From NCBI GenBank assembly GCA_030550235.1, contig JAUQPU010000001.1:159458-223457 (forward strand): a stretch of DNA of 64,000 nt. The letters run 5' to 3'. Positions 1 to 64,000 of this stretch are shown piece after piece; within the stretch, counting starts at the first letter, position 1; each line of letters begins with the position of its first letter. Origin of the DNA: Thermoproteota archaeon (GTDB taxonomy: Archaea > Thermoproteota > Nitrososphaeria_A > Caldarchaeales > Calditenuaceae). The notes below the pieces were generated by a model. It was not told the DNA's origin. It saw nothing but the letters and a program-made list of their open reading frames with translations, and searched no databases. Position numbers and translations under genes: made by a program.

Positions 1-477
1 CTTAAAACTCCAAGAATCGATTATGGGCCTACCCACGTCGCTCCAGACTATGTCTCCCGGCTTTTCATAGTCTATTATCAAGACTCCACCCTCCTTTAGG
101 AGGCGTGAGACATTCGAGAAGAACCTATCCACATCTCTCAAGGCTACGGGTATTGACCAATTCAGACAGAGAGCGCCGTCGAACCTTGAAGCCGGTCTGT
201 AGCTGTAGTAGTCGGCTGTGATGAATCTTGCGTTCTTCAATCCTTGAGCCCGCCTCTTCGCTATCCTGATCATTGCAGGCGAGATGTCTATGCCCAGCCC
301 GTTGTATCCTCGTCTAGCTAGCTCCCGTACATGGAGGCCTGTTCCGCATCCCAAGTCTATTAGACTCTTGACACGGTGCCTCCTGAGGATCTTGTCTATC
401 AGTGAGATCTCAGCCTCATAGTCTCTCTCCTCTATCTTCTCGTAGAACTCCGCGAGCTCCCTGTAGAGAGGCCTCAA
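1..477 (-). CDS. SAM-dependent methyltransferase (3' end outside window)
   Basis: The reverse-strand frame runs open from a TTG at 477 to the window edge and is cut off there. About 159 residues are visible. A class I methyltransferase core is clear: motif I DLGCGTG at residues 41-47, an acidic GID end to strand 2 about 20 residues later, and the downstream LLKEGGVLIIDY strand. The substrate is not identifiable. A second in-frame TTG at 513 exists, but the TATA box at 514-521 would then touch the codon, so 477 is preferred. The gene is divergent from the spermidine-synthase-like gene and probably shares its promoter element. Confidence 0.75.
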   Translation of the reverse strand, partial: MRPLYRELAEFYEKIEERDYEAEISLIDKILRRHRVKSLIDLGCGTGLHVRELARRGYNGLGIDISPAMIRIAKRRAQGLKNARFITADYYSYRPASRFDGALCLNWSIPVALRDVDRFFSNVSRLLKEGGVLIIDYEKPGDIVWSDVGRPIIDSWSFK

Positions 478-513
478 ACTATCTTCTACCCGTGAGGGCT
501 CAACTCTACACAA

Positions 514-521
514 TTATATAA
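514..521. promoter_or_regulatory. bidirectional palindromic TATA box TTATATAA
   Basis: TTATATAA sits between two divergent genes. It is about 27-30 nt from the ATG at 548 on the plus strand, the spacing of a leaderless archaeal transcript. It is about 37 nt from the TTG at 477 on the minus strand. The palindrome could place TBP in either orientation, so one element may serve both genes. Confidence 0.5.
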
Positions 522-547
522 CCTTCTCAACACACATATACTTGAAA

Positions 548-1273
548 ATGTGCGACAAGATATGTTTCGACCCATCCGAGTATATTGTCTATCAGCCCTA
601 CCCCGGCCTCCACGTAGTCTATCATGCTAAGAGGGTGATTTTCTCAAGTCAGTCGAAGTATCAGCGGATAGACATTATAGAGAATGAGGCTTATGGGGTT
701 ATGCTTCTTCTGAATGGAAATCTTCAACACACGGAGTTTGACTCTCACATCTTTAACAGGGCGCTGGTTGGCCCGGTGGTAAGGAGGAGGCTGAGAAATA
801 TTCTAGTCCTCGGAGGGGGTAGTGGCCAGACTGTTAAAGCTCTTCTAGGTGGCAAGAGTGTGGAGAGGATAACTGTCGTGGAGATTGACTCGATGGTTGT
901 TGAGGCATGTCGCAGGCATATCCCCGGCGTGGATGAGGCTTTTAACGATGCGAGGGTTAGGCTGGTTATAGACGACGCCTCCAGATTCATCAGGAGAGAT
1001 GGGGGCGTGTATGACTGCCTGATACTCGATCTTACAGAGGACTGGCTTGGAGAGAATATGGAGTTAACGGAGCTTTACCGGTTTGTCGCTGAAAAATGTG
1101 GTGGCCTATGCTCATGCTATATAGGCCCAGCCTCTCCCCAGACAGGAGGGCCTGAAAGGAGGAGGCAGCATGTAAAGACCGCTAAAAGTTTTCTAAGAAG
1201 AGTCCTGGTACGGAAGGTCTTCATACCCACATTCGGGAGTGAACAGCTATTTCTATATGGAGGTGGACTATAA
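548..1273 (+). CDS. spermidine-synthase-like aminopropyltransferase family protein
   Basis: This is a spermidine/spermine synthase-fold protein of about 241 residues. The family transfers an aminopropyl group from decarboxylated SAM to a diamine. Numbering from the TTG at 542, it shows the YQRIDI segment (40-45), a glycine-rich cofactor loop GGGSGQT (91-97; usual form GGGDGG), VEID (113-116) and ILDLTEDW (161-168) where the catalytic Asp loop is expected. It is shorter than typical synthases (about 280-300) and the DE..YHE polyamine motif is replaced, so the substrate is uncertain. ATG 548 is chosen for spacing to the TATA box; TTG 542 is possible. An agmatine-to-putrescine operon lies at 11.4-13.3 kb, which makes a polyamine role plausible. 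Confidence 0.65.
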   Translation: MCDKICFDPSEYIVYQPYPGLHVVYHAKRVIFSSQSKYQRIDIIENEAYGVMLLLNGNLQHTEFDSHIFNRALVGPVVRRRLRNILVLGGGSGQTVKALLGGKSVERITVVEIDSMVVEACRRHIPGVDEAFNDARVRLVIDDASRFIRRDGGVYDCLILDLTEDWLGENMELTELYRFVAEKCGGLCSCYIGPASPQTGGPERRRQHVKTAKSFLRRVLVRKVFIPTFGSEQLFLYGGGL

Positions 1274-1276
1274 CTC

Positions 1277-1915
1277 TCACTTTCTGTTAAGTAGGGGGCT
1301 CCTCCTCACATGTCTCCCAAAGCCACCCTTAAACCGCTCCTCGCTCCAGACGTTCCCCCTCTCATGATATCCATAAACCTCCCAAAACCCGTCCTCGTAC
1401 CTATCGGCGAACTCTATCTCGCAGAGGTGTTTTGCGGATTTCCAGCCGTAGAGGTGGGGGATAAAGACCCTACAGGGGTAGCCATTCTCCAACTTTATCG
1501 GTTCACCATTCATCTTAAGGGCTACTATTGCCTGCTCTGAGAGGGCATCCTCAATAGGGACAGGGGCCATGTATCCGTCTAGGCAGCGGAAGAAGACCCA
1601 TGTAGCCTCGCCCCTCACCCCCGCTTTCTCCGCAAACCACTTAACGGGTATACCCTCCCAATGCACATCTTTTACAGACCACTTGGTGACGCAGTGAAAA
1701 TCAGACCTATAGCTTATCTTAGGTAGACTTTTTATGAGGCTCTCGTAGGAGAACTCCAGCTCCCTCTCTACACAGCCTGTAACTCTCAGCCTGTAATTCT
1801 GGATATCAACTTCAGGCAAACCCAGTGCAGCATAGACTATGAAGTCTCTTACATATCTCTGGCCGGGCGGAAGCTCGGGTCCCAAATCCACTCGATATCT
1901 TAAAGCCCCACTCAA
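1277..1915 (-). CDS. molybdopterin-dependent oxidoreductase, sulfite oxidase (SUOX) fold
   Basis: A 212-residue protein matching the oxidoreductase molybdopterin-binding domain (sulfite oxidase/MsrP type). The likely molybdenum-ligating cysteine is C75 in SDFHCVTKWS. The second half has PHLYGWKSAKHLCEIEF and YGYHERGNVWSEERF, which are the usual cofactor-pocket and C-terminal segments of small archaeal members. I see no signal peptide, Tat motif or dimerisation domain, so it appears cytoplasmic. Its stop lies 3 nt from the convergent spermidine-synthase-like gene. No haem or membrane partner is adjacent, so the electron acceptor and substrate are unknown. Confidence 0.8.
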   Translation of the reverse strand: MSGALRYRVDLGPELPPGQRYVRDFIVYAALGLPEVDIQNYRLRVTGCVERELEFSYESLIKSLPKISYRSDFHCVTKWSVKDVHWEGIPVKWFAEKAGVRGEATWVFFRCLDGYMAPVPIEDALSEQAIVALKMNGEPIKLENGYPCRVFIPHLYGWKSAKHLCEIEFADRYEDGFWEVYGYHERGNVWSEERFKGGFGRHVRRSPLLNRK

Positions 1916-1984
1916 TTAACCATATCCCTGCTACTCGCAGGTAAAAAGAGGGCGTGGCGCCAAAACCTATTTGTTGAGACAGGG

Positions 1985-2356
1985 GTGAAAGTATTCGGAG
2001 CGATGAGCAGGTATCTAGAGGCGCTCCCAGAGATTGTCAGGGTGAAGGTTGCATATGCCCCTGACCTGGTGCCTAAGCTCGAGTTAACGTGGGAGGAGGC
2101 GAGGAGTTGCGGGTTGGTGGAGGCTGTTGAGGAGGCTGTCAAGACAGGCAGAGAGAAGATAGAGTCCTTGAAGAGGTTTGGTAGACGGTACCTGAACGCT
2201 GTGCCCGACCCCGTTATAGCTCAGATGCCTAGGCACAAGGTCGCCTTCCTAGTTGATCTACTTGAGTCTAGAGGGGTAAACATCTTCCAAGACTCTGTAA
2301 TTCTCAGGGTAGGAGACAGCGTCTTAACGCTCTCTATAGAGTATGAGTGTGGCTGA
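1985..2356 (+). CDS. hypothetical protein
   Basis: An open frame of 123 codons from GTG 1985; an ATG at 2003 would give 117 residues. The protein is mixed alpha/beta, charged, with an acidic helical centre (VEAVEEAVKTGREKIESLKRF) and no membrane segment or metal motif. I do not recognise a family. It is kept as real because codon use resembles its neighbours, there is no larger competing frame and the 1916-1984 gap has room for a promoter. It is divergent from the SUOX-fold gene. Confidence 0.5.
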   Translation: MKVFGAMSRYLEALPEIVRVKVAYAPDLVPKLELTWEEARSCGLVEAVEEAVKTGREKIESLKRFGRRYLNAVPDPVIAQMPRHKVAFLVDLLESRGVNIFQDSVILRVGDSVLTLSIEYECG

Positions 2357-2525
2357 CTCTCCCCATTCCCAGGCCCTCGCTAGAACTTGTGTATTCATCG
2401 GGTAGAGATGAGCTGAACATTCTGCGCTAACCCTTTCATGGCTGTAGGCTATCTTAGGGATTTTGGCTCACCGGAGTATCAGCCGGACTGTAATTCTTTA
2501 ATCCTCGTTAAATAGTCCTAGATGC

Positions 2526-3500
2526 GTGAAGGGCCTCATCCTCGCCGCAGATGTAGGTGCGACCAATATGAGAGCGGGCCTGTTCAACCGAGAAGGTAGA
2601 CTCCTACGATTTAAGAGTGGTAGGACGCCTCAGGCCGATACTTCCAAGTCGGTTCCCAGGGCTCTCCTGGAGCTTGCCAAGGAGGTTGCCGGCCAAGATT
2701 GGTCTAAGATCAGTAGCTGCGGTGTAGCCTCTATCGGGCCACTCGACTCTCAGAGGGGTGTAATTTTGAAGGCGCCGAATATCGCTGAAAAGGGGCGGGA
2801 GATCCCACTCTTGTCTTATCTTAAGGAGGAGCTGAGGGTGGACTATTATTTCCTGAACGACTGTAATGCCGCGGCGTATGGTGAGTGGTGGTCTAGGAAG
2901 GCTGAGGGCGTCAGGAATTTAATATACATCACGATTAGCAGCGGCATCGGAGGAGGCGTCGTTGACAACTCGCACCTCATACTAGGTAAGAAGGGGAATG
3001 GGGCGGAGATTGGACACATAGTCATAGACTCTACCGGCTACATGGACTGTGGATGTGGTGGGCTGGGTCACTGGGAGGCCTACTGCTCAGGAGCCAATAT
3101 CCCGCGACTGGCCGGGAGACTACTCCGAGATGGCCGAATAAGGAGGGGAACGTCTCTCGAGGAGAGGTATGCTGAGGGGAGGCTTGACGCCAAGAGTTGC
3201 TTTGAGCTATACTATGCTGGAGATCCAGCGGCTATAGAGTTTTTTGAGCTTCTGAAAGACTACTACGCCGCCGGTTTCGCTGGAGTAGTTAATGCCTTTG
3301 ACACGGAGGTTCTAGTCGTCGGAGGGGCCACCTTTTTCGGGAACGAAGCATTCTTCAACAACGAGGTATTTCCCCGGATAGACAAATACCTGCTCCTTGA
3401 CAAGCCCAGAATTGCTAAGCCGGCCCACGAAGAGTTAGCCCCGCTCTACGGTGCAGCCCTCTGCGCGCTCGACGAGATAGAGGGAGCGAGGGTTCAATAA
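2526..3500 (+). CDS. ROK family sugar kinase (glucokinase-like)
   Basis: A 324-residue ATP-dependent sugar kinase of the ROK family, full length. The N-terminal phosphate loop is DVGATN (9-14) and the catalytic Asp is D112 in FLNDCNAAAYGE. The ROK signature is complete: GAEIGH (159-164) followed by the zinc-binding CGCGGLGHWEAYCSG (175-189). Hexose, probably glucose, is the expected substrate, with N-acetylmannosamine-type sugars an alternative. A KDG aldolase/kinase pair 6 kb away suggests a sugar-degrading cell. Start GTG 2526 is the first start that keeps the phosphate loop. Upstream there is an AT-rich TTAAATA element at about 2508. Confidence 0.85.
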   Translation: MKGLILAADVGATNMRAGLFNREGRLLRFKSGRTPQADTSKSVPRALLELAKEVAGQDWSKISSCGVASIGPLDSQRGVILKAPNIAEKGREIPLLSYLKEELRVDYYFLNDCNAAAYGEWWSRKAEGVRNLIYITISSGIGGGVVDNSHLILGKKGNGAEIGHIVIDSTGYMDCGCGGLGHWEAYCSGANIPRLAGRLLRDGRIRRGTSLEERYAEGRLDAKSCFELYYAGDPAAIEFFELLKDYYAAGFAGVVNAFDTEVLVVGGATFFGNEAFFNNEVFPRIDKYLLLDKPRIAKPAHEELAPLYGAALCALDEIEGARVQ

Positions 3501-3521
3501 ACCTAGCATGGAGACGGTGCT

Positions 3522-3527
3522 GGGTGG
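3522..3527 (+). promoter_or_regulatory. Shine-Dalgarno GGGTGG for CTG-started nep1
   Basis: GGGTGG ends exactly 6 nt before CTG 3534 and matches the GGTGA/GGTGG part of the archaeal SD consensus. The same motif stands 6 nt before the TTG of sdhA and 7 nt before the proposed CTG of nadM. It decides the nep1 start. Confidence 0.6.
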
Positions 3528-3533
3528 AAGAGC

Positions 3534-4244
3534 CTGACCCAACAGCGATACCTTATTCTCCTAGCAGATGCGGCTGTCGAGCTTATCCCGAGGGAGATCT
3601 GGAGCCACAACGCTGTGGTATCCTACTGTAGGAGGAGGGGGAAGAGTCCTGAGAGAACCCTCCTAGACTCGTCCTATCATTACACGGCCATGAGGGGGCT
3701 CCCAAACAGTGAGAGGAGAGGTAGACCGGACATCCTCCACTTCACAATCCTCGAGGTCCTGGGCTCGCCACTCAACAAGGCGGGGAAACTGGCCACATTC
3801 ATACATACCCAGGCCGGAGTCGTCATTGAGGTCAATCCCAAAGTCAGGCTCCCTCGAAACTATGACAGGTTCAAGAGCCTCTTCGAGAAGCTCCTCGTTG
3901 AGAAGATAATCAAAGCTGATACAGGGGAGATTCTGCTCCGGGTTCTGGAGACAGATCTCTCCGGCTGGAGGCGTATGATGGGGGCTGGAAGCTTTGTCCT
4001 CCTTTCGGAGACCGGGGCCAAGCTGGAGAGGAGGGTGCTGGAGGAGTTTTCGCTGAGTGAGCGGCCCGTCGCCTTCATTCTCGGCTGCTTTCCCCACGGA
4101 GACTTCTCCCAAGAGGTAAGGAGGATGGCTGACATGGAGGTCAGGCTCTCAGACTATACACTCGATGCATGGGTGGCGGCCTCTAGAATTATCTGCCTCT
4201 TGGAGTCTTTCGAGCTCTCTAAAACGCATATAGATAGACACTAG
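3534..4244 (+). CDS. nep1: rRNA small-subunit pseudouridine methyltransferase Nep1, CTG start
   Basis: Nep1/Emg1 is a SPOUT methyltransferase that N1-methylates a pseudouridine in 16S rRNA and assists small-subunit assembly. Hallmarks are LLDSSYHYTAM, RRGRPDILHFTILEVL, LNKAGKLATFIHT and RLPRNYDRF, plus the GCFPHGDF knot loop near the C-terminus. The first canonical start in frame (GTG 3615) would delete the first beta strand. The frame upstream still reads RYLILLADAAVELIPREIW, which matches the N-terminus of known archaeal Nep1. Between the in-frame TAG at 3504 and 3615 there is no ATG, GTG or TTG. CTG 3534 lies 6 nt after GGGTGG and gives 236 residues, a normal length. A sequencing error in the start codon remains possible. 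Confidence 0.85.
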   Translation: MTQQRYLILLADAAVELIPREIWSHNAVVSYCRRRGKSPERTLLDSSYHYTAMRGLPNSERRGRPDILHFTILEVLGSPLNKAGKLATFIHTQAGVVIEVNPKVRLPRNYDRFKSLFEKLLVEKIIKADTGEILLRVLETDLSGWRRMMGAGSFVLLSETGAKLERRVLEEFSLSERPVAFILGCFPHGDFSQEVRRMADMEVRLSDYTLDAWVAASRIICLLESFELSKTHIDRH

Positions 4245-4318
4245 CGCGGCGTGAGCAGGGCTCTACCAACCTCTTAGTTAAGGTTGACTGATGCATGTGA
4301 TAGTCTTTAAATGCTGGC

Positions 4319-4327
4319 TTTAATATA
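4319..4327 (+). promoter_or_regulatory. TATA box for the Lsm gene
   Basis: TTTAATATA lies about 22 nt upstream of ATG 4345. With no SD between, this implies a leaderless transcript beginning at or next to the ATG. Confidence 0.5.
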
Positions 4328-4344
4328 GTCTTTTCAGACATTTT

Positions 4345-4767
4345 ATGTCCGCGCTTGCCTCGAGGAAATTTGGTGAGGAGTTCGCCTCGGTGCTCGAGAG
4401 GGTTGTGACGGTTTTGATGTCTAACGGGAGGCGTGTTACGGGCAGGGTGACGGCTTACAACCCCGCAGACTACAGCCTCTGGCTTGCCGATGCGACTACA
4501 GACGATGGGAAATCGGCTCCGAGGATGTTTATCTCCGGGCACAGCATCTCCACAATCGAGGTTGTCGAGGCGGGGCCCGACCTAAGCTCCCTCTTCGAGA
4601 GGATAAACGCCCTCTTCCCCAACATGGCCAGGTATATTCGCGAAGCCGGCGTGATAGTTGTGATGGATAGGATTAGGGTTACTAAGGATGGTGTTATTGA
4701 GGGGTCTGGGCCTGCGGCTGAGAGGATTCAGAGGATTTGGGAGGAGTGGAAGCGGGAGACAGGCTGA
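4345..4767 (+). CDS. Lsm/Sm-like RNA-binding protein with C-terminal extension
   Basis: A 140-residue protein. The first 75 residues have the Sm pattern: VTVLMSNGRRVTGRVTAYNPADYSLWLAD (Sm1; given here as a region, residues about 21-49), then an Sm2-like FISGHSISTIEVVE. Residues 80-140 form a separate C-terminal region, which recalls archaeal SmAP3-type proteins with an added domain. Lsm rings bind U-rich RNA and act in RNA processing and decay. The start is fixed by a TATA box about 22 nt upstream. The gene is convergent with the PAC2 gene, ending 8 nt from it. Confidence 0.75.
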   Translation: MSALASRKFGEEFASVLERVVTVLMSNGRRVTGRVTAYNPADYSLWLADATTDDGKSAPRMFISGHSISTIEVVEAGPDLSSLFERINALFPNMARYIREAGVIVVMDRIRVTKDGVIEGSGPAAERIQRIWEEWKRETG

Positions 4768-4775
4768 CCTGATCT

Positions 4776-5483
4776 TCACGCCTCGAGCCTGGCAATGGTT
4801 CTGCTGGAAGTTGTGATGAGCTCGTTTATCTCTATCTCTCCCATACCAAGTGAGCAGAGCTTCGAAAGGGCCTCCACCCCCCTCTGCGCGGCATAGTAAT
4901 CCGGCATGGAGTTCCCAATCTCAATCAGCATCCCCATGTTCTCGAGACCTTTCTGCCCAGCCAAAACCATCATGATGCCCGCAGCTCCCACAATCTGTCC
5001 GCCATAAACCTCCCCCTCAACAACCCCGATATACTTCTCGAGATAGGCCTTATCGGTTGAAGAGCAGTATATCCTCCTCCGGGGGGAGACGCTCTCTTTT
5101 CCGCCGAGGCCACCAAGCGTGAAGACGCGCCTAGCCCCATGCTTAGCAACTATGTCCAATATCTTCCCGCAGAGTTCATGCTGCCCATAGCTGGTCGAGG
5201 GCTGAGAGGTTCCGTACGCTATAATTGTAGGCGCAGGGTCCTCGATAGCGTAGATGTCTAGGAAATGCGGGAGGAGCTTTCCATCAGCTATGAAGCCGTA
5301 AGAGGGGAAGTGGGGGGAGTAGACTCTGCAGATCTTGGTGGGCTTAACCTTCCCTAAGATGTATGCTATGCTTATCTTTGATACGAGCCCGATGCCTGGG
5401 AGGCCCTCGATAAAAGAGGCATCCTCTAGATAGTAGCCCTCCATCCCCTTCTCATAGACCACTATCGACTCGTTAACTGTCAA
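4776..5483 (-). CDS. PAC2 family protein (proteasome-assembly-chaperone-like)
   Basis: A 235-residue PAC2/COG2047-type protein. It shows the family start FIEGLPGIGLVSKISIAYIL, the central RVFTLGGLGGKE segment and the GAAGIMMVLAGQKGLENMGMLIE helix. Archaeal PAC2 proteins resemble eukaryotic proteasome assembly chaperones and the PbaB group, and may be ATP-independent chaperones. No proteasome gene lies in the window. A second, divergent PAC2 protein is encoded at 41803-42612. The start is ATG 5483. The AT-rich stretch just upstream (TTATAAGACC on the minus strand) is a plausible promoter. Confidence 0.8.
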   Translation of the reverse strand: MTVNESIVVYEKGMEGYYLEDASFIEGLPGIGLVSKISIAYILGKVKPTKICRVYSPHFPSYGFIADGKLLPHFLDIYAIEDPAPTIIAYGTSQPSTSYGQHELCGKILDIVAKHGARRVFTLGGLGGKESVSPRRRIYCSSTDKAYLEKYIGVVEGEVYGGQIVGAAGIMMVLAGQKGLENMGMLIEIGNSMPDYYAAQRGVEALSKLCSLGMGEIEINELITTSSRTIARLEA

Positions 5484-5524
5484 TACCCGGGAGATAGTTC
5501 TAGTCTTGGTCTTATAAACTGTTC

Positions 5525-6442
5525 TCAGCCTACTAAAAGGTTAACATACCTAGCAGCCCCGTCTGGAATTAGGGTCACGACAACCGCTCCCTTATTTTCC
5601 TTAGCGACCCTCACCGCAGCGGCCACATTCGCCCCACCAGATATGCCAGCCAGAACACCAGTGTGGGATGAGAGGAGCCTTGAGAACTCGTATGCCTCAT
5701 CTGTGGAGACCTGTATGAGCTCATCGGCGAATGTCGGGTCATATATCTTCGGCTTTATCGAGCTGGGCATGTGCTTCAGCCCCTCTATCCCGTGAAAGGG
5801 TGCATCAGGCTGGACTTCAATAATCCTTACCGCCTTGTTATACTCCCGTAGACGCTTCCCTGCGCCCATCAGTGTCCCCGAAGTACCTACTCCGGCCACG
5901 AAGTGGGTGACTCTTCCCCTTGTCTGTCTGATAATCTCGGGGCCTGTTGTCTCGTAGTGGGCCCTGATGTTGGAGGGGTTGTCGTATTGGTTGGAGTAGT
6001 AGTATCCCTTCGGGTCTTCCTCGGCCAGTCTCCTCGCCTCCCTTATTGCCCCGTCTATCCCCTCGAGCGGGTCTGTAAAGACTATCTCAGCCCCCAGTAT
6101 CTTGAGCAGCCCTATCTTCTCGGGGCTAATGTTGCTGGGAAGCACTATCTTGGTCTTCAGCCCGAAGCATGCGGCCATGAGGGCCAGGCTGACAGCCATG
6201 TTTCCAGATGAGGCGTCTAGAATCGTTGTGCCTGGTGAGAGGAGCCCCTGAGCCATAGCATCTCTGACAATGTATAATGCGGGCCTGTCCTTGACTGAGC
6301 CTCCCGGGTTGAAAAACTCCAGCTTAGCCAGGACCCTCGAGCCGTTCTTTAAGCCGAGCGGCCCCGTGAGATCGATGAGCGGGGTGTTGCCCACAGCTTC
6401 GGCGACGGATCTGAAAACGCCCCTACGCAGAACAGGATACAC
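5525..6442 (-). CDS. cysK: cysteine synthase (PLP-dependent, OASS family)
   Basis: A 305-residue fold-type II PLP enzyme that makes cysteine from an activated serine and sulfide. The PLP lysine is K51 in GGSVKDRPA. The substrate loop is SSGNMA (78-83) and the phosphate cup GVGTSGTLMG (185-194). C-terminal SGGANVAAA closes the active site. Length and motifs fit O-acetylserine or O-phosphoserine sulfhydrylases; the exact donor cannot be read from sequence. GTG 6442 is used because the NTPLIDL strand follows at the normal distance. It sits alone between the PAC2 and kinase genes, all on the minus strand. Confidence 0.85.
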   Translation of the reverse strand: MYPVLRRGVFRSVAEAVGNTPLIDLTGPLGLKNGSRVLAKLEFFNPGGSVKDRPALYIVRDAMAQGLLSPGTTILDASSGNMAVSLALMAACFGLKTKIVLPSNISPEKIGLLKILGAEIVFTDPLEGIDGAIREARRLAEEDPKGYYYSNQYDNPSNIRAHYETTGPEIIRQTRGRVTHFVAGVGTSGTLMGAGKRLREYNKAVRIIEVQPDAPFHGIEGLKHMPSSIKPKIYDPTFADELIQVSTDEAYEFSRLLSSHTGVLAGISGGANVAAAVRVAKENKGAVVVTLIPDGAARYVNLLVG

Positions 6443-6516
6443 AATGAATTAGGGCACCTCTGAACCCTAATCCCCTCACCCCTATTTAGATGTTAGTTTT
6501 AGCCGCAGAACCGGCC

Positions 6517-7251
6517 TTAGAGAAGCCCTACCGTGGCGAGGAGCGCCTCGAAGTCCTCTCTCGAGTATGTTGCCTTGTAGCGCCTTAGCCTCTCCCTATC
6601 CATCTTGGCTAATCCGAGGCGTGTCCTCACATCCTCCAGCGGCTTCGAGTAGATGTAGTTCATGAGCGAGGTTAGGTTTTTAGGGTGGCTTGAAGGTGCT
6701 GCAGAGCCAAAGTCTATCACGACAGGGCCCTCCTCAGTGACGATTACATGCTTCGTTGCGTCGCTGAGCTCTCTATGGTCTATCCCGGCTTGGTCGAGCA
6801 TGTGGCACTGCCTCGCAGTCTCCAAGAGTGTCTGCTTGGCCTCATGGGGTGAGTAGCTTTCGTGGAGTAGCCACTTGGATAGGTCGATCCCCTTGACCAG
6901 GCTCATGACTAGGACTGGGCCGCTGTGCCCTAGGAGCCTCGGCCCCACACCGACTCTGTTGGCGAGACCTAGCATATACGCTTCACGCCACGTCGACTTT
7001 TCAGCATAGTCACTCCGCCTCACCTTCAAGGCAACCTTCACGCCACCCTTTACGCCGACCAATACGATGTTTCTAAACCCCTTCCCAATCAGTCTGAGAC
7101 TGCCAGTGTCTTCGAGCTCAAGAGCCTCAACCCCCAGCTCTTCAATCGACCTTAGGATCGTGGCAGCGTATTCTGGGTCTGAGGTGGGATAGGAGAGCTG
7201 CAGAAGAAGGGTGGGCATGTGTCTTAGCTCTTTAGCCTCGAGTGTCTTCAA
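6517..7251 (-). CDS. predicted serine/threonine protein kinase (COG2112)
   Basis: A 244-residue atypical kinase of the archaeal COG2112 type, related to RIO and Bud32 kinases. It has a glycine-loop-like GKGFRNIVLVG (57-67), the ATP lysine K76 in KVALKVRRSDY, a catalytic loop HRELSDATKH (159-168) and a metal-binding DFGSA (180-184). About 45 residues precede the kinase core. The start codon overlaps the stop of the upstream cca gene (ATGA, 7248-7251), so the two are cotranslated. Targets are unknown; the link to tRNA maturation is contextual only. Confidence 0.8.
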   Translation of the reverse strand: MKTLEAKELRHMPTLLLQLSYPTSDPEYAATILRSIEELGVEALELEDTGSLRLIGKGFRNIVLVGVKGGVKVALKVRRSDYAEKSTWREAYMLGLANRVGVGPRLLGHSGPVLVMSLVKGIDLSKWLLHESYSPHEAKQTLLETARQCHMLDQAGIDHRELSDATKHVIVTEEGPVVIDFGSAAPSSHPKNLTSLMNYIYSKPLEDVRTRLGLAKMDRERLRRYKATYSREDFEALLATVGLL

Positions 7252-8666
7252 CTTCTCCTTCCCAAATGCCTTATTGGTGGGGATACACCGTCGAGGAGGC
7301 TGTATAGAAACTCTCTAAAATCTTTGTTCTCTTTGATCCTCTCGAATAGGCCACTTCTGCTGGTCAGTATCTCAGCCCTCCTTAATTCCTCCTTGAGGCC
7401 GTGCGATACTGCCACCTGTCCAGCCTCTATCCATCTTCTGAGGAGTCTATCCGCCTCCGTGTCTTCGCGTCTCAGGAGGGCGTACAGCCTCTCACCCTCC
7501 ACCCAGGGCCCAGCTGCCCTCTCACCCCTGCGGAGCGTCTTCTCAATGAAGTCTAAAGCATTTTCCATCCAGACTGGAGGTCCCATCCTAAGCTCGTATC
7601 TGGGGAGGGTGAGGCCTGCAAGCTCGTAGAGCAGGAGCACCTCGTTTCCAGACTGGGCCGCTCCAGCCCTGTAGACTTGGAACCCCTCCTTCTCCAGCCT
7701 CCTCGCGACTCCGCGCATCGTGTGCTTAATTTCTCCCCAGAGTATGTCAGGCGGCAGCTCCGCGACCTTAAAGAAAACTCCTAGAAGCTCACGGTCCCCC
7801 TCTTCAGCCATAACCACTTCAGGCGGCTTGAAGAAGCTGACGCTCGGGCTCCTAATGAAGAGCTTCGATGCAAGTATAAACTCGGCTAGCTTTGTGGTGC
7901 TTACGGCCGCGGCGACGTTCCGTGCAGGGTCTACTGGGTCTGGAAGTATCAGAGGGGCGTTGGGGAACTGCTTCAGGGCCTCAGCACGCCCGATACTTCC
8001 GTTCAGTTCTATGTAAACTGGGGGCCGCCACCCGGCAACGCTCCTTAGTAGCTTAGTAAACCCGGCATGTCCTATGACTAGAAGCTCGGAGAGGTATCCG
8101 CTAATGCCTTCAACCCTAATCTCGGCCCCATATAAACCGGAGCCTATCAGGAAGCCCTTCAGGAGGCGTATGTCGCGCCTCAGCTCAGGAGTAAGCCTCG
8201 ACCTCACAAACTCTGTGTGGTAGGGAGTCCTGTCAACTGCGCTAATCCAGTGGCCGGGCCCGGTCTCAAAGCATCCGACTATATTGACGCGGACAGCCTC
8301 AACCTCGCCCTCGATGTAGGGGTGGCTCGCGTATCTGAGCCAATGCCTCCCGCCCAGCCCCTCAATAACCCTCCCCCCCACGCTGAGGATTGTGGACTCG
8401 AGTTTCTCCATGCCAACATCGGGGCTGAAGTGGATGAAGACATCAACCTCCGCCCTTCCCTTGACCCAGGTATCCTTAGCTACAGAGCCCTCTATAGAGG
8501 CGCTCAAAAAGCCCTCACAACCCTCGAACTCTTCCATACAAGTTGAGAGAAGCTTAGCCGCCATACCAGTGACATGCCGCCTCTCAGACTCTTCGGGCTC
8601 AACGATTAGGGAGGCTTCCTCCAGTACCTGCTCCAGCCTCGTCAAATTCCCTACCCATGAAGACAC
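7248..8666 (-). CDS. cca: archaeal class I CCA-adding tRNA nucleotidyltransferase
   Basis: A 472-residue archaeal CCA enzyme that builds or repairs the tRNA 3' CCA end. The nucleotidyltransferase head GSVAKDTWVKGRAEVDVFIHF carries E73 and D75. Next come RYASHPYIEG, SAVDRTPYHTEF, RLLKGFLIGSGLYGAE and GISGYLSELLVIGH, all conserved landmarks. The odd feature is AVRVNIVGC (124-132): the third metal-binding carboxylate expected in the VDVVPC strand is N128. The codon reads AAT. The fold and other motifs are intact, so this may be a working variant. It is the first gene of a two-gene operon with the COG2112 kinase. Confidence 0.85.
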   Translation of the reverse strand: MSSWVGNLTRLEQVLEEASLIVEPEESERRHVTGMAAKLLSTCMEEFEGCEGFLSASIEGSVAKDTWVKGRAEVDVFIHFSPDVGMEKLESTILSVGGRVIEGLGGRHWLRYASHPYIEGEVEAVRVNIVGCFETGPGHWISAVDRTPYHTEFVRSRLTPELRRDIRLLKGFLIGSGLYGAEIRVEGISGYLSELLVIGHAGFTKLLRSVAGWRPPVYIELNGSIGRAEALKQFPNAPLILPDPVDPARNVAAAVSTTKLAEFILASKLFIRSPSVSFFKPPEVVMAEEGDRELLGVFFKVAELPPDILWGEIKHTMRGVARRLEKEGFQVYRAGAAQSGNEVLLLYELAGLTLPRYELRMGPPVWMENALDFIEKTLRRGERAAGPWVEGERLYALLRREDTEADRLLRRWIEAGQVAVSHGLKEELRRAEILTSRSGLFERIKENKDFREFLYSLLDGVSPPIRHLGRRS

Positions 8667-8716
8667 ATAACAGCTGGACTATATTTAGTAGCCTAGGGAG
8701 TGTCAGTTGAGGAGCT

Positions 8717-9676
8717 TCAGGGATAGTAGTAACGGTAGACCGTCTCCAGGTCCTTTAGGAGTGGTATCATCTCCTGGTCTCCCCTCACCGTTGTTATTAG
8801 TGAGCCGACCAGGGTTGCCCTTCTAAGAGAGTCGAATAGGTTTCGACCAGCCAGCTGGCAGGCGAGGAATGTTCCAGCAAGGCCATCTCCGGCACCTATC
8901 GGGTCTTCAACACTGACTTGGACGGCTTCAGCTCTGGCCTTCTCGCCTCCTGAAGACGCTACGGCCCCCCTCTCACCCAGCTTAACCACAACTGTATCGA
9001 CGCCGAGGCCCCTGAAGACCTCCAATATCTTTTCAGGCTCGTTCTCGCCCACTAGAATCTCAGAATCAGTCGGGTCTGTGAAGAGTATGTCAGCCTTTTC
9101 AACCATGGGCATCAACACCTCAGCAGCCTCCTCCAAGCTGGGCCAAAGGGCTGGGCGGATGTTTGTATCTATCGAGACTTGGACTCCGTTGTCTTGGGCG
9201 AGCCCAAGCGCTTTAAAACATGCCTCCCTAGCGGACTGGCTGAGAGCGGGGGTTATCCCCGTAAAGTGAAGTATCCTCGCACCCTGGAAGGCCTCTTCCA
9301 CTACATCCTCTGGTGAGAGCCTGCTCCCCGCCGAGCCGCGCCTATAATAAACCATCGCGCTCTTAGACGGAATCGGATAACCCCTCTGGACAAAGTAGAT
9401 TCCAGTAGGCGCGGCCGGGTCAGTCCTAAGCCACCTCGTATCCACGCGCTCCGCCCTAAGCCACGCCTCAATATTCCTGCCAAACTCATCATCTCCAACC
9501 CTACCTATGAAGGCAGCGCTCCTACCCAACCTACTTACACAAACCGCGACGTTAGCCTCCGCCCCAGCAACATGCTTCTCGAATAGCGAGACGTGTCTCA
9601 GTGGGCCCTTTGTTAGGGCGTTAAACTGTATAAGGGCTTCACCGATGGAGATCAGCTCAGCCAAGTCTACCCACAT
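8717..9676 (-). CDS. kdgK: 2-keto-3-deoxygluconate kinase (PfkB family)
   Basis: A 319-residue ribokinase-family sugar kinase. It closely follows Sulfolobus KDG kinase: GEALIQFNALTKGPLRHV, FEKHVAGAEANVAV, RGYPIPSKSAMVYYRRGS and AGSRLSPEDV. The anion hole and catalytic Asp are in DPIGAGDGLAGTF. It phosphorylates 2-keto-3-deoxygluconate (and perhaps the galactonate epimer) to KDPG in the semi-phosphorylative Entner-Doudoroff pathway. Its 5' end overlaps kdgA by 20 nt, which indicates an operon kdgA-kdgK. An internal TTG (residue 5) is an alternative start. Confidence 0.9.
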   Translation of the reverse strand: MWVDLAELISIGEALIQFNALTKGPLRHVSLFEKHVAGAEANVAVCVSRLGRSAAFIGRVGDDEFGRNIEAWLRAERVDTRWLRTDPAAPTGIYFVQRGYPIPSKSAMVYYRRGSAGSRLSPEDVVEEAFQGARILHFTGITPALSQSAREACFKALGLAQDNGVQVSIDTNIRPALWPSLEEAAEVLMPMVEKADILFTDPTDSEILVGENEPEKILEVFRGLGVDTVVVKLGERGAVASSGGEKARAEAVQVSVEDPIGAGDGLAGTFLACQLAGRNLFDSLRRATLVGSLITTVRGDQEMIPLLKDLETVYRYYYP

Positions 9677-10562
9677 CCTCTGCCAGCTTATTGATTGGAG
9701 TTAGGGCCCGGGAGAGCAGCTCCTTCTCCTCTTGGCGTAGATTTCTTGTTGGCTGTATAGGTGGGCCGAGGTCAACACCCCTGAGGGCGAGGGCATAGCG
9801 ATAAGAAGCCAAATCAGGACCAATGCTCTTCAATACTCGCCTAACCCTGTTAACGGCTAGCTGAAGTCGGAGAGCCTCGGAGCGGTCACCCCTCTCAACA
9901 GCCCTAAAAATACCTACTGCCAACTCAGGATAGATGGAGGACAGGGCGCTGACATGGGCCCTAACACCTATCGAGAAGGCGTAGTAGAGGAGGTTATCTC
10001 CTCCACAGGCCACGAAATGGCTTGAACCGAAGCTTGAATGAAGCTCCAGGATCAGGTCGGGGTCTCCGCTACTATCCTTGATACCCTTGACCGCCGGGAC
10101 AAGCTCAAAGACCCGCGCTATATCCTGGAAACTTAACGAGTAGGCCTGTCTCCCCGGATTATTGTAGAATAGTACAGGAATGCTTGTGGAGGAGGCGATG
10201 GCTGAGTAGAAGTTCGCTAAGGAATCTGCCTCGTATCTGTAATAGTATGGTGCGACTGCGGAAACAGCGTCGGCCCCGATTTCCTGCGAATGTCTTGCCA
10301 GTTTGGAGGAGGATTCGACATCGCTTGAACCTACATGGACTATCTTTAGGAACCTATCCCCTGCTGAGTTTACGATCTTCTCGGCTATCCTACTCCTCTC
10401 AGCGACTGATAGCTTCGCTCCCTCGCCAGTCGTTCCGAGGATGAAGACTCCCCCAATACCCTTCTCATGGAGAAATCTGAGGTATGAGTCAACTGCAGAG
10501 TCTTGGGCTCCGTTTGGAGTGATGATGGCGGATATTATCCCTCTGAAGCCTTCTAATTTCAC
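9657..10562 (-). CDS. kdgA: 2-keto-3-deoxy-(6-phospho)gluconate aldolase (DHDPS superfamily)
   Basis: A 301-residue class I aldolase. Schiff-base lysine K162 is in VKGIKDSSGD, Y133 in LFYNNPGRQAY, and GTTGEG (43-48) binds the oxoacid carboxylate. It is expected to cleave KDG or KDPG to pyruvate and a glyceraldehyde species. Pairing with the KDG kinase separates it from true dihydrodipicolinate synthase. The start ATG is 25-30 nt below an AT-rich TATA-like element on the minus strand (about 10583-10596), suggesting a leaderless operon mRNA. A GfcR-like regulator is transcribed divergently. Confidence 0.88.
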   Translation of the reverse strand: MKLEGFRGIISAIITPNGAQDSAVDSYLRFLHEKGIGGVFILGTTGEGAKLSVAERSRIAEKIVNSAGDRFLKIVHVGSSDVESSSKLARHSQEIGADAVSAVAPYYYRYEADSLANFYSAIASSTSIPVLFYNNPGRQAYSLSFQDIARVFELVPAVKGIKDSSGDPDLILELHSSFGSSHFVACGGDNLLYYAFSIGVRAHVSALSSIYPELAVGIFRAVERGDRSEALRLQLAVNRVRRVLKSIGPDLASYRYALALRGVDLGPPIQPTRNLRQEEKELLSRALTPINKLAEDVGRLG

Positions 10563-10675
10563 ACAATTCCTGTAGCATTGGCACCATAATTATTTTTCGA
10601 GTGGGATGAGCTTCTCGTCTCGCCTGGATTTCTTGAAAGCTTAAATTGGTGTGTGACCCTCTGGTCGGTTGGTGG
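10563..10675. promoter_or_regulatory. divergent promoter region between kdgA and the GfcR-like regulator
   Basis: These 113 bases hold a minus-strand TATA-like AAAAATAATTATG around 10583-10596 for kdgA-kdgK. A plus-strand AGCTTAAATT at 10638-10647 lies about 29 nt upstream of the regulator's TTG 10676. Any operator used by the regulator should lie here; I could not identify a clear inverted repeat by eye. Confidence 0.45.
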
Positions 10676-11395
10676 TTGACGAAAATCTCAGACCTTTATC
10701 TGCGGCTGAGTGCTGTTGAGGTTTTAGCCTATCTAAGGGAAAGGTATGGCTATAAGAGGCTCTCAGAGATGCTCGGACTACAAGTCTCCATACTCAGTAG
10801 ATACATAAATGGGCATGTGCTTCCGAACACCGCCAGGGCTGAGAAGATTGTCAGCCTATTCAACGAGTCTCTACTCTCTGATTTAGTGAAGCAGAGGCTA
10901 TCGAGAACTGAGGATGGCTTCTACGACCTGTCAGCGATAGTCACGGATGTTGGCCTGCTCCGCCTCATAGCGAAGGTGGTTAGCAACGAGTTTAGCGTCT
11001 TCTCAATAAACAAGCTACTAACAGTGGCTACAGACGGGATTCCACTCGCTGTACAAGTTGCAACAGAGCTTAGGGCAGGGCTAATAATAGCTAAGAAAAG
11101 AAAGGACCTAAATATTAAGAGCTATATCGAGGAGCCGATTAAACGGACCCCTGCTCTTGTAGAATACCTCTACGTGGCTAGGCAGGCTTTGAGGAAGAAC
11201 GATGTAGTGCTAATTGTTGATGACGTGGCTCGTAGCGGCGAGACGATAAATGGGATGGTGAGAATCGTGAATAAGACTGGGGCCCGGCTGGCCGGGGTGT
11301 TTACCATTGTGATGCTTGAAGAGGTTAAGGAGCGGATTAGGCAGCTCCTCCCACCTTCCGGGGTTTTGAAGAGCCTAGTCACCTTCCCCTCCTAA
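10676..11395 (+). CDS. GfcR-like transcription regulator: HTH + orotate-phosphoribosyltransferase-like domain
   Basis: About 239 residues. The N-terminal helix-turn-helix is visible in RLSEMLGLQVSILSRYINGH. The rest is a type I phosphoribosyltransferase fold with a PRPP-loop-like VVLIVDDVARSGETINGM near the C-terminus. This architecture matches the haloarchaeal regulator GfcR, a PyrE-like protein that controls sugar degradation through the semi-phosphorylative Entner-Doudoroff route. Here the gene is divergent from kdgA-kdgK, which independently points to the same target pathway. TTG 10676 is preferred over TTG 10646 because the TATA element at 10638-10647 would overlap the latter. It is unlikely to be a biosynthetic PRTase. 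Confidence 0.75.
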   Translation: MTKISDLYLRLSAVEVLAYLRERYGYKRLSEMLGLQVSILSRYINGHVLPNTARAEKIVSLFNESLLSDLVKQRLSRTEDGFYDLSAIVTDVGLLRLIAKVVSNEFSVFSINKLLTVATDGIPLAVQVATELRAGLIIAKKRKDLNIKSYIEEPIKRTPALVEYLYVARQALRKNDVVLIVDDVARSGETINGMVRIVNKTGARLAGVFTIVMLEEVKERIRQLLPPSGVLKSLVTFPS

Positions 11396-11401
11396 GATAT
11401 T

Positions 11402-12418
11402 CTATCTGGTTGAGGGCTGCTGCATCGTGACGCAATGTATACCGCCAAGGCCATAAAAAAGCTCCCTGCACATAATCCCGACTACTCGCCTTTGCGTAAA
11501 GCAATCTGCTAAAACCGATAAAGCCTCCTCATCCTCCTCCACACCGAATAGGGGGACTAGGACCGACTCGTTTGTGATGTAGAAGTTAAGGTAGGACAGG
11601 GGGACATGTTGGTCTAGGACCTTAGTCGGTGCGGGGCATGGAACTCTAATTACCTCAATCCCCGCCCTTTTCTTCTTGTTGAATTCTTCGAGCCTCTTAA
11701 AAGCTCTCTCGAGGATTCTCCTGTTGACATTATCGCGCCTCTCTTCGGCGAGGGCTACAGTCCTAGGCGAGGTGAACCTTGCAAATACGTCTACATGGCC
11801 GTCTGTATCGTCTCCAACCAACCCCTGCTCAAACCATAAAACGTCTCTAACGCCGAGGCGTCTGCGAAACTCCTCCTCCAAGTCTTCTCGTCTGAGCCCC
11901 GGGTTTCTAGAAGTGTCAAGAAGGCACTGCTCCGTTGTTAGGAGCTGTCCGTCGCCCGAGACCTCTATAGCTCCACCCTCAACAACCCGGCTGCTATGGA
12001 TTGGCTTGGCGCCTGAGAGCTTGAGGATTTGAAGCCCGGCCTCGTCATCACGTGCGAGCTCAGGATACTTCATCCCCCAAGCGTTGAACCTCCACTTTAT
12101 GCCGATCAAGAAGTCTTCATCCGCGTTTTTGACAAATATCGGGGCATAATCCCTCACCCATACATCCTCTGTGTGGACGGTGTGGAACTCTACTGCCCTC
12201 ATGGAGACCCCCGTCTCGTCCAGCAGGCGATAAACCCTCTCCTCCTCCGCCTCATCGTTTACAAGTATCTTGACAACCTCCCCTCTCGCAATCTCATAGA
12301 CCATCTCGCAGTAGGTCTCCTCAACCCTGCCGATTATGGAGCTCGGGAAGGTCGACTTATTATGGGGCCATGCAATCCATGTGCAGCTATGCCTCTCCCA
12401 CTCCGCAGGCGCTCTCAA
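11402..12418 (-). CDS. aguA: agmatine deiminase
   Basis: A 338-residue pentein-fold hydrolase that converts agmatine to N-carbamoylputrescine and ammonia. It begins PAEWERHSCTWIAWPHN, as in the family. Substrate and catalytic residues appear in VWVRDYAPIF, the DDTDGHVD loop, and the catalytic cysteine C329 in GGIHCVTMQQP. The start overlaps the stop of aguB by four bases (12415-12418). The pathway is usual in bacteria and plants, while most archaea are thought to use agmatinase, so transfer is a reasonable inference. Confidence 0.9.
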   Translation of the reverse strand: MRAPAEWERHSCTWIAWPHNKSTFPSSIIGRVEETYCEMVYEIARGEVVKILVNDEAEEERVYRLLDETGVSMRAVEFHTVHTEDVWVRDYAPIFVKNADEDFLIGIKWRFNAWGMKYPELARDDEAGLQILKLSGAKPIHSSRVVEGGAIEVSGDGQLLTTEQCLLDTSRNPGLRREDLEEEFRRRLGVRDVLWFEQGLVGDDTDGHVDVFARFTSPRTVALAEERRDNVNRRILERAFKRLEEFNKKKRAGIEVIRVPCPAPTKVLDQHVPLSYLNFYITNESVLVPLFGVEEDEEALSVLADCFTQRRVVGIMCRELFYGLGGIHCVTMQQPSTR

Positions 12419-13254
12419 CCCAAGATGGCACCATATGTATCAGGCCTCCTCCTATTGAGGAAGCCCCATCCCTCCCTAATCCTCGGGCCCTGCTTCATAT
12501 CAATCTCGCCTATGAAGACGCCCTCCTCCGTATCGGCTCTGACAACAACCCTTCCGAAAGCGTCTATGAGGAGCGACCTCCCCCAGAACTCAACCCTCCC
12601 CTCCCTGCCAACGCGGTTCGTGACAGCTACGGGCAGGGCGTTGGCTATGGCGTGGCCCCTCTGAACCGTCTCCCATGCGTCAGCCCAGTCACCCTCCTCC
12701 TGTGATATTCTATCTACATTTCCGATGGCTGAGGGGTAGAAAATGATCTCAGCGCCCTTTAAGGCTAGGATCCGAGCAGGCTCAGGGAACCACTGGTCGT
12801 AGCAGATTAACACACCGACCCTGCAGAGGGAGCTCTCGAAGACATTATACCCCAGGTCGCCGGCTGTGAAGTAGTGGGCCTCCCAGAAACACTCATCATC
12901 GGGCAGGTGCATCTTCCTATACTTCCCCAAATATCTCCCGCTTGAGTCGATTACGAAGGATGTATTGTAGAGGGCGCCTCCACTCCGCTCAGGTATTGAG
13001 CCCGCCACAACTAGGAGTTTACCCCTCCTCGCGAGCTCCGATAACTCCCATGTTAGCCTGCCGGGAACCTCTTCGGAATGGGGTACTTCACCACCAATGT
13101 TTACAGGGAAATATCTTGTGACAAATAGTTCCGGGAGACACGCGACATCTGCCCCCTGCCTCGCCGCCTCATTAAGAAGGGTAACCGCCTTCTCAATATT
13201 TCTGGATACCGTCTCGGACATCCTCATCTGAATGAGCGCTACTTTTACACGCAT
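12415..13254 (-). CDS. aguB: N-carbamoylputrescine amidohydrolase (nitrilase superfamily)
   Basis: A 279-residue carbon-nitrogen hydrolase. The Glu-Lys-Cys triad is E42 (CLPELF), K114 (KYRKMHLPDD) and C151 (VLICYDQWFPEPAR). The residues around the triad, GDWADAWETVQRGHAIANA and NRVGREG, fit plant and bacterial N-carbamoylputrescine amidases. It releases putrescine, CO2 and ammonia from the AguA product. It precedes aguA in a translationally coupled operon. The 13255-13343 gap carries divergent promoters for this gene and the CBS protein. Confidence 0.88.
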   Translation of the reverse strand: MRVKVALIQMRMSETVSRNIEKAVTLLNEAARQGADVACLPELFVTRYFPVNIGGEVPHSEEVPGRLTWELSELARRGKLLVVAGSIPERSGGALYNTSFVIDSSGRYLGKYRKMHLPDDECFWEAHYFTAGDLGYNVFESSLCRVGVLICYDQWFPEPARILALKGAEIIFYPSAIGNVDRISQEEGDWADAWETVQRGHAIANALPVAVTNRVGREGRVEFWGRSLLIDAFGRVVVRADTEEGVFIGEIDMKQGPRIREGWGFLNRRRPDTYGAILG

Positions 13255-13346
13255 CCGCTACTGCAAGTGTAGTTGGGCTCCCTACTTAAATGAGTCGCTG
13301 CACGGAATACTTTTAAACCCCCTGAAGAATACTAGTGTAGGTCTTG

Positions 13347-13766
13347 ATGAAAGCGGGCACAATTAAGGCAAAGGATGTTATGAATCCTTTCGTAGTGACT
13401 ATCAGGCCTGAGGACACGGCCTGGACTGCGCTTGAGCTCATGTTCTCCAGAAGGGTTGGGGCTCTGGTTGTTGTGGAGGGGAATAAACCTGTTGGCATAG
13501 TGACGGAGAGGGACATTTTGAGAGGACTATTAATGAGGAGGGGGCTAGAAGACCTCCTCTCCATGCTGGTGAGAGACGTGATGAGTAAAGAGCTCATTAC
13601 ATGCGCACCCGATACGCCCCTAATCGATGTCCTAGTCAGAATGGTTGAGAAGGACATCAGACGTATGCCTGTGATAAGCAATGGGGTGCTTGAAGGCATA
13701 ATAACAGAGAAGAACTGCATAAAAGCCCTCCTCGACCTTATCAGCGCCCACGGAGTAGTCACGTAG
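13347..13766 (+). CDS. tandem CBS-domain protein
   Basis: About 139 residues made almost entirely of one CBS pair. Repeat 1 starts IKAKDVMNPFVVTIRPEDTA and ends GIVTERDILRG; repeat 2 starts VRDVMSKELITCAPDTP and ends GIITEKNCIKAL. CBS pairs bind adenosyl nucleotides and sense energy state. No effector domain is attached, so the partner is unknown. ATG 13347 follows a TTG at 13344; a CTTTTAAA element at about 13309 is the likely TATA box. Confidence 0.85.
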   Translation: MKAGTIKAKDVMNPFVVTIRPEDTAWTALELMFSRRVGALVVVEGNKPVGIVTERDILRGLLMRRGLEDLLSMLVRDVMSKELITCAPDTPLIDVLVRMVEKDIRRMPVISNGVLEGIITEKNCIKALLDLISAHGVVT

Positions 13767-13798
13767 GAAAGGCGAGCACCTCAGTAAGGATTTAGGCT

Positions 13799-14377
13799 TC
13801 AGAACTTTTCGGAGAACTTCACATTAATTAGGCCTTTACTAATTGTCTTGTCCTGTATCTCCAATCCGTACTTCTCGAGCACACCCTCCACGAAATAGTA
13901 GACGCAGGTAGTTGACTCTATCCTCCCCCCCACGCCAACGGCGCTCAGCTCGTATGTTGTGTGGTTAAGTCTGCGAAGACTTACCCTCTTCAGAGGGAAA
14001 AAGTTCGATAAGGTCTGAGCCAGCGAGACTAGCTTCTCGATATCCATTGCCTCGAGCTTAAAGTACTCGGCCAACTCAATTCCAATTTGCTTAAAGGCGT
14101 TCTGAAGGTCTTTAGCGTTATTCTTATAGAGCTCCAGTATCAACTTGTCGAGGAAATCCGAGGGGATAACAACCGCATCGACATCCCTCAAGATCTTCAT
14201 CACGCCTACAAGATTTCGTAACCCCTGGAAATCCACCCCCATCTTCATGAGAAGTATCGCCGTCTCGAGAATCTGATTTGTGAGGGAGAATAACGTCATA
14301 TTCTTCTCCCGCGCAAGTGCAAGCAACTCCTTAGCAATCTCTCCATTTACAGATAGGGTGGAGCGATACATATTCAT
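13799..14377 (-). CDS. hypothetical protein with possible ribbon-helix-helix N-terminus
   Basis: A 192-residue protein I do not recognise. Residues 4-45 (STLSVNGEIAKELLALAREK, then TLFSLTNQILETAILL) have the strand-helix-helix look of a MetJ/Arc-type DNA-binding domain. The remaining 145 residues are a mixed helical region ending in TTCVYYFVEGVLEKYGLEI. There is no membrane segment. A CATATATTAG element about 30 nt upstream on the minus strand is a plausible TATA box. Function unknown. Confidence 0.55.
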   Translation of the reverse strand: MNMYRSTLSVNGEIAKELLALAREKNMTLFSLTNQILETAILLMKMGVDFQGLRNLVGVMKILRDVDAVVIPSDFLDKLILELYKNNAKDLQNAFKQIGIELAEYFKLEAMDIEKLVSLAQTLSNFFPLKRVSLRRLNHTTYELSAVGVGGRIESTTCVYYFVEGVLEKYGLEIQDKTISKGLINVKFSEKF

Positions 14378-14462
14378 CTAATCTCATATAAGATGTCCTC
14401 TAATATATGTGTGTTTAAACGAATAGATTAATGGATTGGCTCAGGTTGTTACCACCGATTCT

Positions 14463-15164
14463 TTAATGGCCTACCTTTACCTTACTCGACTTTAGGAGCT
14501 GGGGCTCCAGCTTTCTTCCGAGCTTTAGCTTATTTACTGGGGGTGAGGGTAGTGTTAGGGGGTGTTCTGCGAGGAGGCTGTTTAAAGCTCTCAGCGGAGT
14601 TATAAACACCTCAGAGATGGCCGGCGAGGTGTAGGGTGAGACGAGTATTGGGATTATATAGTGTGTGACATCTCCGCTGCCGAGGAGTCCTATTAATGCG
14701 CGGCAGAATAGGTTCATCCTTGCCTTTAGCTTTCTAGCCTCATTTAGGGCAAGGCTTCCTGAGAGGCTCCTCATCCATCTCTTACACTCGATCAAGTAAA
14801 CCACATCCCCCTTAAGAGCAAGTATATCTAGCTGGGCTCGTTTATGGTCTGAGGTCACTGTTATATTTCTATAGACTTTTAGACCTGTCTCCTCCAGCAT
14901 ACGGGCCACCATAATCTCGAAAAGTTCCCATGAAAGGCTTCTGGAGACTTCTTCAAAGGCCCTGCTCCTCTCTAGCCATTTTAAAGCAGCCTCGGTCAGT
15001 TTTCTCCTGTCTAAATCTGAGCCATGGCCTATGCCTAGGCGTTTCAGAGACTCTGAGACCCTGGATTCGGGGAGCTGGGTGTGGAGAGAGATGGCAGCCG
15101 GGCTGCTGGTGTTGAGCTTCAAGGCGATTTTTAAAACTTTCAGGTCCAGTGTGGTCAGATCCAC
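14463..15164 (-). CDS. predicted nuclease: HTH + PD-(D/E)XK restriction-endonuclease-like domain
   Basis: A 233-residue protein. The first 65 residues form a winged-helix-like region (LDLKVLKIALKL ... ESRVSESLKRLGIG). A PD-(D/E)XK core follows: E85 region in WELFEIMVARML, D113 in QLDILALKGD, and the E-x-K pair in VYLIECKRW. This is the arrangement of Mrr-type and archaeal housekeeping endonuclease-like proteins. No methyltransferase is nearby, so it is not an obvious restriction system. The target is unknown. Confidence 0.65.
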   Translation of the reverse strand: MDLTTLDLKVLKIALKLNTSSPAAISLHTQLPESRVSESLKRLGIGHGSDLDRRKLTEAALKWLERSRAFEEVSRSLSWELFEIMVARMLEETGLKVYRNITVTSDHKRAQLDILALKGDVVYLIECKRWMRSLSGSLALNEARKLKARMNLFCRALIGLLGSGDVTHYIIPILVSPYTSPAISEVFITPLRALNSLLAEHPLTLPSPPVNKLKLGRKLEPQLLKSSKVKVGH

Positions 15165-15205
15165 TGGGCTGTCACACCTCGATTAACCCCCTGTAATGCT
15201 GGACT

Positions 15206-15949
15206 CTAAAATAGGCTCTCCTCCCTTGGCCTAATTATCTGGGATGCGCCTGTCTCGCCGGGCTTGAACCTGTATCCACGTATGACAGCGGCAGGTACAC
15301 CTTCCGCAGCCTGACCTATTACAAGTTCGGCGGCTGAGGCAAGCTCATCAGCTATACAGATCTGCTTGCTCCTTAGTATGCGACCATAGAGGTCCGGCTC
15401 CCCTCTCCTATCCCATATAGGCTCGATTCCGCTACATCCGATGGCCACGTTCACGGCTCCCCGCCTAAAAGGCCTTCCATGCGAGTCGCAGATTATTACA
15501 GCAACCTTCGCGCCGGTCATCTCCTCGATCTCCCTCCGAATCCGTCTAGCAGCGGCATCTGGGTCTTCAGGCAGCCCAGCGGCCAACCCATCTCCTACGT
15601 TTGAGAGGTCGACGCCGCTGTTGGCGCATATTAAGCCGTGTCGAGTCTCAGTAATTATAACCTCCCCCCTCACCCTCACTATGCGTCTTGCCTCCCTCAG
15701 AATCGCCTCGACATGGGGCGGCTCCTTACCAGTGATGCGTGCTAGTTCCATAGCCTGGGGGGTGGGGGTTATCTCGGTAAGGCGATAAAGCCTACCCTCC
15801 GCCTTTGAAACCACCACATGGCTGACCACCACGATGTCGCCATCGGCCAGACTGGTTCCGTTTCTCTCCAGAGCCTTAACAATCTCAACCCCCAGCCTAT
15901 CCCCTGGCATAACCATCTTCATTCCTTCGACAGGAATAATCTGGATCAT
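15206..15949 (-). CDS. cofE: coenzyme F420-0:L-glutamate ligase
   Basis: A 247-residue CofE of normal length, which adds gamma-linked glutamates to F420-0 using GTP. Family landmarks are IVVVSHVVVSKAEGR, TRHGLICANSGVDLSNVGD, LPEDPDAAARRIRREI, VAVIICDSHGRPFRRGAVNVAIG and the ELASAAELVIGQAAEGVPAA stretch. It shows the cell makes F420, in line with the F420-dependent enzyme at 26.3-27.4 kb. A longer paralog is encoded at 34732-35622. No cofC, cofD or cofGH is in the window. Confidence 0.92.
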   Translation of the reverse strand: MIQIIPVEGMKMVMPGDRLGVEIVKALERNGTSLADGDIVVVSHVVVSKAEGRLYRLTEITPTPQAMELARITGKEPPHVEAILREARRIVRVRGEVIITETRHGLICANSGVDLSNVGDGLAAGLPEDPDAAARRIRREIEEMTGAKVAVIICDSHGRPFRRGAVNVAIGCSGIEPIWDRRGEPDLYGRILRSKQICIADELASAAELVIGQAAEGVPAAVIRGYRFKPGETGASQIIRPREESLF

Positions 15950-16013
15950 GCCCCATCCAACACACTCTATACCAGAGATGGCCGCGCAAAAATAATATCT
16001 CTAGGTCTGATGG

Positions 16014-16397
16014 CTATAGTCCCAGGTCTTCCAGCCTCTTTTTGCTCTTGTCTGTCAGCCCTATGCGGGGGACAACCTCTTCAGGCATCTTCTCCTCGGT
16101 CTTCCTCTTCACAAATAGGCCGCACCTTCCATCTGGGAGGAGCTTGACTTGGGCGCAGCTTGCGTAGGGGCACTTATAACCTATGCAGGGGGCGTTAACC
16201 CAGTGGCACCATGGTGGATCCCTATGGAAGTCGAGTGCGACCCTGCCGGCTGAGAGCATTTTTTTGCAGCGGAAGAATCTACAGAGCGGGTTGCAGATGG
16301 GTGTTGGCTCACGGCTTAGAACCCAGCCCAACGCTTCGCACCCTCTAGGCCTATCCTCATGGAATCCGCTGAATATATATCCTTGACTCCCTAACAA
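16014..16397 (-). CDS. cysteine-rich conserved-looking hypothetical protein
   Basis: A 127-residue protein with at least nine cysteines in ordered spacing: CNPLCRFFRC (CX3CX4C), then CHWVNAPCIGYKCPYASC (CX6CX4CX4C) and a final RCGLF. The pattern suggests a zinc or iron-sulfur site rather than disulfides, as the protein has no signal peptide. The C-terminal 30 residues are charged and lack cysteine. I do not recognise a named family. Start TTG 16397 sits below a GATATTAAAAAAG element. Confidence 0.6.
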   Translation of the reverse strand: MLGSQGYIFSGFHEDRPRGCEALGWVLSREPTPICNPLCRFFRCKKMLSAGRVALDFHRDPPWCHWVNAPCIGYKCPYASCAQVKLLPDGRCGLFVKRKTEEKMPEEVVPRIGLTDKSKKRLEDLGL

Positions 16398-16461
16398 TCG
16401 ATACGATACTTTTTTAATATCTTGGGTGGGCTTATCCGGGGTCGCCGGCCGCCTCTCAGAG

Positions 16462-16470
16462 CTTATATAT
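16462..16470 (+). promoter_or_regulatory. TATA box for the GYD-domain gene
   Basis: CTTATATAT lies about 26 nt before GTG 16493, so the mRNA probably begins at the start codon (leaderless). Confidence 0.55.
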
Positions 16471-16492
16471 CCGGCCGAGAATATCTCTATTC

Positions 16493-16786
16493 GTGCCTCG
16501 GTATATTCTACTCTCTAATGTGACATGTGAGGGGTTGGAAACGATTAACAAGAACCCCTCAAGGGTTCTCGAGGTCAACAAGGAGGTTGAGGCGATGGGT
16601 GTGAAGATAATCGATCAATACGCTGTTCTTGGGCCCTACGACTTTGTTACGATAGTTGAGGCGCCTGATGACATAACTGTGGCCAGGGTCTCTGTTATGC
16701 TGGGTAGCCGGGGGACTGTGAAGATTACCACCCTCCGCGCAATACCCACGCAAGAGTTTGTGAGTGGGTTGAGGAAGACCAGCTAG
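16493..16786 (+). CDS. GYD domain protein
   Basis: A 97-residue member of the GYD family, small dimeric alpha/beta-barrel-like proteins of unknown function. It carries LGPYDFVTIVEAPDD, the variant of the GYD signature, preceded by VNKEVEAMGVKIIDQYAVLG. The domain fills the whole protein. The leaderless GTG start is set by the TATA box at 16462-16470. Confidence 0.85.
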   Translation: MPRYILLSNVTCEGLETINKNPSRVLEVNKEVEAMGVKIIDQYAVLGPYDFVTIVEAPDDITVARVSVMLGSRGTVKITTLRAIPTQEFVSGLRKTS

Positions 16787-16900
16787 GCCTCATAGAAGCA
16801 GCTGGGGCCGATGACAGCACTAGAGGGAGGGAGATGTATTATGGGGATAAGGATAGAAGCCGTCCACTGCCTCCTTGAATAGGCCTACATATTTTTAATT

Positions 16901-18040
16901 ATGGCTAGGCATGTTATAGGTCAGGACGGGTTGCCTACCCGCTGCCATCTATGCATGGGCGGGACAACAGTCTCTAAAGCCTTGAGGGTCTGTGTTAAAT
17001 GTCTAAGGGAAAGTCCTGAAGAGGCCCTGAAGATTGCCGCTGAAGGGCATGCGTCAAGTAGGAGAATGTTTGGTCTGCCCCCGGCACCTCCAAGGACGAG
17101 TGGCGGGATACCCTGCACCCTCTGTGCCGCAGGATGTGTAATTGGGGAAGGCGAGCTCGGCTACTGTGGCATACGTGGGAACCGCGGCGGCCGGATGTAT
17201 ACGCTGATGAAGCGCGGTAAGGCCTTGCTCCACTACTACTTGGACCCGCATGTCACCAACTGCTGCAACGCTTATTTCTGCCCAGCCGGCACAGGTGCAG
17301 GTTACCCGAGATATGCATGCACGAGAGGCCCGGAGATAGGCTACTACAACCTGGCCCTCTTCTTCTACGGCTGCGGACTAAACTGTCTGTTCTGCCAGAA
17401 CTGGACCCATAAAAAAGTCGGCGAGGCTCCACAGGTCTCCGTGGACGAGCTCATAGACATGACACTCTCGAACGAAAAGATCTCTTGCTGGTGCTGGTTT
17501 GGCGGCTCACCTGAGCCCCAGCTGCCCTTCGCAATAGAGGCCTCGAGGAGGATTCACGAGGAAAAACCCTTAGGCAGAGTGTTGAGGATATGCTATGAAT
17601 GGAATGGTGACGGCAACCCATTCCTAGTTAAACGTGTGGTCGAGACCGTTTTGGAGAGCGGCGGGAACGTCAAATTCGACCTCAAAGCCTTCAACCCCAA
17701 CATCCATAAAGCACTAACAGGCCTCGACAACAAGAGGATACTAGAGAATTTCGAAATGGTCTATCGATCCTTCTATGACAAAAGGCCTGGCTTGCCCGTG
17801 CTCGCCGCAACCACGCTACTAGTCCCAGGCTATGTCGACGCCGAGGAGGTCACGGATATAGCAGAGTTCATAGCCTCCCTCGACGAGACTATACCCTACA
17901 GCCTTCTAGTCTTCTATCCACACTTCATGATGGACGACCTCCCAGTAACGCCCTGGAGGCAAGTTATAGAGTGTTACAGGGCAGCGACAAAACACCTGAA
18001 GAGGGTTGAGATAGGCAATATACATCTCCTCGTAATATAG
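16901..18040 (+). CDS. radical SAM protein (COG1180/AmmeMemoRadiSam-like) with Cys-rich N-terminus
   Basis: A 379-residue radical SAM enzyme. The 4Fe-4S cysteines are C158, C162 and C165 in YGCGLNCLFCQN (CX3CX2C). SAM-fold landmarks WFGGSPEPQ, FDLKAFN and LVPGYVD follow. The first 150 residues contain many further cysteines: C15/C18/C31/C34 look like a zinc ribbon, then C72, C75, C79, C89 and C121, C122, C127, C140 may bind extra clusters. Related archaeal proteins resemble pyruvate formate-lyase activases, but no glycyl-radical partner is present. Substrate unknown. Confidence 0.8.
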   Translation: MARHVIGQDGLPTRCHLCMGGTTVSKALRVCVKCLRESPEEALKIAAEGHASSRRMFGLPPAPPRTSGGIPCTLCAAGCVIGEGELGYCGIRGNRGGRMYTLMKRGKALLHYYLDPHVTNCCNAYFCPAGTGAGYPRYACTRGPEIGYYNLALFFYGCGLNCLFCQNWTHKKVGEAPQVSVDELIDMTLSNEKISCWCWFGGSPEPQLPFAIEASRRIHEEKPLGRVLRICYEWNGDGNPFLVKRVVETVLESGGNVKFDLKAFNPNIHKALTGLDNKRILENFEMVYRSFYDKRPGLPVLAATTLLVPGYVDAEEVTDIAEFIASLDETIPYSLLVFYPHFMMDDLPVTPWRQVIECYRAATKHLKRVEIGNIHLLVI

Positions 18041-18100
18041 CAAATCACTCCGCCAAAAACTCATATATCTGGCCCAGGTCATCCCCTATCCTCGCGAGGA

Positions 18101-18703
18101 TTGAAAAGCTACTATGAAATATCAACAAACAGGTTTCCCAGCAGATACTGGCACAGAGAGATTGTTAAAACAGCTAAAAGCATGGTTAAAGGACATGAAA
18201 TAGCTGAGCCTGTTCTCGATTTAGGGTGTGGGGACGGTGTCAGGGTGAGGATGATATTCGGCGACACGGTGGAAATACATGGTGTAGACATTGATCCAGA
18301 GATGGTTGAGTTTGCTAAAGAAAGGTTAGACAAGGTGTATCTGGGCAGCATCGAGGATCCGCCGCCCGAGATTCTTAACAGGCGATATGGTACAATTGTT
18401 TTAATGGAGAGCCTCGAACACATAAACAACCCTGAGAAGGTTTTAGAGACTGCATACAAATTGTTGACAGACAATGGATTGTTGATCGTAATAGTGCCTT
18501 TAGAGACAATACTATTCAGAATTATCTGGTGGTTGTGGACCCACTCTATGGGAATGAGATGGAAAGGAGCTCATCTATTCAAGTTTAACTCAGAACAACA
18601 GCTATTCTCAATCCTCGAGAAATGGTACAAGATAGTTGAGTATAGAAAGACGAACCTCGGATGCATAATCATCACAATCTGTAGTAAAAAAGTAACCACG
18701 TAA
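18101..18703 (+). CDS. SAM-dependent methyltransferase (UbiE/Methyltransf_11-like)
   Basis: A 200-residue class I methyltransferase. Motif I is LDLGCGDGVR (about 39-48), motif II VDIDPEMV, and the post-II strand YGTIVLMESLEHINNPEKVL is typical of the Methyltransf_11 group acting on small molecules or lipids. A hydrophobic patch ILFRIIWWLW may contact a membrane or a hydrophobic substrate. Start TTG 18101 keeps the N-terminal helix; CATATATC at about 18061-18068 is a likely TATA box. Substrate unknown. Confidence 0.8.
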   Translation: MKSYYEISTNRFPSRYWHREIVKTAKSMVKGHEIAEPVLDLGCGDGVRVRMIFGDTVEIHGVDIDPEMVEFAKERLDKVYLGSIEDPPPEILNRRYGTIVLMESLEHINNPEKVLETAYKLLTDNGLLIVIVPLETILFRIIWWLWTHSMGMRWKGAHLFKFNSEQQLFSILEKWYKIVEYRKTNLGCIIITICSKKVTT

Positions 18704-18762
18704 ACGCGGCTCACCTGCATCCACGAGACGCGAGAGAACCCACGACCAAGGCTGTCGATTAA

Positions 18763-18888
18763 AGACTCGAGAGGATCTTCGTAGATTCAAGGGAAATCAA
18801 CATCTATGGCTCCTCAGGAGATCTATGTGTGATTGAAGAGGCTACCGTAAGGCTTGGATCGGGGCTGGTTGAAGAGCTACACCTTTGA
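18763..18888 (+). pseudogene. possible degraded coding remnant
   Basis: Between two stops one frame reads 41 codons (REINIYGSSGDLCVIEEATV, then RLGSGLVEELHL) with strong amphipathic beta-strand character. No usable start or RBS is present and the upstream frames are broken. It looks like the end of a lost nuclease-fold or similar archaeal gene, but I cannot name the family. The rest of 18704-18958 shows nothing. Confidence 0.25.
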
Positions 18889-18958
18889 GCGTGGAGAAAA
18901 CCCTCCCCTCGCAGACCCTCCCTTCGCATGTATCTAAGATTTTTATCAGTACCCGTTG

Positions 18959-19032
18959 TAGCGGGGGGTGGATTTGAACCACCGATCTCCGGGTTATGAG
19001 CCCGGCGGGATTCCTGGCTACCCTACCCCGCT
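18959..19032 (-). tRNA. initiator tRNA-Met (CAT)
   Basis: The reverse strand folds into a full cloverleaf: 7-bp acceptor AGCGGGG/CCCCGCT, T arm GGTGG-TTCAAAT-CCACC, anticodon loop CTCATAA. The anticodon stem has three consecutive G-C pairs next to the loop (GGG/CCC) and the first acceptor pair is A1-T72. Both are archaeal initiator hallmarks. No intron and no encoded CCA. Confidence 0.93.
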
Positions 19033-19059
19033 TCACTAGAATTTAGCATATCCGATAAT

Positions 19060-19848
19060 TTAAGTTTCAGAGGATGGGAGGGGGCTATAATATCCTTTTA
19101 TTAGCCATCCGAGCTCCTTTCTGGTCCAAGCTTCTAGCCCCTCATCAAGTCCAAGTTTAATGATGTATTGCTGCACGAATCTTATGTGTTGTTTCAGGTA
19201 TTTCTCGACCTCGCTAGGATGTGGTGGTTTCCGGCTGTATATTCTGAGGAGGGTTTGTAGGGGTGTGAAGCAGTAGGGGAGGGCTGTATAGATTATCCGT
19301 GAGGTTATGCGTGTTTGGAGGAGTCTCCTGAGGTCAGCTGCTGCCTCAGGGTTGCAGATGCAGGCGGATAACCCGAGTCTACCGGCATGCTCCACGAGAA
19401 ATTCAGCCTCTTCCCTGAGAGCTTTTTCCGCTGAACCTCTCATCTCTTTGATGAGTTCCAGCCACCTATCTAAGCTGATGTCCTCTATGATCGAGTCCCG
19501 GAGTATTAGCGAGGGAAGCTCAAAGGTGATGCATATATCGGCCTCTGTAGGATTAGTTGAATAGCAGATAATTTCTAACCCTTGTGAAATCTTTGGGAGG
19601 TGCCTCAGAAAATACTCATGCCCCCTGACAAGTGCAGATAGATAGCTCTCACCAAGTCCAATGCTGTGTTCAGCTTCCCTGATAAAGCCCTCGACGTCGC
19701 CATGCTCGGTGAGCCTCCAGATGAATGGTTGCAGGCTCCTTGGTAGGTTAATGAAGATCGCCTCATATCCGCCCGCACCTATTAACGTTACAGCCTCTAT
19801 CGCCGCCCTCTTTATTGGCGGCTTCACTATTAGGTCTAAGATGCCCAT
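19060..19848 (-). CDS. hypothetical protein
   Basis: A 262-residue soluble-looking protein without a family I recognise. It starts MGILDLIVKPPIKRAAIEAV, has a segment YEAIFINLPRSLQPFIWRL and two long charged helices (EKALREEAEFLVEH and the C-terminal third). Cys162/Cys164 in LSACICNPEAAADL may be functional. It lies between tRNA-iMet and the site-2 protease on the same strand, with 36 nt to the latter's stop, so cotranscription with the protease is possible. Confidence 0.6.
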   Translation of the reverse strand: MGILDLIVKPPIKRAAIEAVTLIGAGGYEAIFINLPRSLQPFIWRLTEHGDVEGFIREAEHSIGLGESYLSALVRGHEYFLRHLPKISQGLEIICYSTNPTEADICITFELPSLILRDSIIEDISLDRWLELIKEMRGSAEKALREEAEFLVEHAGRLGLSACICNPEAAADLRRLLQTRITSRIIYTALPYCFTPLQTLLRIYSRKPPHPSEVEKYLKQHIRFVQQYIIKLGLDEGLEAWTRKELGWLIKGYYSPLPSSET

Positions 19849-19884
19849 AGCTCCCTATACTCTTCCTAGTCTGGGGGATTTAGA

Positions 19885-21150
19885 TTAGGCTAGGAGTGCG
19901 AGGTAAGGGATTAGGAAGAGGGACAAGACAACCCCTACTAGGGCGAGACTCACGGCTATGGTCGCCGCCCTCACTCCCTGCTCCCCGATTCTGGAGCCGA
20001 AGAGCGATGCCAGGGCCCGCCTGAATATCTGACCTCCGTCAAGTGGGTAGATGGGTAGGGCGTTGAAGATGCCTACGTTGAAGTTGACGAACCAGACCCA
20101 GTATAGTATGTTTGCTATTATGGGGTATCCGTCTCCAAGTATGGGGTGTGTGTATAGCCGAGACATCGTGAAGCAGCGGGGCGTGGGTGCTGTCGAGTCG
20201 ATGCATATCTGGGCCTCTGAGAAGGGGTGTAGTGAGTTAGGGAATGTAGGTGGTAGGAGGTAGATGAGGGGTGTCCTCAGACCCGCGGATTTATACCCCT
20301 CAATATAACTTGAAGCCCATTCCTGCAACTCAACATTCGCAAGTCTCACACCTATCATCGGCCTTCCACCCCCCAGCTCGGCGACACCAACAGTGAAGAC
20401 CATGACCCCAGACCCTCCCCTAATAACTTCGAGGTCTATCTGGCCCCCATAGCCCGCTGACCTAATGGCTTCTGAAAGCACCGAGAGGCTTGTAACTGGG
20501 CGGCCGTTGACGCGGGAAATTATGTCGCCTTGCTGGAGCCCCGCCATCTCTGCTGGTGAGTTGGGGATGACGCTCTCGATTGTTATCAGGGGTGCGGGCT
20601 GTAGGCCTGACGTGGCTGTAATCAGTAGTCCAAGCGAGAGGATGGCCATCGCTATGTTGGATGCGGGGCCGCCGGCGAGTATCCTCACAACATCCCTCCC
20701 CCTACCCCTCTTCATCTCATCCTCATCCGTCTCTACAAAGGCCCCAATCGGCAGGACGGTGAAGAATATGAGGCCACTTGACTTGACACTATACCCGAGA
20801 CGGCGCGCCAAGACTCCATGCGCTCCTTCATGGATAAGAAGAGCAACCACCAGGCCCAGCCATCCATATATTATTGGGAGATAGGGGTTGAGGCCCGGTA
20901 TGAGTAGCAGGCTCTGGGGTCCGGCCTGACGCTGCGCCTCCTGAACTTCGGGTCTGCTTATGAGTGCTTGGAGTGAGAGGAGGAGTAGATAGAGGCCAAA
21001 AGCTGCTATGGCTGGGATTAGAGCAAGCGAGGACCAGCTGAAGAAGCCCACCACTCTATGCCTAGCGAGTCTCTCAAAGAGCGTGGAAAATGACTGCGAC
21101 TTGATAAGAAGGAATGGAGGCTTGAACTCAAGCTCGACATGCTTTCCCAA
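19885..21150 (-). CDS. site-2 protease family zinc metalloprotease with PDZ domain (M50)
   Basis: A 421-residue intramembrane protease. TM segments lie at about 38-60, 93-110 and 345-420. The zinc site is HEGAH (107-111), and the third ligand is in NALPIYPLDGG near 370. A PDZ domain (about 195-265) with VIPNSPAEMAGLQQGDIISR sits between them, as in RseP-type enzymes. It cleaves membrane-bound substrates such as anti-sigma-like regulators. A second, different M50 protein is at 22453-23562. A minus-strand CTATAAATATGAG element around 21195-21207 is the likely promoter. Confidence 0.85.
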   Translation of the reverse strand: MGKHVELEFKPPFLLIKSQSFSTLFERLARHRVVGFFSWSSLALIPAIAAFGLYLLLLSLQALISRPEVQEAQRQAGPQSLLLIPGLNPYLPIIYGWLGLVVALLIHEGAHGVLARRLGYSVKSSGLIFFTVLPIGAFVETDEDEMKRGRGRDVVRILAGGPASNIAMAILSLGLLITATSGLQPAPLITIESVIPNSPAEMAGLQQGDIISRVNGRPVTSLSVLSEAIRSAGYGGQIDLEVIRGGSGVMVFTVGVAELGGGRPMIGVRLANVELQEWASSYIEGYKSAGLRTPLIYLLPPTFPNSLHPFSEAQICIDSTAPTPRCFTMSRLYTHPILGDGYPIIANILYWVWFVNFNVGIFNALPIYPLDGGQIFRRALASLFGSRIGEQGVRAATIAVSLALVGVVLSLFLIPYLALLA

Positions 21151-21300
21151 ATCCCCGTATTCCTCTCAGCCGCTGTTGCGTTAAACTCCACCACTCATAT
21201 TTATAGGAATGCCCTAGACTCAGAGGAAATATCCAATCCTCCTGTGCAGATGCCTCTGATATAGTCTGGCTGGAAAAATTCTAATTGGGCTTTGCAAGCT

Positions 21301-22056
21301 ATGCTCTGGATGGCTCTGGTCGCTGTTGTCATACCTACATATAATGAGTCAGAGAACATCGGGGGTATTCTCAACGCGTTGAGCAGCCTGGCGGGCTCTG
21401 CGGGACTCAATATTCATGTGCTTGTCGTTGATGACAACAGTGTTGATGGAACTGTTGAGATTGTTGAGGACTTCGGCAGGCGGACTGGCTTTGTCTCCAT
21501 CCTCCGGAGGCCTGGGAAGCTTGGCCTAGGCTCAGCATACGTCGACGGCTTCAGATGGTGTCTCAGGAATCTAGGCGATTTCGCTGTGGCCGTTGAGATG
21601 GATGCCGATGGAAGCCACGACCCAGCCCAGCTCCCCAGACTGGTTGAGCCGATCCTGAAGGGGGAGGTGGATGTCGTGATAGGCTCTAGATATGTCAAAG
21701 GGGGGGCATGGAGGGGTGGAAGGCTCTCGAGACGCATAATCAGCAGAGGCGCCAACCTACTCGTCAGGCTGACAGTAGGTCTAAGAGTGAGAGACGCAAC
21801 CAGCGGCTACAGGGCCATATCCAAAAAAGTCTTAGAGCAGGCCTTCTCAGGAGAAAGATCATATGAGACGGGGTACATCTTCCAAGTGGAGACACTCTAT
21901 CAATACTATCTTTTAGGAGCCCGGATCTTGGAAGTCCCGATAAGCTTCTACGAGAGGGCAGGTGGAAAAAGCAAATTGGGGCCCGGCGAGCTCGTGAGCT
22001 TCGCGGCGTGGTGTTTTAGACAGCTCGCTGGGAGGATTTCAGGGCGGGTTATCTGA
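21301..22056 (+). CDS. dolichol-phosphate hexosyltransferase-like GT2 glycosyltransferase
   Basis: About 251 residues of GT-A family 2, soluble type without the C-terminal membrane domain. Landmarks are VVIPTYNESENIGGIL, VVDDNSVDGT, the DADGSHDP metal motif and SRYVKGG, with RDATSGYRA and YERAGGKSKL further on. This is the dolichol-phosphate mannosyltransferase pattern, making lipid-linked sugars for S-layer or glycoprotein glycosylation. The start is ATG 21301; TTG 21292 and ATG 21313 are alternatives. It overlaps the end of the convergent membrane protein gene by 8 nt. Confidence 0.85.
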   Translation: MLWMALVAVVIPTYNESENIGGILNALSSLAGSAGLNIHVLVVDDNSVDGTVEIVEDFGRRTGFVSILRRPGKLGLGSAYVDGFRWCLRNLGDFAVAVEMDADGSHDPAQLPRLVEPILKGEVDVVIGSRYVKGGAWRGGRLSRRIISRGANLLVRLTVGLRVRDATSGYRAISKKVLEQAFSGERSYETGYIFQVETLYQYYLLGARILEVPISFYERAGGKSKLGPGELVSFAAWCFRQLAGRISGRVI

Positions 22057-22339
22057 CTGCTCCAATAATCAGGCCTAGTAATAGACCGACCGCAAGAGCT
22101 GGGTATTGGGCAAGGAGCCGAAGGAAATGCAGCATCAGGCCGGCGATAGGTCCGAAAAGAGCCGCTACAGAGGTTGGAGAGATTATCCCAGCCACTGTAA
22201 ATCCAAAAAAGAATAGGATTATCAAGGCTAAAATTATGAGTAGGAGCCCTTTAACAGCCTTCGCCACACCAACCCCTATAAGGATTCCTGCTAAAAGCAA
22301 CACAACATTGATTAGTAGCTCACCTACGCTGATAGTCAT
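22049..22339 (-). CDS. small hydrophobic membrane protein
   Basis: A 96-residue protein with three predicted membrane spans (about 7-27, 29-50, 70-93), and almost no soluble sequence. No family recognised. A TATA-like element (TATAAGAAACTATAG region on the minus strand, about 22350-22365) lies upstream of ATG 22339. It is convergent with the glycosyltransferase. Confidence 0.6.
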   Translation of the reverse strand: MTISVGELLINVVLLLAGILIGVGVAKAVKGLLLIILALIILFFFGFTVAGIISPTSVAALFGPIAGLMLHFLRLLAQYPALAVGLLLGLIIGAVR

Positions 22340-22452
22340 GGATTAATATACTATAGTTTCTTATACTTATGTTTTATAGACAAGCGCATGCCATTGAGTC
22401 GATAGGATAGGGTTTTTAACCCGCCAGTGTATGTATAAGAGAAATTAGCGGC

Positions 22453-23562
22453 TTGATGTTTGCACCCGATGTCTATGGAGATAAGCTCGAGATGATCAAT
22501 AGCATCATTAGGACTCATCTACCTGTCCGTGAGGCCGTATACATTGAGGGCGTCCTGACATTTAAGATCATGACGAGAGAGATAAAGGAGAGTTTCAAGA
22601 CTATCTACTTGGAGCTCTCCCGGATAGGTTTTGTCCCAGTCGCCCAAGAGGCTGAGGGGGAGGTGATGTTGAAGGTCTATCCATACAAAGCTCCCCCAAG
22701 GAGTCGGAGCAGATGGCCGCTAATCCTATTCATTGCTACCGTCTTCACAGTGTTTATCGACGGTGTGATTCGGTCGGGGGGTCTCGGGTCTTTTCCCTAT
22801 GGCAGAGGATTCTGGGAGTCCATCGCCTACACTGTGGGAGTCCTCTCAATAATCGGGATACACGAGCTTGGGCACAAGATCTCCGCCAGGCAAGACAAAA
22901 TAGACTCAAGTCTACCCTATTTTATACCAGGGATCCCCGGAGTGATGCCCACCTTCGGGGCCATAATCTTCCAACGGGGGCCGATAAGAAATAGGGACGA
23001 CCTATTCGACCTTGGTGTGAGTGGCCCTATAGCTGGTTTCCTCGCGAGCTTGCTTGTTATGGTTTTTGCGTTCCAGCAGGCTGAGTGGGTTGAGAGGAGC
23101 GTGGTTGAGGACATGGTTAGGAGGGGTCTCGTCTCATATCTCCCCTCCCCCCTAATCTTCAATCTAGCTAACTCTATTTTCTCTACGGGGAATCTTGTCC
23201 CCATTTTTCCAGCTGTGGGGTTCGCGGCCTGGCTGGGCATGGTTGTGACCAGCCTAAACCTCCTTCCAGTCTGGCAGCTGGATGGTGGAAGGATCTTCAG
23301 AAGCCTCACGGGCTTCAAGCACTATAGGATACTATCCTTCATCTCCGTTGGTATACTATTTCTAACAGGCTACTACTATCTCTCACTCCTACTCCTCTTC
23401 TTCCTGATGACACCCATAGACTTTGCACCTTTAGACACGGTCTCTCCCCTCTCAAGGTTCAGGAAGGTCTCATTTATCGGCATAATATTGATGGTGCTCG
23501 TTACATTCGTTATCCTGCCCGGGCCTCTTCTAAGCCTCATCACCCCCATTCTGGGCTCCTAG
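22453..23562 (+). CDS. site-2 protease-like M50 metallopeptidase (EGY type)
   Basis: A 369-residue membrane protease without a PDZ domain. An N-terminal soluble domain (1-80) resembles the extra domain of cyanobacterial and plant EGY homologs. TM helices start near residue 88. The zinc site is HELGH (137-141) with the third ligand in NLLPVWQLDGGRIF. The PGIPGVMPTFGAIIF segment is typical of this subgroup. It gives the organism two distinct S2P paralogs within 4 kb, flanking the glycosyltransferase. Its stop overlaps the convergent LarA-like gene by 4 nt. Confidence 0.85.
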   Translation: MMFAPDVYGDKLEMINSIIRTHLPVREAVYIEGVLTFKIMTREIKESFKTIYLELSRIGFVPVAQEAEGEVMLKVYPYKAPPRSRSRWPLILFIATVFTVFIDGVIRSGGLGSFPYGRGFWESIAYTVGVLSIIGIHELGHKISARQDKIDSSLPYFIPGIPGVMPTFGAIIFQRGPIRNRDDLFDLGVSGPIAGFLASLLVMVFAFQQAEWVERSVVEDMVRRGLVSYLPSPLIFNLANSIFSTGNLVPIFPAVGFAAWLGMVVTSLNLLPVWQLDGGRIFRSLTGFKHYRILSFISVGILFLTGYYYLSLLLLFFLMTPIDFAPLDTVSPLSRFRKVSFIGIILMVLVTFVILPGPLLSLITPILGS

Positions 23563-24569
23563 CGAGCCTCCAGCGTGCTAGGGTCTCTATGCAGCCCGTC
23601 TTTAATTAGCAGCATCTTGTGGCTCCTTCCGTGGAGCCTAAGCAGCTGTGTGATGCCTTCTTGAAGGGTGTCAAAGGCTTTGAGTCCGAGGAGTGTTCGC
23701 GCGAGACTTCGCGGTAAAGAGGTCACTAGATACGTTCTATAGCTTCTGAGAACCCTTGCGAGTTTATAGGCCATGACCTCGGAGGGCCCTGACTCAGGAG
23801 TCAGCCCACCTTCCTGACCCATTTTGAAGATATTGTAGAGTTGTTTGACGAACTCTGGAGGCCCCAGTCCGTCTCTACACTCTGAGACGGAGAGTATCGT
23901 GGAGCCCTCCTTACAGGCCGCTGAAGAGAGGATGATGGATTGGGCTGCTAGGTAGAAGGTTGAGTCTAGAGGGGCCTTGCCAGGCGAGACCACAACAGAT
24001 TCGAACGACGGTGTTGGGGGAGGTGGGCTATCGTTCTGTGTCCAGATGCCCTGAATAGTGCCTTCGGAGTCATATGACAGCTCCAGAGAGTATAATCTTG
24101 TGGCCGAATTGGCGAGGCCGCCAAGCCCATATATCTTTAACAGCCAGGTAAGGTGTTCTTCCGGTGTCTTGACGACATCTTGAAGGAGGAGCCTTGACGT
24201 GCGTGGGTAGATTAGGACCGTGGACTCGAGTAGATGGTCCTCATCAGCGAATTCTCTAATCGGTGCGAGTGGTGGTCTCCTCTCAAGTCGCTCAAGTTCC
24301 GCAACCGATTCGGCAAGCTTATCCAGACCAAGACGCCATGACGAGACATAAACGATTCTAGCTGAGTTGGCGAGTCTATCTAGTAGGAGTCTGTAGGCTG
24401 AGGACGGGGGGAGATAATCGATGAAGACGTAGGGGGATTCTGGAATCCTTGAGATACGAGATATTACCTCATCGTCGGTGAGGCCGCGTTTTTCTGGGGT
24501 TGTGACCGAGAGTTCTTGAGGGGTCTCGAAGAAGAGCTCGGTGTCGCTCCAGGGGACCCAATACGTCAT
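23559..24569 (-). CDS. divergent LarA-like (DUF2088/lactate-racemase family) protein
   Basis: A 336-residue protein whose C-terminal third follows the nickel-dependent lactate racemase LarA family: APLDSTFYLAAQSIILSSAA followed by KEGSTILSVSECRDGLGPPEFVKQ. The N-terminal half does not show the DHTRP, GTHR or PHFFAGFSGG-like residues that hold the nickel-pincer cofactor in LarA. It may be a degenerate or repurposed member. It is last in an operon with Fgd-like, ArsC/Spx-like and gnd genes, 10 nt after gnd. Function unknown; a hydroxyacid or sugar-acid role is contextual only. Confidence 0.5.
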   Translation of the reverse strand: MTYWVPWSDTELFFETPQELSVTTPEKRGLTDDEVISRISRIPESPYVFIDYLPPSSAYRLLLDRLANSARIVYVSSWRLGLDKLAESVAELERLERRPPLAPIREFADEDHLLESTVLIYPRTSRLLLQDVVKTPEEHLTWLLKIYGLGGLANSATRLYSLELSYDSEGTIQGIWTQNDSPPPPTPSFESVVVSPGKAPLDSTFYLAAQSIILSSAACKEGSTILSVSECRDGLGPPEFVKQLYNIFKMGQEGGLTPESGPSEVMAYKLARVLRSYRTYLVTSLPRSLARTLLGLKAFDTLQEGITQLLRLHGRSHKMLLIKDGLHRDPSTLEAR

Positions 24570-24579
24570 CTCTTAGCAC

Positions 24580-25977
24580 TCACTGCCCCCTACCCCAGTC
24601 AGAGTGAAAATACCCATCCCTGTCGACTCGCCTAAACATATGCCTACCGAAGTAGTCCCTGATTCCTTGGATTAGGTTTGCGGGCAGCCTTTCAGACCTG
24701 AGGGAGAGGTAGTAGGACAGGGCACTCATGGAGGCTGGTGTCGGAATTCTGAGGCCGGATGCGTGTGATATGAACTGGACCCAGCTGGGTAGCAGCTCCT
24801 CTAGTTGGTTATGGCTCTTCTCAAGAGCCGTGGCTGCAGGCTCGCCCGGGCTCCACGAGAGCTCCCTATAAAGCTCCTCCACAAGCCTGGACCTGATTAT
24901 GCATCCAGCCCTCCACACGCGGAGGGCCTCAGGGACCCTGAAGCCGTATATCCTCGACCCAGCTTCGAGGAGTGAGATACCCTGAATGTAGGAAAGGGTT
25001 ATAGTGGCTAGTAGGGCATCCCTTGCGGTATCCAATGCCTCGCCAGCTCGCCTCTCACTATTTGATACCTTCTGGGTTGTGGGATTTCTCAGTGTTCGCT
25101 GCGTCGTGAGGGTTCTCTCATCCACCGCAGCCGCTATAGTTGGTATGGAGACTCCAAGCTCCAGCGCAGCCTCGACCGCCCACCTACCAGTGCCCTTCTG
25201 CTCGGCCACATCCACTATAAGCTCCACAAGGGGCTTACCTGTCTCCGGGTCAAGATGTTTAAGAACCCTCGCGGCGGCCTCGAGGAGGAAGGAGCGGAGC
25301 AATCCCTCCCCCCACTCTTCAAAGACGGAGCCCACCTCTCCCGATGACATCCCAATCCCCCTCCAGAGATAATCATAGACCTCTGCAATCGCCTGCATCA
25401 CCGCATACTCTATCCCATTGTGAACTATCTTGACAAAATGGCCGGCTCCTCCATCTCCGAAGTAGCCCGAGCATCGGGAATTCTCGAATAACGCCGCGGC
25501 CCTGCCAATCTTATTCTCAGCCTCAATATATGCAGAGAAGTCTCCGCCAAACATCATCGAGGGCCCCTTCAACGCGCCCTCCTCGCCGCCACTCACACCC
25601 ACGCCGAGGAATCTTATGCCCCTCTTGCCAAGCTCCGCGAACCTCCTATCAGAGTCTCTAAAATGCGAGTTGCCACAGTCAATAATCACGTCTCCCTTCT
25701 CAAGCATGCCGGCTAGGCTCTCGATTACATCATCTACAGGTCTGCCAGACTTTACAAAGAGGATGATCATCCGCGGCCTCGAGAGCGATTCTATAAACTC
25801 CCTCAACCCTGTAAACCCTTGTATATTCTTACCCTTGGCTCTACTTTCTATGAATTGACTCGTCCTCTTGGCCGTCCTGTTATAGACAGCGACCTTGAGG
25901 CCTCTGCTCTCGAGGTTGAGCGCAAACGCCTCACCCATCACACCTAGTCCGTAGACCCCAACATCTAGCCCGCTCAT
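24580..25977 (-). CDS. gnd: 6-phosphogluconate dehydrogenase, decarboxylating
   Basis: A 465-residue 6PGDH of the long, two-domain type. N-terminal Rossmann motif VGVYGLGVMG (7-16), substrate motif GVGVSGGEEGALKGPSMMFGG, catalytic lysine region GHFVKIVHNGIEY and the C-terminal helical domain ending HSDWGRGQ are all present. It oxidises 6-phosphogluconate to ribulose 5-phosphate, CO2 and reduced cofactor. Full-length enzymes of this type are rare in archaea. The ATG overlaps the stop of the ArsC/Spx-like gene by four bases, and an Fgd-like gene is upstream, so an oxidative pentose phosphate operon is suggested. Confidence 0.92.
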   Translation of the reverse strand: MSGLDVGVYGLGVMGEAFALNLESRGLKVAVYNRTAKRTSQFIESRAKGKNIQGFTGLREFIESLSRPRMIILFVKSGRPVDDVIESLAGMLEKGDVIIDCGNSHFRDSDRRFAELGKRGIRFLGVGVSGGEEGALKGPSMMFGGDFSAYIEAENKIGRAAALFENSRCSGYFGDGGAGHFVKIVHNGIEYAVMQAIAEVYDYLWRGIGMSSGEVGSVFEEWGEGLLRSFLLEAAARVLKHLDPETGKPLVELIVDVAEQKGTGRWAVEAALELGVSIPTIAAAVDERTLTTQRTLRNPTTQKVSNSERRAGEALDTARDALLATITLSYIQGISLLEAGSRIYGFRVPEALRVWRAGCIIRSRLVEELYRELSWSPGEPAATALEKSHNQLEELLPSWVQFISHASGLRIPTPASMSALSYYLSLRSERLPANLIQGIRDYFGRHMFRRVDRDGYFHSDWGRGQ

Positions 25978-26327
25978 TCCTCACCAGCCCCCCGATTTTT
26001 GGGGCGTATGATGCTTAACGCATCCTTTCCAGCGTAGATCTCCCCACCCTTGATGACGATTGGACGTATAAGCCTCCCAGGCTCCCGCCTGAGGGATTCC
26101 AAGAGACCATCAAGGCCCCATGCCTCGAAGACTTTTTTCGCGTCCTCTTTCCCCCTCCTCACTATCCCTTCAATACCGTATTTCTTGAACAGGTCTGTGA
26201 GGACCTCCCTGCTTGGAGGCTCGCTGAGAATGTCGATGAATCTCAGCTCCACTCCATGTTTTCTTAATGCCTTTTCAACCTCCCTGCTGGTTTTGCATCG
26301 TTTATATCCGTAGAAGATGACTGTCAT
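25974..26327 (-). CDS. ArsC/Spx-family thioredoxin-fold protein
   Basis: A 117-residue ArsC-family protein. The N-terminal strand and active site read FYGYKRCKTSREVEKALRK: a single cysteine (C11) followed by CXXS spacing, as in glutaredoxin-dependent ArsC/YffB. The cis-Pro segment RPIVIKGGEIYAG is present. The family includes arsenate reductases and Spx-type regulators; no ars gene is nearby. It sits between the Fgd-like gene (7 nt gap) and gnd (4 nt overlap), so a redox link to the pathway is possible. Confidence 0.75.
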   Translation of the reverse strand: MTVIFYGYKRCKTSREVEKALRKHGVELRFIDILSEPPSREVLTDLFKKYGIEGIVRRGKEDAKKVFEAWGLDGLLESLRREPGRLIRPIVIKGGEIYAGKDALSIIRPKNRGAGEE

Positions 26328-26334
26328 GAGGGAG

Positions 26335-27369
26335 TCACTCTGAGGAGATTCTTATGGGGATTTGGAGGCTCTCGTAATACTCCCTCACCCAGGGTAGAAT
26401 CTCCCTCCCCAGGAGGTTTAGGAACTTCTCCTCGTCTGGTGAGGAGCTGTGGATGAAAACCCTGTCGAAGCCAAGTTTGAGAAACTCGCCTAGTGCCTTG
26501 TAGATATCGTCTGGATCGCTTGTTATAAGCCATGTCTTCTTGATCTTCTCCACCTCGCTCTCCCCAACCATGGCTTCTAACTCCCGCGGGTCGGCCACGC
26601 CCTCTCTCTTCTCCCTAGGAATAGCTGTCGGAGCCCAGAAGAGGGCTCCCTTCAAGGCCTTATCATAGTCGGGGTCGTAGGACACCTTAAACTCCATACA
26701 CTTACTGAGGCTTGAAGCGTCTCTCCCCGCCTTCCTACACCCCTCCTCGAGCGCCTTAACTATTAATCCATAATTTTCGAGGCCCCTTGGATTCGTCAGT
26801 ATCCCATCAGCGTACTGCCCGGCTATCTCAGCCACCTTTCTATCAGCGGTGGCTATGTATAGCCTGATGTTTTTCTTTGGCTTGGTGTAGAGTTTAGCCT
26901 TTACCAGCCGATAATACTTCCCCTCATAGTCTACAAAGTCTCCACGCCATAGGAGCTTGATTATCTCGACTGCCTCGCGGAGTCTTTCAACCTTCTCCTT
27001 ATAGTTGGGCCACTGGAAACCTAGGGGCACCTCATTCATGGCGTGTCCTGTGCCTACCGTTACGAATATGCGGCCTGGATACATGTAGTCGAGGGTGGCG
27101 AAGGCCTGCGCGACTATAGCTGGGTGGTATCTGAATAGCGGAGTAGTTACAGCTGTTCCTACCTCCACTCCTTTCAGTCTCTCCGCAACTGCCGTCATCC
27201 AGATCCAAGGGTGTGCAGAGTGGCCCCCATTATCTCTCCAGGGGTGGAAATGGTCGCTCGTCACTATTGTGTCGAACCCGACTATCGAGGCGTGTATTGA
27301 GAACTCCATCAACCTATCTGGCGGGTACTGCTCCTGCGCAACCCAGTAGCCGAGGCTTATACCCCTCAT
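26335..27369 (-). CDS. F420-dependent glucose-6-phosphate dehydrogenase-like (LLM class) oxidoreductase
   Basis: About 344 residues, a luciferase-like TIM barrel closest by eye to mycobacterial Fgd. From ATG 27369 the numbering matches Fgd: D39, H40 and W44 in SDHFHPWR, FRYHPAIVAQAFATL and FWAP. The acid E109 of Fgd is H109 here (VGTGHAMNE). Of the Fgd phosphate ligands K198, K259 and R283 (as I recall them), the first two align with Arg and the third with Thr. So F420 use is likely; glucose 6-phosphate is plausible but an F420-dependent alcohol dehydrogenase is the alternative. ATG 27369 is 26 nt below GATATATTG, a leaderless start. First gene of the gnd operon. Confidence 0.75.
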   Translation of the reverse strand: MRGISLGYWVAQEQYPPDRLMEFSIHASIVGFDTIVTSDHFHPWRDNGGHSAHPWIWMTAVAERLKGVEVGTAVTTPLFRYHPAIVAQAFATLDYMYPGRIFVTVGTGHAMNEVPLGFQWPNYKEKVERLREAVEIIKLLWRGDFVDYEGKYYRLVKAKLYTKPKKNIRLYIATADRKVAEIAGQYADGILTNPRGLENYGLIVKALEEGCRKAGRDASSLSKCMEFKVSYDPDYDKALKGALFWAPTAIPREKREGVADPRELEAMVGESEVEKIKKTWLITSDPDDIYKALGEFLKLGFDRVFIHSSSPDEEKFLNLLGREILPWVREYYESLQIPIRISSE

Positions 27370-27451
27370 CCAACGAAACACTCTCCACGCCCAATATATC
27401 TATACCACGTCTCAGGCGGGAGAGTATAATTAAAGAAGATATGACACTGAG

Positions 27452-28132
27452 ATGGGTGAGAATCGGTCTTTGAGGTTCGTCCTACTCTCCCATAGAATTG
27501 GCCAGAGGACCCCCCTGTACCCAGGCACACCCCCAATAGAGCTTAAACAATACAGAAGCATTGAGCGGGGCGACTCCAGCAACCTATGGGTTATAGGCAT
27601 GGCCAATCACACAGGTACGCACGTCGACGCCCCCAACCATTTTTATCGAGAAGGGAGGAGGATCTACGAGTATACCCTCGATGAGCTTGTCTTTCCCGAC
27701 TCCTGCCTGATTGATGTCCCGAAGGAGCCGGGAGGGGAGGTCTCGGCAGAGGACCTGAAACCCCATATAAGCCTCATTAAACGTTGCAGCCTCCTTCTCA
27801 TACGGACAGGCCTCCAGGCCTACAGGGAAACCGATGCTGAAGCCTACTCGTCCCAGGGGATACTCTTCTCACCCTCAGCGGCTAAGTTTCTTAGGATGGA
27901 GGCCCCTCACTTGAGGGGGCTTGGAATCGATGCTATAAGCATCTCGACGCCGCTAAGAAGACAGGAGGGCCGTGAGTCCCATAAGATACTTCTCTCAGAC
28001 AATAGGTTCCTTATACTCGAGGACATGGACCTCGCAGGCAAGCCAACAATCTATAGATACGTCATAGTCGCACCCCTGCTCCTGGAGGAAGTCGACAGCG
28101 CACCGTGCACAGTTATCGGGATAGCAGATTGA
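27452..28132 (+). CDS. cyclase family protein (kynurenine-formamidase-like metal hydrolase)
   Basis: A 226-residue protein of the cyclase family (KynB type). The metal motif HTGTHVDAPNHF is intact, and LLIRTGLQ and LRGLGIDAISIS are the usual later segments. Members hydrolyse N-formylkynurenine, isatin or cyclic amides. No tryptophan catabolism gene is adjacent, although a HOD-like protein, from a quinolone dioxygenase family, lies at 59 kb. A TATAATTAAAG element about 20-25 nt upstream supports ATG 27452. It overlaps the convergent metallopeptidase gene by 20 nt. Confidence 0.8.
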   Translation: MGENRSLRFVLLSHRIGQRTPLYPGTPPIELKQYRSIERGDSSNLWVIGMANHTGTHVDAPNHFYREGRRIYEYTLDELVFPDSCLIDVPKEPGGEVSAEDLKPHISLIKRCSLLLIRTGLQAYRETDAEAYSSQGILFSPSAAKFLRMEAPHLRGLGIDAISISTPLRRQEGRESHKILLSDNRFLILEDMDLAGKPTIYRYVIVAPLLLEEVDSAPCTVIGIAD

Positions 28133-28517
28133 ACCCCTGACTCCTCAGCCTACCCAACAGGTGTCTAACCTCCCCCTTGAAGTCCAGTCTGCCGTGCCCC
28201 ACCAGCCCACCCCCCATCATCCTTGGGATGTGGAGAAGCTCGTGTAGAATAACCTCCAGCTTCTCATCACCTGAAAGACTATCAAAGACCTCTGAGACGA
28301 ACTCTATAACGTAGTGGGGCTTGAGGCCTAGGCCGGTCCACAGCGCCCTGCTCCCCGAATGGACACGGGCGGCCACACGCTTAGACTTGGAGCCGTAGCT
28401 CCTAACACATTTAATCCTGGAGTAGTCTATATGGTTGAGACCCACATGGCCCCCAACCTCCCTCACCAACTCCTCGAGAGACTTATCCCTCACATACCTC
28501 GCCAAATCAGAGTCCAC
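28113..28517 (-). CDS. putative archaeal metallopeptidase (HExxH)
   Basis: A 134-residue protein with a zinc-metallopeptidase motif HELLHIPRMMGGGLVGH (HExxH plus a downstream His). The N-terminal YVRDKSLEELVREVGGHVGL and the KPHYVIEFVSEVFDSLS segment match a small conserved archaeal group of predicted metallopeptidases. It has no signal peptide. The substrate is unknown. Confidence 0.7.
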   Translation of the reverse strand: MDSDLARYVRDKSLEELVREVGGHVGLNHIDYSRIKCVRSYGSKSKRVAARVHSGSRALWTGLGLKPHYVIEFVSEVFDSLSGDEKLEVILHELLHIPRMMGGGLVGHGRLDFKGEVRHLLGRLRSQGFNLLSR

Positions 28518-28659
28518 AGAATTCCTGGCTCATTTAACCATATAACTGGACAAGAACCAAAAGAATATAATCAGCAGCCTACCTGCTCATCTCTGGGATG
28601 ATGACCAATGTCCACGCCGAGAAGTGAGGCGTCGATGGGCAGTCTGACCCACCAAAATT

Positions 28660-31002
28660 CTAGCTCTTCTGAACTATGTTGTGCATGGATATGAGGTCAT
28701 CCTTGAAGAGTTTAAGGTTCTTAGGCATGTCTATCTCGATTGGAGCTCTGAGAGACAGGTTCATTGACTTCTTCTTCCTCCAGACCTCACTATTAAAGGA
28801 GACCAGTGGCTCTGTGTATCTCCTATATCTCTTGTCCCACCGTGGCTTTGGAAACCTCTCCAAATGAATCGACTTCTCTGAATAGAGTGATCTCCAGATA
28901 TGATCTGTAATGAATGGGGTTATTGGAGAAAGTAGGAGGAGGCAGGACTTGAGCACTGTGTGGAGAGTATACCAAGCTGCCTTGGCGCCCACTTCATCCG
29001 ACACCCTGCCGAGGGCCCTGATCTTGGTCATCTCCACATAGTGGTTGGCGAAGAGGTTCCATAGAAAGTTCCTAACCTTCGTGGCGGGTATAAAGAAGTT
29101 ATACTTTCTGTATCCCTCGAGACACTCCTCAATCAAGGCAGATAGCTCCGAGAGTATCCATCTATCAGTGGGCTTCAGCCTCGCAGCCCTGGGCTGTGGG
29201 AACTGTGAGACGTACCTTGCAATGTTCCAAAGCTTCGTGATGAATTTGCCTGCTGCTGAGATTCTCGCTTCGGAGATTCTAAAGTCATAGCCGAGGCTGG
29301 CCTCCTGTGCACACCAGAACCTGAAGACATCAGCTCCATATCTATCCAAAACAGGTCTCGGGTCAATTACATTCCCCCTGCTCTTGCTCATCTTCTCACC
29401 CTTCTCGTCAAGCCCCATCCCACTAATCCAGACGCTCTTGAATGGGGGCTTCCCAGTAAGCTGGTAGCATCTGAGCAGTGTGTAATATAGCCAGGTCCTC
29501 ACGATGTCTTTTCCCTGGGGCCTGATGGCCACGGGGTAGGCGCGGCGGAAAAACTTCCCATCCTTCATGAATCCGGAGATGAAGAGGGGTGAGATGCTCG
29601 AGTCAACCCAAGTATCAAGCGTCCTCTCCTCGCCAACAAATTCGGTGCCCCCACATTTCTCACACCTCTCAAAAGGTGGCCTCTCCCTCCATGGACGATA
29701 GTAGCGCCCCGGCTCAGGAAGATTAGGCCACCCGCAGGACTTACAATACCAAACAGGTATCTCCGTCGCGTAGTACCGCCGCCTAGAGATGGGCCAGTCG
29801 ATCTTTAGAGAGTTTATCCAGTCGATGAGTAGCTGTCTGTGAAACTCAGGGTGGAAGATCATCTTAGAGCTGGCCTTGAGCAGCTCTTCCCTGAAGCTAA
29901 GCTGAGAGAGATAGTACTCCTCCATCGGTATAATCTCAATCGGAGTATTAGACCGCTCGCAGATAGGCACCTGGTGTAGTATTTTCTCAATCTTGACTAT
30001 TCTACCCTCGCCTGACAGCAGCTCAACAATCCTCTGCCTCGCCTCCTCGACCGTCAGCCCTCTAAGCGGTCCCGCAGTCTCAAGCAGCCGGCCGTCCAAA
30101 CCTATCAGTATAACCTCCTCAAGCCCCAGCTCACGGAACAGCTGCACATCCGTCCTGTCGCCGTAACTGCAGACCATTACCAGGCCCGTCCCGAACTCGG
30201 GCCTGGCTGCGCTGTGAGATATTATAGGCACCTCCCTACCGTAGATGGGGACAATTGCCTTCCTCCCATCTAGGTCCCGGTACCTATCGTCTGAGGGGTT
30301 ATAGATTATTGCCTTGCAAGCTCCTAAAAGCTCGGGACGCGTACTTGCCACAACCACCTCCCCCCCGTCTGAAAGGTCGAATCGCATGTAAACAAGGTCT
30401 GTAGGCGTCTCAGCATAATCAACCTCGGCGTCTGCTATAGTTGTCCCGCAGTCTGGGCAGAAGTTGTTTGGCCTAGACGCCTTATAGATTAGCCCTTTTC
30501 TATAAAGCTCTATAAAGGTGGCCTGTGTTAAGCCCCTATATTCCTCGGAGTCAGTCCTGTATCGATGGTTAAAGTCGCCTGAGAGCCCAGCTCTCTCCAT
30601 AATCCAGAGCATCTCAGACTCTAGGTTGTCAAGAGTCTGGGAGCATGTTCGTAGGAAATCCTCGCGAGGAAGGCTGGTCAGCCTTATCTTCATCTCCCGC
30701 TCAACAAATCTCTCCACAGGTATTCCATTCCTATCAATCCCGATTGGAAAGTATACCTCATAATTCATCATGCGGGCTGTCCTAGCTATCATGTCGATCT
30801 GGGTGTAGTGAGCCGCCGCTCCTATATGCCAGGGCCGCCCGGAGGGATATGGCGGGGGAGTATCGATTAGGAAGAGACGCCTCCTCGAGTTCTTGTTGAA
30901 GGCATAGAGCTTCTCAGACTCCCACTTTCTGAGGAGCTCCTCCTCAAGCCTAGGGTCCCACCTCGTCTCTCTAAGCCTCGGCTCGAACCTAACGGTCTCC
31001 AT
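28660..31002 (-). CDS. valS: valyl-tRNA synthetase
   Basis: A 780-residue class Ia synthetase that charges tRNA-Val and edits Thr-tRNA. The HIGH motif is HIGA (59-62) in TPPPYPSGRPWHIGA. An FCPDCGTTIADAEVDY zinc segment, the editing domain (STRPELLGACKAI) and a second CKSCGWPN/CEKCGG zinc ribbon are present. The KMSKS loop reads KMSKSRGNVIDP. The N-terminus WDPRLEEELLRKWESEKLY is complete. Length fits archaeal ValRS lacking the bacterial coiled-coil tail. A minus-strand ATATATTTAAGC about 30 nt upstream is the TATA box. Confidence 0.93.
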   Translation of the reverse strand: METVRFEPRLRETRWDPRLEEELLRKWESEKLYAFNKNSRRRLFLIDTPPPYPSGRPWHIGAAAHYTQIDMIARTARMMNYEVYFPIGIDRNGIPVERFVEREMKIRLTSLPREDFLRTCSQTLDNLESEMLWIMERAGLSGDFNHRYRTDSEEYRGLTQATFIELYRKGLIYKASRPNNFCPDCGTTIADAEVDYAETPTDLVYMRFDLSDGGEVVVASTRPELLGACKAIIYNPSDDRYRDLDGRKAIVPIYGREVPIISHSAARPEFGTGLVMVCSYGDRTDVQLFRELGLEEVILIGLDGRLLETAGPLRGLTVEEARQRIVELLSGEGRIVKIEKILHQVPICERSNTPIEIIPMEEYYLSQLSFREELLKASSKMIFHPEFHRQLLIDWINSLKIDWPISRRRYYATEIPVWYCKSCGWPNLPEPGRYYRPWRERPPFERCEKCGGTEFVGEERTLDTWVDSSISPLFISGFMKDGKFFRRAYPVAIRPQGKDIVRTWLYYTLLRCYQLTGKPPFKSVWISGMGLDEKGEKMSKSRGNVIDPRPVLDRYGADVFRFWCAQEASLGYDFRISEARISAAGKFITKLWNIARYVSQFPQPRAARLKPTDRWILSELSALIEECLEGYRKYNFFIPATKVRNFLWNLFANHYVEMTKIRALGRVSDEVGAKAAWYTLHTVLKSCLLLLSPITPFITDHIWRSLYSEKSIHLERFPKPRWDKRYRRYTEPLVSFNSEVWRKKKSMNLSLRAPIEIDMPKNLKLFKDDLISMHNIVQKS

Positions 31003-31269
31003 TACCAGAGGCGAGGTATCAAGGGAAGCTTAAATATATGATGCATAATTCGGCTCTCCCCCGCATCAAGCAACCATGTGCTTCATAATATCGGAAGAAA
31101 GGTCTCAAACATGGTTAGGGAGCTTTTAAGGCAAACATGATGTTATTGTCGACTTTTTTAACAAACCTTTCGATAAAAAAGCCACAGCCACATACCAAGC
31201 CAGTAGGAATTTGGAAGCCTGCTGGGGCCCAACTCTCTGCAAAAGCATATAAAAATATACAATTGTTAA
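31003..31269. other. intergenic region upstream of valS
   Basis: The left end holds the valS promoter (TATA-like element at about 31030-31041). The remainder has no open frame with a start and RBS that I accept. A GCATATAAAAATATAC stretch at 31244-31259 is TATA-like and may be the old promoter of the NrfD-like gene whose end survives next to it. Confidence 0.4.
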
Positions 31270-31386
31270 CCTTTCCAGTACACACCAACATATGTTGAAC
31301 TATTACTCACAGCAGGCTCTTTCGCGGGACTAGCTCTCATTCTGTTGCTGTTTCTAAAACTATTCCCCGTCTTCACAGTAGGCTAG
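31270..31386 (+). pseudogene. relic of an NrfD/PsrC-type membrane subunit (C-terminal end only)
   Basis: After an in-frame TAA at 31267 the frame reads 38 codons to TAG 31384 without any ATG, GTG or TTG at its head. It contains YTPTYVELLLTAGSFAGLAL and then LLLFLKLFPVFTVG. The PT-x-VE-x-x-x-T-x-G-x-FAG and KLFP pattern is that of the last transmembrane helix of NrfD/PsrC quinone-oxidoreductase subunits. The rest of the gene is missing, so this is a decayed copy or deletion scar. Confidence 0.5.
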
Positions 31387-31419
31387 TCTGCTGTCCATTG
31401 TCACCGGGGCAGAAGATAC

Positions 31420-31791
31420 TTAGGGAGGCATGAATATCTGGTGTATCGTTCTTAGGCCTCTCTTGTATCTCTGGGTCATCCTAAGCCTCATCCTAGCCGA
31501 GTTATCTAGTCTAAGGAGTGTTGAGTATTTCTCCTCAATTCGCCTCAGGATGTTCTCACCCTCCCTATCAAGATCTAAAAGTGTTATGAGCTTAAGCCCT
31601 TTGATATCAGTTTTGAAGTTTCTCAAAAACTCGTGTAGAGTAATAATCTTACCCTTAACACCCCTTTCCAACAGCGCCTTTCTATCACTAACGCCCTCAA
31701 CAAGTATAACCGCTCCTTCATCACAAGATTCGTTAAGGTATCTGACGATCTCCTTCATTTCCTCTTCTTCTGAGGACCTTAAAATTTTCAT
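31420..31791 (-). CDS. Toprim domain protein
   Basis: A 123-residue protein that is a single Toprim domain: VILVEGVSDRKALLERG carries the conserved Glu, and LITLLDLDREGENILRRIE the DxD motif. Small archaeal Toprim proteins of this kind are related to DnaG-type and UPF0292 proteins, with suspected roles in RNA or DNA metabolism. It ends in a basic tail (RMRLRMTQRYKRGLRTIHQ) that may bind nucleic acid. An AATATTAAATAG element about 30 nt upstream on the minus strand is a TATA box. Confidence 0.75.
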   Translation of the reverse strand: MKILRSSEEEEMKEIVRYLNESCDEGAVILVEGVSDRKALLERGVKGKIITLHEFLRNFKTDIKGLKLITLLDLDREGENILRRIEEKYSTLLRLDNSARMRLRMTQRYKRGLRTIHQIFMPP

Positions 31792-31950
31792 TTATCCGGC
31801 TAAATGTAACTCTTTGCCTATTTAATATTATCATTTTTTGCAACAGAAAACCCTCTTTTGGCGTGGAGTGTAATCATGAGATATTAATCCTAGTATTACG
31901 AAGCTTTATCAGGGATTTACTTTCAGTAGCCTCTCTGAGGTGTAGTAGAG

Positions 31951-32097
31951 TTGAAGGTTGTAACTGTTCACCTTCCTGAAGCATACCTTGAGGCCATTGA
32001 CGAGCTTGTTAAGCGGCGGCTCTATCCAAACAGAGCTGAAGCCATAAGGATGGCTGTACGCGACTTCATCAAAGAGGAGGCTAGGTCGAGTGAGTAG
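31951..32097 (+). CDS. short ribbon-helix-helix regulator, CdrS-like, upstream of ftsZ
   Basis: A 48-residue protein from TTG 31951: VTVHLPEAYLEAIDELVKRR followed by LYPNRAEAIRMAVRDFIKEE. This is a complete RHH (CopG/Arc) domain and nothing else. An SD-like GAGGTG (31937-31942) precedes the TTG by 8 nt. The ftsZ GTG lies 8 nt inside its 3' end, with GAGGAGG in this gene as the ftsZ SD, so the pair is translationally coupled. In haloarchaea the short RHH protein CdrS is encoded beside ftsZ2 and controls division genes; a similar role here is inferred from context and size. Confidence 0.75.
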   Translation: MKVVTVHLPEAYLEAIDELVKRRLYPNRAEAIRMAVRDFIKEEARSSE

Positions 32098-33256
32098 TCA
32101 GGAATCTGTACCTGGTTATGAGGATGGCTTCGGTGTAAAGATAAAGCTAATAGGGCTAGGAGGTGCGGGTAGCAACACAGTCCATAGGCTCACATCATCA
32201 GGGCTCTATGGCGCGACTGCTATAGCGGCGAACACAGATAGGCAGCATCTCGAAACCGTAAATGCCCACCAGAAGATTCTACTGGGCCCCAAAACTACCC
32301 GAGATCACGGAGCAGGCGGTAACCCGGAGATAGGTAGGCTAGCCGCTGAAGAGAGTGTCGACGAGATTAGAAAGGCGCTAGAGAATGCAGACCTAGTCTT
32401 TATAGCCGCTGGGCTGGGCGGGGGGACAGGAACCGGTGCGGCCCCAGTTTGCGCCAGGGTTGCAAAGGAGCTGGGCGCCATAGTAGTCGGCGTTGTGACA
32501 ATGCCTTTCAAGTTTGAGGGAGGCGTGCGTAAGAGGATAGCGCTCAGAGGGCTCTCCGAGCTCCAACAATACGTGAACACTGTCGTGGTAGTAGACAATA
32601 ATAGGCTGCTCGAGCTATACCCCCAGTACAACCTGAAGACAGCATTCGCACTCGCAGACGAGGTAATCAACAACATGATACTGAGCATAACTGAGTCGAT
32701 CGTGAAGCCAAGCCTCATAAACATCGACTTCGAGGACTTTAAGACCGTTGTATCCCGAGGGAGGCTAGCTACTCTCGGGATAGGGAGGAGCAGCTCGCCT
32801 AACAGGGCCGAAGAAGCCACATTCAACGCACTTCAGTCCCCACTCTTCGAAGGTAGCGTGGGGCTCGAGGGTGTATCAGCCGCAATAGTCCACGTCACTG
32901 GCGGCGAGGACATGAAATTGAAAGAAGCCTCCAGGCCACCCGAGATAATCTACGAGCTCATGGGAGACGATGGCCTGATAGTCTGGGGGGCGAGGGTAGA
33001 TAACTATTACAACTCCACCATACAGGTCTCACTGATACTTGCGGGGCTCGAGACCGAGAACTATATCCGAGAAATGGAAGCTGCTGTTCAGACTGTCGAG
33101 GAGTCATTCTTCAAACGCGAACCTATCCAAGAATTACCCCCCAAGAAAGAGGCAATAGAACCCCAGAGAGCAGAACAGAGAGAGGAGGACGAGCTAGACA
33201 AGATAATATCAGAACTAGGCATAAAGAGGCTCAGAACAGAAAAAGCAACACTATAA
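32090..33256 (+). CDS. ftsZ: cell division GTPase FtsZ
   Basis: A 388-residue tubulin-family GTPase. The nucleotide site reads IGLGGAGSNTV (21-31), the tubulin signature GGGTGTGAAP is at 110-119, and the T7 loop region IDFEDFKTVVSRG is present. A 60-residue charged C-terminal tail ends LDKIISELGIKRL, likely the partner-binding peptide. It forms the division ring in FtsZ-based archaea. Its presence argues against an ESCRT-only crenarchaeote. Start GTG 32090 overlaps the RHH gene and has GAGGAGG 9 nt upstream. I did not assign FtsZ1 or FtsZ2. Confidence 0.95.
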   Translation: MSSQESVPGYEDGFGVKIKLIGLGGAGSNTVHRLTSSGLYGATAIAANTDRQHLETVNAHQKILLGPKTTRDHGAGGNPEIGRLAAEESVDEIRKALENADLVFIAAGLGGGTGTGAAPVCARVAKELGAIVVGVVTMPFKFEGGVRKRIALRGLSELQQYVNTVVVVDNNRLLELYPQYNLKTAFALADEVINNMILSITESIVKPSLINIDFEDFKTVVSRGRLATLGIGRSSSPNRAEEATFNALQSPLFEGSVGLEGVSAAIVHVTGGEDMKLKEASRPPEIIYELMGDDGLIVWGARVDNYYNSTIQVSLILAGLETENYIREMEAAVQTVEESFFKREPIQELPPKKEAIEPQRAEQREEDELDKIISELGIKRLRTEKATL

Positions 33257-33279
33257 AAACGGCGACCAACGAGTTAAGA

Positions 33280-34605
33280 TTAGCCAGCAAACCTATCCTT
33301 TACCTCTTTCAACGCCCTCCTCATCGCTGAAGATATAGACTCTAGGTCATGCTCCGTATGGGCAAGTGTCACGCCATGATGGATCGTGTGAAACGGCAGC
33401 ATGTATATCCTTGAGTTGAGCATCGACTCTTGGAAGACGCTGTATTTTCTCGAGTCGCAGGCGAGAGCTGACCTATAGTCAACAACTTCTCTATCTGTGA
33501 AATATACTTGGAATTTGCCGGCGAAGTGCTGGATCCTGGCCTTGATGTTCAGCTCCTCAATCATCTCACTGAACATCTTTGCAAGCTTGGCCCCCGCCTC
33601 ATGTAGATATTTCTGAACCTTCCCATCTCTAAGCTCTTCAAGCACTACACGCGCAGCCGCCAGCGATATGTAATTGGAGTTGTAGGTGCCTGCGTACGCT
33701 ACTTTCCCCCTCTTGGGATGAACACTCTCCATCACCTCCCTCTTACCAACGACAGCACTTAGAGCGAAGCCGTTGGCAATTGCTTTACCGAAGACGGAAA
33801 GATCTGGAGTGACTCCGAAATACTCCTGTGCCCCTCCCGGCGCGCTTCTGAATCCTGTAATAACCTCGTCAAATATCAGCACAATACCATGCTCCCTAGT
33901 TATTTTACGTAGGAATTCTAGATATCCCTCTCTTGGCAGTATACATCCAGAATTAAACATAACTGGCTCGACTATTATTGCAGCCAGCTCATCCCTATGG
34001 TTCGATATTATCCGTTCCGTCGCCTCAATGTTATTGAAGGGGATAATGACCACATTCTCAGCTACACCCCTAGCTAGCCCGGCGCTCTCGGGTATAGGTA
34101 CTGGCTCGTCAGGCGGTCCAGCCTTGTCAATTGACGGGTGACTACTGACCAGAACATAGTCATACCACCCATTATACCCCCCTTCAAGCTTAGCAATCTT
34201 GTATCTTCCAGTAAACCCGCGGGCAATATGTATAGCATGCATGACAGCCTCCGTACCTGTATTCGAGAATCTGACAGACTCTGCTGAAGGAATCATGCGC
34301 GAGAGCTGCTTGGAAACCTCAACACCTATATCTGGCTCCAAGCCTACAGTTAAGCCATAATCGAGGGCATCCTTAACCGCATCCACAACCTTCGGATACC
34401 CGTGACCTAGGATACAGGCACCCATGTTGATGACGCAGTCAATGTACTCGTTTCCATCTACATCCCAGATCCTCGAGCCCCTAGCTCTACTAAAATAAAT
34501 CGGATGTGGCTCCCTATATCTAAAGTTGGAGTGAACACCACCTGCCACATATCTATTCGCCTCTTCAAAAAGCATCATAGACCTCGAAAACCTGCCGGAA
34601 ACCAT
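33280..34605 (-). CDS. class III aminotransferase, glutamate-1-semialdehyde-mutase-like
   Basis: About 441 residues, PLP-dependent fold type I, class III. The PLP lysine is in FGKAIANGFALSAV, with IIVEPVMFNSG and LIFDEVITGFRSAPGG preceding. Overall it follows glutamate-1-semialdehyde 2,1-aminomutase (SNTGTEAVMHAIHIARGFTG), but related omega-aminotransferases share this pattern, so HemL function is not certain and no hem genes are adjacent. ATG 34605 is chosen because TTTAATGATAA lies about 24 nt upstream; the longer frame to 34644 would place the TATA box inside the gene. Confidence 0.75.
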   Translation of the reverse strand: MVSGRFSRSMMLFEEANRYVAGGVHSNFRYREPHPIYFSRARGSRIWDVDGNEYIDCVINMGACILGHGYPKVVDAVKDALDYGLTVGLEPDIGVEVSKQLSRMIPSAESVRFSNTGTEAVMHAIHIARGFTGRYKIAKLEGGYNGWYDYVLVSSHPSIDKAGPPDEPVPIPESAGLARGVAENVVIIPFNNIEATERIISNHRDELAAIIVEPVMFNSGCILPREGYLEFLRKITREHGIVLIFDEVITGFRSAPGGAQEYFGVTPDLSVFGKAIANGFALSAVVGKREVMESVHPKRGKVAYAGTYNSNYISLAAARVVLEELRDGKVQKYLHEAGAKLAKMFSEMIEELNIKARIQHFAGKFQVYFTDREVVDYRSALACDSRKYSVFQESMLNSRIYMLPFHTIHHGVTLAHTEHDLESISSAMRRALKEVKDRFAG

Positions 34606-34731
34606 GAACAGACACACGAAATTATCATTAAAAAACATTTGCATAAAAAAGCTAGGAAATTAACGCACTCTCCGCCTTCTCCGAACTCGCTGATAGCCTC
34701 CTTGGCATAATGAGTATGTTATCGACTTCTT

Positions 34732-35622
34732 CTATGCGATTTTTGACAGGAGTTTAAACTTAAAGTATTCTCTGGCGAGTAATATAGTGACTTTTCTGAG
34801 CTCATTGGTTGGATAGGCAGCATCCCTTACTCCTTGCTCGCTCCTCTCATACTTCAGTCCTCTAATGATTGCTATGGGCAATGCCTCGTCTGTCTGACCG
34901 ATTACTAAGTTGGCTGCTGCCGCGGATAGGTCAGTTAGGTCGTCGACCCCGCCAAACTTCGGCTTACCGTATAAATCTTTACCCGCGAATTTTCTTGAGA
35001 CAGGCATTATTCCCGAGGAGCCTAGTGCTATGTCTATTGTACCAAATTTGTCGAGCTTCCACTCGGTGTCCGAGATGATGACAGCGACGTCCATACCAGT
35101 CAGCTCCCTAATCCTCGCCCTTATTCTTCTGGCTGACTTGTCAGGGTCCTTTGGAATAGACGTGCAATAACCTGGGGGCGAATTGGAGAAGTCTATGCCA
35201 CCCCAGGTTAGCAGCCTACCATCCACATCGATTAAGAATAGATATGGGTGCTCGTTGATGACTTTTTGAGCAGCCTCCCTATCAGCTACATACTTCTCGA
35301 ATAAGTGCCTATACTTATCTGCAAGCTTTTTTATCGGAATCACCGCCCTGATCTCGCCAGCCCTTAGATACAGCTCCATGACCTCTGGCGGTGTCTTGTA
35401 TATTCTGGAGAGGCGGCGTGCTTTTGGGGAGGGCTTCACGTTCTTGAGATTGTGTAGCTGGCCCTCCACCTTGGAGACGATCTTCGACGTTATAACAACC
35501 ACATCTCCATCAACTATTCCGCCTGCCTGGCTTTTAGCCGCTCTCACTATCAACTCGGGAAGGTCGATCTCCGGGCTAATATCCTCAGTTATCTTTAACC
35601 CGAAAATCTCTATCTTCTTCAT
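34732..35622 (-). CDS. CofE-like F420-0:gamma-glutamyl ligase paralog
   Basis: A 296-residue CofE-family protein, 49 residues longer than the other copy. It keeps DVVVITSKIVSKVEGQ, IPKDPDKSARRIRARIRELT, VAVIISDTEWK, and AAANLVIGQTDEALPIAI. The conserved HGLICANSGVD is replaced by DGRLLTWGGIDFSN, and about 30-40 extra residues (KKLADKYRHLFEKYVADREA) precede it. So the substrate pocket differs and it may act on another acceptor. A TTTTAATACA element about 30 nt upstream is the likely promoter. Confidence 0.8.
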   Translation of the reverse strand: MKKIEIFGLKITEDISPEIDLPELIVRAAKSQAGGIVDGDVVVITSKIVSKVEGQLHNLKNVKPSPKARRLSRIYKTPPEVMELYLRAGEIRAVIPIKKLADKYRHLFEKYVADREAAQKVINEHPYLFLIDVDGRLLTWGGIDFSNSPPGYCTSIPKDPDKSARRIRARIRELTGMDVAVIISDTEWKLDKFGTIDIALGSSGIMPVSRKFAGKDLYGKPKFGGVDDLTDLSAAAANLVIGQTDEALPIAIIRGLKYERSEQGVRDAAYPTNELRKVTILLAREYFKFKLLSKIA

Positions 35623-35682
35623 AATAGACTCTGTTTGGAGTATATCCTGAATTGTATTAAAAGTTTGGAGACGCCTCCTCTT

Positions 35683-37359
35683 TTAAGTCATTGTTGATAC
35701 TCTCTCCCTTCTCTGCATTATCTCCTGCTCGCTTACTTTTCTGAATAGTGGTTTTGGTTTTGTGATTTTTGTGTTAGGCTGGAGTAGGGTGTCCTCGAGT
35801 CGTCCCCAGCTGCCATTCTTATCATAGCCTAAACCAATCATCTCTCTCAGGGCGGCTGCTGTGTCTGGTGTGAAGATCTCTAGGAACACTGTTAGGGCTG
35901 CAACTATTTGTGAGGCTACGAAGAGTGTCGTAGCTGCCCTCTTAGGGTCTGTCTTCAGCAGCTTCCAGGGCTCCTTTAGGTTCAGGTAGCTGTTTGCTTC
36001 CTTGACTAGGTTGAGCACCTCGATCAGCGACTGCCTCTCTCGCACCTCATCCATCAGCTCATCGATTCTATGCTTAATCTCCCTTATCCTCATGAGGATC
36101 CTCTCATCATCGGCGTCCAGCGCATGGTGTTCAGGGACTTTTCCCTCGAAGTTTTGGTGTATGAATGTCAGGACCCTGTGGATATAGTTTCCTATGTCGT
36201 CGTTAAGGTCGCTATTCACCGTTGAGACAAAATCCTGCCACCTGAAGTTTGTATCACTGGTCTCTGGCCGGTTCTTGGCGAGATAATATCTCCAGTAGTC
36301 GCTGGGTAGGATTGCTAGCGCCTCGTCAAGCCAGACTCCTATTTTCTTGCTCTTGGAGAATTTCTGGCCTTCGAATGTTAAGTATTCTGTTGCAGAGACG
36401 TTCCATGGAAGTACATAGCCCTCGCCGTGTGCCAGTAGTAGTGCTGGGAGGATGATTGTGTGGAATGGTATATTATCCTTACCTATGAAGTAGACTGTTC
36501 TGGTTTGTTTGTCGAGCCAGTATTTCTCCCATAGGCTTGGCTCCCCCCTCGATATTCCGAGCTCCACAGTCGCTGAGATGTAGCCCAGAACCGCCTCGAA
36601 CCAGACGTAGATTGTTTTCTCCTCCGCGCCTGGGAATGGTGCTGGGATTCCCCACTTGTTATCGCGTGTTACGGCCCTAGGTCTAAGCCCCTCTTCTATC
36701 CAACTGAGGCTGAAAGCCTTGACACGCTCTGACAGGCTCGGGTTTGAGACGAGCCACTCCTTCAGTTTTTGTGAGAGTTGGGGCAGGTCAAGGAACCAGT
36801 GTCTTGTGGATCTGATTATCGGCGTTGACCCGCATATTGCGCATATGGGGTTAACCAGCTCTAGCGGGTCTAGGACTCTTCCACAGGCCTCGCACTGGTC
36901 CCCCCTCGCATAGCTATATCCGCAGTATGGGCATGTCCCATGGACAAATCTGTCGGGCAGGAATCTACGACAGTTGTCGCAGTAGAGCTGGTCCATTTCG
37001 CGGTCTATTATGTATCCGTTCTCGTAGATTCGTTTGAAGAAGTTCTGGCAGAAGGATATATGAATGGGGTTGTGGGTCCTGGTATAGTTGTCGAAAGAGA
37101 GACCAAAATTCTTGAAGATCTCGACAACCTTGGCGTGGAACTTGTCTGTCAGGGTCTTCGGCTCCACCCCCCGTTTCGCTGCCTCAACCTCTATGGGCGT
37201 GCCATGCTCGTCGGAGCCGCTTACGAAGACTACATCCTCACCCCTTACCCTTAGGTAGCGTGCATAGATATCAGCGGAGAGCTCGGAGCCGATCAGGTTG
37301 CCAATGTGCGGTATCCCGTGGATGTAAGGCCATGCTCCCCCGACAATCCACCTACCGAG
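35683..37359 (-). CDS. metG: methionyl-tRNA synthetase (start codon non-canonical or frame-disrupted)
   Basis: A class Ia synthetase of about 558 residues. The frame upstream of the first canonical start (GTG 37167) reads RWIVGGAWPYIHGIPHIGNL, containing the HIGH motif, then VVFVSGSDEHGTPIEVEAAK. It continues with four CXXC zinc knuckles (CDNC, CPYC, CEAC, CAIC), WFEAVLGYISA and KFSKSKKIG (KMSKS loop). Between the in-frame TGA at 37366-37368 and the HIGH motif no ATG, GTG or TTG occurs. A CTC at 37359 lies 6 nt after GGTGA. ATG 37372, well placed behind a TTTAATAA box, is one frame off. So the start is CTC/ATT, or an indel or frameshift is present. Confidence 0.8.
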   Translation of the reverse strand, partial: LGRWIVGGAWPYIHGIPHIGNLIGSELSADIYARYLRVRGEDVVFVSGSDEHGTPIEVEAAKRGVEPKTLTDKFHAKVVEIFKNFGLSFDNYTRTHNPIHISFCQNFFKRIYENGYIIDREMDQLYCDNCRRFLPDRFVHGTCPYCGYSYARGDQCEACGRVLDPLELVNPICAICGSTPIIRSTRHWFLDLPQLSQKLKEWLVSNPSLSERVKAFSLSWIEEGLRPRAVTRDNKWGIPAPFPGAEEKTIYVWFEAVLGYISATVELGISRGEPSLWEKYWLDKQTRTVYFIGKDNIPFHTIILPALLLAHGEGYVLPWNVSATEYLTFEGQKFSKSKKIGVWLDEALAILPSDYWRYYLAKNRPETSDTNFRWQDFVSTVNSDLNDDIGNYIHRVLTFIHQNFEGKVPEHHALDADDERILMRIREIKHRIDELMDEVRERQSLIEVLNLVKEANSYLNLKEPWKLLKTDPKRAATTLFVASQIVAALTVFLEIFTPDTAAALREMIGLGYDKNGSWGRLEDTLLQPNTKITKPKPLFRKVSEQEIMQRRERVSTMT

Positions 37360-37364
37360 CTCTA

Positions 37365-37370
37365 CTCACC
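37365..37370 (-). promoter_or_regulatory. Shine-Dalgarno-like GGTGAG upstream of metG
   Basis: The minus strand reads GGTGA, then 6 nt, then CTC GGT AGG TGG ATT, the codons just before the conserved WIVGGAWPY. The spacing equals that of the CTG-started genes. A TTTAATAA box lies about 25 nt further upstream. Confidence 0.35.
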
Positions 37371-37402
37371 ATTTGGAGCATGACTGAGCTGGCTTATTAA
37401 AT

Positions 37403-37684
37403 CTAGCCCTGCTTTTCTGGTTGCCGCCTCAGCTTGAAGACAGCTACTACTACTGCGGCTAGGATAATCTGCCAGAAAATGAGGTCGATTATGAGGGCTG
37501 TGATGTCTATGGACCAGGCGTCGGCTGGGCCGGCGAACGTAGAGAGTGTGTGAGTGGCCCATCTGAGGGGGATGCCATAGTCATCGTGGACGAAGTCAGG
37601 CCACTCTAGCCTAAACCCCCACGCTAGGCTAATGATCACACAAATAGACCAGACAGCCAATACCGCTAGGATACGCCGCATCAA
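37403..37684 (-). CDS. small membrane protein, two TM segments
   Basis: A 93-residue protein with TM helices at about 5-24 and 62-82 and an extracytoplasmic-looking aromatic linker (WPDFVHDDYGIPLRWATHTL). The end RRQPEKQG is basic, so both termini are probably cytoplasmic. No family recognised. It lies 31 nt beyond metG's upstream promoter and downstream of two tiny hydrophobic ORFs on the same strand. Confidence 0.55.
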   Translation of the reverse strand: MMRRILAVLAVWSICVIISLAWGFRLEWPDFVHDDYGIPLRWATHTLSTFAGPADAWSIDITALIIDLIFWQIILAAVVVAVFKLRRQPEKQG

Positions 37685-37745
37685 TTACGGACATGAAGAG
37701 CATGGCGCATATATTAGCGAATGCCAGATAATGGTCCTTGACATT

Positions 37746-37850
37746 TTAAAAGTATTGGTGCTTTGACTCGTTGGACCATATCTGGAAATACCACTGAGAA
37801 AACCATATGAATATAGCGGCAATTATTATGCCGGCGATAGCCCAAACTAT
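37746..37850 (-). CDS. possible tiny membrane protein, start unresolved
   Basis: One frame encodes about 34 residues with a clear TM helix, WAIAGIIIAAIFIWFSQWYF, then a polar tail ending in TAA at 37746. A perfect GGAGG stands immediately upstream, but the only start after it (TTG, 6 nt) is in another frame. Either a non-standard start, a one-base indel, or a decayed gene. Composition strongly favours a real membrane segment. Confidence 0.3.
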   Translation of the reverse strand: MVWAIAGIIIAAIFIWFSQWYFQIWSNESKHQYF

Positions 37851-37908
37851 GCCTCCTTAAACGCTGCCCAAAACATTGAATACATCTTTTAGAGTAGTTA
37901 GTATTGCA

Positions 37909-38037
37909 CTACTGCTTTAGATCATTCTTCCCAAAAATATATACAAATGAGAAGACCAGAATGATGATAAAGATGGCGAAAATCACCCTCAGTATCTCGG
38001 CTAATTTTTTCAAAAACCCCTCAAATGGCTTGCTCAA
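37909..38037 (-). CDS. 42-residue single-TM protein
   Basis: From TTG 38037 the frame reads MSKPFEGFLKKLAEILRVIF, then an uninterrupted hydrophobic helix to VYIFGKNDLKQ and TAG. An amphipathic basic N-terminus followed by one TM helix is typical of small accessory subunits of respiratory or secretion complexes. It is preceded by an AT-rich palindromic box centred 34 nt upstream. No homolog is recognised. With 37403-37684 and 37746-37850 it makes a row of small membrane ORFs. Confidence 0.5.
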   Translation of the reverse strand: MSKPFEGFLKKLAEILRVIFAIFIIILVFSFVYIFGKNDLKQ

Positions 38038-38064
38038 TTTAAACCAATGAGGGTATGGATTGAT

Positions 38065-38078
38065 AATATTTAAATATT
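38065..38078. promoter_or_regulatory. 14-bp palindromic AT box AATATTTAAATATT
   Basis: A perfect palindrome that contains TTTAAA and lies 27-40 nt upstream of TTG 38037 on the minus strand. It is the best TATA candidate for the 42-residue membrane protein. It is too far (75 nt) from tRNA-Lys, which has its own TTTAAATTTTA at about 38118-38128. Confidence 0.45.
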
Positions 38079-38151
38079 GATATTGAGGGGACGCCTCTCC
38101 AAATACTGACGACTATGTTTAAATTTTATTACAGGTTCCTGAGAATAAAGG

Positions 38152-38225
38152 GGGCCCGTAGCTCAGGCAGGTAGAGCGGCCGGCTCTTAACCGGTAGGTC
38201 GAGGGTTCAAATCCCTCCGGGCCCG
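38152..38225 (+). tRNA. tRNA-Lys (CTT)
   Basis: Acceptor GGGCCCG/CGGGCCC, D arm with GTAGCTCAGGCAGGTAGAGC, anticodon loop CTCTTAA giving CTT, T arm GAGGG-TTCAAAT-CCCTC, discriminator G. No intron, no encoded CCA. A TTTAAATTTTA box lies about 25-30 nt upstream. It is nearly identical in body to tRNA-Lys(TTT) at 58595. Confidence 0.95.
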
Positions 38226-38290
38226 TCTGCCCCTCAGCCAATATTAAATACTTGGGGGTGCTGTATAACGCCTGAGAGGGGAATGTGTTT

Positions 38291-38749
38291 ATGACTAAAA
38301 GGATTGTTGCGGAGGTTGTCAAGCTAATAAGTAGCCCCAGAACGACGGGCCTAGCTACGCTCAGGCATTATCCTATGGAAAGAAGGATTTACCAGAGGTT
38401 TGGGACCTGCGGGTTCAGCCTCGAGATTCTCCAGTCTGAGGGTGATAAAAAGAGAAGGTTCTATGTGCTTGTGGAAGCGCGGGCTCGGGGTTCGGCTAAA
38501 GGTCCAAAGAAAAGCTACGAGAGAGTGGGTGGGGATGTAAGATGCGTGATAGCTGAGGACGTGGACGGTGTGCTCAAATACAGAGTATTAAGGGGGCGAT
38601 ACAGAAACATGGCAGAGTTATTCAAGAGCGTGGAGGAAGTTAGGAGTGCATTCTACGAGCGATATAGGACCCTAAAACCGGGGGTGGCTGAAAAGGAAAT
38701 CTTTCACGTGGCAGGTATCCCTGATGACGAGCTACTCTTGGGAGTTTAG
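38291..38749 (+). CDS. hypothetical basic protein
   Basis: A 152-residue protein from ATG 38291 (GTG 38285 possible). It is rich in Arg and Lys (KKRRFYVLVEARARGSAKGPKKSYERVG) with a mixed alpha/beta pattern and no membrane segment, so nucleic-acid binding is conceivable. No family recognised. It starts 65 nt after tRNA-Lys and may use readthrough or a promoter in that gap. Confidence 0.55.
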   Translation: MTKRIVAEVVKLISSPRTTGLATLRHYPMERRIYQRFGTCGFSLEILQSEGDKKRRFYVLVEARARGSAKGPKKSYERVGGDVRCVIAEDVDGVLKYRVLRGRYRNMAELFKSVEEVRSAFYERYRTLKPGVAEKEIFHVAGIPDDELLLGV

Positions 38750-38849
38750 CAAAGCTTCCAGATAATGCCATCGTAGTACTGGGGTATATCTACGTCTCTG
38801 GAATGTGGAAAACTCTTTATTCTTAGAGGAAGAAGTTGGGATTCTCGAG

Positions 38850-39140
38850 ATGGATAGAGTGGCTCGCGGACTGTTTGAGGTTGGCTTGGGGCTGGGGGTT
38901 GGCTTAGCGCCTACGCTCGCTGGACTTGCTCTAACAGCCCTTGGGATGGCTTCTTCCCCCTTCGTTCGGGGGCTTATAACAGAGCTGGCTGGGCTATTAT
39001 CGGTTAACTTGCTTCTAAGCATTCTCGCAAGCCCGGTCGTCTTGATAGGCCTGATAGATTTCAGGAATGGAATTCGTGCAAGGGCTGAGGCGCTGAGCAC
39101 GCAGGGAGAGGAGAGCCGAACGATACCAACTTCTCCTTGA
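38850..39140 (+). CDS. small membrane protein
   Basis: About 96 residues from ATG 38850. Two to three hydrophobic helices (GLGLGVGLAPTLAGLALTAL and LITELAGLLSVNLLLSILAS, then PVVLIGLIDF) are followed by a charged tail. ATG 38850 is chosen over GTG 38805 because a CTTTATTCTTA element at 38813-38823 would otherwise lie inside the gene. No family recognised. Convergent with sucC, 6 nt apart. Confidence 0.5.
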   Translation: MDRVARGLFEVGLGLGVGLAPTLAGLALTALGMASSPFVRGLITELAGLLSVNLLLSILASPVVLIGLIDFRNGIRARAEALSTQGEESRTIPTSP

Positions 39141-39146
39141 GACTGT

Positions 39147-40262
39147 CTATGATGTCTGCTTGACCGCCGCCTCTGCAGCCTCCATCATCCGAGTAAAGTA
39201 TCCTATATTCCTCGAGGCCAGTATCCTTCTCCCCTCCTCTTCCCTTGTGCCGACAAGCCTCACTACTATCTTTTTGGAACCTCCAAACTCGTCATAAGCC
39301 CTAACTATGCCATCCGCCACCTCGTCACATCGAGTAATTCCGCCAAGGACGTTTAGAAAGACTAGTTTAACATGAGGCCTATTAAAGAGAAACTTTAGAG
39401 CAGTGTATACCCTCTCTGCTGATGCCCCTCCACCTAGGTCGAGAAAGCATCCTGGCCTACCGCCAAGCGTGTAAACCAAGTCCATGGTAGCCATTGTCAA
39501 TCCTGCCCCATTGCAGATGATCCCAATATCGCCGTCCAGCTCCACATAGTTTAGACCAAGCCTAACCGCCTCACTTTCGACACCAGCCTCTCCAGCGAAC
39601 TTGAATCCGTGGAGCCGAGCAGCATTATCGTCCAGTATAATCTTGGCGTCAAGGGCAACTAGCCTACCATCGTCGGTCAATGCTAGTGGATTGATTTCTG
39701 CGAGGTCGCAGTAGTATTGCCTATAGACACTATAGAGCTTCTTTACTATGTCTTGGAATTGTTTGGCAGTCTCGGAGGATAGTTTTAGGTGGGCTAGAAG
39801 CATTCTTATCTGCCAGTCATGCAGCCCTATGAGCGGGTCTATCGGAGCCCTAACGAGGGCCTCTGGGTGGCTCTTTGAGAGTTCCTCTACATCTACGCCT
39901 CCCATTCTGGAGGCAAGTATCAGGTGTCTGTTTGAAGTCCTGTCTACGATTATTGAGAGATAGAGCTCCTCAGAATGCCTCACAGCCTCTGCGACCACCA
40001 GCCTCTTAACCCTCTCACCCCTAATCTCCATGCCCAAAATCTCTCCAGCCACTTTCCCGACATCTTGAAGTGCCTCCACAACCCTCACACCACCCGCCTT
40101 CCCCCTACCGCCCACCAGCACCTGAGCCTTCAAGACAACCGGGGGACTGATCTGCTCAGCCGCCCTTACCGCTTGATTAGGATCGTCGACAACACTGTAT
40201 CTAGGAGTCGGTATTCCAGCCTCAGTAAATAGCCTCAACCCCTCGTACTCGATGAGCCTCAT
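39147..40262 (-). CDS. sucC: succinate-CoA ligase (ADP/GDP-forming) beta subunit
   Basis: A 371-residue ATP-grasp CoA ligase beta chain. Landmarks: YEGLRLFTEAGIPTPRY, VLKAQVLVGGRGKAGGV (nucleotide binding), LAEINPLALT (metal) and NGAGLTMATMDL with LDLGGGAS. It pairs with an alpha chain SucD, which is not in the window. Malate-CoA ligase beta chains are close relatives, so the substrate is inferred. The lack of sucD next door is unusual, since the two are normally adjacent. Confidence 0.85.
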   Translation of the reverse strand: MRLIEYEGLRLFTEAGIPTPRYSVVDDPNQAVRAAEQISPPVVLKAQVLVGGRGKAGGVRVVEALQDVGKVAGEILGMEIRGERVKRLVVAEAVRHSEELYLSIIVDRTSNRHLILASRMGGVDVEELSKSHPEALVRAPIDPLIGLHDWQIRMLLAHLKLSSETAKQFQDIVKKLYSVYRQYYCDLAEINPLALTDDGRLVALDAKIILDDNAARLHGFKFAGEAGVESEAVRLGLNYVELDGDIGIICNGAGLTMATMDLVYTLGGRPGCFLDLGGGASAERVYTALKFLFNRPHVKLVFLNVLGGITRCDEVADGIVRAYDEFGGSKKIVVRLVGTREEEGRRILASRNIGYFTRMMEAAEAAVKQTS

Positions 40263-40299
40263 AATTTACGACTCCGATGAAATGTTGGGCTTCGTGCTT

Positions 40300-40905
40300 C
40301 TATACTTTTGCCTTGTTAAACCTCTTCTCGACGTCGTCCCAGTTGACTACCTGCCACCATGCATCGACATAGCTCGCCCGGTCGTTCTTGTATTGTAGAT
40401 AGTAGGCGTGCTCCCAGACATCTAGAGAGAGTAGGATTGGTAGCTGGGCTAGGTGCATAAGGTTCTGCTTCTCAATCTGCGTCAATACGAGCCTGTCAGC
40501 CTCGGGGTCGTAGAGTAGCAGCGCCCAGCCAACTCCCTCTACGGTCTTTGCTGCATCACTGAAAAGCTTCTTGAATCTGTCAAACCCTGCAAACTCCCTC
40601 TCAAGCCTATCCGCTATACTTCCTCCAGGCTTACCGCCTCCCTTACCGGGAGGAGCCATATTAGGCCAGAAGATTGAGTGGAGTTTGTGACCGTCTAGAT
40701 TGAAGCTCAAGTCCCTAAGAACCGCTCTAATGTCAATCTCCAATTCGCCTCTCGAGGCCTTCTCAATCTTCTCTAACGCGGCATTCGCGCCATTCACATA
40801 GGCCTGGTGGTGCTTCGTGTGGTGGAGAGTCATTATCTGCTCTGAAATCACCGGCTCGAGGGCGTTATACGGGTATGGTAGCTGCGGAAGAGTATACTTC
40901 TGCAT
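40300..40905 (-). CDS. sodA: superoxide dismutase (Fe/Mn)
   Basis: A 201-residue Fe/Mn SOD. The first ligand is H28 in TLHHTKHHQAYV, the second is the His in the LDGHKLHSIFW helix region, and the last two are Asp and His in SLDVWEHAYYLQY. The metal cannot be decided by eye. Cytoplasmic, no signal. Its presence indicates exposure to oxygen. Convergent spacing to sucC is normal and its own promoter is in the 40906-40944 gap or just above. Confidence 0.93.
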   Translation of the reverse strand: MQKYTLPQLPYPYNALEPVISEQIMTLHHTKHHQAYVNGANAALEKIEKASRGELEIDIRAVLRDLSFNLDGHKLHSIFWPNMAPPGKGGGKPGGSIADRLEREFAGFDRFKKLFSDAAKTVEGVGWALLLYDPEADRLVLTQIEKQNLMHLAQLPILLSLDVWEHAYYLQYKNDRASYVDAWWQVVNWDDVEKRFNKAKV

Positions 40906-40944
40906 AGGTTAAACGTGTTGTGCCGCGTATTTGAGCCTTTCCCA

Positions 40945-41781
40945 CTAACAATTGGATGAATTTGAGTAGACTCTTTTATATGCTGCATCTAAATTGTATC
41001 GGGCTTGGAGGGTCTTCCTGATCTTCATGATGCGGCTGGCGGCTCTAGCGTTCTTAAACATTTTTAGCCATTTAGATGCGGACTCGCTGTATTTCTTGAA
41101 TAGTCTTATGGCCTGGATGTGGGTCATTGGGTAGTCTGTATAGAAGTCGTTAGGCTCTGATATTGCTATTGAGATCAGCGAGAGAAGGGAGTTCAGGCTT
41201 CTTGTCTTGACTGGGATGGCACCATGCATGGATAGGAGATGGGCGGCTGAGACCCCTATGAAATGTGTGAGTGAGAGGGCTACTAGCATGGCCCTATCAT
41301 GCTCCATCCAGCTCATCCTCCGAATCTCAGACTTAGGGAGGAGCATTCGTATAAGAGTGTCCTCAGCTCTACTTGCCCTTTCAACGTGGACAGTCACGGT
41401 GTTCTCATCATTCTTTTGCCCAGGCCCGAAGAGCGGGTGAATAGAGGCCACTATGTGCCCCTTCCTCCTAGCATATCTCACACTCTCTATAACCGGCTTC
41501 TTGAAGGATGATATTTCGACAATCCTTAGCCCCGGTCTCCCATGATTTGTTAGCTGCTCCAAGACGCCTCCAATCTCCCTGATAGGTAGCGCCAGCAGCA
41601 AGGGCCTGTCTCTCGGAATTTTTCTCAGAGAGTTTAGAACCTCCCCTCCAGTTCTTTTTGCGAGAAGAGAAGCCCTTCTAGAGTTGCGGTCTAGGAGTAA
41701 TATGTCTGCCCCCCTTCTAGCTAAGTTCTCCGCAAACCATGAGCCCATCTGGCCGCAGCCAATTATTGTGAATCTTAACAT
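40945..41781 (-). CDS. prephenate dehydrogenase-like protein
   Basis: A 278-residue NAD(P)-linked dehydrogenase of the TyrA type. It starts with a Rossmann motif FTIIGCGQMGSWFAENLARRG. The prephenate-binding segment SIHPLFGPG and the catalytic-region SLTHFIGVSAAHLL are present. It would make 4-hydroxyphenylpyruvate for tyrosine. No other aromatic amino acid gene is adjacent. It lies 21 nt from the PAC2 gene on the same strand and may share its transcript. Confidence 0.8.
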   Translation of the reverse strand: MLRFTIIGCGQMGSWFAENLARRGADILLLDRNSRRASLLAKRTGGEVLNSLRKIPRDRPLLLALPIREIGGVLEQLTNHGRPGLRIVEISSFKKPVIESVRYARRKGHIVASIHPLFGPGQKNDENTVTVHVERASRAEDTLIRMLLPKSEIRRMSWMEHDRAMLVALSLTHFIGVSAAHLLSMHGAIPVKTRSLNSLLSLISIAISEPNDFYTDYPMTHIQAIRLFKKYSESASKWLKMFKNARAASRIMKIRKTLQARYNLDAAYKRVYSNSSNC

Positions 41782-41802
41782 GTCAGCCAGGGTGCCGTCC
41801 TC

Positions 41803-42612
41803 CTATACTATATAGCCAGGAGTCTTGGACTCGTCGTCATATTCCCTTTCAAGGCTCTCCACGAGCCGCCTAAGATCGCTGTCCTGTTCCATAAGACTTG
41901 CAACTTTGCCATCGAAAACAGAGGCATCGACGTACAGCCTATCGAGGTTAAACTCCGTGCCCAATACTGACGCCACATTCTCAAGCACAGACACAACTAC
42001 GCGGGGATTCGCGATGTTTAGATAGCTGGGGACATGTCCCCAGATTGATACAGCTTTCAAGCCCAGCTTTCCGCACTCATGCATAAGGTAACTATGTATG
42101 CTTGCGGGACCCTGATAGTTGGATGGTCTCAACCCCATGGAGAGGGCTTTAAAGTAGATTTCTTTGTCTGTGGTTAGGAATGAGAGCCTGACTGGCCTTG
42201 TATGAGGAACCCTGTCAAGTAGGCCCCCAATGGAGACAAGACTCTCCACCCCGAACTTCTCAACCAGCTCGAACAAGGCCTTAACAAGTTTGTCCCAGCC
42301 ACTAACAGGCTCATATCCACGTATCAGTATGACATCCCTCCTCGCCGTGAGCCCCCAGTAAACCTCGAAAGCTGGCATGCCTATAGATTTTAAGAACCCA
42401 TCCTCGATAACAACTATAGGCCTGTGTTGTGTATGGTCGATGAACTCCGACATCTCTATATATCCAATATGGCTTGCATTCAGAGAGTCTTTCAGATAGG
42501 CGACTGAGAGCGAAGAGACTCCACCAGCATCCGGCCATCCAGCAAACCCAATAATGATGGCCGGGTTCTTCATCTCGGGGCTAGACCTCAAGTGAAGAAG
42601 TGTCTCACCCAT
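41803..42612 (-). CDS. PAC2 family protein
   Basis: A 269-residue PAC2-type protein of a different subgroup from the one at 4776. Landmarks: PAIIIGFAGWPDAGGVSSLSV, VEDGF-like IVVIEDGFLKSIGMPAFEVYW, FGVESLVSIGGLLDRVPHTRP and the GPASIHSYLMHECGKLGLKAV segment. This matches the archaeal group annotated as proteasome-assembly-chaperone-like. First of an operon with the TyrA-like gene. The tRNA-Gln promoter is divergent from its own. Confidence 0.8.
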   Translation of the reverse strand: MGETLLHLRSSPEMKNPAIIIGFAGWPDAGGVSSLSVAYLKDSLNASHIGYIEMSEFIDHTQHRPIVVIEDGFLKSIGMPAFEVYWGLTARRDVILIRGYEPVSGWDKLVKALFELVEKFGVESLVSIGGLLDRVPHTRPVRLSFLTTDKEIYFKALSMGLRPSNYQGPASIHSYLMHECGKLGLKAVSIWGHVPSYLNIANPRVVVSVLENVASVLGTEFNLDRLYVDASVFDGKVASLMEQDSDLRRLVESLEREYDDESKTPGYIV

Positions 42613-42707
42613 CGACTCCCACCCAAAATACTGATCAGAAGGTGGTTAAAAAGATGCATAGAGCAATAAGAATAAAATACCAGCCACAACAACAGTATCT
42701 CGAGAAA

Positions 42708-42829
42708 AGCCCGGTCGTCTAGCGGCCAAACCCCTGAAAAGGCCAGACAAAAAGGGGCCAAGGATCCCGGGCTCTGGATCCCTCTAGAGGAGAACCCCGG
42801 GGACGCCGGTTCGAATCCGGCCCGGGCTA
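42708..42829 (+). tRNA. tRNA-Gln (CTG) with two introns
   Basis: Exons give acceptor AGCCCGG/CCGGGCT, anticodon stem CCGGG/CCCGG with loop CTCTGG..., and T arm GCCGG-TTCGAAT-CCGGC, discriminator A. Two insertions interrupt it. A 32-nt intron lies in the D loop (about 42726-42757; edges uncertain by a few bases because GGCCAA is repeated at both ends). A 17-nt intron follows position 37 (42778-42794) at the canonical site. Removal leaves a 73-nt tRNA. The D-loop site is a non-canonical intron position. Confidence 0.88.
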
Positions 42830-42880
42830 CTTTTCAGGTTTATTACATGATAGCGCGCGGAATGGCCCTGGGTTGGGTGG

Positions 42881-43960
42881 ATGTATTGGGTTGAGCTTCT
42901 TTATGCAGGTGTGGTCTTTGCCGTTGTCTTTGCCATCGGTTTTCTGGTTAGGAGGGCTCTGACGAGGGTAATTCGACACTGGGCAGAGAGAACTGAGAGC
43001 AAGATTGATGATGTGATAATCGAGTCTATCCGACAGCCTATAATATTCTGGTTCCTCGTAGGTGGGGTCTACGCTGCGATGGGCCTGATAAGTGTTCCGC
43101 CACAGTTCGTCGGGGTTATTGATAGGGCTCTTCTAGTATTGCTTATCCTCTCAATAGCTTGGACTGTAGCGAACGTGGCCGGTGGTGTGGTGAAGTATTA
43201 TGGGGGAAGGATAGGAGCTGCTATACAGGTGACTAGTCTTGGGCAGGTGATTGCAAGGCTCGCCATTCTATCTCTGGCAGTGTTGATAGTTTTGGCGGAG
43301 CTTGGGATCGAGATCACCCCACTCGTGGCTTCGCTAGGCATAGGTGCCCTCGCCATAGCCCTTGCACTTCAGGATACCTTGGCAAACTTTTTCTCAGGCT
43401 TTTACATCTTGGCTGAGAAATCGATAAGGGTGGGAGACTTCATCAGCATAGAGGGTGTGGGTGAGGGGACTGTAGTTGATATTGGCTGGAGGACGACGAA
43501 GATCCAGACACTGCCAAGAAACCTGTTAATCATTCCCAACAAAAAGCTTGCCGAGTCGATAGTCACTAACTATGATCTGCCCCAGTCTGAGCTCTCCCTC
43601 TCCACAACTATAGGCGTCAGCTATGATGAGGACCCCGATAAGGTCGAGCAGATACTTCTTGACGAGGCAACCAAAGCCACCAAAGAATTACCAGGCGCAA
43701 ACCCCAACTTCACGCCTTTAATAAGGTTCGCACCCGCCGAATATTCTCTGAATTTCACTGTGATATGGGGGGCATCCAGCATCAGAGAGCGCGGCCAACT
43801 TACTCATCTAATGAATAAGAGGCTCGTTAAGCGGCTGAGGGAGGAGGGGATTGAGATACCATTCCCTGTAAGGACTCTCTATATCCGGCGCGAGGAAGGG
43901 CGTGCGAGGAGAAGATCAGCGCACAGGGCTGAGGGGAAGGGTAATGCTCAAAAGGGATGA
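42881..43960 (+). CDS. small-conductance mechanosensitive channel (MscS family)
   Basis: A 359-residue MscS homolog. Four hydrophobic helices occupy the first 165 residues; the pore helix is in LVASLGIGALAIALALQDTL, followed by the beta domain start FFSGFYILAEKSIRVGDFI and GTVVDIGWRTTKIQTL. The C-terminal 40 residues are very basic (GRARRRSAHRAEGKGNAQKG). It releases solutes under osmotic down-shock. GGGTGG directly precedes the ATG, too close for an ideal SD. Confidence 0.9.
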   Translation: MYWVELLYAGVVFAVVFAIGFLVRRALTRVIRHWAERTESKIDDVIIESIRQPIIFWFLVGGVYAAMGLISVPPQFVGVIDRALLVLLILSIAWTVANVAGGVVKYYGGRIGAAIQVTSLGQVIARLAILSLAVLIVLAELGIEITPLVASLGIGALAIALALQDTLANFFSGFYILAEKSIRVGDFISIEGVGEGTVVDIGWRTTKIQTLPRNLLIIPNKKLAESIVTNYDLPQSELSLSTTIGVSYDEDPDKVEQILLDEATKATKELPGANPNFTPLIRFAPAEYSLNFTVIWGASSIRERGQLTHLMNKRLVKRLREEGIEIPFPVRTLYIRREEGRARRRSAHRAEGKGNAQKG

Positions 43961-43984
43961 CCGTGAACGGGTTTTGTTGAAGAG

Positions 43985-43992
43985 TTTATATA
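43985..43992 (+). promoter_or_regulatory. TATA box for the Lrp-type regulator
   Basis: TTTATATA lies about 25-28 nt before ATG 44017, so the longer frame from GTG 43996 would be untranscribed or leader. This fixes the start at 44017 and a leaderless mRNA. Confidence 0.55.
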
Positions 43993-44016
43993 GGGGTGTT
44001 TAAGAATTTATCCGAA

Positions 44017-44484
44017 ATGTTGAAAAAAGTGGATGAAATTGACCTCAAGCTCTTAAACATACTCAGTTACAATGGCCGCGCCTCCTACAGGGAGCTGGCG
44101 AAGACGCTCGGGGTCTCCGTAGCCACTGTGGCTTATAGAGTTTCGAGGCTTCAGAGGCAGGGAGTGATCAAGGGGTTCACCGCAATGATCGATTATGAGA
44201 GATTCGGATACGACATAACCGCGGTTATAGAGCTTGTGATTAGAGAGGGGAGGCTGCTCGAGGTTCAGAAGGAGCTGGCGAAGGAGCCTAATGTCTTTGC
44301 AGTCTATGACGTGACGGGAGAGGTGGACTCCATACTTATCGCTAGGTTCAGGGACAGGCAGGAGCTTAGCCAATTTGTGAAGAAGGTGCTCCGCATGCCC
44401 TATGTCGAGAGGACATCAACGCACATAGTATTGGAGGTTGTGAAGGAGGACTTCTTCTCACCCCAGCTTGTTCAGAGCGTTTAG
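44017..44484 (+). CDS. Lrp/AsnC family transcription regulator
   Basis: About 155 residues. The N-terminal winged helix is IDLKLLNILSYNGRASYREL followed by GVSVATVAYRVSRLQRQGVI, and the C-terminal RAM ligand domain spans residues about 65-145 (ITAVIELVIREG ... SILIARFRDRQEL). It is convergent with, and overlaps by 4 nt, the glutamate synthase operon, a neighbour that fits amino-acid sensing. The ligand is unknown. Confidence 0.9.
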   Translation: MLKKVDEIDLKLLNILSYNGRASYRELAKTLGVSVATVAYRVSRLQRQGVIKGFTAMIDYERFGYDITAVIELVIREGRLLEVQKELAKEPNVFAVYDVTGEVDSILIARFRDRQELSQFVKKVLRMPYVERTSTHIVLEVVKEDFFSPQLVQSV

Positions 44485-46559
44485 CCCTCCTCAGGCTCCT
44501 CAACCCTGGGTCTGTGCCCAGACTTCGGATAAATCACCGTGAAGTACTCTTCCGCAATAACCCTGTCAACCTCCTCCTTCAGCTTGAAGACTCTGCCAAA
44601 CTCTTCGAAATGGTTCTGGAGAAGTGCGAGGTCATCTTCTCCTATTCTCCGGTGCTCCACGACAAGCTCTTTCCAGTACTTGTTCACGTATAGCTTTGAG
44701 ACAAGCTTGACAACATTTTCAGGTAGCATTTTACTGAGCGTGACGAGTGAGAAGTCTTTGAGAGATGCCACTTTCTTGTAATCATCCTCGGATAGCCTGC
44801 CCTCAAGAAGCAACCCTCTAAGATATTGGATTACATCTGCTCTTGGTGGGTTGAGGCCTATCTTGCTCGGGCTGACCATGCCTCTAACGTATATCTTGCC
44901 GCCGACCATCCCGCTTGCGACGCAGTTTCCAACAACCTCCACATCCGTTTCAAGATAGTTCAGGCCGAGGACAACAATCACCCCGCCAGCCATATACTCC
45001 CCAAGATAATCGTCCACCCTTCCACCAATCATCAAAACAGGCCGCTGGTCCCGATACTCTCTCATCTGGATCCCACACCTGTTGCCTGCGTTGCCTTTGA
45101 TGTATATTGCCCCGCCTTGGAATGCTTGGGCAAGAACGTCTCGCGCATCGCCGTGGACAACTATACGGCCACCAGTCATGACATCGCCCACATCGTCTTG
45201 GACATTTCCGAAGACCTCTATATCGAGGCTCGTATTCAGGTTTGCCAGACAGTTACCAGGTGTCCCAAAAACTCTGAGCTTTAAAGGCTGGTCTAATCCT
45301 ACGCCAATATATCTCTGGCCTCTGACGTTGATGATGTCTATCTGTTTAGCCCCTAACCTCGCCTTCTCCAATATGGCCTGATTAAGCATCCGGTAGTTCA
45401 TGTGTGCGGCGTCTATGCATTCCCCTGAGATTGTTGGAGGCTTTAGAGGGCTGGACAGACTGTAGAATCTCTCAGGCATCCTCCTGCCAGGATAAATCAC
45501 TCCTTCTCTCAGAGATGCGAGGAAATAGTCACCTGGCTCAATAGTCCAGACTCTCGCATCTTGGCTGATTGTTCTGATCTGGGCCTCCTCACTCGCTGCA
45601 TAGATATAGTCCTCATCCTCGCCCACGACTATTGGTCTGAACTTGAACCTGTCCGCGAAAGCCACCATATAGGCATCATGGCCATCGGAGAAGCCCGCAA
45701 TGACGCTGAAGGGACCATCTAGTCTAGCCCCACGCCACCTATAGAACTGCTTGACTGTTTCAGGGTCAGGCAACTCTTTGTTAAACTTGTTACAAAGAAT
45801 CTTTGCAGCCTCCTGGACGTTAAAGTGTTGGAAACTGGTGAGATAGTCTAGAAGGTGAGCGATTACCTCGCTATCTGTCCCAACGAAGCTCGTGTAGCCC
45901 AGCGACCAGAGAAGCTCCATGTTTGAGCCGAAGGAGCTTATGTCGCCGTTGTGGACTATGGCCCATTCACCGCTGGCGAAGGGGTGAGACCATATAGGAA
46001 GTCTACCGGGAGAGTTAGTAGGCTGCCTAGTATGGGCAATCCACATATCACCGTATAGCTCCCTACCCCCCATATGGTAAATATTGTAGACATCCAATGG
46101 ATAGCCGACGCCTTTGTATACATCGACGAACCTGCCCCAAGAGTAGATTCTCGCACGGAAATCATCTCTCCAGAATTCCCCATTGATATCCCTGACGGCT
46201 CGCCAGAGAGCTCCATAATCGGCCTTAACAATCATGGTGTAGGATGTTAGTGATCCATTCTGCGGGGTGTATTCTGGGACGGGCATGGATAGGATCCTAC
46301 CATGCATTCTCTCCTTGAGCATGCTGTATACACGCATAGCCTCCTCCTCCGAAGTTGCAAACACCTTCACCCTATGTCCCGTGTCCAAATCTAGCTTGAT
46401 CCGTGCGAAACCTGCTCCCATCCTACTACCCCTGTATCTGACACACTCTATGGCGTTGAGGGCGATACTACTGGGTATTGGTTTTGATTGGCCCTTTCTC
46501 AGGATACCGAAGATTCCGCAGCCCGACTTGACTTGGGTGATGTGGTGGCTATTCTCCAG
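44481..46559 (-). CDS. glutamate synthase: class II amidotransferase + GXGXG domain, CTG start
   Basis: A 692-residue protein fusing the glutamine amidotransferase domain of GltB (1-400) with its C-terminal GXGXG beta-helix domain (GGRIVVHGDARDVLAQAFQGG; GGKIYVRGMV). The nucleophile is Cys14 in VKSGCGIFGIL; HTRQPTNSPG and VHNGDISSFGSN are substrate-binding. The first canonical start (ATG 46421) lies after this cysteine and cannot be right. Upstream, back to an in-frame TGA, there is no ATG, GTG or TTG, but CTG 46559 lies 6 nt after GGGGTGA. A 13-residue propeptide would be cleaved before the Cys. It overlaps the preceding gene by 11 nt. Confidence 0.85.
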   Translation of the reverse strand: MENSHHITQVKSGCGIFGILRKGQSKPIPSSIALNAIECVRYRGSRMGAGFARIKLDLDTGHRVKVFATSEEEAMRVYSMLKERMHGRILSMPVPEYTPQNGSLTSYTMIVKADYGALWRAVRDINGEFWRDDFRARIYSWGRFVDVYKGVGYPLDVYNIYHMGGRELYGDMWIAHTRQPTNSPGRLPIWSHPFASGEWAIVHNGDISSFGSNMELLWSLGYTSFVGTDSEVIAHLLDYLTSFQHFNVQEAAKILCNKFNKELPDPETVKQFYRWRGARLDGPFSVIAGFSDGHDAYMVAFADRFKFRPIVVGEDEDYIYAASEEAQIRTISQDARVWTIEPGDYFLASLREGVIYPGRRMPERFYSLSSPLKPPTISGECIDAAHMNYRMLNQAILEKARLGAKQIDIINVRGQRYIGVGLDQPLKLRVFGTPGNCLANLNTSLDIEVFGNVQDDVGDVMTGGRIVVHGDARDVLAQAFQGGAIYIKGNAGNRCGIQMREYRDQRPVLMIGGRVDDYLGEYMAGGVIVVLGLNYLETDVEVVGNCVASGMVGGKIYVRGMVSPSKIGLNPPRADVIQYLRGLLLEGRLSEDDYKKVASLKDFSLVTLSKMLPENVVKLVSKLYVNKYWKELVVEHRRIGEDDLALLQNHFEEFGRVFKLKEEVDRVIAEEYFTVIYPKSGHRPRVEEPEEG

Positions 46560-47568
46560 CGGGCTTCACCCCTAGCCTCATACACATGTTTTGGGGAAGG
46601 TCGATGGCTCTGAAAAGCTCCCTGCTTCCAACTATTGAGCTCTGAAAAGAGCTAACTCCGGCAGCGCCCATCAGGAGCTTAATCTCCCTCTGCATTCCGA
46701 TGAGGAGATTCTCAATCCTCTCTGACAAGAGGCTCGGCTCCATCTCGGACCTATAGTCCACGCCGATACGCCATGCATCACTAATCACGCAAGCATCTGC
46801 CCCCAGCCCGCCGAGCTTAAATATGTCTGAGCTTGAACGAATTCTCCTTGAGGCTGCAATAAGGCTCATGAGATACCTGGCCGGGTGGTTATTGATGGTT
46901 AATCTCTTGAGGGTGTGGTCAGCTTGGGAGAGTGCCACCTCAAGAGGCTCATCTCCACCCAACTCCTCATCTATAATAACCGCCTGGAACCCACGGCCTA
47001 CGATCTCAGAGTAGAGCTGCTGGCTAGATATGCAGGGGATCCTTGCAACTAGTTTCCTTCGACCTCCTATACCCTCTAAAATATCCTTAATCTTCGCCAG
47101 GTCCTCCACGCTTTCTACATGATAAACCAGGGGGCCACGGTCTATGCTAAATGGCATGGATAGCTGGGCGTCAAGCAATATCATACTTCTAACATCAGGA
47201 TGGAGGGTGGGAGGTGGTGGTTGCTCCAAATGTACTCCAACCCCCATTCTGAAGCACGCCTGAATCACCACTAGGATGTGTTGAGGGTTTATGCCGCATA
47301 GTCCACCAATTATTAGGGGCATTAAGAGCCTGACCTCGCCATCGAATAGGTATACCTCAGTCTCAGTGGGTTCACGGTAGGGGTCGATACTCGGCCTAGT
47401 GACCTGTGCGCCGTCCGAGACTATGTGGTCAAGTATGAATTGTGGCTTCTCTATTAGTGGGGGGTTGGTAGTCCCCATGCTCGCTATTGGGGGCTCGCCA
47501 GCCGTCTTGCCCTCGACCCCAGCCAAGGCGCGAAGATTCGAGACGATGTCGCGCCTCCAGATGCTCAA
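46549..47568 (-). CDS. glutamate-synthase FMN-barrel-like protein (divergent paralog)
   Basis: A 339-residue protein lying between the two recognisable glutamate synthase genes. It resembles the FMN-binding TIM-barrel domain in its general order ([43 protein letters not shown]) but lacks the GQGAKPG loop and the iron-sulfur cysteines of its neighbour. So it may be a structural or regulatory subunit. It overlaps the upstream gene by 4 nt and the downstream gene by 11 nt. I am confident of the operon, less of the function. Confidence 0.6.
46566..46572 (-). promoter_or_regulatory. Shine-Dalgarno GGGGTGA for the CTG-started amidotransferase gene
   Basis: On the minus strand GGGGTGA ends 6 nt before CTG 46559. 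It lies within the last codons of the preceding gene, so the two are coupled in translation. Confidence 0.6.
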
Positions 47569-48887
47569 GAGTTACTGCTCACACCCCTAATGCCTAACAC
47601 TTCGAGTGAGGAGTCGCTTAATCCGAGCCCAACTAGAAGGTCTCTACGACCCTTCAACTCTTCAATACTCTTCAATCCCAGCCGCTCAAGAATCAACTTA
47701 AGCTCAGCGGACCAGCCTTCTATCAGGTTAACAACCCATCGCGTAGCTGTCTCGAGAGATAAGATCTTCTTAGGGTTCTCAGCGATCTTGTTTGTGATTA
47801 CTGCGGGGCAGAAGCCGAGATGGCATTTGTGAATCATTATGCATCCCATCGCTATCAGTGCTGCAGTCCCAATCGAGGCTATGTCAGCTCCTAGAGCTGT
47901 CAGCTTAGCGGCGTCCTCTGCGCTGCTCACCCTCCCAGCAGCAATTATTGTAAACCCTTCCCTTAAACCCTCGCGCCTCAGCATCTCATCAGCAGATGCA
48001 ACCGCAAGCTCTACGGGGATTCCAATATTATCTCTCACAACAGATGGGGCAGCTCCTGTACCCGCTCCCTGCCCATCAATAATGATGCCGTCTGCACCCA
48101 TACGGGCAACCCCCGATGCAATGTACGGAATATAGTTCGTCGCGGCAACTTTGACTAGGACCGGCTTACCCGTGGCCTCTTTCAGGGCGAATATCCTCTG
48201 CTCTAAATCCTCTATCGAGTATATGTCATGGTGTGGGGCTGGTGAGATCGCGTCTACGCCAACGGGTATTCTCCTGGTTTGGGAGATTATATCAACAACC
48301 TTTACACCGGGGAGGTGGCCGCCTATTCCAGGTTTAGCGCCCTGGCCAATCTTGATGACCACAGCCATCCCCCTCCTCAGAACATCGAGGTCCAGTCCGA
48401 ATCTGGCAGATGCCCACTGGACAGCTATTCTCTTACATTTACCTACCTCCGGGTGAAGACCTCCCTCTCCAATACCGGCGAGCGTCCCTGTTATGTCGGC
48501 TGCTCTAGCTATTGCTATGTTGGGGATGCCGCTCAGCGCCCCAAACGACATATCTCCCAGATAGAGCGGGTAGGTTAGCTCTAGGCGGCCATAGCAGATC
48601 TTGGATGATACTTCAACCACATCCAGAGGATTGGAGACGAGGTCGCCTTCTCCCCCGTCCTCAATCTCTCTCAGGAAAAAGACCCTGTCGAGAATCCTCG
48701 AGGTCTCAGATTTGCATCGGTCCCAGACCATCAACGGCTTCCCAGTCGAGGCAAGATGCCTAATATGGTGAATCCTATTATCTGTCCAGAACTCTCTCGT
48801 TTCTTTTTTCGGTAAGGGAAGATATTTCTCAATAACTATGGGAGATGACTTATTGTTTATCTCTGTTCTCGTCAAACTAGCGCCCAT
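47565..48887 (-). CDS. glutamate synthase, FMN-binding synthase domain
   Basis: A 440-residue FMN barrel of the GltB family, where ammonia from glutamine reacts with 2-oxoglutarate. Landmarks: [37 protein letters not shown] (ammonia channel/FMN loop), [19 protein letters not shown], and the 3Fe-4S cysteines in [20 protein letters not shown]. First gene of a three-gene operon. Archaea often split GltB in this way; no GltD-like flavoprotein is adjacent, so the electron donor may be ferredoxin (inference). Confidence 0.88.
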
Positions 48888-49006
48888 TGACTAGCCCCTC
48901 TGTCGGGTTGACATTTAGGGCTTCAATCAATATTTAAACCTTTTGTCGCTAGACGCTTATAAGTATTTGCTTCATCATCTAAATAAAGCAATACAATCCA
49001 AATCTA

Positions 49007-49783
49007 TTACGAATGTTGCTTAACACCCTTCGAGCCGCGGCGCCCCTCAGCCGCACTTGGGGCTGTCCAGAGGGGCATATGTGACAGCCTCACAATCCTA
49101 GCATAGAAGTACTTCATCTCGCCGATAGAGTCGACGAACGATGTCACCTCGCGACCCTGCTCAGTAAAGTATCGAAGGAAACCTGCTCTCGGCTCCTCTT
49201 TAGTCTCGACGTAGAGGAAAACCGGGAGTGCGTTTGCGTCATAATAGTCGAAGACCGGGGCTATAATGCCGAAGATCGAGTACCCATCCTGTCTGAAGCT
49301 CCAGATGGGTGGGGAGGAAGAGTCCTCGGAGAGTATAAGCAGAGTCCTAATGAGGACAGTCACATCCTTCGCCTTTGTCATTATTGGTTTGAATTCTCTA
49401 TTGACCGTCTTGTTCTTGAGGGATTTGAGGAGGAAGTCGGGTGGCGACTCTATCTCCATAATTGCACCATAAACATATCTCGGGTCATCACCTGAGTTGG
49501 TGAAGAAGCACTCCTCCTGCCCTATACTCCGGTATGCTAGGAATGCTTTAGGCTCCACTTCGGGGGGAAGTCTTGTGTAGCAGAACAGTGGTAGGCTCCC
49601 GCGCCAATAGGGTATTAAGAAGAGGCTTCCCAGGATCTTTTCACCATCCACTGGAAAGTACCAGAATAGGCCGTCAGGCTCCCCACGGTTAAGAACTAGC
49701 CTAGCCAGGTTCTGAAGGTCTACAACCTCCACTGCTATTGGGGGCCTAATCCGCTTTGGGCTCACTTTCATCGTCAAGACCAT
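49007..49783 (-). CDS. hypothetical protein
   Basis: About 258 residues from ATG 49783. I do not recognise a family. The sequence alternates strands and turns with conserved-looking patches (FWYFPVDGEKILGSLFLIPYW, FCYTRLPPEVEPKAFLAY). No membrane span. A CTTAAATAG box at about 49798-49806 lies roughly 20-24 nt upstream of ATG 49783 and argues against the longer frame to 49819. The C-terminal tail is basic. Confidence 0.55.
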   Translation of the reverse strand: MVLTMKVSPKRIRPPIAVEVVDLQNLARLVLNRGEPDGLFWYFPVDGEKILGSLFLIPYWRGSLPLFCYTRLPPEVEPKAFLAYRSIGQEECFFTNSGDDPRYVYGAIMEIESPPDFLLKSLKNKTVNREFKPIMTKAKDVTVLIRTLLILSEDSSSPPIWSFRQDGYSIFGIIAPVFDYYDANALPVFLYVETKEEPRAGFLRYFTEQGREVTSFVDSIGEMKYFYARIVRLSHMPLWTAPSAAEGRRGSKGVKQHS

Positions 49784-49962
49784 GTTACCCACTTCACTAT
49801 TTAAGCGGTTATTCTCCAATTACGGGCTCACTGGCTCCTCCGGTTAAAATATAAGGCCGGCTCTCCAGAGGAAGAGACACTACATAGATATTCACTCCGG
49901 GCTGCTCCAGATGATTCATACAAAACCTTGATTAGAGGCTAAAGACACTGCTATTCTCGGCA

Positions 49963-49967
49963 GGTGG
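49963..49967 (+). promoter_or_regulatory. Shine-Dalgarno GGTGG for CTG-started nadM
   Basis: GGTGG ends 7 nt before CTG 49975. It is the only SD-like element near the conserved N-terminus of nadM. The promoter is probably the GGTTAAAATATAAGG stretch at 49839-49853, leaving a leader of roughly 90-100 nt. Confidence 0.55.
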
Positions 49968-49974
49968 ATTAGAG

Positions 49975-50523
49975 CTGAGCCGCACAACTGTAAGGCGGGG
50001 ATTATTGATAGGTAGGTTTCAGCCCTTCCACATAGGCCACCTATCAGCCATCAGAGAGATCCTCAGCGGGTTTGATGAGGCCATAATAGCTATAGGGAGC
50101 AGCCAGTTCAGCCACACCTTCGATAACCCATTCACGGCAGGTGAGAGGATAGAGATGATTAGGCTAGCTCTGAGGGAGGATGGCCAAGACCTCTCAAGAA
50201 TCATCACAGTATCTATACCTGATATTGGAGAGCATAGGCTCTGGGTTGCGAGGTTAACATCGATGTGTCCGAGATTTGAGGTGGCCTATACGAATAACCC
50301 CTTCGTCAAACTCCTGCTTGAAGAGCAGGGGATAAAGACTAGGGAGGCTGAACTCTATAACAGGGAGGTTTTTAACGCTACGAGGATTAGAACTCTGATG
50401 GCCGAGGGTGGGAATTGGAAAAAACTAGTCCCCAAGAGTGTCGGCGACTATATCGAGGAGATAGGAGGTGTGGAGAGGGTTAGAATCGCCAAAGGGTCCG
50501 CAACCAGCACACTCCTCAGGTGA
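49975..50523 (+). CDS. nadM: nicotinamide-nucleotide adenylyltransferase, CTG start
   Basis: A 182-residue archaeal NMN adenylyltransferase that forms NAD from NMN and ATP. Motifs: GRFQPFHIGHL (nucleotidyl-transfer HxGH), GSSQFSHTFDNPFTAGERIEM, YTNNPFVKLL and the ISSTRIR-equivalent NATRIRTLM. The first canonical start, TTG 50005, would begin inside the first strand. The frame upstream reads VRRGLL directly before IGRFQPFH, the same as the MRGLLVGR-type start of known NadM. The only plausible start there is CTG 49975 behind GGTGG. Coupled with the zinc-finger gene 6 nt downstream. Confidence 0.87.
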   Translation: MSRTTVRRGLLIGRFQPFHIGHLSAIREILSGFDEAIIAIGSSQFSHTFDNPFTAGERIEMIRLALREDGQDLSRIITVSIPDIGEHRLWVARLTSMCPRFEVAYTNNPFVKLLLEEQGIKTREAELYNREVFNATRIRTLMAEGGNWKKLVPKSVGDYIEEIGGVERVRIAKGSATSTLLR

Positions 50524-50529
50524 CAGGGC

Positions 50530-50931
50530 ATGAAGACTATTAGCGTGAGGCTTGTAGGCCTGGAGCCTCTCTCCAATATAATAGCCTTCGAGCTCTCCGA
50601 GTTTCTATCAGGATTCGGTGCATTCGCCTTCCCAAGGGAGCGAGATGTGATCATAGACCTCTCAAACACCAGCGAGAACACCCCCAGCATCGCCATACTT
50701 GTCAGTGAGCTGAAGAGAACTTTGGACAGACTTGGGATGAGTGGCGCTTATGTAATCGACTTAGACGCGGAGGCCATCACCATCAGGGCGACATCAAGTG
50801 AACATGTTTCAAAAATCCTCGAGGAGGCTAAGAAGAATGCCTTGTGGCCTGAGATATGCCTCCACTGCGGATTCACGACGCCGTATCCCGAGGTCATGCG
50901 TGAACATATAAAAATCCATTACCTACTCTAA
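50530..50931 (+). CDS. hypothetical protein with C-terminal C2H2 zinc finger
   Basis: A 133-residue protein. The first 105 residues are an unrecognised alpha/beta domain (VRLVGLEPLSNIIAFELSEF; RATSSEHVSKILEEAKKNAL). The end reads CLHCGFTTPYPEVMREHIKI followed by HY, a CX2CX12HX3H zinc finger of classical C2H2 spacing. It starts 6 nt after nadM and is 25 nt before sdhA, so the three probably share a transcript. Function unknown; nucleic-acid or protein binding is possible. Confidence 0.65.
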   Translation: MKTISVRLVGLEPLSNIIAFELSEFLSGFGAFAFPRERDVIIDLSNTSENTPSIAILVSELKRTLDRLGMSGAYVIDLDAEAITIRATSSEHVSKILEEAKKNALWPEICLHCGFTTPYPEVMREHIKIHYLL

Positions 50932-50956
50932 TATAACTGGTAATAGGTGGTGTTGA

Positions 50957-52666
50957 TTGGAGAAGATCACTTGTGACGTGGTTGTGATGGGCTCGGGTTT
51001 AGCTGGCCTCAGGGCCGCTATAGAGGCTGCGAGGACGGGACGCGGAAAAATCTCCGTCGCTGTCGTCACCAAAACCCAGCCTATGAGGTCTCATAGCGTC
51101 TCGGCTGAAGGAGGAACAGCCGCGGTCCTCTACCCAGAGGAAGGGGACTCCCTGGAGTCGCACATGTGGGATACAGTGAAGGGAAGCGACTTCCTCTCCG
51201 ATCAGGACGTGGTGGAGAGGTTTGTGAAACTTGCGCCACAGGAGATTATTCAGCTAGAGCACTGGGGTATGCCCTGGGCAAGGAGGAAGGATGGGAAAAT
51301 AGCCCAAAGATCCTTCGGTGGACAGAGTTATCCGCGGGCGTGTTATGCTGAAGACAAGGTTGGGTTCTATGAAATGAGCACCCTATACGATACGTGTCTA
51401 AAATTTGATGAGATAATGTTTTATGATGAGTGGTTCGTCACAAAAATTCTCAAGAATAAGGGGCGCTTCGCCGGTGTTGTGGCTATGAGCCTCAAGAACA
51501 GCGAGCTCGCTGTCTTTAACGCGAAGGCCGGCATCCTAGCGACGGGGGGAGCAGGCAGAATCTATAGTTTCGCAACATTTGGACATAGCTCAACACCCGA
51601 CGGATATGCAGTAGCTCTACGCGCAGGTGTTCCCTTGAGGGATATGGAGTTCGTCCAGTTCCATCCGACAGGTCTTGTACCTAGCGGGATACTAATCACC
51701 GAAGCCGCGCGCGGCGAGGGTGGGATACTTAGAAACAAAAACGGGGAGAGGTTCATGGAGAAGTATGCACCAAAGGCTAAGGATCTCGCACCAAGGGACA
51801 TAGTCTCTAGGTCTATGATAACAGAGATGCGTGAGGGGAGAGGCTTCAAGACTGAGGAGGGTGAGGACTATCTACTCCTTGACCTCACAGCCATAGACCC
51901 TGAAGTCATCAAGAAGAGACTTACAAGCATCCGCGAAATATGTCTACGAAACGCCGGAATCGACCCTATAAACGAGCCTATACCAGTAAGACCTGTGGCC
52001 CACTATTATATGGGTGGTGTTGACGCAAACATTGACGGTGCGACTGAGCTTCCAGGCCTTTGGGCTGCCGGTGAGGTTGCATGCACCTCGATGAACGGCG
52101 CGAACAGACTGGGCTCAAACTCTACAACCGAGTGTCTTGTCTGGGGCAGAATAACGGGAGAAATGGCCGCGAGGTTCGCTATGTCGAATCAAGCCGTAGA
52201 GCCGGCTAAAAGCGACATAGAAGAGGAGGAGAAGCGAATATATGACAAACTCCTCGGCCCTGCTCCTCGAGCTAACCCGTACAACATCAAAAAGGAGATT
52301 CAGACGTTGATGGAGAGGCACTTCCACATCTACAGGGAGGCTGGCAGCATGGAGGAGGGGTTGAGGATGCTGCGGGTCTTAAGGCAGCAGGCTGAGCTGG
52401 GTGTGGAGGATAAGAGCAGATACTATAACACTAATCTGATGAATGTGCTTGAGATAGACGGTATGTTTGATGTCTGCGAGGTGATAGGTGTCGCTGCGCT
52501 TCATAGGCAGGAGAGCAGGGGAGCTCATGCGAGGGTTGATTATCCTAAAAGAGATGACGAGAACTGGCTCCACCACATCTTAGTCTATAAGACCGCAGAT
52601 GGGCTTGAGTTTGCATACAAACCAGTAGTCGTGACTAAATATAAGCCGGCGGAGCGGACATACTAG
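50957..52666 (+). CDS. sdhA: succinate dehydrogenase/fumarate reductase flavoprotein subunit
   Basis: A 569-residue FAD subunit. Dinucleotide motif [18 protein letters not shown] (8-25), the histidine for covalent FAD in [11 protein letters not shown], substrate residues in [23 protein letters not shown], and [16 protein letters not shown] with the second FAD loop [16 protein letters not shown]. Start TTG 50957 has GGTGG 6 nt upstream, which gives a reference for this genome's SD spacing. SdhB, C and D are not adjacent. Direction (succinate oxidation or fumarate reduction) cannot be told. Confidence 0.92.
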
Positions 52667-52686
52667 GAAAGGCGTATCCAGTTCGC

Positions 52687-53058
52687 TCAAATCGATGTCA
52701 GAGGCCTTTTACGCACTTCCCTTAACAACTCTTTTAAGGCCACAGCATTGTTATGTGAAGTGTCTTTTGCTGCAAATAGCAATGTGATTACTCCATGCTT
52801 ACGCTCAAGCTCAAGCAACCTAGTCAACAGGTGTGGCACATTCTCGACCTCCTTACCATATCTACGCTTGAACTCGGTCCACTTGGAGACGTCGTGTCCA
52901 AACCATTTCCTCAAACCTGTGCTCGGAGCTAAGTCTCGTATCCACTCATCAATTTTCGCATCTTCTTTTCTCACACCTCTTGGCCACAACCTATCCACCA
53001 ATATTCTATAACCATCTGAGGATGAGGGTTTTTCATAAACTCGTTTAACCTTTATCAT
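52687..53058 (-). CDS. DUF488 family protein (YeaO-like)
   Basis: A 123-residue DUF488 protein. Conserved segments: [51 protein letters not shown] and [21 protein letters not shown]. The family is widespread and uncharacterised, with suggestions of a nucleotide-related enzymatic role. No operon partner. It is convergent with sdhA. Confidence 0.85.
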
Positions 53059-53160
53059 ACCATCTTTTTACCATTGAAAGGGCGTGTAAAAAAGTAGCCA
53101 TCATACTCAAATATTTTATGCTGGGAAAATCTTAAGATATGGTTTACATGAAATAGGCTC

Positions 53161-53643
53161 ATGCAGAAAAAAGTATGGTACATTGCTATTGTGGCGATAA
53201 CTGCGATTATAGGCTCGCTTGTGCTTGTTTTGACTCAACCACTAAGTCCTCTAATGGCTGGGACAACTACAAAGGAAGTCACAACAACTCAGACAACCGG
53301 AGGGCAAGCTAGAATTGTTACATTCACCTTATATCTCTCAGACTATGGTTTTAATTCTTCAAAGGGCGGCCCCACGCTAACCGTGAATGCTGGCGACCAC
53401 ATCAGGATTACCCTCATAGGAAATGGCTCAGGTCCAGTAATACACGACTTTGCTCTAGACGAGAACAGCCCTTCTCCCTACAATGTAAAGTCTGACAGAC
53501 TCTCGCGGGGGGAGACTCAGGTGATCGAGTTCATAGCGGAGCACCCAGGAACTTTCAAGTACTACTGTAGCGTCTCTCCACCTTTTGGCCAAAGCCATAG
53601 GGAGAGGGGGATGGAGGCCACAATTATAGTGACAGAGCGGTAG
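53161..53643 (+). CDS. membrane-anchored cupredoxin (blue copper protein)
   Basis: A 160-residue protein. Residues 5-25 are a signal anchor (VWYIAIVAITAIIGSLVLVL), then a Thr-rich linker and a cupredoxin fold. The type 1 copper ligands are H95 (VIHDFALDE), C136 (YYCSVSPP), H146 (QSHRERG) and M151. So it is an extracytoplasmic electron carrier. A TATTTTATG box around 53110 fits a transcript start near ATG 53161. The next gene, a four-TM protein 8 nt downstream, is probably cotranscribed. Confidence 0.85.
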   Translation: MQKKVWYIAIVAITAIIGSLVLVLTQPLSPLMAGTTTKEVTTTQTTGGQARIVTFTLYLSDYGFNSSKGGPTLTVNAGDHIRITLIGNGSGPVIHDFALDENSPSPYNVKSDRLSRGETQVIEFIAEHPGTFKYYCSVSPPFGQSHRERGMEATIIVTER

Positions 53644-53650
53644 ATTTCTT

Positions 53651-54049
53651 TTGAAGGATATAGCCCTCAGGTTCTTCCTCGGACTATCTATTCTATTCAG
53701 CTTGGTGTTGTTGTTAACTGATGCGGAGCTTTGGGCAGTGGCACCTGAGCATGCATACACTCTAATTCTTCTGACAACCGTTGACTTTTTCTTACTTGCA
53801 TTCCTTTTCCGTAAGAATAGGCTGGGTATTAGGCTAGCCACCTATTGGGGTGTGGCGAAGTCCCTCCTTCTGCTGGGCGACATATTAACTGCGCCGCAGT
53901 ATGGACTTACATACGCCGAGTTTGCGGCATATCTCTTTAGTCTATGGGCGTTCGTCGGCTTGCTTCTAAGTCAGGTGGGGGTTGCAGCCTCCGGCCTAGC
54001 ACTACTTCGCATGAAGAGAAACAAGTCTCGAAAACCAACCAACCTTTAA
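53651..54049 (+). CDS. four-TM membrane protein
   Basis: A 132-residue protein with four predicted helices (about 6-24, 37-52, 66-80, 92-120) and a basic C-terminus KRNKSRKPTNL. No family recognised. It follows the cupredoxin gene by 8 nt, so a membrane partner in electron transfer or copper handling is possible, from context only. TTG 53651 is the start. Confidence 0.6.
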   Translation: MKDIALRFFLGLSILFSLVLLLTDAELWAVAPEHAYTLILLTTVDFFLLAFLFRKNRLGIRLATYWGVAKSLLLLGDILTAPQYGLTYAEFAAYLFSLWAFVGLLLSQVGVAASGLALLRMKRNKSRKPTNL

Positions 54050-54051
54050 AA

Positions 54052-54222
54052 CTAGTGGGTCTCTCTTTTCACGTTTTTAGATCCTGATAGAACCTCTTCC
54101 AGTATTCTCCAAGAATCCTTCTCCATCTCTTCGACAAGCCTGGCTGTTCGACTCCTAATTTTCTCCTCATACTCTCTCAGAATCTCCCTAATCTTGTCCT
54201 CAACGCTCAATCTAATTCTCAC
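54052..54222 (-). CDS. small coiled-coil protein downstream of atpD
   Basis: A 56-residue frame from GTG 54222, or 51 residues from TTG 54207 (MSVEDKIREILREYEEKIRS then RTARLVEEMEKDSWRIL). TTG 54207 has GGTGA 8 nt upstream, so it is slightly preferred. The protein is a single charged amphipathic helix. Being 17 nt after atpD, it may be a stalk component of the A-type ATP synthase (a reduced subunit H or E), which is inference from position and coiled-coil character. Confidence 0.55.
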   Translation of the reverse strand: MRIRLSVEDKIREILREYEEKIRSRTARLVEEMEKDSWRILEEVLSGSKNVKRETH

Positions 54223-54239
54223 CCTAGAGCATGTTTCTA

Positions 54240-54887
54240 TTAAGTTTTAGCGGCAGCCCTTCTCTCCAAAACTCTCTTAATATGCTTTAGCTTGACGAAG
54301 TAGTCCCTGTCATTCTCCTCAAGCGTCATGGAGATCGTCTTGATAGCCTCCTCATACCTTGGTATGATGATGTATTCCAGTGCGTTGAGGAGGTGTTGTG
54401 TCTTCCTGAGCTCGTTCGCGACTCTATAGATATTGTTCTCGGCTGCAGCGGCCTTGCAGATGTCGGTAATGACTTTCTTTATCTTTCTGGCCGCTTCGTC
54501 CAAGTTTACTGAAGTGTCTCCAAAACCATATAGCAGTCCAGCCTCCTCGCTCTTCGCTTCTAGCGTCACCAAGGATATGCCCATCATCGTGAAGGTGTCC
54601 ATGTTTATGCTGACCGTCTCTGGGAGTGTGTTTGCGATGGATTCAAGCCTTTGAGGACCCAGCTCCATATAGGCTGAAAGGAGATGTCTATATGACTCCG
54701 AGAGGATTGAGATGGCTCTATTCCGCAATTCCTGGGCCTCCTCGACAAGCTCATTCAGCCGCGAGATCAATACATCCCTCTTATCCTCGAGAATCTTGTA
54801 GACCCTCTGGGCAGTCCTCACGGCCCTTTTCAGCCTTATCAGCTCGAGGCGGGTTCGCAGGTATCCCCGCCCGAAGGCGACAGACAT
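54240..54887 (-). CDS. atpD: A-type ATP synthase subunit D (central stalk)
   Basis: A 215-residue V/A-type subunit D. It is nearly all coiled coil, with the family pattern AFGRGYLRTRLELIRLKRAV, LLEDKRDVL-type KILEDKRDVLISRL near the N-terminus, and the C-terminal EYIIIPRYEEAIKTISMTLE and ENDRDYFVKLKHIKRVL. It forms the rotating shaft inside the A3B3 head. It is transcribed divergently from atpB, unlike the usual atpA-B-D order. An AAAATACTTATGG element about 25-30 nt upstream on the minus strand is the TATA candidate. Confidence 0.9.
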   Translation of the reverse strand: MSVAFGRGYLRTRLELIRLKRAVRTAQRVYKILEDKRDVLISRLNELVEEAQELRNRAISILSESYRHLLSAYMELGPQRLESIANTLPETVSINMDTFTMMGISLVTLEAKSEEAGLLYGFGDTSVNLDEAARKIKKVITDICKAAAAENNIYRVANELRKTQHLLNALEYIIIPRYEEAIKTISMTLEENDRDYFVKLKHIKRVLERRAAAKT

Positions 54888-54980
54888 CCTCGAATGAGAA
54901 GGCTATGGCCTCCATAAGTATTTTGCAAGCCCTTCCGCCCTTCTTGAGGTTTTTTAACTAGTAATTAGTCTCAAGCGTAG

Positions 54981-56381
54981 ATGAGGAGAAGCAGGTCAGG
55001 CTCAGGGATAGAGTATACAACTATACGGGAAATTCGCGGACCGCTGGTCATTATTGACAGGGTAGAGAAGGTTTCCTACGACGAGTTGGTTGAGGTTGAG
55101 ACGGCCGGCGGTGAGACGAGGCTTGGCCGTGTACTCGAGGTTGGTGAGGGGAAGGCTGTGGTGCAGGTCTTTGAGGGTACAAGCGGGTTATCAATCGAGG
55201 GAATTAAGGCCAGATTCCTAGGGGACACTATGAGGCTTGGAGTCTCTGAGGAGCTTTTGGGTAGAGTCTTTGACGGGCTTGGCAGGCCTATAGACGGGCT
55301 ACCTCCACCTCCTGCTGAGGATTACAGGGACGTAAGCGGGGAGCCCATCAACCCAGAGCAGCGCGAATACCCTAGCGACTTCATCCAGACTGGTATCTCG
55401 GCAATTGACGTGATGAACAGCCTGGTCAGGGGCCAGAAGCTGCCTGTATTCAGTGGGCCCGGCCTACCTCACAACATACTGGCCGCCCAGATTGCCCGCC
55501 AAGCCACAGTCCCGGGGAAGGAGGAGGAGTTTGCCGTTATCTTCGCGGCACTCGGGGTCCAGAACGACGAGGCCCGATTCTTTAGGCGGAGCCTCGAGGA
55601 GAGCGGTGCACTTTCTCGCTCAGCCCTCTTCCTAAACCTAGCCGACGACCCAGCCGTTGAAAGACTCATCACCCCCCGAGTCGCCCTCACATTGGCCGAG
55701 TTCCTAGCCTTTGAGAGAAATTACAACGTCCTAGTAATCGTGACTGATATGACAAATTACTGTGAGGCTCTCAGGGAGATAAGCGCAGCAAGGGAGGAAG
55801 TCCCTGGGAGGAAGGGCTACCCAGGCTACATGTATAGCGACCTAGCATCAATCTATGAGAGGGCTGGTAGGATTAGGGGGAAAAAAGGCACGATAACGCA
55901 GGTGCCCATCCTCACTATGCCGAGCGATGACATCACCCACCCTGTTCCTGACCTGACAGGCTATATTACCGAGGGACAGATAGTCCTTAGCCGTGACCTA
56001 CATAGGAAGGGCATCTACCCGCCGATTAACGTCCTTATGAGCCTCTCAAGGCTCATGGGGCCGGGCGTTATAGCTCCCAAGAGGACTAGGCCTGACCACG
56101 GCGATGTCTCCAACCAGCTCTATGCCTCCTACTCTAGGGCGGTCCAGCTCAGGTCACTTGCAGAAATTGTCGGTAAATCAAGCCTCTCACCCCAAGACAT
56201 CAAGCTCATCGAGTTCGGAGACCTATTTGAAAACCGGTTCCTAAAGCAGGGAATCGATGAGAATAGGACACTAGACGAGTCACTGGAGATTGCATGGGAT
56301 ATCCTAAGCAACCTACCCGAGGATAGTCTAACCAAGATAAAACCCGAGTTCATTAAGCAGTACTATAGAAAAGCAGCGTGA
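54981..56381 (+). CDS. atpB: A-type ATP synthase subunit B
   Basis: A 466-residue regulatory subunit B of A/V-type ATPase. Landmarks: [20 protein letters not shown] at the N-terminus, MLGRVFDG-type [35 protein letters not shown] (the non-canonical P-loop equivalent), [20 protein letters not shown] and [20 protein letters not shown]. Subunit A is absent from the window. The 54888-54980 gap is the divergent promoter with atpD. It overlaps the convergent DUF92 gene by 29 nt. Confidence 0.95.
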
Positions 56382-57174
56382 TAGCGGCTCCAACTATGGC
56401 CCCGCTCAGGCTACAGATCAAGTTCACGACATGGTTGTCTATTACTCGGTAGCCCTTAAATAGTTTCGCACCCCTCCCGCAGTGCCTGCTGTGCTCAACG
56501 ATTTTTCCGCATTCCTCACACCTATACAATCCTTGGAGCAGCTGCCCAACGATGCTGTCGACCGTTGTGCCTATCAAACCGGCTATGACAGCAACTAGCG
56601 TAGTTGTGGCAGGGTTGAGGGGATTCGTCGAACCCAGTGGCAAGTAGGCTAAAATTAGAATCAGAGATGAGAGAAGTGCACCAAGGTAGCCGAGGAGGGA
56701 TATTCCCCCCGGGGTCCCGGGATTAACCTTCTTAAAGCCGATGATGAGTCTCGGCTCACCCTTCTGCAATAGGCCTACTTCTGTCGACATAGTGTCTGCA
56801 AATACAGCTGCTACAGCCCCTATGAAGCCGCCTAGGAGAGCCTCCGAATACTGGGGGAATAGTGCATATGCTATGGCTGCGGTGGCTGCTACGAGGCCGT
56901 TGCCCGCAACGTTCTTCCACCCCCTCAGACCCTTCCTAGGCTCAGCCGCCCCAATCAGGCTCTTCCTATCATATCCCATCTTTGTGAATAGGCCTGCAAC
57001 AACCACGAACACTATTAGCAGGGATATCCCCACCCGACCGATTGTGGCATAGACTATAGCCCCTATGACAACAGATAAGATAGTTCCATTCATGTCTAGA
57101 ATCCGTAATTTGAGGGAGAGTAATGATAGTATGGTAAGAACTATAACCATCTCTATAGCTAGGATAGAGTTCAT
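56353..57174 (-). CDS. DUF92 family membrane protein with zinc-ribbon insert
   Basis: A 273-residue, about six-TM protein of the DUF92/TMEM19 family, which includes plant VTE6 phytyl-phosphate kinase. Signature: [11 protein letters not shown] and [21 protein letters not shown] cytosolic loop near residue 220 carries [17 protein letters not shown], a likely zinc site. A prenyl-phosphate kinase role is plausible for archaeal lipid salvage but unproven. The start overlaps the hisS stop by four bases, so it is cotranscribed with hisS. Confidence 0.82.
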
Positions 57175-58493
57175 GACCCAACCCTAACTCTGCCTAGAAG
57201 CGACTCAGCCCGCCCATATATCTCTTCAATACGCCACTCTTCTTGAATCCTCTCCACCAAATCCCTCACGCTTACAGTATTCCTCTCAACCTCACGCCTA
57301 CCGATTAAAAATAGGAACCTTGCACCCCTCCTCTCAGCCCTCTTTATCGCCTCTTGGGGCGTGTAGGTTGAGGGGTCCAGCTCAGCAGATACGCCAGCCT
57401 CCCTGAGCCTAGTAGCCAGCTTGAACGCTAGGGAGACAGCCTCTCCTGCAAGAGGTACGACATATGCTAATGGAGATTCTGGCCTCGCATGGACTGCCGC
57501 CCTATCTGTGAGATACTGCATCACCCTTGTAAGCCCTATTGCGAAGCCCACACCCGGCATCTCGGGCCCGCCAATCAGCGAGACCAGCCCATCATACCTC
57601 CCGCCCCCACCAAGCGCGATGTCGACACCTTCACCATAAGCCTCGAAGATGAATCCAGTATAGTATGAGAGCCCCCTCGCAAAGCCTGGGTAATATATCA
57701 GGCTTGAAGGCTCTATTACCTCCGAAGCAAGCTCAACAATCTTCTTCAAGTTCTCCAATTCCTTGGCAGCCTGCTTAATCCCACCCACCTTCTCCATCAC
57801 CCTCTCTATAGTCTCATCCGCTCTACCCGGCGCATGTCTAGCCAACTCGCCGAAGAGGTAGACAGTTTCCCCGCTGGCTGCATGCTGGCGTAGCATCTCC
57901 TCAGCATCCTCAACCCTCCCCTTGTCGAGGAGTGAGAGGATCTTATCTTGACCCTCGCCAGTGACTCCGGCGGAGGACATTATTGCCCTCTGCACACCCA
58001 CATGCCCGATCTTGAAAAAATAATCCCTAACACCAACCCGCCTTAGAAAGTCGTTGAAGATGACTAGACACTCCGCATCGGCTGCCGGCTCTCTTGAGCC
58101 GAAGATCTCGAATCCGCCGTGATAGAACCGCCTCCTCCTCCCCCATTGTGGCTCGTCCAGCCTGTAGCAGTCTGCAACGTATCCCAGCCTAATCGGCTTC
58201 GGACTCCTACTTAGCCTCCCAGCCATAAGCCTAGCTATGGGCGCGGTCATCTCCGGCCTAAGGGCTAGCTGGCGGCCATGGGCATCCCTGAAGACGTACA
58301 TGTGGCTAAGAATCTCCTCCCCCGACTTCACGGCGAACAACTCATAAGACTCAACAGGCGGTGTCTCAACCTCTAAATAGCCGTAGAGCCTGAAGAGAAG
58401 TCTCACAGTCTCGACTAGCCTTCTATGTAGGGGCATCTCGTCGGGAAGGATGTCATCCATTCCACGCGGCGGAGAAAGCGGAACCCTCACCAA
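57171..58493 (-). CDS. hisS: histidyl-tRNA synthetase
   Basis: A 440-residue class II synthetase. Motif 2 region LALRPEMTAPIARLMAG then RLGYVADCYRLDEPQWGRRR and FYHGGFEIFGS; the histidine-A motifs RGLSYYTGFIFEAYG and ALGGGGRYDGLV; and motif 3 GVGFAIGLTRVMQYL. The C-terminal anticodon-binding domain begins near 330 (AYVVPLAGEAVSLAFKLATR). HisRS family length is normal; it is not HisZ, because both His motifs and the anticodon domain are present. Operon with DUF92. Confidence 0.94.
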   Translation of the reverse strand: MVRVPLSPPRGMDDILPDEMPLHRRLVETVRLLFRLYGYLEVETPPVESYELFAVKSGEEILSHMYVFRDAHGRQLALRPEMTAPIARLMAGRLSRSPKPIRLGYVADCYRLDEPQWGRRRRFYHGGFEIFGSREPAADAECLVIFNDFLRRVGVRDYFFKIGHVGVQRAIMSSAGVTGEGQDKILSLLDKGRVEDAEEMLRQHAASGETVYLFGELARHAPGRADETIERVMEKVGGIKQAAKELENLKKIVELASEVIEPSSLIYYPGFARGLSYYTGFIFEAYGEGVDIALGGGGRYDGLVSLIGGPEMPGVGFAIGLTRVMQYLTDRAAVHARPESPLAYVVPLAGEAVSLAFKLATRLREAGVSAELDPSTYTPQEAIKRAERRGARFLFLIGRREVERNTVSVRDLVERIQEEWRIEEIYGRAESLLGRVRVGS

Positions 58494-58594
58494 CTACCTC
58501 TGCAGAAGAGTAAACACCATCATATAAAAGAGCCTCTAAACCAGTTCAGAGACCCGACATAACGTTAAATCCGCGGAGCGCCAGAAGGAGAAGG

Positions 58595-58668
<74 letters not shown>

Positions 58669-58982
58669 CTGTCTAACTGCCACACCATATGGGACAGAAT
58701 TAGCCCTGAATTAAAAGAAAAGATGGTTAGCCGACCGCTACAAGTTTCCACATCATCGAAGATAATCCTGAAGTTCCCTCCTTTTTCGTCCAATTATAAA
58801 TCCCGGGTATCGAGGTCTTGAGTGTAATGGCCGATGTGTTTGGAATAGAGCTGAGACGCATAGGTCTGTTGGAGAGTCTTCCTTATAACACCCTTTACAA
58901 ATGGTTAGATGGTTTATCTTTATATTAAGGTGTATGATGTTCAATTCCTTGATTTGAGTATATCTTCAAATGTGGTGGGACT
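58669..58982. other. intergenic region with a possible 33-codon ORF
   Basis: No secure gene. A plus-strand frame from ATG 58827 to TAA 58926 encodes 33 residues (MADVFGIELRRIGLLESLPY, then NTLYKWLDGLSLY). It lies 28-36 nt after a CAATTATAAATC element, which would suit a leaderless mRNA, but the peptide has no recognisable domain. It may be a short peptide gene or the relic of a longer one. The final 50 bases are A/T rich and end in the GGTGG that precedes the hydrolase gene. Confidence 0.3.
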
Positions 58983-59771
58983 GTGCCGAAAGTGACTTCA
59001 GAAGGAGTAGAAATTGTCTATGATGAAATGGGAAGTGGAGAGCCTGCTCTGCTCTTTATGCCGGGCTGGTGCAGTAACAGGACAGTCTTTCAACAGCTAG
59101 CTCCACTATGTAGTGTGCATAGGCGTACACTTGTCCTAGACTGGCGTGGGCATGGGGAATCAGGAAAGCCTAAGGGCGATTTTGGTGTCGGGGAATTAGT
59201 ATCAGATGCCTTAGCTGTAATAAAGGCCAGTGAATCGAAGCAGGTCATTCCAGTAGCGCTTGCCCACAGTGGCTGGGTTGCTATAGAGTTGCGGCGTAGA
59301 TTGGGAAAACAGATTCCAAAACTTGTACTGATCGACTGGATCGTCCTCGAAGCACCTCAGCCCTTTCTTGAAGCCTTGAAGGGGATGCAGGATTCAGATA
59401 AGTGGCGGCAGACGGTGGAGCAGATCTTCTCACTATGGTTACAGGGGGTAGACAATCAGAAGCTCATCAACTTTGTGTACCAGGAGATGGGATCGTATGG
59501 TTTTGACATGTGGGCGAGAGCAGCAAGAGAGATTAGTGCAGCTTATGCAGAGGCGGGAAGTCCTCTCCGTGCTCTTTCCCGTTTGGAGCCACCTGTACCA
59601 GTATTGCACCTATATGCGCAGCCACCCGATCCTAACTATCTGGTAGCTCAACAGAAATTTGCGGCTTCATATCCATGGTTCACTGTGGGCAAGTTAGAAG
59701 CACGCAGCCATTTTCCCATGTTTGAGGTGCCTGATGAGATGGCATCGGCGATAGAGCAATTTGTCAGATAG
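58983..59771 (+). CDS. alpha/beta hydrolase related to cofactor-free quinolone 2,4-dioxygenases (HOD-like)
   Basis: A 262-residue alpha/beta-hydrolase. It follows bacterial HOD/QDO proteins along its length: LFMPGWCSNRTVFQQL, LDWRGHGESGKPKGDFG, PKLVLIDWI, YGFDMWARAAREISAAYAEA and SHFPMFEVPDEM. The catalytic Asp (D118) and His (H243) are kept. At the nucleophile elbow HOD has SHSHGGW, while this protein has ALAHSGW (92-98), so the Ser position is Ala94 and a Ser sits two residues later. GTG 58983 has GGTGG 4 nt upstream. It is probably of bacterial origin. The reaction (dioxygenase or esterase) is unclear. Confidence 0.75.
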   Translation: MPKVTSEGVEIVYDEMGSGEPALLFMPGWCSNRTVFQQLAPLCSVHRRTLVLDWRGHGESGKPKGDFGVGELVSDALAVIKASESKQVIPVALAHSGWVAIELRRRLGKQIPKLVLIDWIVLEAPQPFLEALKGMQDSDKWRQTVEQIFSLWLQGVDNQKLINFVYQEMGSYGFDMWARAAREISAAYAEAGSPLRALSRLEPPVPVLHLYAQPPDPNYLVAQQKFAASYPWFTVGKLEARSHFPMFEVPDEMASAIEQFVR

Positions 59772-59891
59772 TTAGAGTAATGGTCGTCCAGAGAGAATCG
59801 AAGTTCAAATTAGCTGTGCCAAGGATTTGAGCAACGTGCCTTGAAGGAGAATGCCGATGTCTTCTAGAATCTCGGAATTCTTCTGTTGGGT

Positions 59892-60431
59892 TTAAGGCTT
59901 TCGCTCTCGCAGTTGTGTGTAAAGACCTAGGGCTGCCAATAAAGCTGCAAAGGTGAGGGTGATGAGCAGCGGCACGCCTAGTGTGTTGAGTGATTGGATG
60001 AGAAGGAGGCTTCCCAATAAGACGGTTGTTACGGCTAGGATTTTGTCGGAGAGCAGCACACCTATAACGAACAATATAATGCCAACCACTATACCGACGA
60101 CCATGTATGATCCAAGCCAAGATGCTATGTTGTATCCAAGTATGCCGAGGGCTACTCCAATACCGAGCTTGAGTATGAAGATGGCTATCAGGCCTCCCAA
60201 GGCGAAGCCCGCTATCGCCGCAACCAGGGTCAGTAGGCCGCCTAAGTAGGGGTTGACGAATGATGCTGTTATGAGGGCAACCGCAACACCACCCGCAATG
60301 AAGACGAGGGCTTTCGCTACCTTCTTACCCATAAAGATCAGCGCTAGCGCAACCACGACCAGTAAAGCAATCGCTATAAGAGACGCTGGTGGGGGTAGAA
60401 AGGAGTATAGTGCGTCAAGACCCGCGGACAA
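59892..60431 (-). CDS. polytopic membrane protein
   Basis: A 179-residue, very hydrophobic protein with about six TM segments (17-35, 39-57, 60-90, 95-112, 114-135, 140-170). Short Gly/Ala-rich helices recall small transporter-like or DUF4203-type proteins, but I cannot name it. It has its own promoter in the 60432-60590 gap. Convergent with the HOD-like gene. Confidence 0.6.
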   Translation of the reverse strand: MSAGLDALYSFLPPPASLIAIALLVVVALALIFMGKKVAKALVFIAGGVAVALITASFVNPYLGGLLTLVAAIAGFALGGLIAIFILKLGIGVALGILGYNIASWLGSYMVVGIVVGIILFVIGVLLSDKILAVTTVLLGSLLLIQSLNTLGVPLLITLTFAALLAALGLYTQLRERKP

Positions 60432-60587
60432 GGGCTCTCCAGATACCCTTTCCGAATGCTCTAACTTATAAGTGATTGTGACGCATTAGCGAGACTCTCT
60501 AGAAAAGGGTTGGCCAGTGTTGGTGCTGCATGTTTCTCTTGTAGGAGAATGATATTAGTGGCTAGAATATCTGTTTTGTTGTTAAAG

Positions 60588-60595
60588 CTTATATG
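60588..60595 (+). promoter_or_regulatory. TATA box for the SCP2 operon
   Basis: CTTATATG centred 27 nt before GTG 60619, with no SD between. Leaderless start of the SCP2-ADH transcript. Confidence 0.55.
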
Positions 60596-60618
60596 TGGGC
60601 TAAAATTTCCCTAGTCCT

Positions 60619-61053
60619 GTGAATGAGCGTTATATTTTCGGTTCTAAGGAGTGGATTGAGGCTTTTGTAAACATTTTGAACAGTGATAAAGAGTACGAAT
60701 CGGCGGCGCGGAACTGGGAGGATCCAATTATTCTTGCGATAACTACCCTCCCCCCACCGGTTAAAGAGCACTTCAAGGCGGAGCAGGTTGCGGTATGGCT
60801 TGACCTATACCACGGAAAGTGTCGTAGTTTTGAGATACTGTCAAGGGCCGAAGAGAAGGAGGCGCCCATAGTGATAATGGGTTCTTATGAGACGATGAAG
60901 AAGGTTGCGCAGGGCAAGCTCAGCCCCACAGTCGCTGTGATGACGGGACAGCTGAAGGTTAAGGGCAACCTCGCAAAGCTCTTATCTAACACTGCAGCCT
61001 CATCCGCTTTTGTCAACGCGATCAAGAAGGTGCCTACTACCTTCTTGGCCTGA
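60619..61053 (+). CDS. SCP2 sterol-transfer-domain protein
   Basis: A 144-residue protein that is one SCP2-like domain: SKEWIEAFVNILNSDKEYES at the N-terminus and the hydrophobic-pocket hallmark KLSPTVAVMTGQLKVKGNLAKLLS near the C-terminus. SCP2 proteins bind acyl-CoA or lipid ligands. It is followed after 6 nt by the alcohol dehydrogenase gene, which points to a joint role with a hydrophobic alcohol or acyl substrate. The start is leaderless GTG 60619. Confidence 0.85.
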   Translation: MNERYIFGSKEWIEAFVNILNSDKEYESAARNWEDPIILAITTLPPPVKEHFKAEQVAVWLDLYHGKCRSFEILSRAEEKEAPIVIMGSYETMKKVAQGKLSPTVAVMTGQLKVKGNLAKLLSNTAASSAFVNAIKKVPTTFLA

Positions 61054-61059
61054 GGGTGT

Positions 61060-62112
61060 GTGATAATGAGGGCTGTTAGATGGTATGGGCCACATGACCT
61101 GAGAGTTGAGGAGGTCGCAGAACCTACTCTGAAGACGGATGAGGATGCCATTGTGAGGCCGACGATGGCTGCGATATGTGGGACGGATCTAAACGTCTAT
61201 AAGGGGATTCTCACGCTGGTGCCTGGAAGTGTGGTGGGACACGAGTTCATGGGTGTTGTTGAGGAGGTTGGACGGGGGGTTAAGCGTTTCAGCGTGGGCG
61301 ACAGGGTTATAGTGTCTTCCTGGATTGCGGATGGGAGGTGCTGGTACTGTAGGAAGCAGATGCACACCCAATGCGAAAATGTGAACATCTTCGGGATGGG
61401 TCCTGTTTATGGCGAGAGCCTTGACGGGGCGTTCGCGGAGCTGGTTAGGGTCCCTTACGCTGACACTGTCATGACTAGGGTGCCTGAGAATGTCCCAGAT
61501 GAGAAACTTGTGATGGTGAGTGATGCCCTCCCGACAGGACATGATGCGATAGTGAATGCGGGGATGGAGTATGGTGACGTCGTAGCAGTTATTGGATGTG
61601 GGCCGATAGGGCTCTTGAGTGGGATGTGCGCCCAGGCCTTCGGGGCTTCTCAAGTAATAGCGATCGACATTGTGAGGCAGAGGCTGAAGGTTGCCGAGTC
61701 CTTGGGCTTTACTGCAATTAATGCGGCGGAGATTGATGCAGTCGAGGAGGTTAGGAATATGACTGATGGACGTGGTGCTGATGTTGTGGTTGAAGCTGTT
61801 GGTAAGAGTGCCGAGATACTTCGCAGGGCGATCGAGATGGTGAGGAAGAAGGGTGTAGTCTCAGTTGTGGGCTTCCATCTCGAAGAATATACTGTGCCCG
61901 TTGGTGGGCTTTGGCTTACGGAGAAGACGGTAATCTTCTCCATTGGGGATGCAATTAAGAATGGAGAGAAGCTTGCAGGCCTGGTTGCGCGGGGAAGGAT
62001 CGACCCCTCAAAGATAATAACTCATAGGGTTAGGCTGGAGATGGTCCCCCACGGTTTTGAGTTGTTTGATAATAGGCAGGCATTGAAGGTTGTTGTTGAT
62101 TTCAGGGGTTAG
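61060..62112 (+). CDS. zinc-dependent medium-chain alcohol dehydrogenase
   Basis: A 350-residue MDR-family dehydrogenase. The catalytic zinc ligands are in AAICGTDLNVYKG (Cys) and VVGHEFMGVVEEVG (His-Glu). The structural zinc loop is DGRCWYCRKQMHTQC: three cysteines, with Asp in place of the first of the usual four. Cofactor motif VIGCGPIGLLSGMCA and the acidic IDIVRQRL suggest NAD. The substrate may be a secondary or aromatic alcohol. It is in operon with SCP2 and overlaps the convergent ThDP enzyme gene by 11 nt. Confidence 0.87.
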   Translation: MIMRAVRWYGPHDLRVEEVAEPTLKTDEDAIVRPTMAAICGTDLNVYKGILTLVPGSVVGHEFMGVVEEVGRGVKRFSVGDRVIVSSWIADGRCWYCRKQMHTQCENVNIFGMGPVYGESLDGAFAELVRVPYADTVMTRVPENVPDEKLVMVSDALPTGHDAIVNAGMEYGDVVAVIGCGPIGLLSGMCAQAFGASQVIAIDIVRQRLKVAESLGFTAINAAEIDAVEEVRNMTDGRGADVVVEAVGKSAEILRRAIEMVRKKGVVSVVGFHLEEYTVPVGGLWLTEKTVIFSIGDAIKNGEKLAGLVARGRIDPSKIITHRVRLEMVPHGFELFDNRQALKVVVDFRG

Positions 62113-63874
62113 TTTGGGGCTGTTCTATCCTAACCTCCTCCTTTCTTTCCGGCATCTCCACACCCTCAAGCCAAATGGCTGCTAGGGTCTCGAGGTCTGG
62201 AGGCGTTAGGTTAGCCTCGCTGTCAACCCTTACGTCGATAACTGAGGGCCTCCCAGAAGCTACAGCCTCATCCAAGGCGTCCCTTAGATCCTCAGCCCTC
62301 TCCACCCGTATACCCTTACAGCCCATCGCCTCGGCCACGAGGTCGTGACGAACATCCATGAAGTCAACCCCAATATATCTCGAGTTGAATAACAGTTTCT
62401 GGGCACCCTTTATCATACCCCACTGAGCATCGTTGAAGACTATGGTGATGATGTCTGTCTTAAGCCTCGCGGCCGTTTCGAGCTCCTGAACATTGAGCAT
62501 GAAGGCTCCATCTCCTACAAGCACGTAGACGTCTCTCTCCGGCATAGCTAGTTTGGAGGCTATGGCGTATGGTAGCCCAGCGCCTAGGTGGCCTGAGTCG
62601 CCTGCCCAGAGGAAGGTCCTGGGCTCATATATTCTGTTTAGATAGTGGGCCCAAACTGCGGTGTTTCCTCCATCGACTACGCTTATAGCGTCGCGTGGGA
62701 AGAACCTCCTAACCTCGTAGACGACGCGGAGGGGGTGTATTGGGTGGGATGGGGAGGATAGGGCGATCTCGAGAAATCTCCTCTCCCACTCCTCCGTTAG
62801 CCTCCGAAACTCTGAGAGATCTCTCACAGGCTCAAGGTTCATGCCCCTGAGCTCTTCTATTATCTTTCTGAGGACAAGTTTAGCGTCACCCACTATTCCA
62901 AGGTCTACAGGCCTATTGAGTCCAATCATCTCGGGATCAATATCTATCTGTATCCAGCGCTGCACCCCCACCTCGCCCCAGGGCGGTGAACGTCCCCACA
63001 TATCCCCATCACCCAGCTTACCCCCCACATGTAGCACTACATCAGCCATAGACTCTGCGACGAGGGCCCCCGGGCTCCCAGGTATGAGGCAGTATTCAGC
63101 ATCCTCAGGGACCGCTCCCCTCCCAGCGAGACTAGTTATGACGGGGGCCTTGAGCAGCTCTGCAAGACTCCTGACTTCTTCAGAAGCTCCGCATCTAATC
63201 ACCCCAGCTCCTGAGTGGATTAGTGGAAGCTGGGCGTGGGCTAGCATGAGGGCTGCCTCGCGGATGAGTGAGGCGTCCGGTGTGGGTGGGTGGATGGGCC
63301 TGTACATGCTTGGCGGTGGTATGGTCTTCTCAGGGTCGAGGCTAACCTCTTCGGCAACCACGTCTGATGGAATGTCTATGTGCACTGGCCCCGGCCTCCC
63401 AGATAGAGCTATCCTGAATGCCCTTTGTAAAAGCTCGGGTATCCTTGAGACATGGTTGATTACTACGCTCCATTTTGTGATGGGTTTGAAGAGATTATGC
63501 TGGTCGAGGGCCTGCATGCTTCCGTGGTCTGGATAGATTCTGAAAGTCTGGTTCTGGGATGTGATGACTATCATAGGGATGCTGTCGGCATAGGCCGCGT
63601 ACACTCCTGGTACTAGGTCAGCCGCACCTGGGCCCACAGTCCCGTGGCACACAGCCACTTTACCCGTGACGCGGTGGTAGGCATCAGCCATGTGGGCTGC
63701 AGCCTGCTCATGCCTCGTCATGACAAACCTTAACCCCTTCTTAGCACCAATCCTGTAGATCGCGTCATAGAATGGTAGGCTCCTGTCCCCTGGAATTCCG
63801 AAGACATACTCGACACCCTCCCTCAGTAAACACTCGACAAGAATCTCACCGCCGGAAAGCCTAACTTCTGACAT
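62102..63874 (-). CDS. thiamine-diphosphate enzyme, acetolactate-synthase-like large subunit
   Basis: About 590 residues. The ThDP-activating Glu is in TRHEQAAAHMADAYHR, the ThDP/Mg motif runs from VLVGDGAFMLN to FNDAQWG, and a central FAD/ADP-like domain with HVGGKLGDGD is present. This is the acetolactate synthase/benzoylformate decarboxylase/oxalyl-CoA decarboxylase family. No regulatory subunit (ilvN) is adjacent, so ketoacid decarboxylase or carboligase function is open. ATG 63874 is used because the conserved region starts at once after it. A GTTAATAAAC element at 63900-63909 is 26-35 nt upstream. Confidence 0.8.
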   Translation of the reverse strand: MSEVRLSGGEILVECLLREGVEYVFGIPGDRSLPFYDAIYRIGAKKGLRFVMTRHEQAAAHMADAYHRVTGKVAVCHGTVGPGAADLVPGVYAAYADSIPMIVITSQNQTFRIYPDHGSMQALDQHNLFKPITKWSVVINHVSRIPELLQRAFRIALSGRPGPVHIDIPSDVVAEEVSLDPEKTIPPPSMYRPIHPPTPDASLIREAALMLAHAQLPLIHSGAGVIRCGASEEVRSLAELLKAPVITSLAGRGAVPEDAEYCLIPGSPGALVAESMADVVLHVGGKLGDGDMWGRSPPWGEVGVQRWIQIDIDPEMIGLNRPVDLGIVGDAKLVLRKIIEELRGMNLEPVRDLSEFRRLTEEWERRFLEIALSSPSHPIHPLRVVYEVRRFFPRDAISVVDGGNTAVWAHYLNRIYEPRTFLWAGDSGHLGAGLPYAIASKLAMPERDVYVLVGDGAFMLNVQELETAARLKTDIITIVFNDAQWGMIKGAQKLLFNSRYIGVDFMDVRHDLVAEAMGCKGIRVERAEDLRDALDEAVASGRPSVIDVRVDSEANLTPPDLETLAAIWLEGVEMPERKEEVRIEQPQTNP

Positions 63875-64000
63875 GGCTGCATATATATTTTGTCTGGGAG
63901 GTTTATTAACATCACCATTTAGCCCCCCCAAGCATCCAGTCCACGCCCATGCCAAGCCTTTTATACGTTGTAGGCGGCACGGTTTAACGGAGTCGGGGCT

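Follow-up and report, generated by a model that had tools for sequence, protein, structure and literature searches.

The start codons that a review names for archaea are AUG, GUG and UUG (PMC7531240). CUG is a rare newcomer to prokaryotic starts more generally, with only 4 switches to it counted among ~69,000 ancestral starts by Belinky et al. 2017 (PMC5622118). Weak start codons that are nevertheless kept across species have been described in Staphylococcus, where cvfC1, ccpN and infC have conserved AUU/AUA starts accompanied by an extended Shine-Dalgarno (SD) element; by experiment, these starts lower the yield (PMC13009471).

The locus described here is the ribosome-assembly gene nep1, encoding the EMG1/Nep1 SPOUT methyltransferase, in a genome (G000) from a hot-spring genus of the archaeal family Calditenuaceae. 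It lies in the window, by which we mean the whole 64,000-nt stretch of DNA that was analysed, within contig 8 of a 1.43 Mb draft assembly of 15 contigs. Among named records, other Calditenuaceae archaea and Archaeon HR02 stand closest to it. For comparison we used five congeneric species (G001-G005) and, outside the genus, 35 genomes of the Caldarchaeales, the order formerly called Aigarchaeota. The comparison points strongly to a nep1 start at CTG 3534, and to CUG as a genuine minor start codon in this genus (at least ~1% of genes), which would be driven by the SD element, with ordinary initiator tRNA and some translational coupling.

The nep1 start region

The relevant features of the window are these:

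3504..3506, + strand: in-frame TAG, the upstream bound of the nep1 start
3522..3527, + strand: Shine-Dalgarno element GGGTGG, 6 nt before the CTG
3534..3536, + strand: proposed nep1 CTG start codon, with a homologous CTG in G000, G002, G004 and G005
3534..4244, + strand: nep1 coding sequence from the proposed CTG, with a full-length Pfam EMG1 match
3615..3617, + strand: GTG, the first canonical in-frame nep1 start, rejected for loss of the conserved first strand

After TAG 3504 the nep1 frame reads CAT GGA GAC GGT GCT GGG TGG AAG AGC CTG(3534) ACC CAA CAG CGA TAC ... GTG(3615). This agrees with a preliminary description of the locus, according to which no in-frame ATG, GTG or TTG occurs between TAG 3504 and GTG 3615 and CTG 3534 lies 6 nt 3' of GGGTGG; the latter spacing is exact. 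The element is complementary to the 16S rRNA 3' end, which is GGATCACCTCCT, and stands at normal spacing (GGGTGG-N6). A gap of 33 nt separates nep1 from the upstream gene, with no overlap.

The same description had the conserved N-terminal strand of Nep1 encoded upstream of GTG 3615, and we do find it there (LADAAVELIPREIW), with a counterpart in the nep1 of relatives. Translated from the CTG, the protein has a full-length EMG1 domain well above the gathering score, matching positions 1-197 of the PF03587 (EMG1) profile with 193.6 bits (cut-off 28.2), where translation from the GTG gives 17-197 and 180.4 bits; the CTG start adds the first 16 profile positions. In alignments with archaeal Nep1 the CTG-started protein matches up to its N-terminus: residues 4 and 6 fall opposite residue 5 of the solved Nep1 9jgb and residue 3 of the NEP1-like 3bbd, respectively, so that the CTG falls within a few residues of Met1 of the homologues.

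A possible objection is that nep1 simply starts at GTG 3615, the first codon accepted by a table 11 ORF listing (ATG/GTG/TTG), and that the codons upstream are untranslated. We regard this as very improbable, because those codons encode the conserved strand, which is present in relatives and aligned to the start of solved Nep1, and because a first-NTG reading applied elsewhere would strip GltB of its SGCGIFG cysteine and MetRS of its HIG motif. For the proposed CUG starts, no canonical start is compatible with the conserved protein. That standard gene callers miss CTG starts and truncate the proteins had also been proposed; the truncation is apparent in the ATG/GTG/TTG ORF listing, and it is by that listing alone that the proposal is borne out.

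nep1 in related genomes

The homologous nep1 codon is CTG in four of the six species of the genus (G000, G002, G004 and G005), each of which has its own in-frame stop 18-30 nt 5' of the CTG. The codons flanking it differ among the four, giving LTQQRY, LATPKY, LVTPRY and LDSPRY. The nep1 of G005 has a weak SD only, which counts against the SD-driven model. The start in G003 is ambiguous, with two candidates: a CTG one codon before the homologous position and a GTG five codons beyond it. In G001 (L095) the conserved strand is preceded by TAG ATA CCG CCC GTC, containing neither NTG nor CTG; the start in that species is possibly AUA.

Five species of the genus (G000, G001, G002, G004 and G005) lack any NTG from the stop to the conserved core of nep1. 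In other genera a canonical start is found near that position (24 of the 35 matches, and several named records, were read). The contrast of 5/6 in the genus with 0/35 in other genera (Fisher p = 8e-6) is indicative only: the test counts all 35 as canonical, of which 24 were read at the DNA level, and is uncorrected for relatedness.

These comparisons bear on two further explanations. The first is an assembly or sequencing error hiding an ATG, GTG or TTG at 3534, a concern natural enough with a draft source sequence. However, the identical nep1 CTG recurs in the genomes of four species, which were assembled separately and differ in the flanking sequence, and the CTG of gltB and of o5093 (below) in six, so we give an error hardly any credence. 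The second is that translation begins at an out-of-frame canonical start, ATG 3508 (METVLGGRA-stop), and reaches nep1 by a frameshift, or else that an upstream exon carrying an ATG is spliced on. ATG 3508 is indeed present, the TGA of its small ORF overlaps the nep1 CTG, and the genus appears to splice at least the cbf5 mRNA. But the CTGA overlap has no counterpart at the nep1 of G002, G004 and G005, which have CTGG, and an SD 6 nt before the CTG would serve no purpose with a start supplied by an upstream exon; we consider this explanation very unlikely, and retain initiation at the CTG.

Other genes with proposed CTG starts

Three more genes of the window had been likened to nep1:

44481..46559, - strand: GltB-like glutamate synthase protein (GATase II + GXGXG), CTG at 46559-46557 behind GGGGTGA-N6, CTG in 6/6 congeners
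49975..50523, + strand: nadM (NMN adenylyltransferase; Pfam CTP_transf_like), CTG at 49975 behind AGGTGG-N7
50957..52666, + strand: sdhA, TTG start at 50957 behind GGTGG-N6, with CTG at that codon in the G005 orthologue

The sdhA TTG was said to share the nep1 spacing, and it does. The glutamate synthase gene and nadM were said to be arranged alike; this is right for the former (GGGGTGA-N6-CTG), whereas nadM agrees in kind and not in spacing, which is 7 nt rather than 6. In gltB an in-frame TGA lies two codons 5' of the CTG, and in G000 the first NTG, 46 codons on from the CTG, is already past the SGCGIFG cysteine. The nadM CTG-AGC and the upstream AGGTGGATT are kept in G005.

We checked five starts (gltB, o5093, rpoL, metG and cofD) in six genomes, all of this genus (G000-G005). 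GGGGTGA-N6-CTG is present at gltB in 6/6 species, as is GAGTGA or GGGTGA-N6-CTG at o5093, and GGTGG-N6-CTG is found at rpoL in 5/6, the sixth having ATG. Residue 1 of RpoL, when counted from the CTG, aligns with Met1 of the solved Rpo11 (LEVKVI/MEIKVI).

Between G000 and G005, CTG is shared at nep1, the gltB-like gene, rpoL, rpoH, o5093 and nadM. It is exchanged with TTG at five genes, with the CTG in G005 at sdhA, the spt4-like gene, o3926 and o3858 and in G000 at o2931. A less certain case is o3996, where CTG is exchanged with ATG.

Proposed starts other than NTG

35683..37359, - strand: metG (methionyl-tRNA synthetase), proposed CTC start at 37359-37357 behind GGTGA-N6, CTC in 6/6 congeners

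The preliminary description overlooked metG, which also lies in the window. In none of the six congeners does metG have an ATG, GTG, TTG or CTG start (region 35683-37365), and the first NTG lies 39-80 codons after the upstream stop. The one candidate shared by all (6/6) is GGTGA-N6-CTC, with variation in the two codons that precede the CTC; a gap of 43 nt, with no overlap, separates metG from the upstream gene. Residue 3 of MetRS, counted from the CTC, aligns with residue 3 of the P. abyssi MetRS 1rqg, which places the CTC opposite Met1. metG appears, from these alignments, to initiate at CTC in 6/6 species. This apparent CUC start is a more unusual point than the CUG starts, and we know of no report of an essential gene that naturally starts at CUC.

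The cofD gene (G000:C8 403041 onward, + strand, outside the window) likewise lacks an NTG start in all six of the species. It has GGGGTGA-N6-ATC in five of them and ATT in the remaining one, with an ATA following. The CofD alignment leaves a margin of one or two residues, within which the start may be either the ATC/ATT or the next ATA; the ATA overlaps the upstream TAA as ATAA, a geometry like that of ATGA.

We lean towards the view that start choice in the genus is relaxed beyond NUG, with CUC at metG (6/6), AUC/AUU or AUA at cofD and AUA at the nep1 of one species, and that the SD rather than the codon defines the start. The same genes bear on another explanation, C-to-U RNA editing that would turn CUG into UUG before translation. 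The exchange of CTG and TTG between species at the same start is in keeping with such editing, but the metG CTC and cofD ATC/ATT/ATA starts would be left unexplained by it, and we judge it most improbable. To our knowledge, C-to-U mRNA editing has not been found in archaea.

Several other genes were noted in passing. A trpE-like gene (idx 2142; G000:C8 6985 onward, + strand, outside the window) has no NTG over at least 48 conserved codons in G000 and G005. An aRF1-like gene (idx 4042; G000:C8 356852, - strand, outside the window) has ATG in G005, and a 2-nt difference in G000 leaves an ATA in frame; G000 either starts this gene at ATA or has a 2-nt error in its assembly there. ORF idx 5254 was dropped as a start case, looking like a frame shift instead. 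Also dropped was an ACG start for cbf5 in G005, where an mRNA intron is the probable explanation. In cbf5 (G000:C8 ~265800, - strand, outside the window; also G005) the frame changes at GGTLD/P, and deleting 17-19 nt restores GTLDPAVSG, which looks like a short cbf5 mRNA intron. Such an intron was found only in Desulfurococcales and Sulfolobales in a 2009 survey (PMC2738675).

Genome-wide survey

For a census of starts, 1,107 orthologous G000 ORFs were set against 1.2 Mb of G005. To count as a case, a codon had to stand behind an SD motif, with NTG absent both upstream and in the next 5 codons, and the partner had to carry the same codon or NTG. A first list, built on conserved sequence 5' of canonical starts, consisted mostly of promoters, rRNA and antisense ORFs; codon potential and change at third positions served as filters. 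Among ~1,000 orthologue pairs, CTG accounted for 6 genes of G000 and for 8 of G005, and any other codon for no more than 2; CTG is the only codon repeatedly found behind an SD in genes without an NTG start. The hits of other codons were mostly neighbouring codons of those CTG genes. Of the CTG genes, idx 5020 is less secure and has an NTG six codons further along.

The preliminary description had called for such a count and suggested that CUG initiation may be routine in the lineage. CTG is indeed enriched, and CUG starts at nep1 and further genes are supported by comparison, Met1 alignment, SD enrichment and CTG/TTG switches, although as a minor class rather than a routine one; the figure of ~1% of genes is a lower bound, since cases with a nearby fallback NTG are invisible to the census. 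No gene without an NTG was found among 102 in other genera, a sample with little power against a ~1% rate.

A strong SD accompanies 13 of 16 CTG starts compared with 124 of 566 canonical starts (22%; p = 1.2e-6), a test in which some genes enter with both of their orthologues, and which takes in the motif GAGTGA, present in one of these genes. The preferred position of literal GGTG at canonical starts (283 unambiguous orthologous ones) is 7 nt before the start, equivalent to GGTGR-N6, with 22 cases against 11 for the next spacing. TTG is common, at 72 of these 283 conserved starts.

In the checked genes, only 5 of 131 invariant leucine columns use one codon throughout the six species, which makes three identical leucine-type codons at three fully conserved starts unlikely by chance (~6e-5). 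This figure needs discounting at overlapping starts, because there the upstream gene also constrains the bases. Overlaps with the upstream gene occur at gltB (-11), rpoL (-16), o5093 (-4), o2931 (-4) and cofD (-7), and part of the CTG conservation at gltB, o5093 and rpoL may come from this source; the nadM and rpoH starts have no such overlap. The start has a close 5' limit in gltB, o5093, metG and cofD, because the TGA within the SD doubles as an in-frame stop, two codons before the start codon.

Proposed mechanism

We infer that ribosomes initiate at the CTG with methionine as first residue, SD strength and coupling offsetting the weak codon. A strong SD (GGTGA or GGTGG, usually 6 nt upstream) would place the 30S subunit, and the ordinary initiator tRNA (anticodon CAU) would be accepted despite a mismatch to the first base of the codon; the first residue is assumed to be methionine. 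Where the start overlaps the end of an upstream gene (e.g. CTGA, a -4 overlap), terminating ribosomes could re-initiate. No altered machinery, in the form of a non-CAU initiator tRNA or a missing or deviant aIF1, was found on examining the initiator tRNA and aIF1: the tRNA is standard (CAU anticodon, A1-U72 and three G-C pairs), and aIF1, the proofreading factor of start selection (PMC6237735), occurs in each of the six congeners and is ordinary in those aligned.

Comparison with known systems

If these starts are real, start annotation in this lineage is wrong for essential genes (RNA polymerase H and L, MetRS, glutamate synthase and Nep1), and the mis-annotated proteins lose their first 10-70 residues, in some cases with catalytic residues. 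The genus would then offer a natural archaeal system, with a eukaryotic-type initiation apparatus, for learning how far a strong SD replaces codon-anticodon pairing, and for asking whether weak starts set the expression of core genes. A literature search, beyond whose reach most subscription papers lay, returned no report of CUG starts for this lineage.

The archaeal GUG and UUG starts behind an SD (PMC7531240) are alike in the SD-placed 30S subunit, the CAU initiator tRNA and the near-cognate codon; CUG is not among the starts of that review, whereas here it is proposed for many genes across a genus. The rare CUG and AUU switches (PMC5622118) likewise have canonical starts swapped for CUG between close relatives, while our data contain at least 3 clean TTG/CTG pairs among 413 aligned starts, in species that are more distant. 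The Staphylococcus starts (PMC13009471) resemble ours in a weak start codon kept across species together with an extended SD. Those starts are bacterial, AUU/AUA, limited to a handful of genes and established by experiment; ours are archaeal, mostly CUG, with core transcription and translation genes among them, and proposed from sequence comparison.
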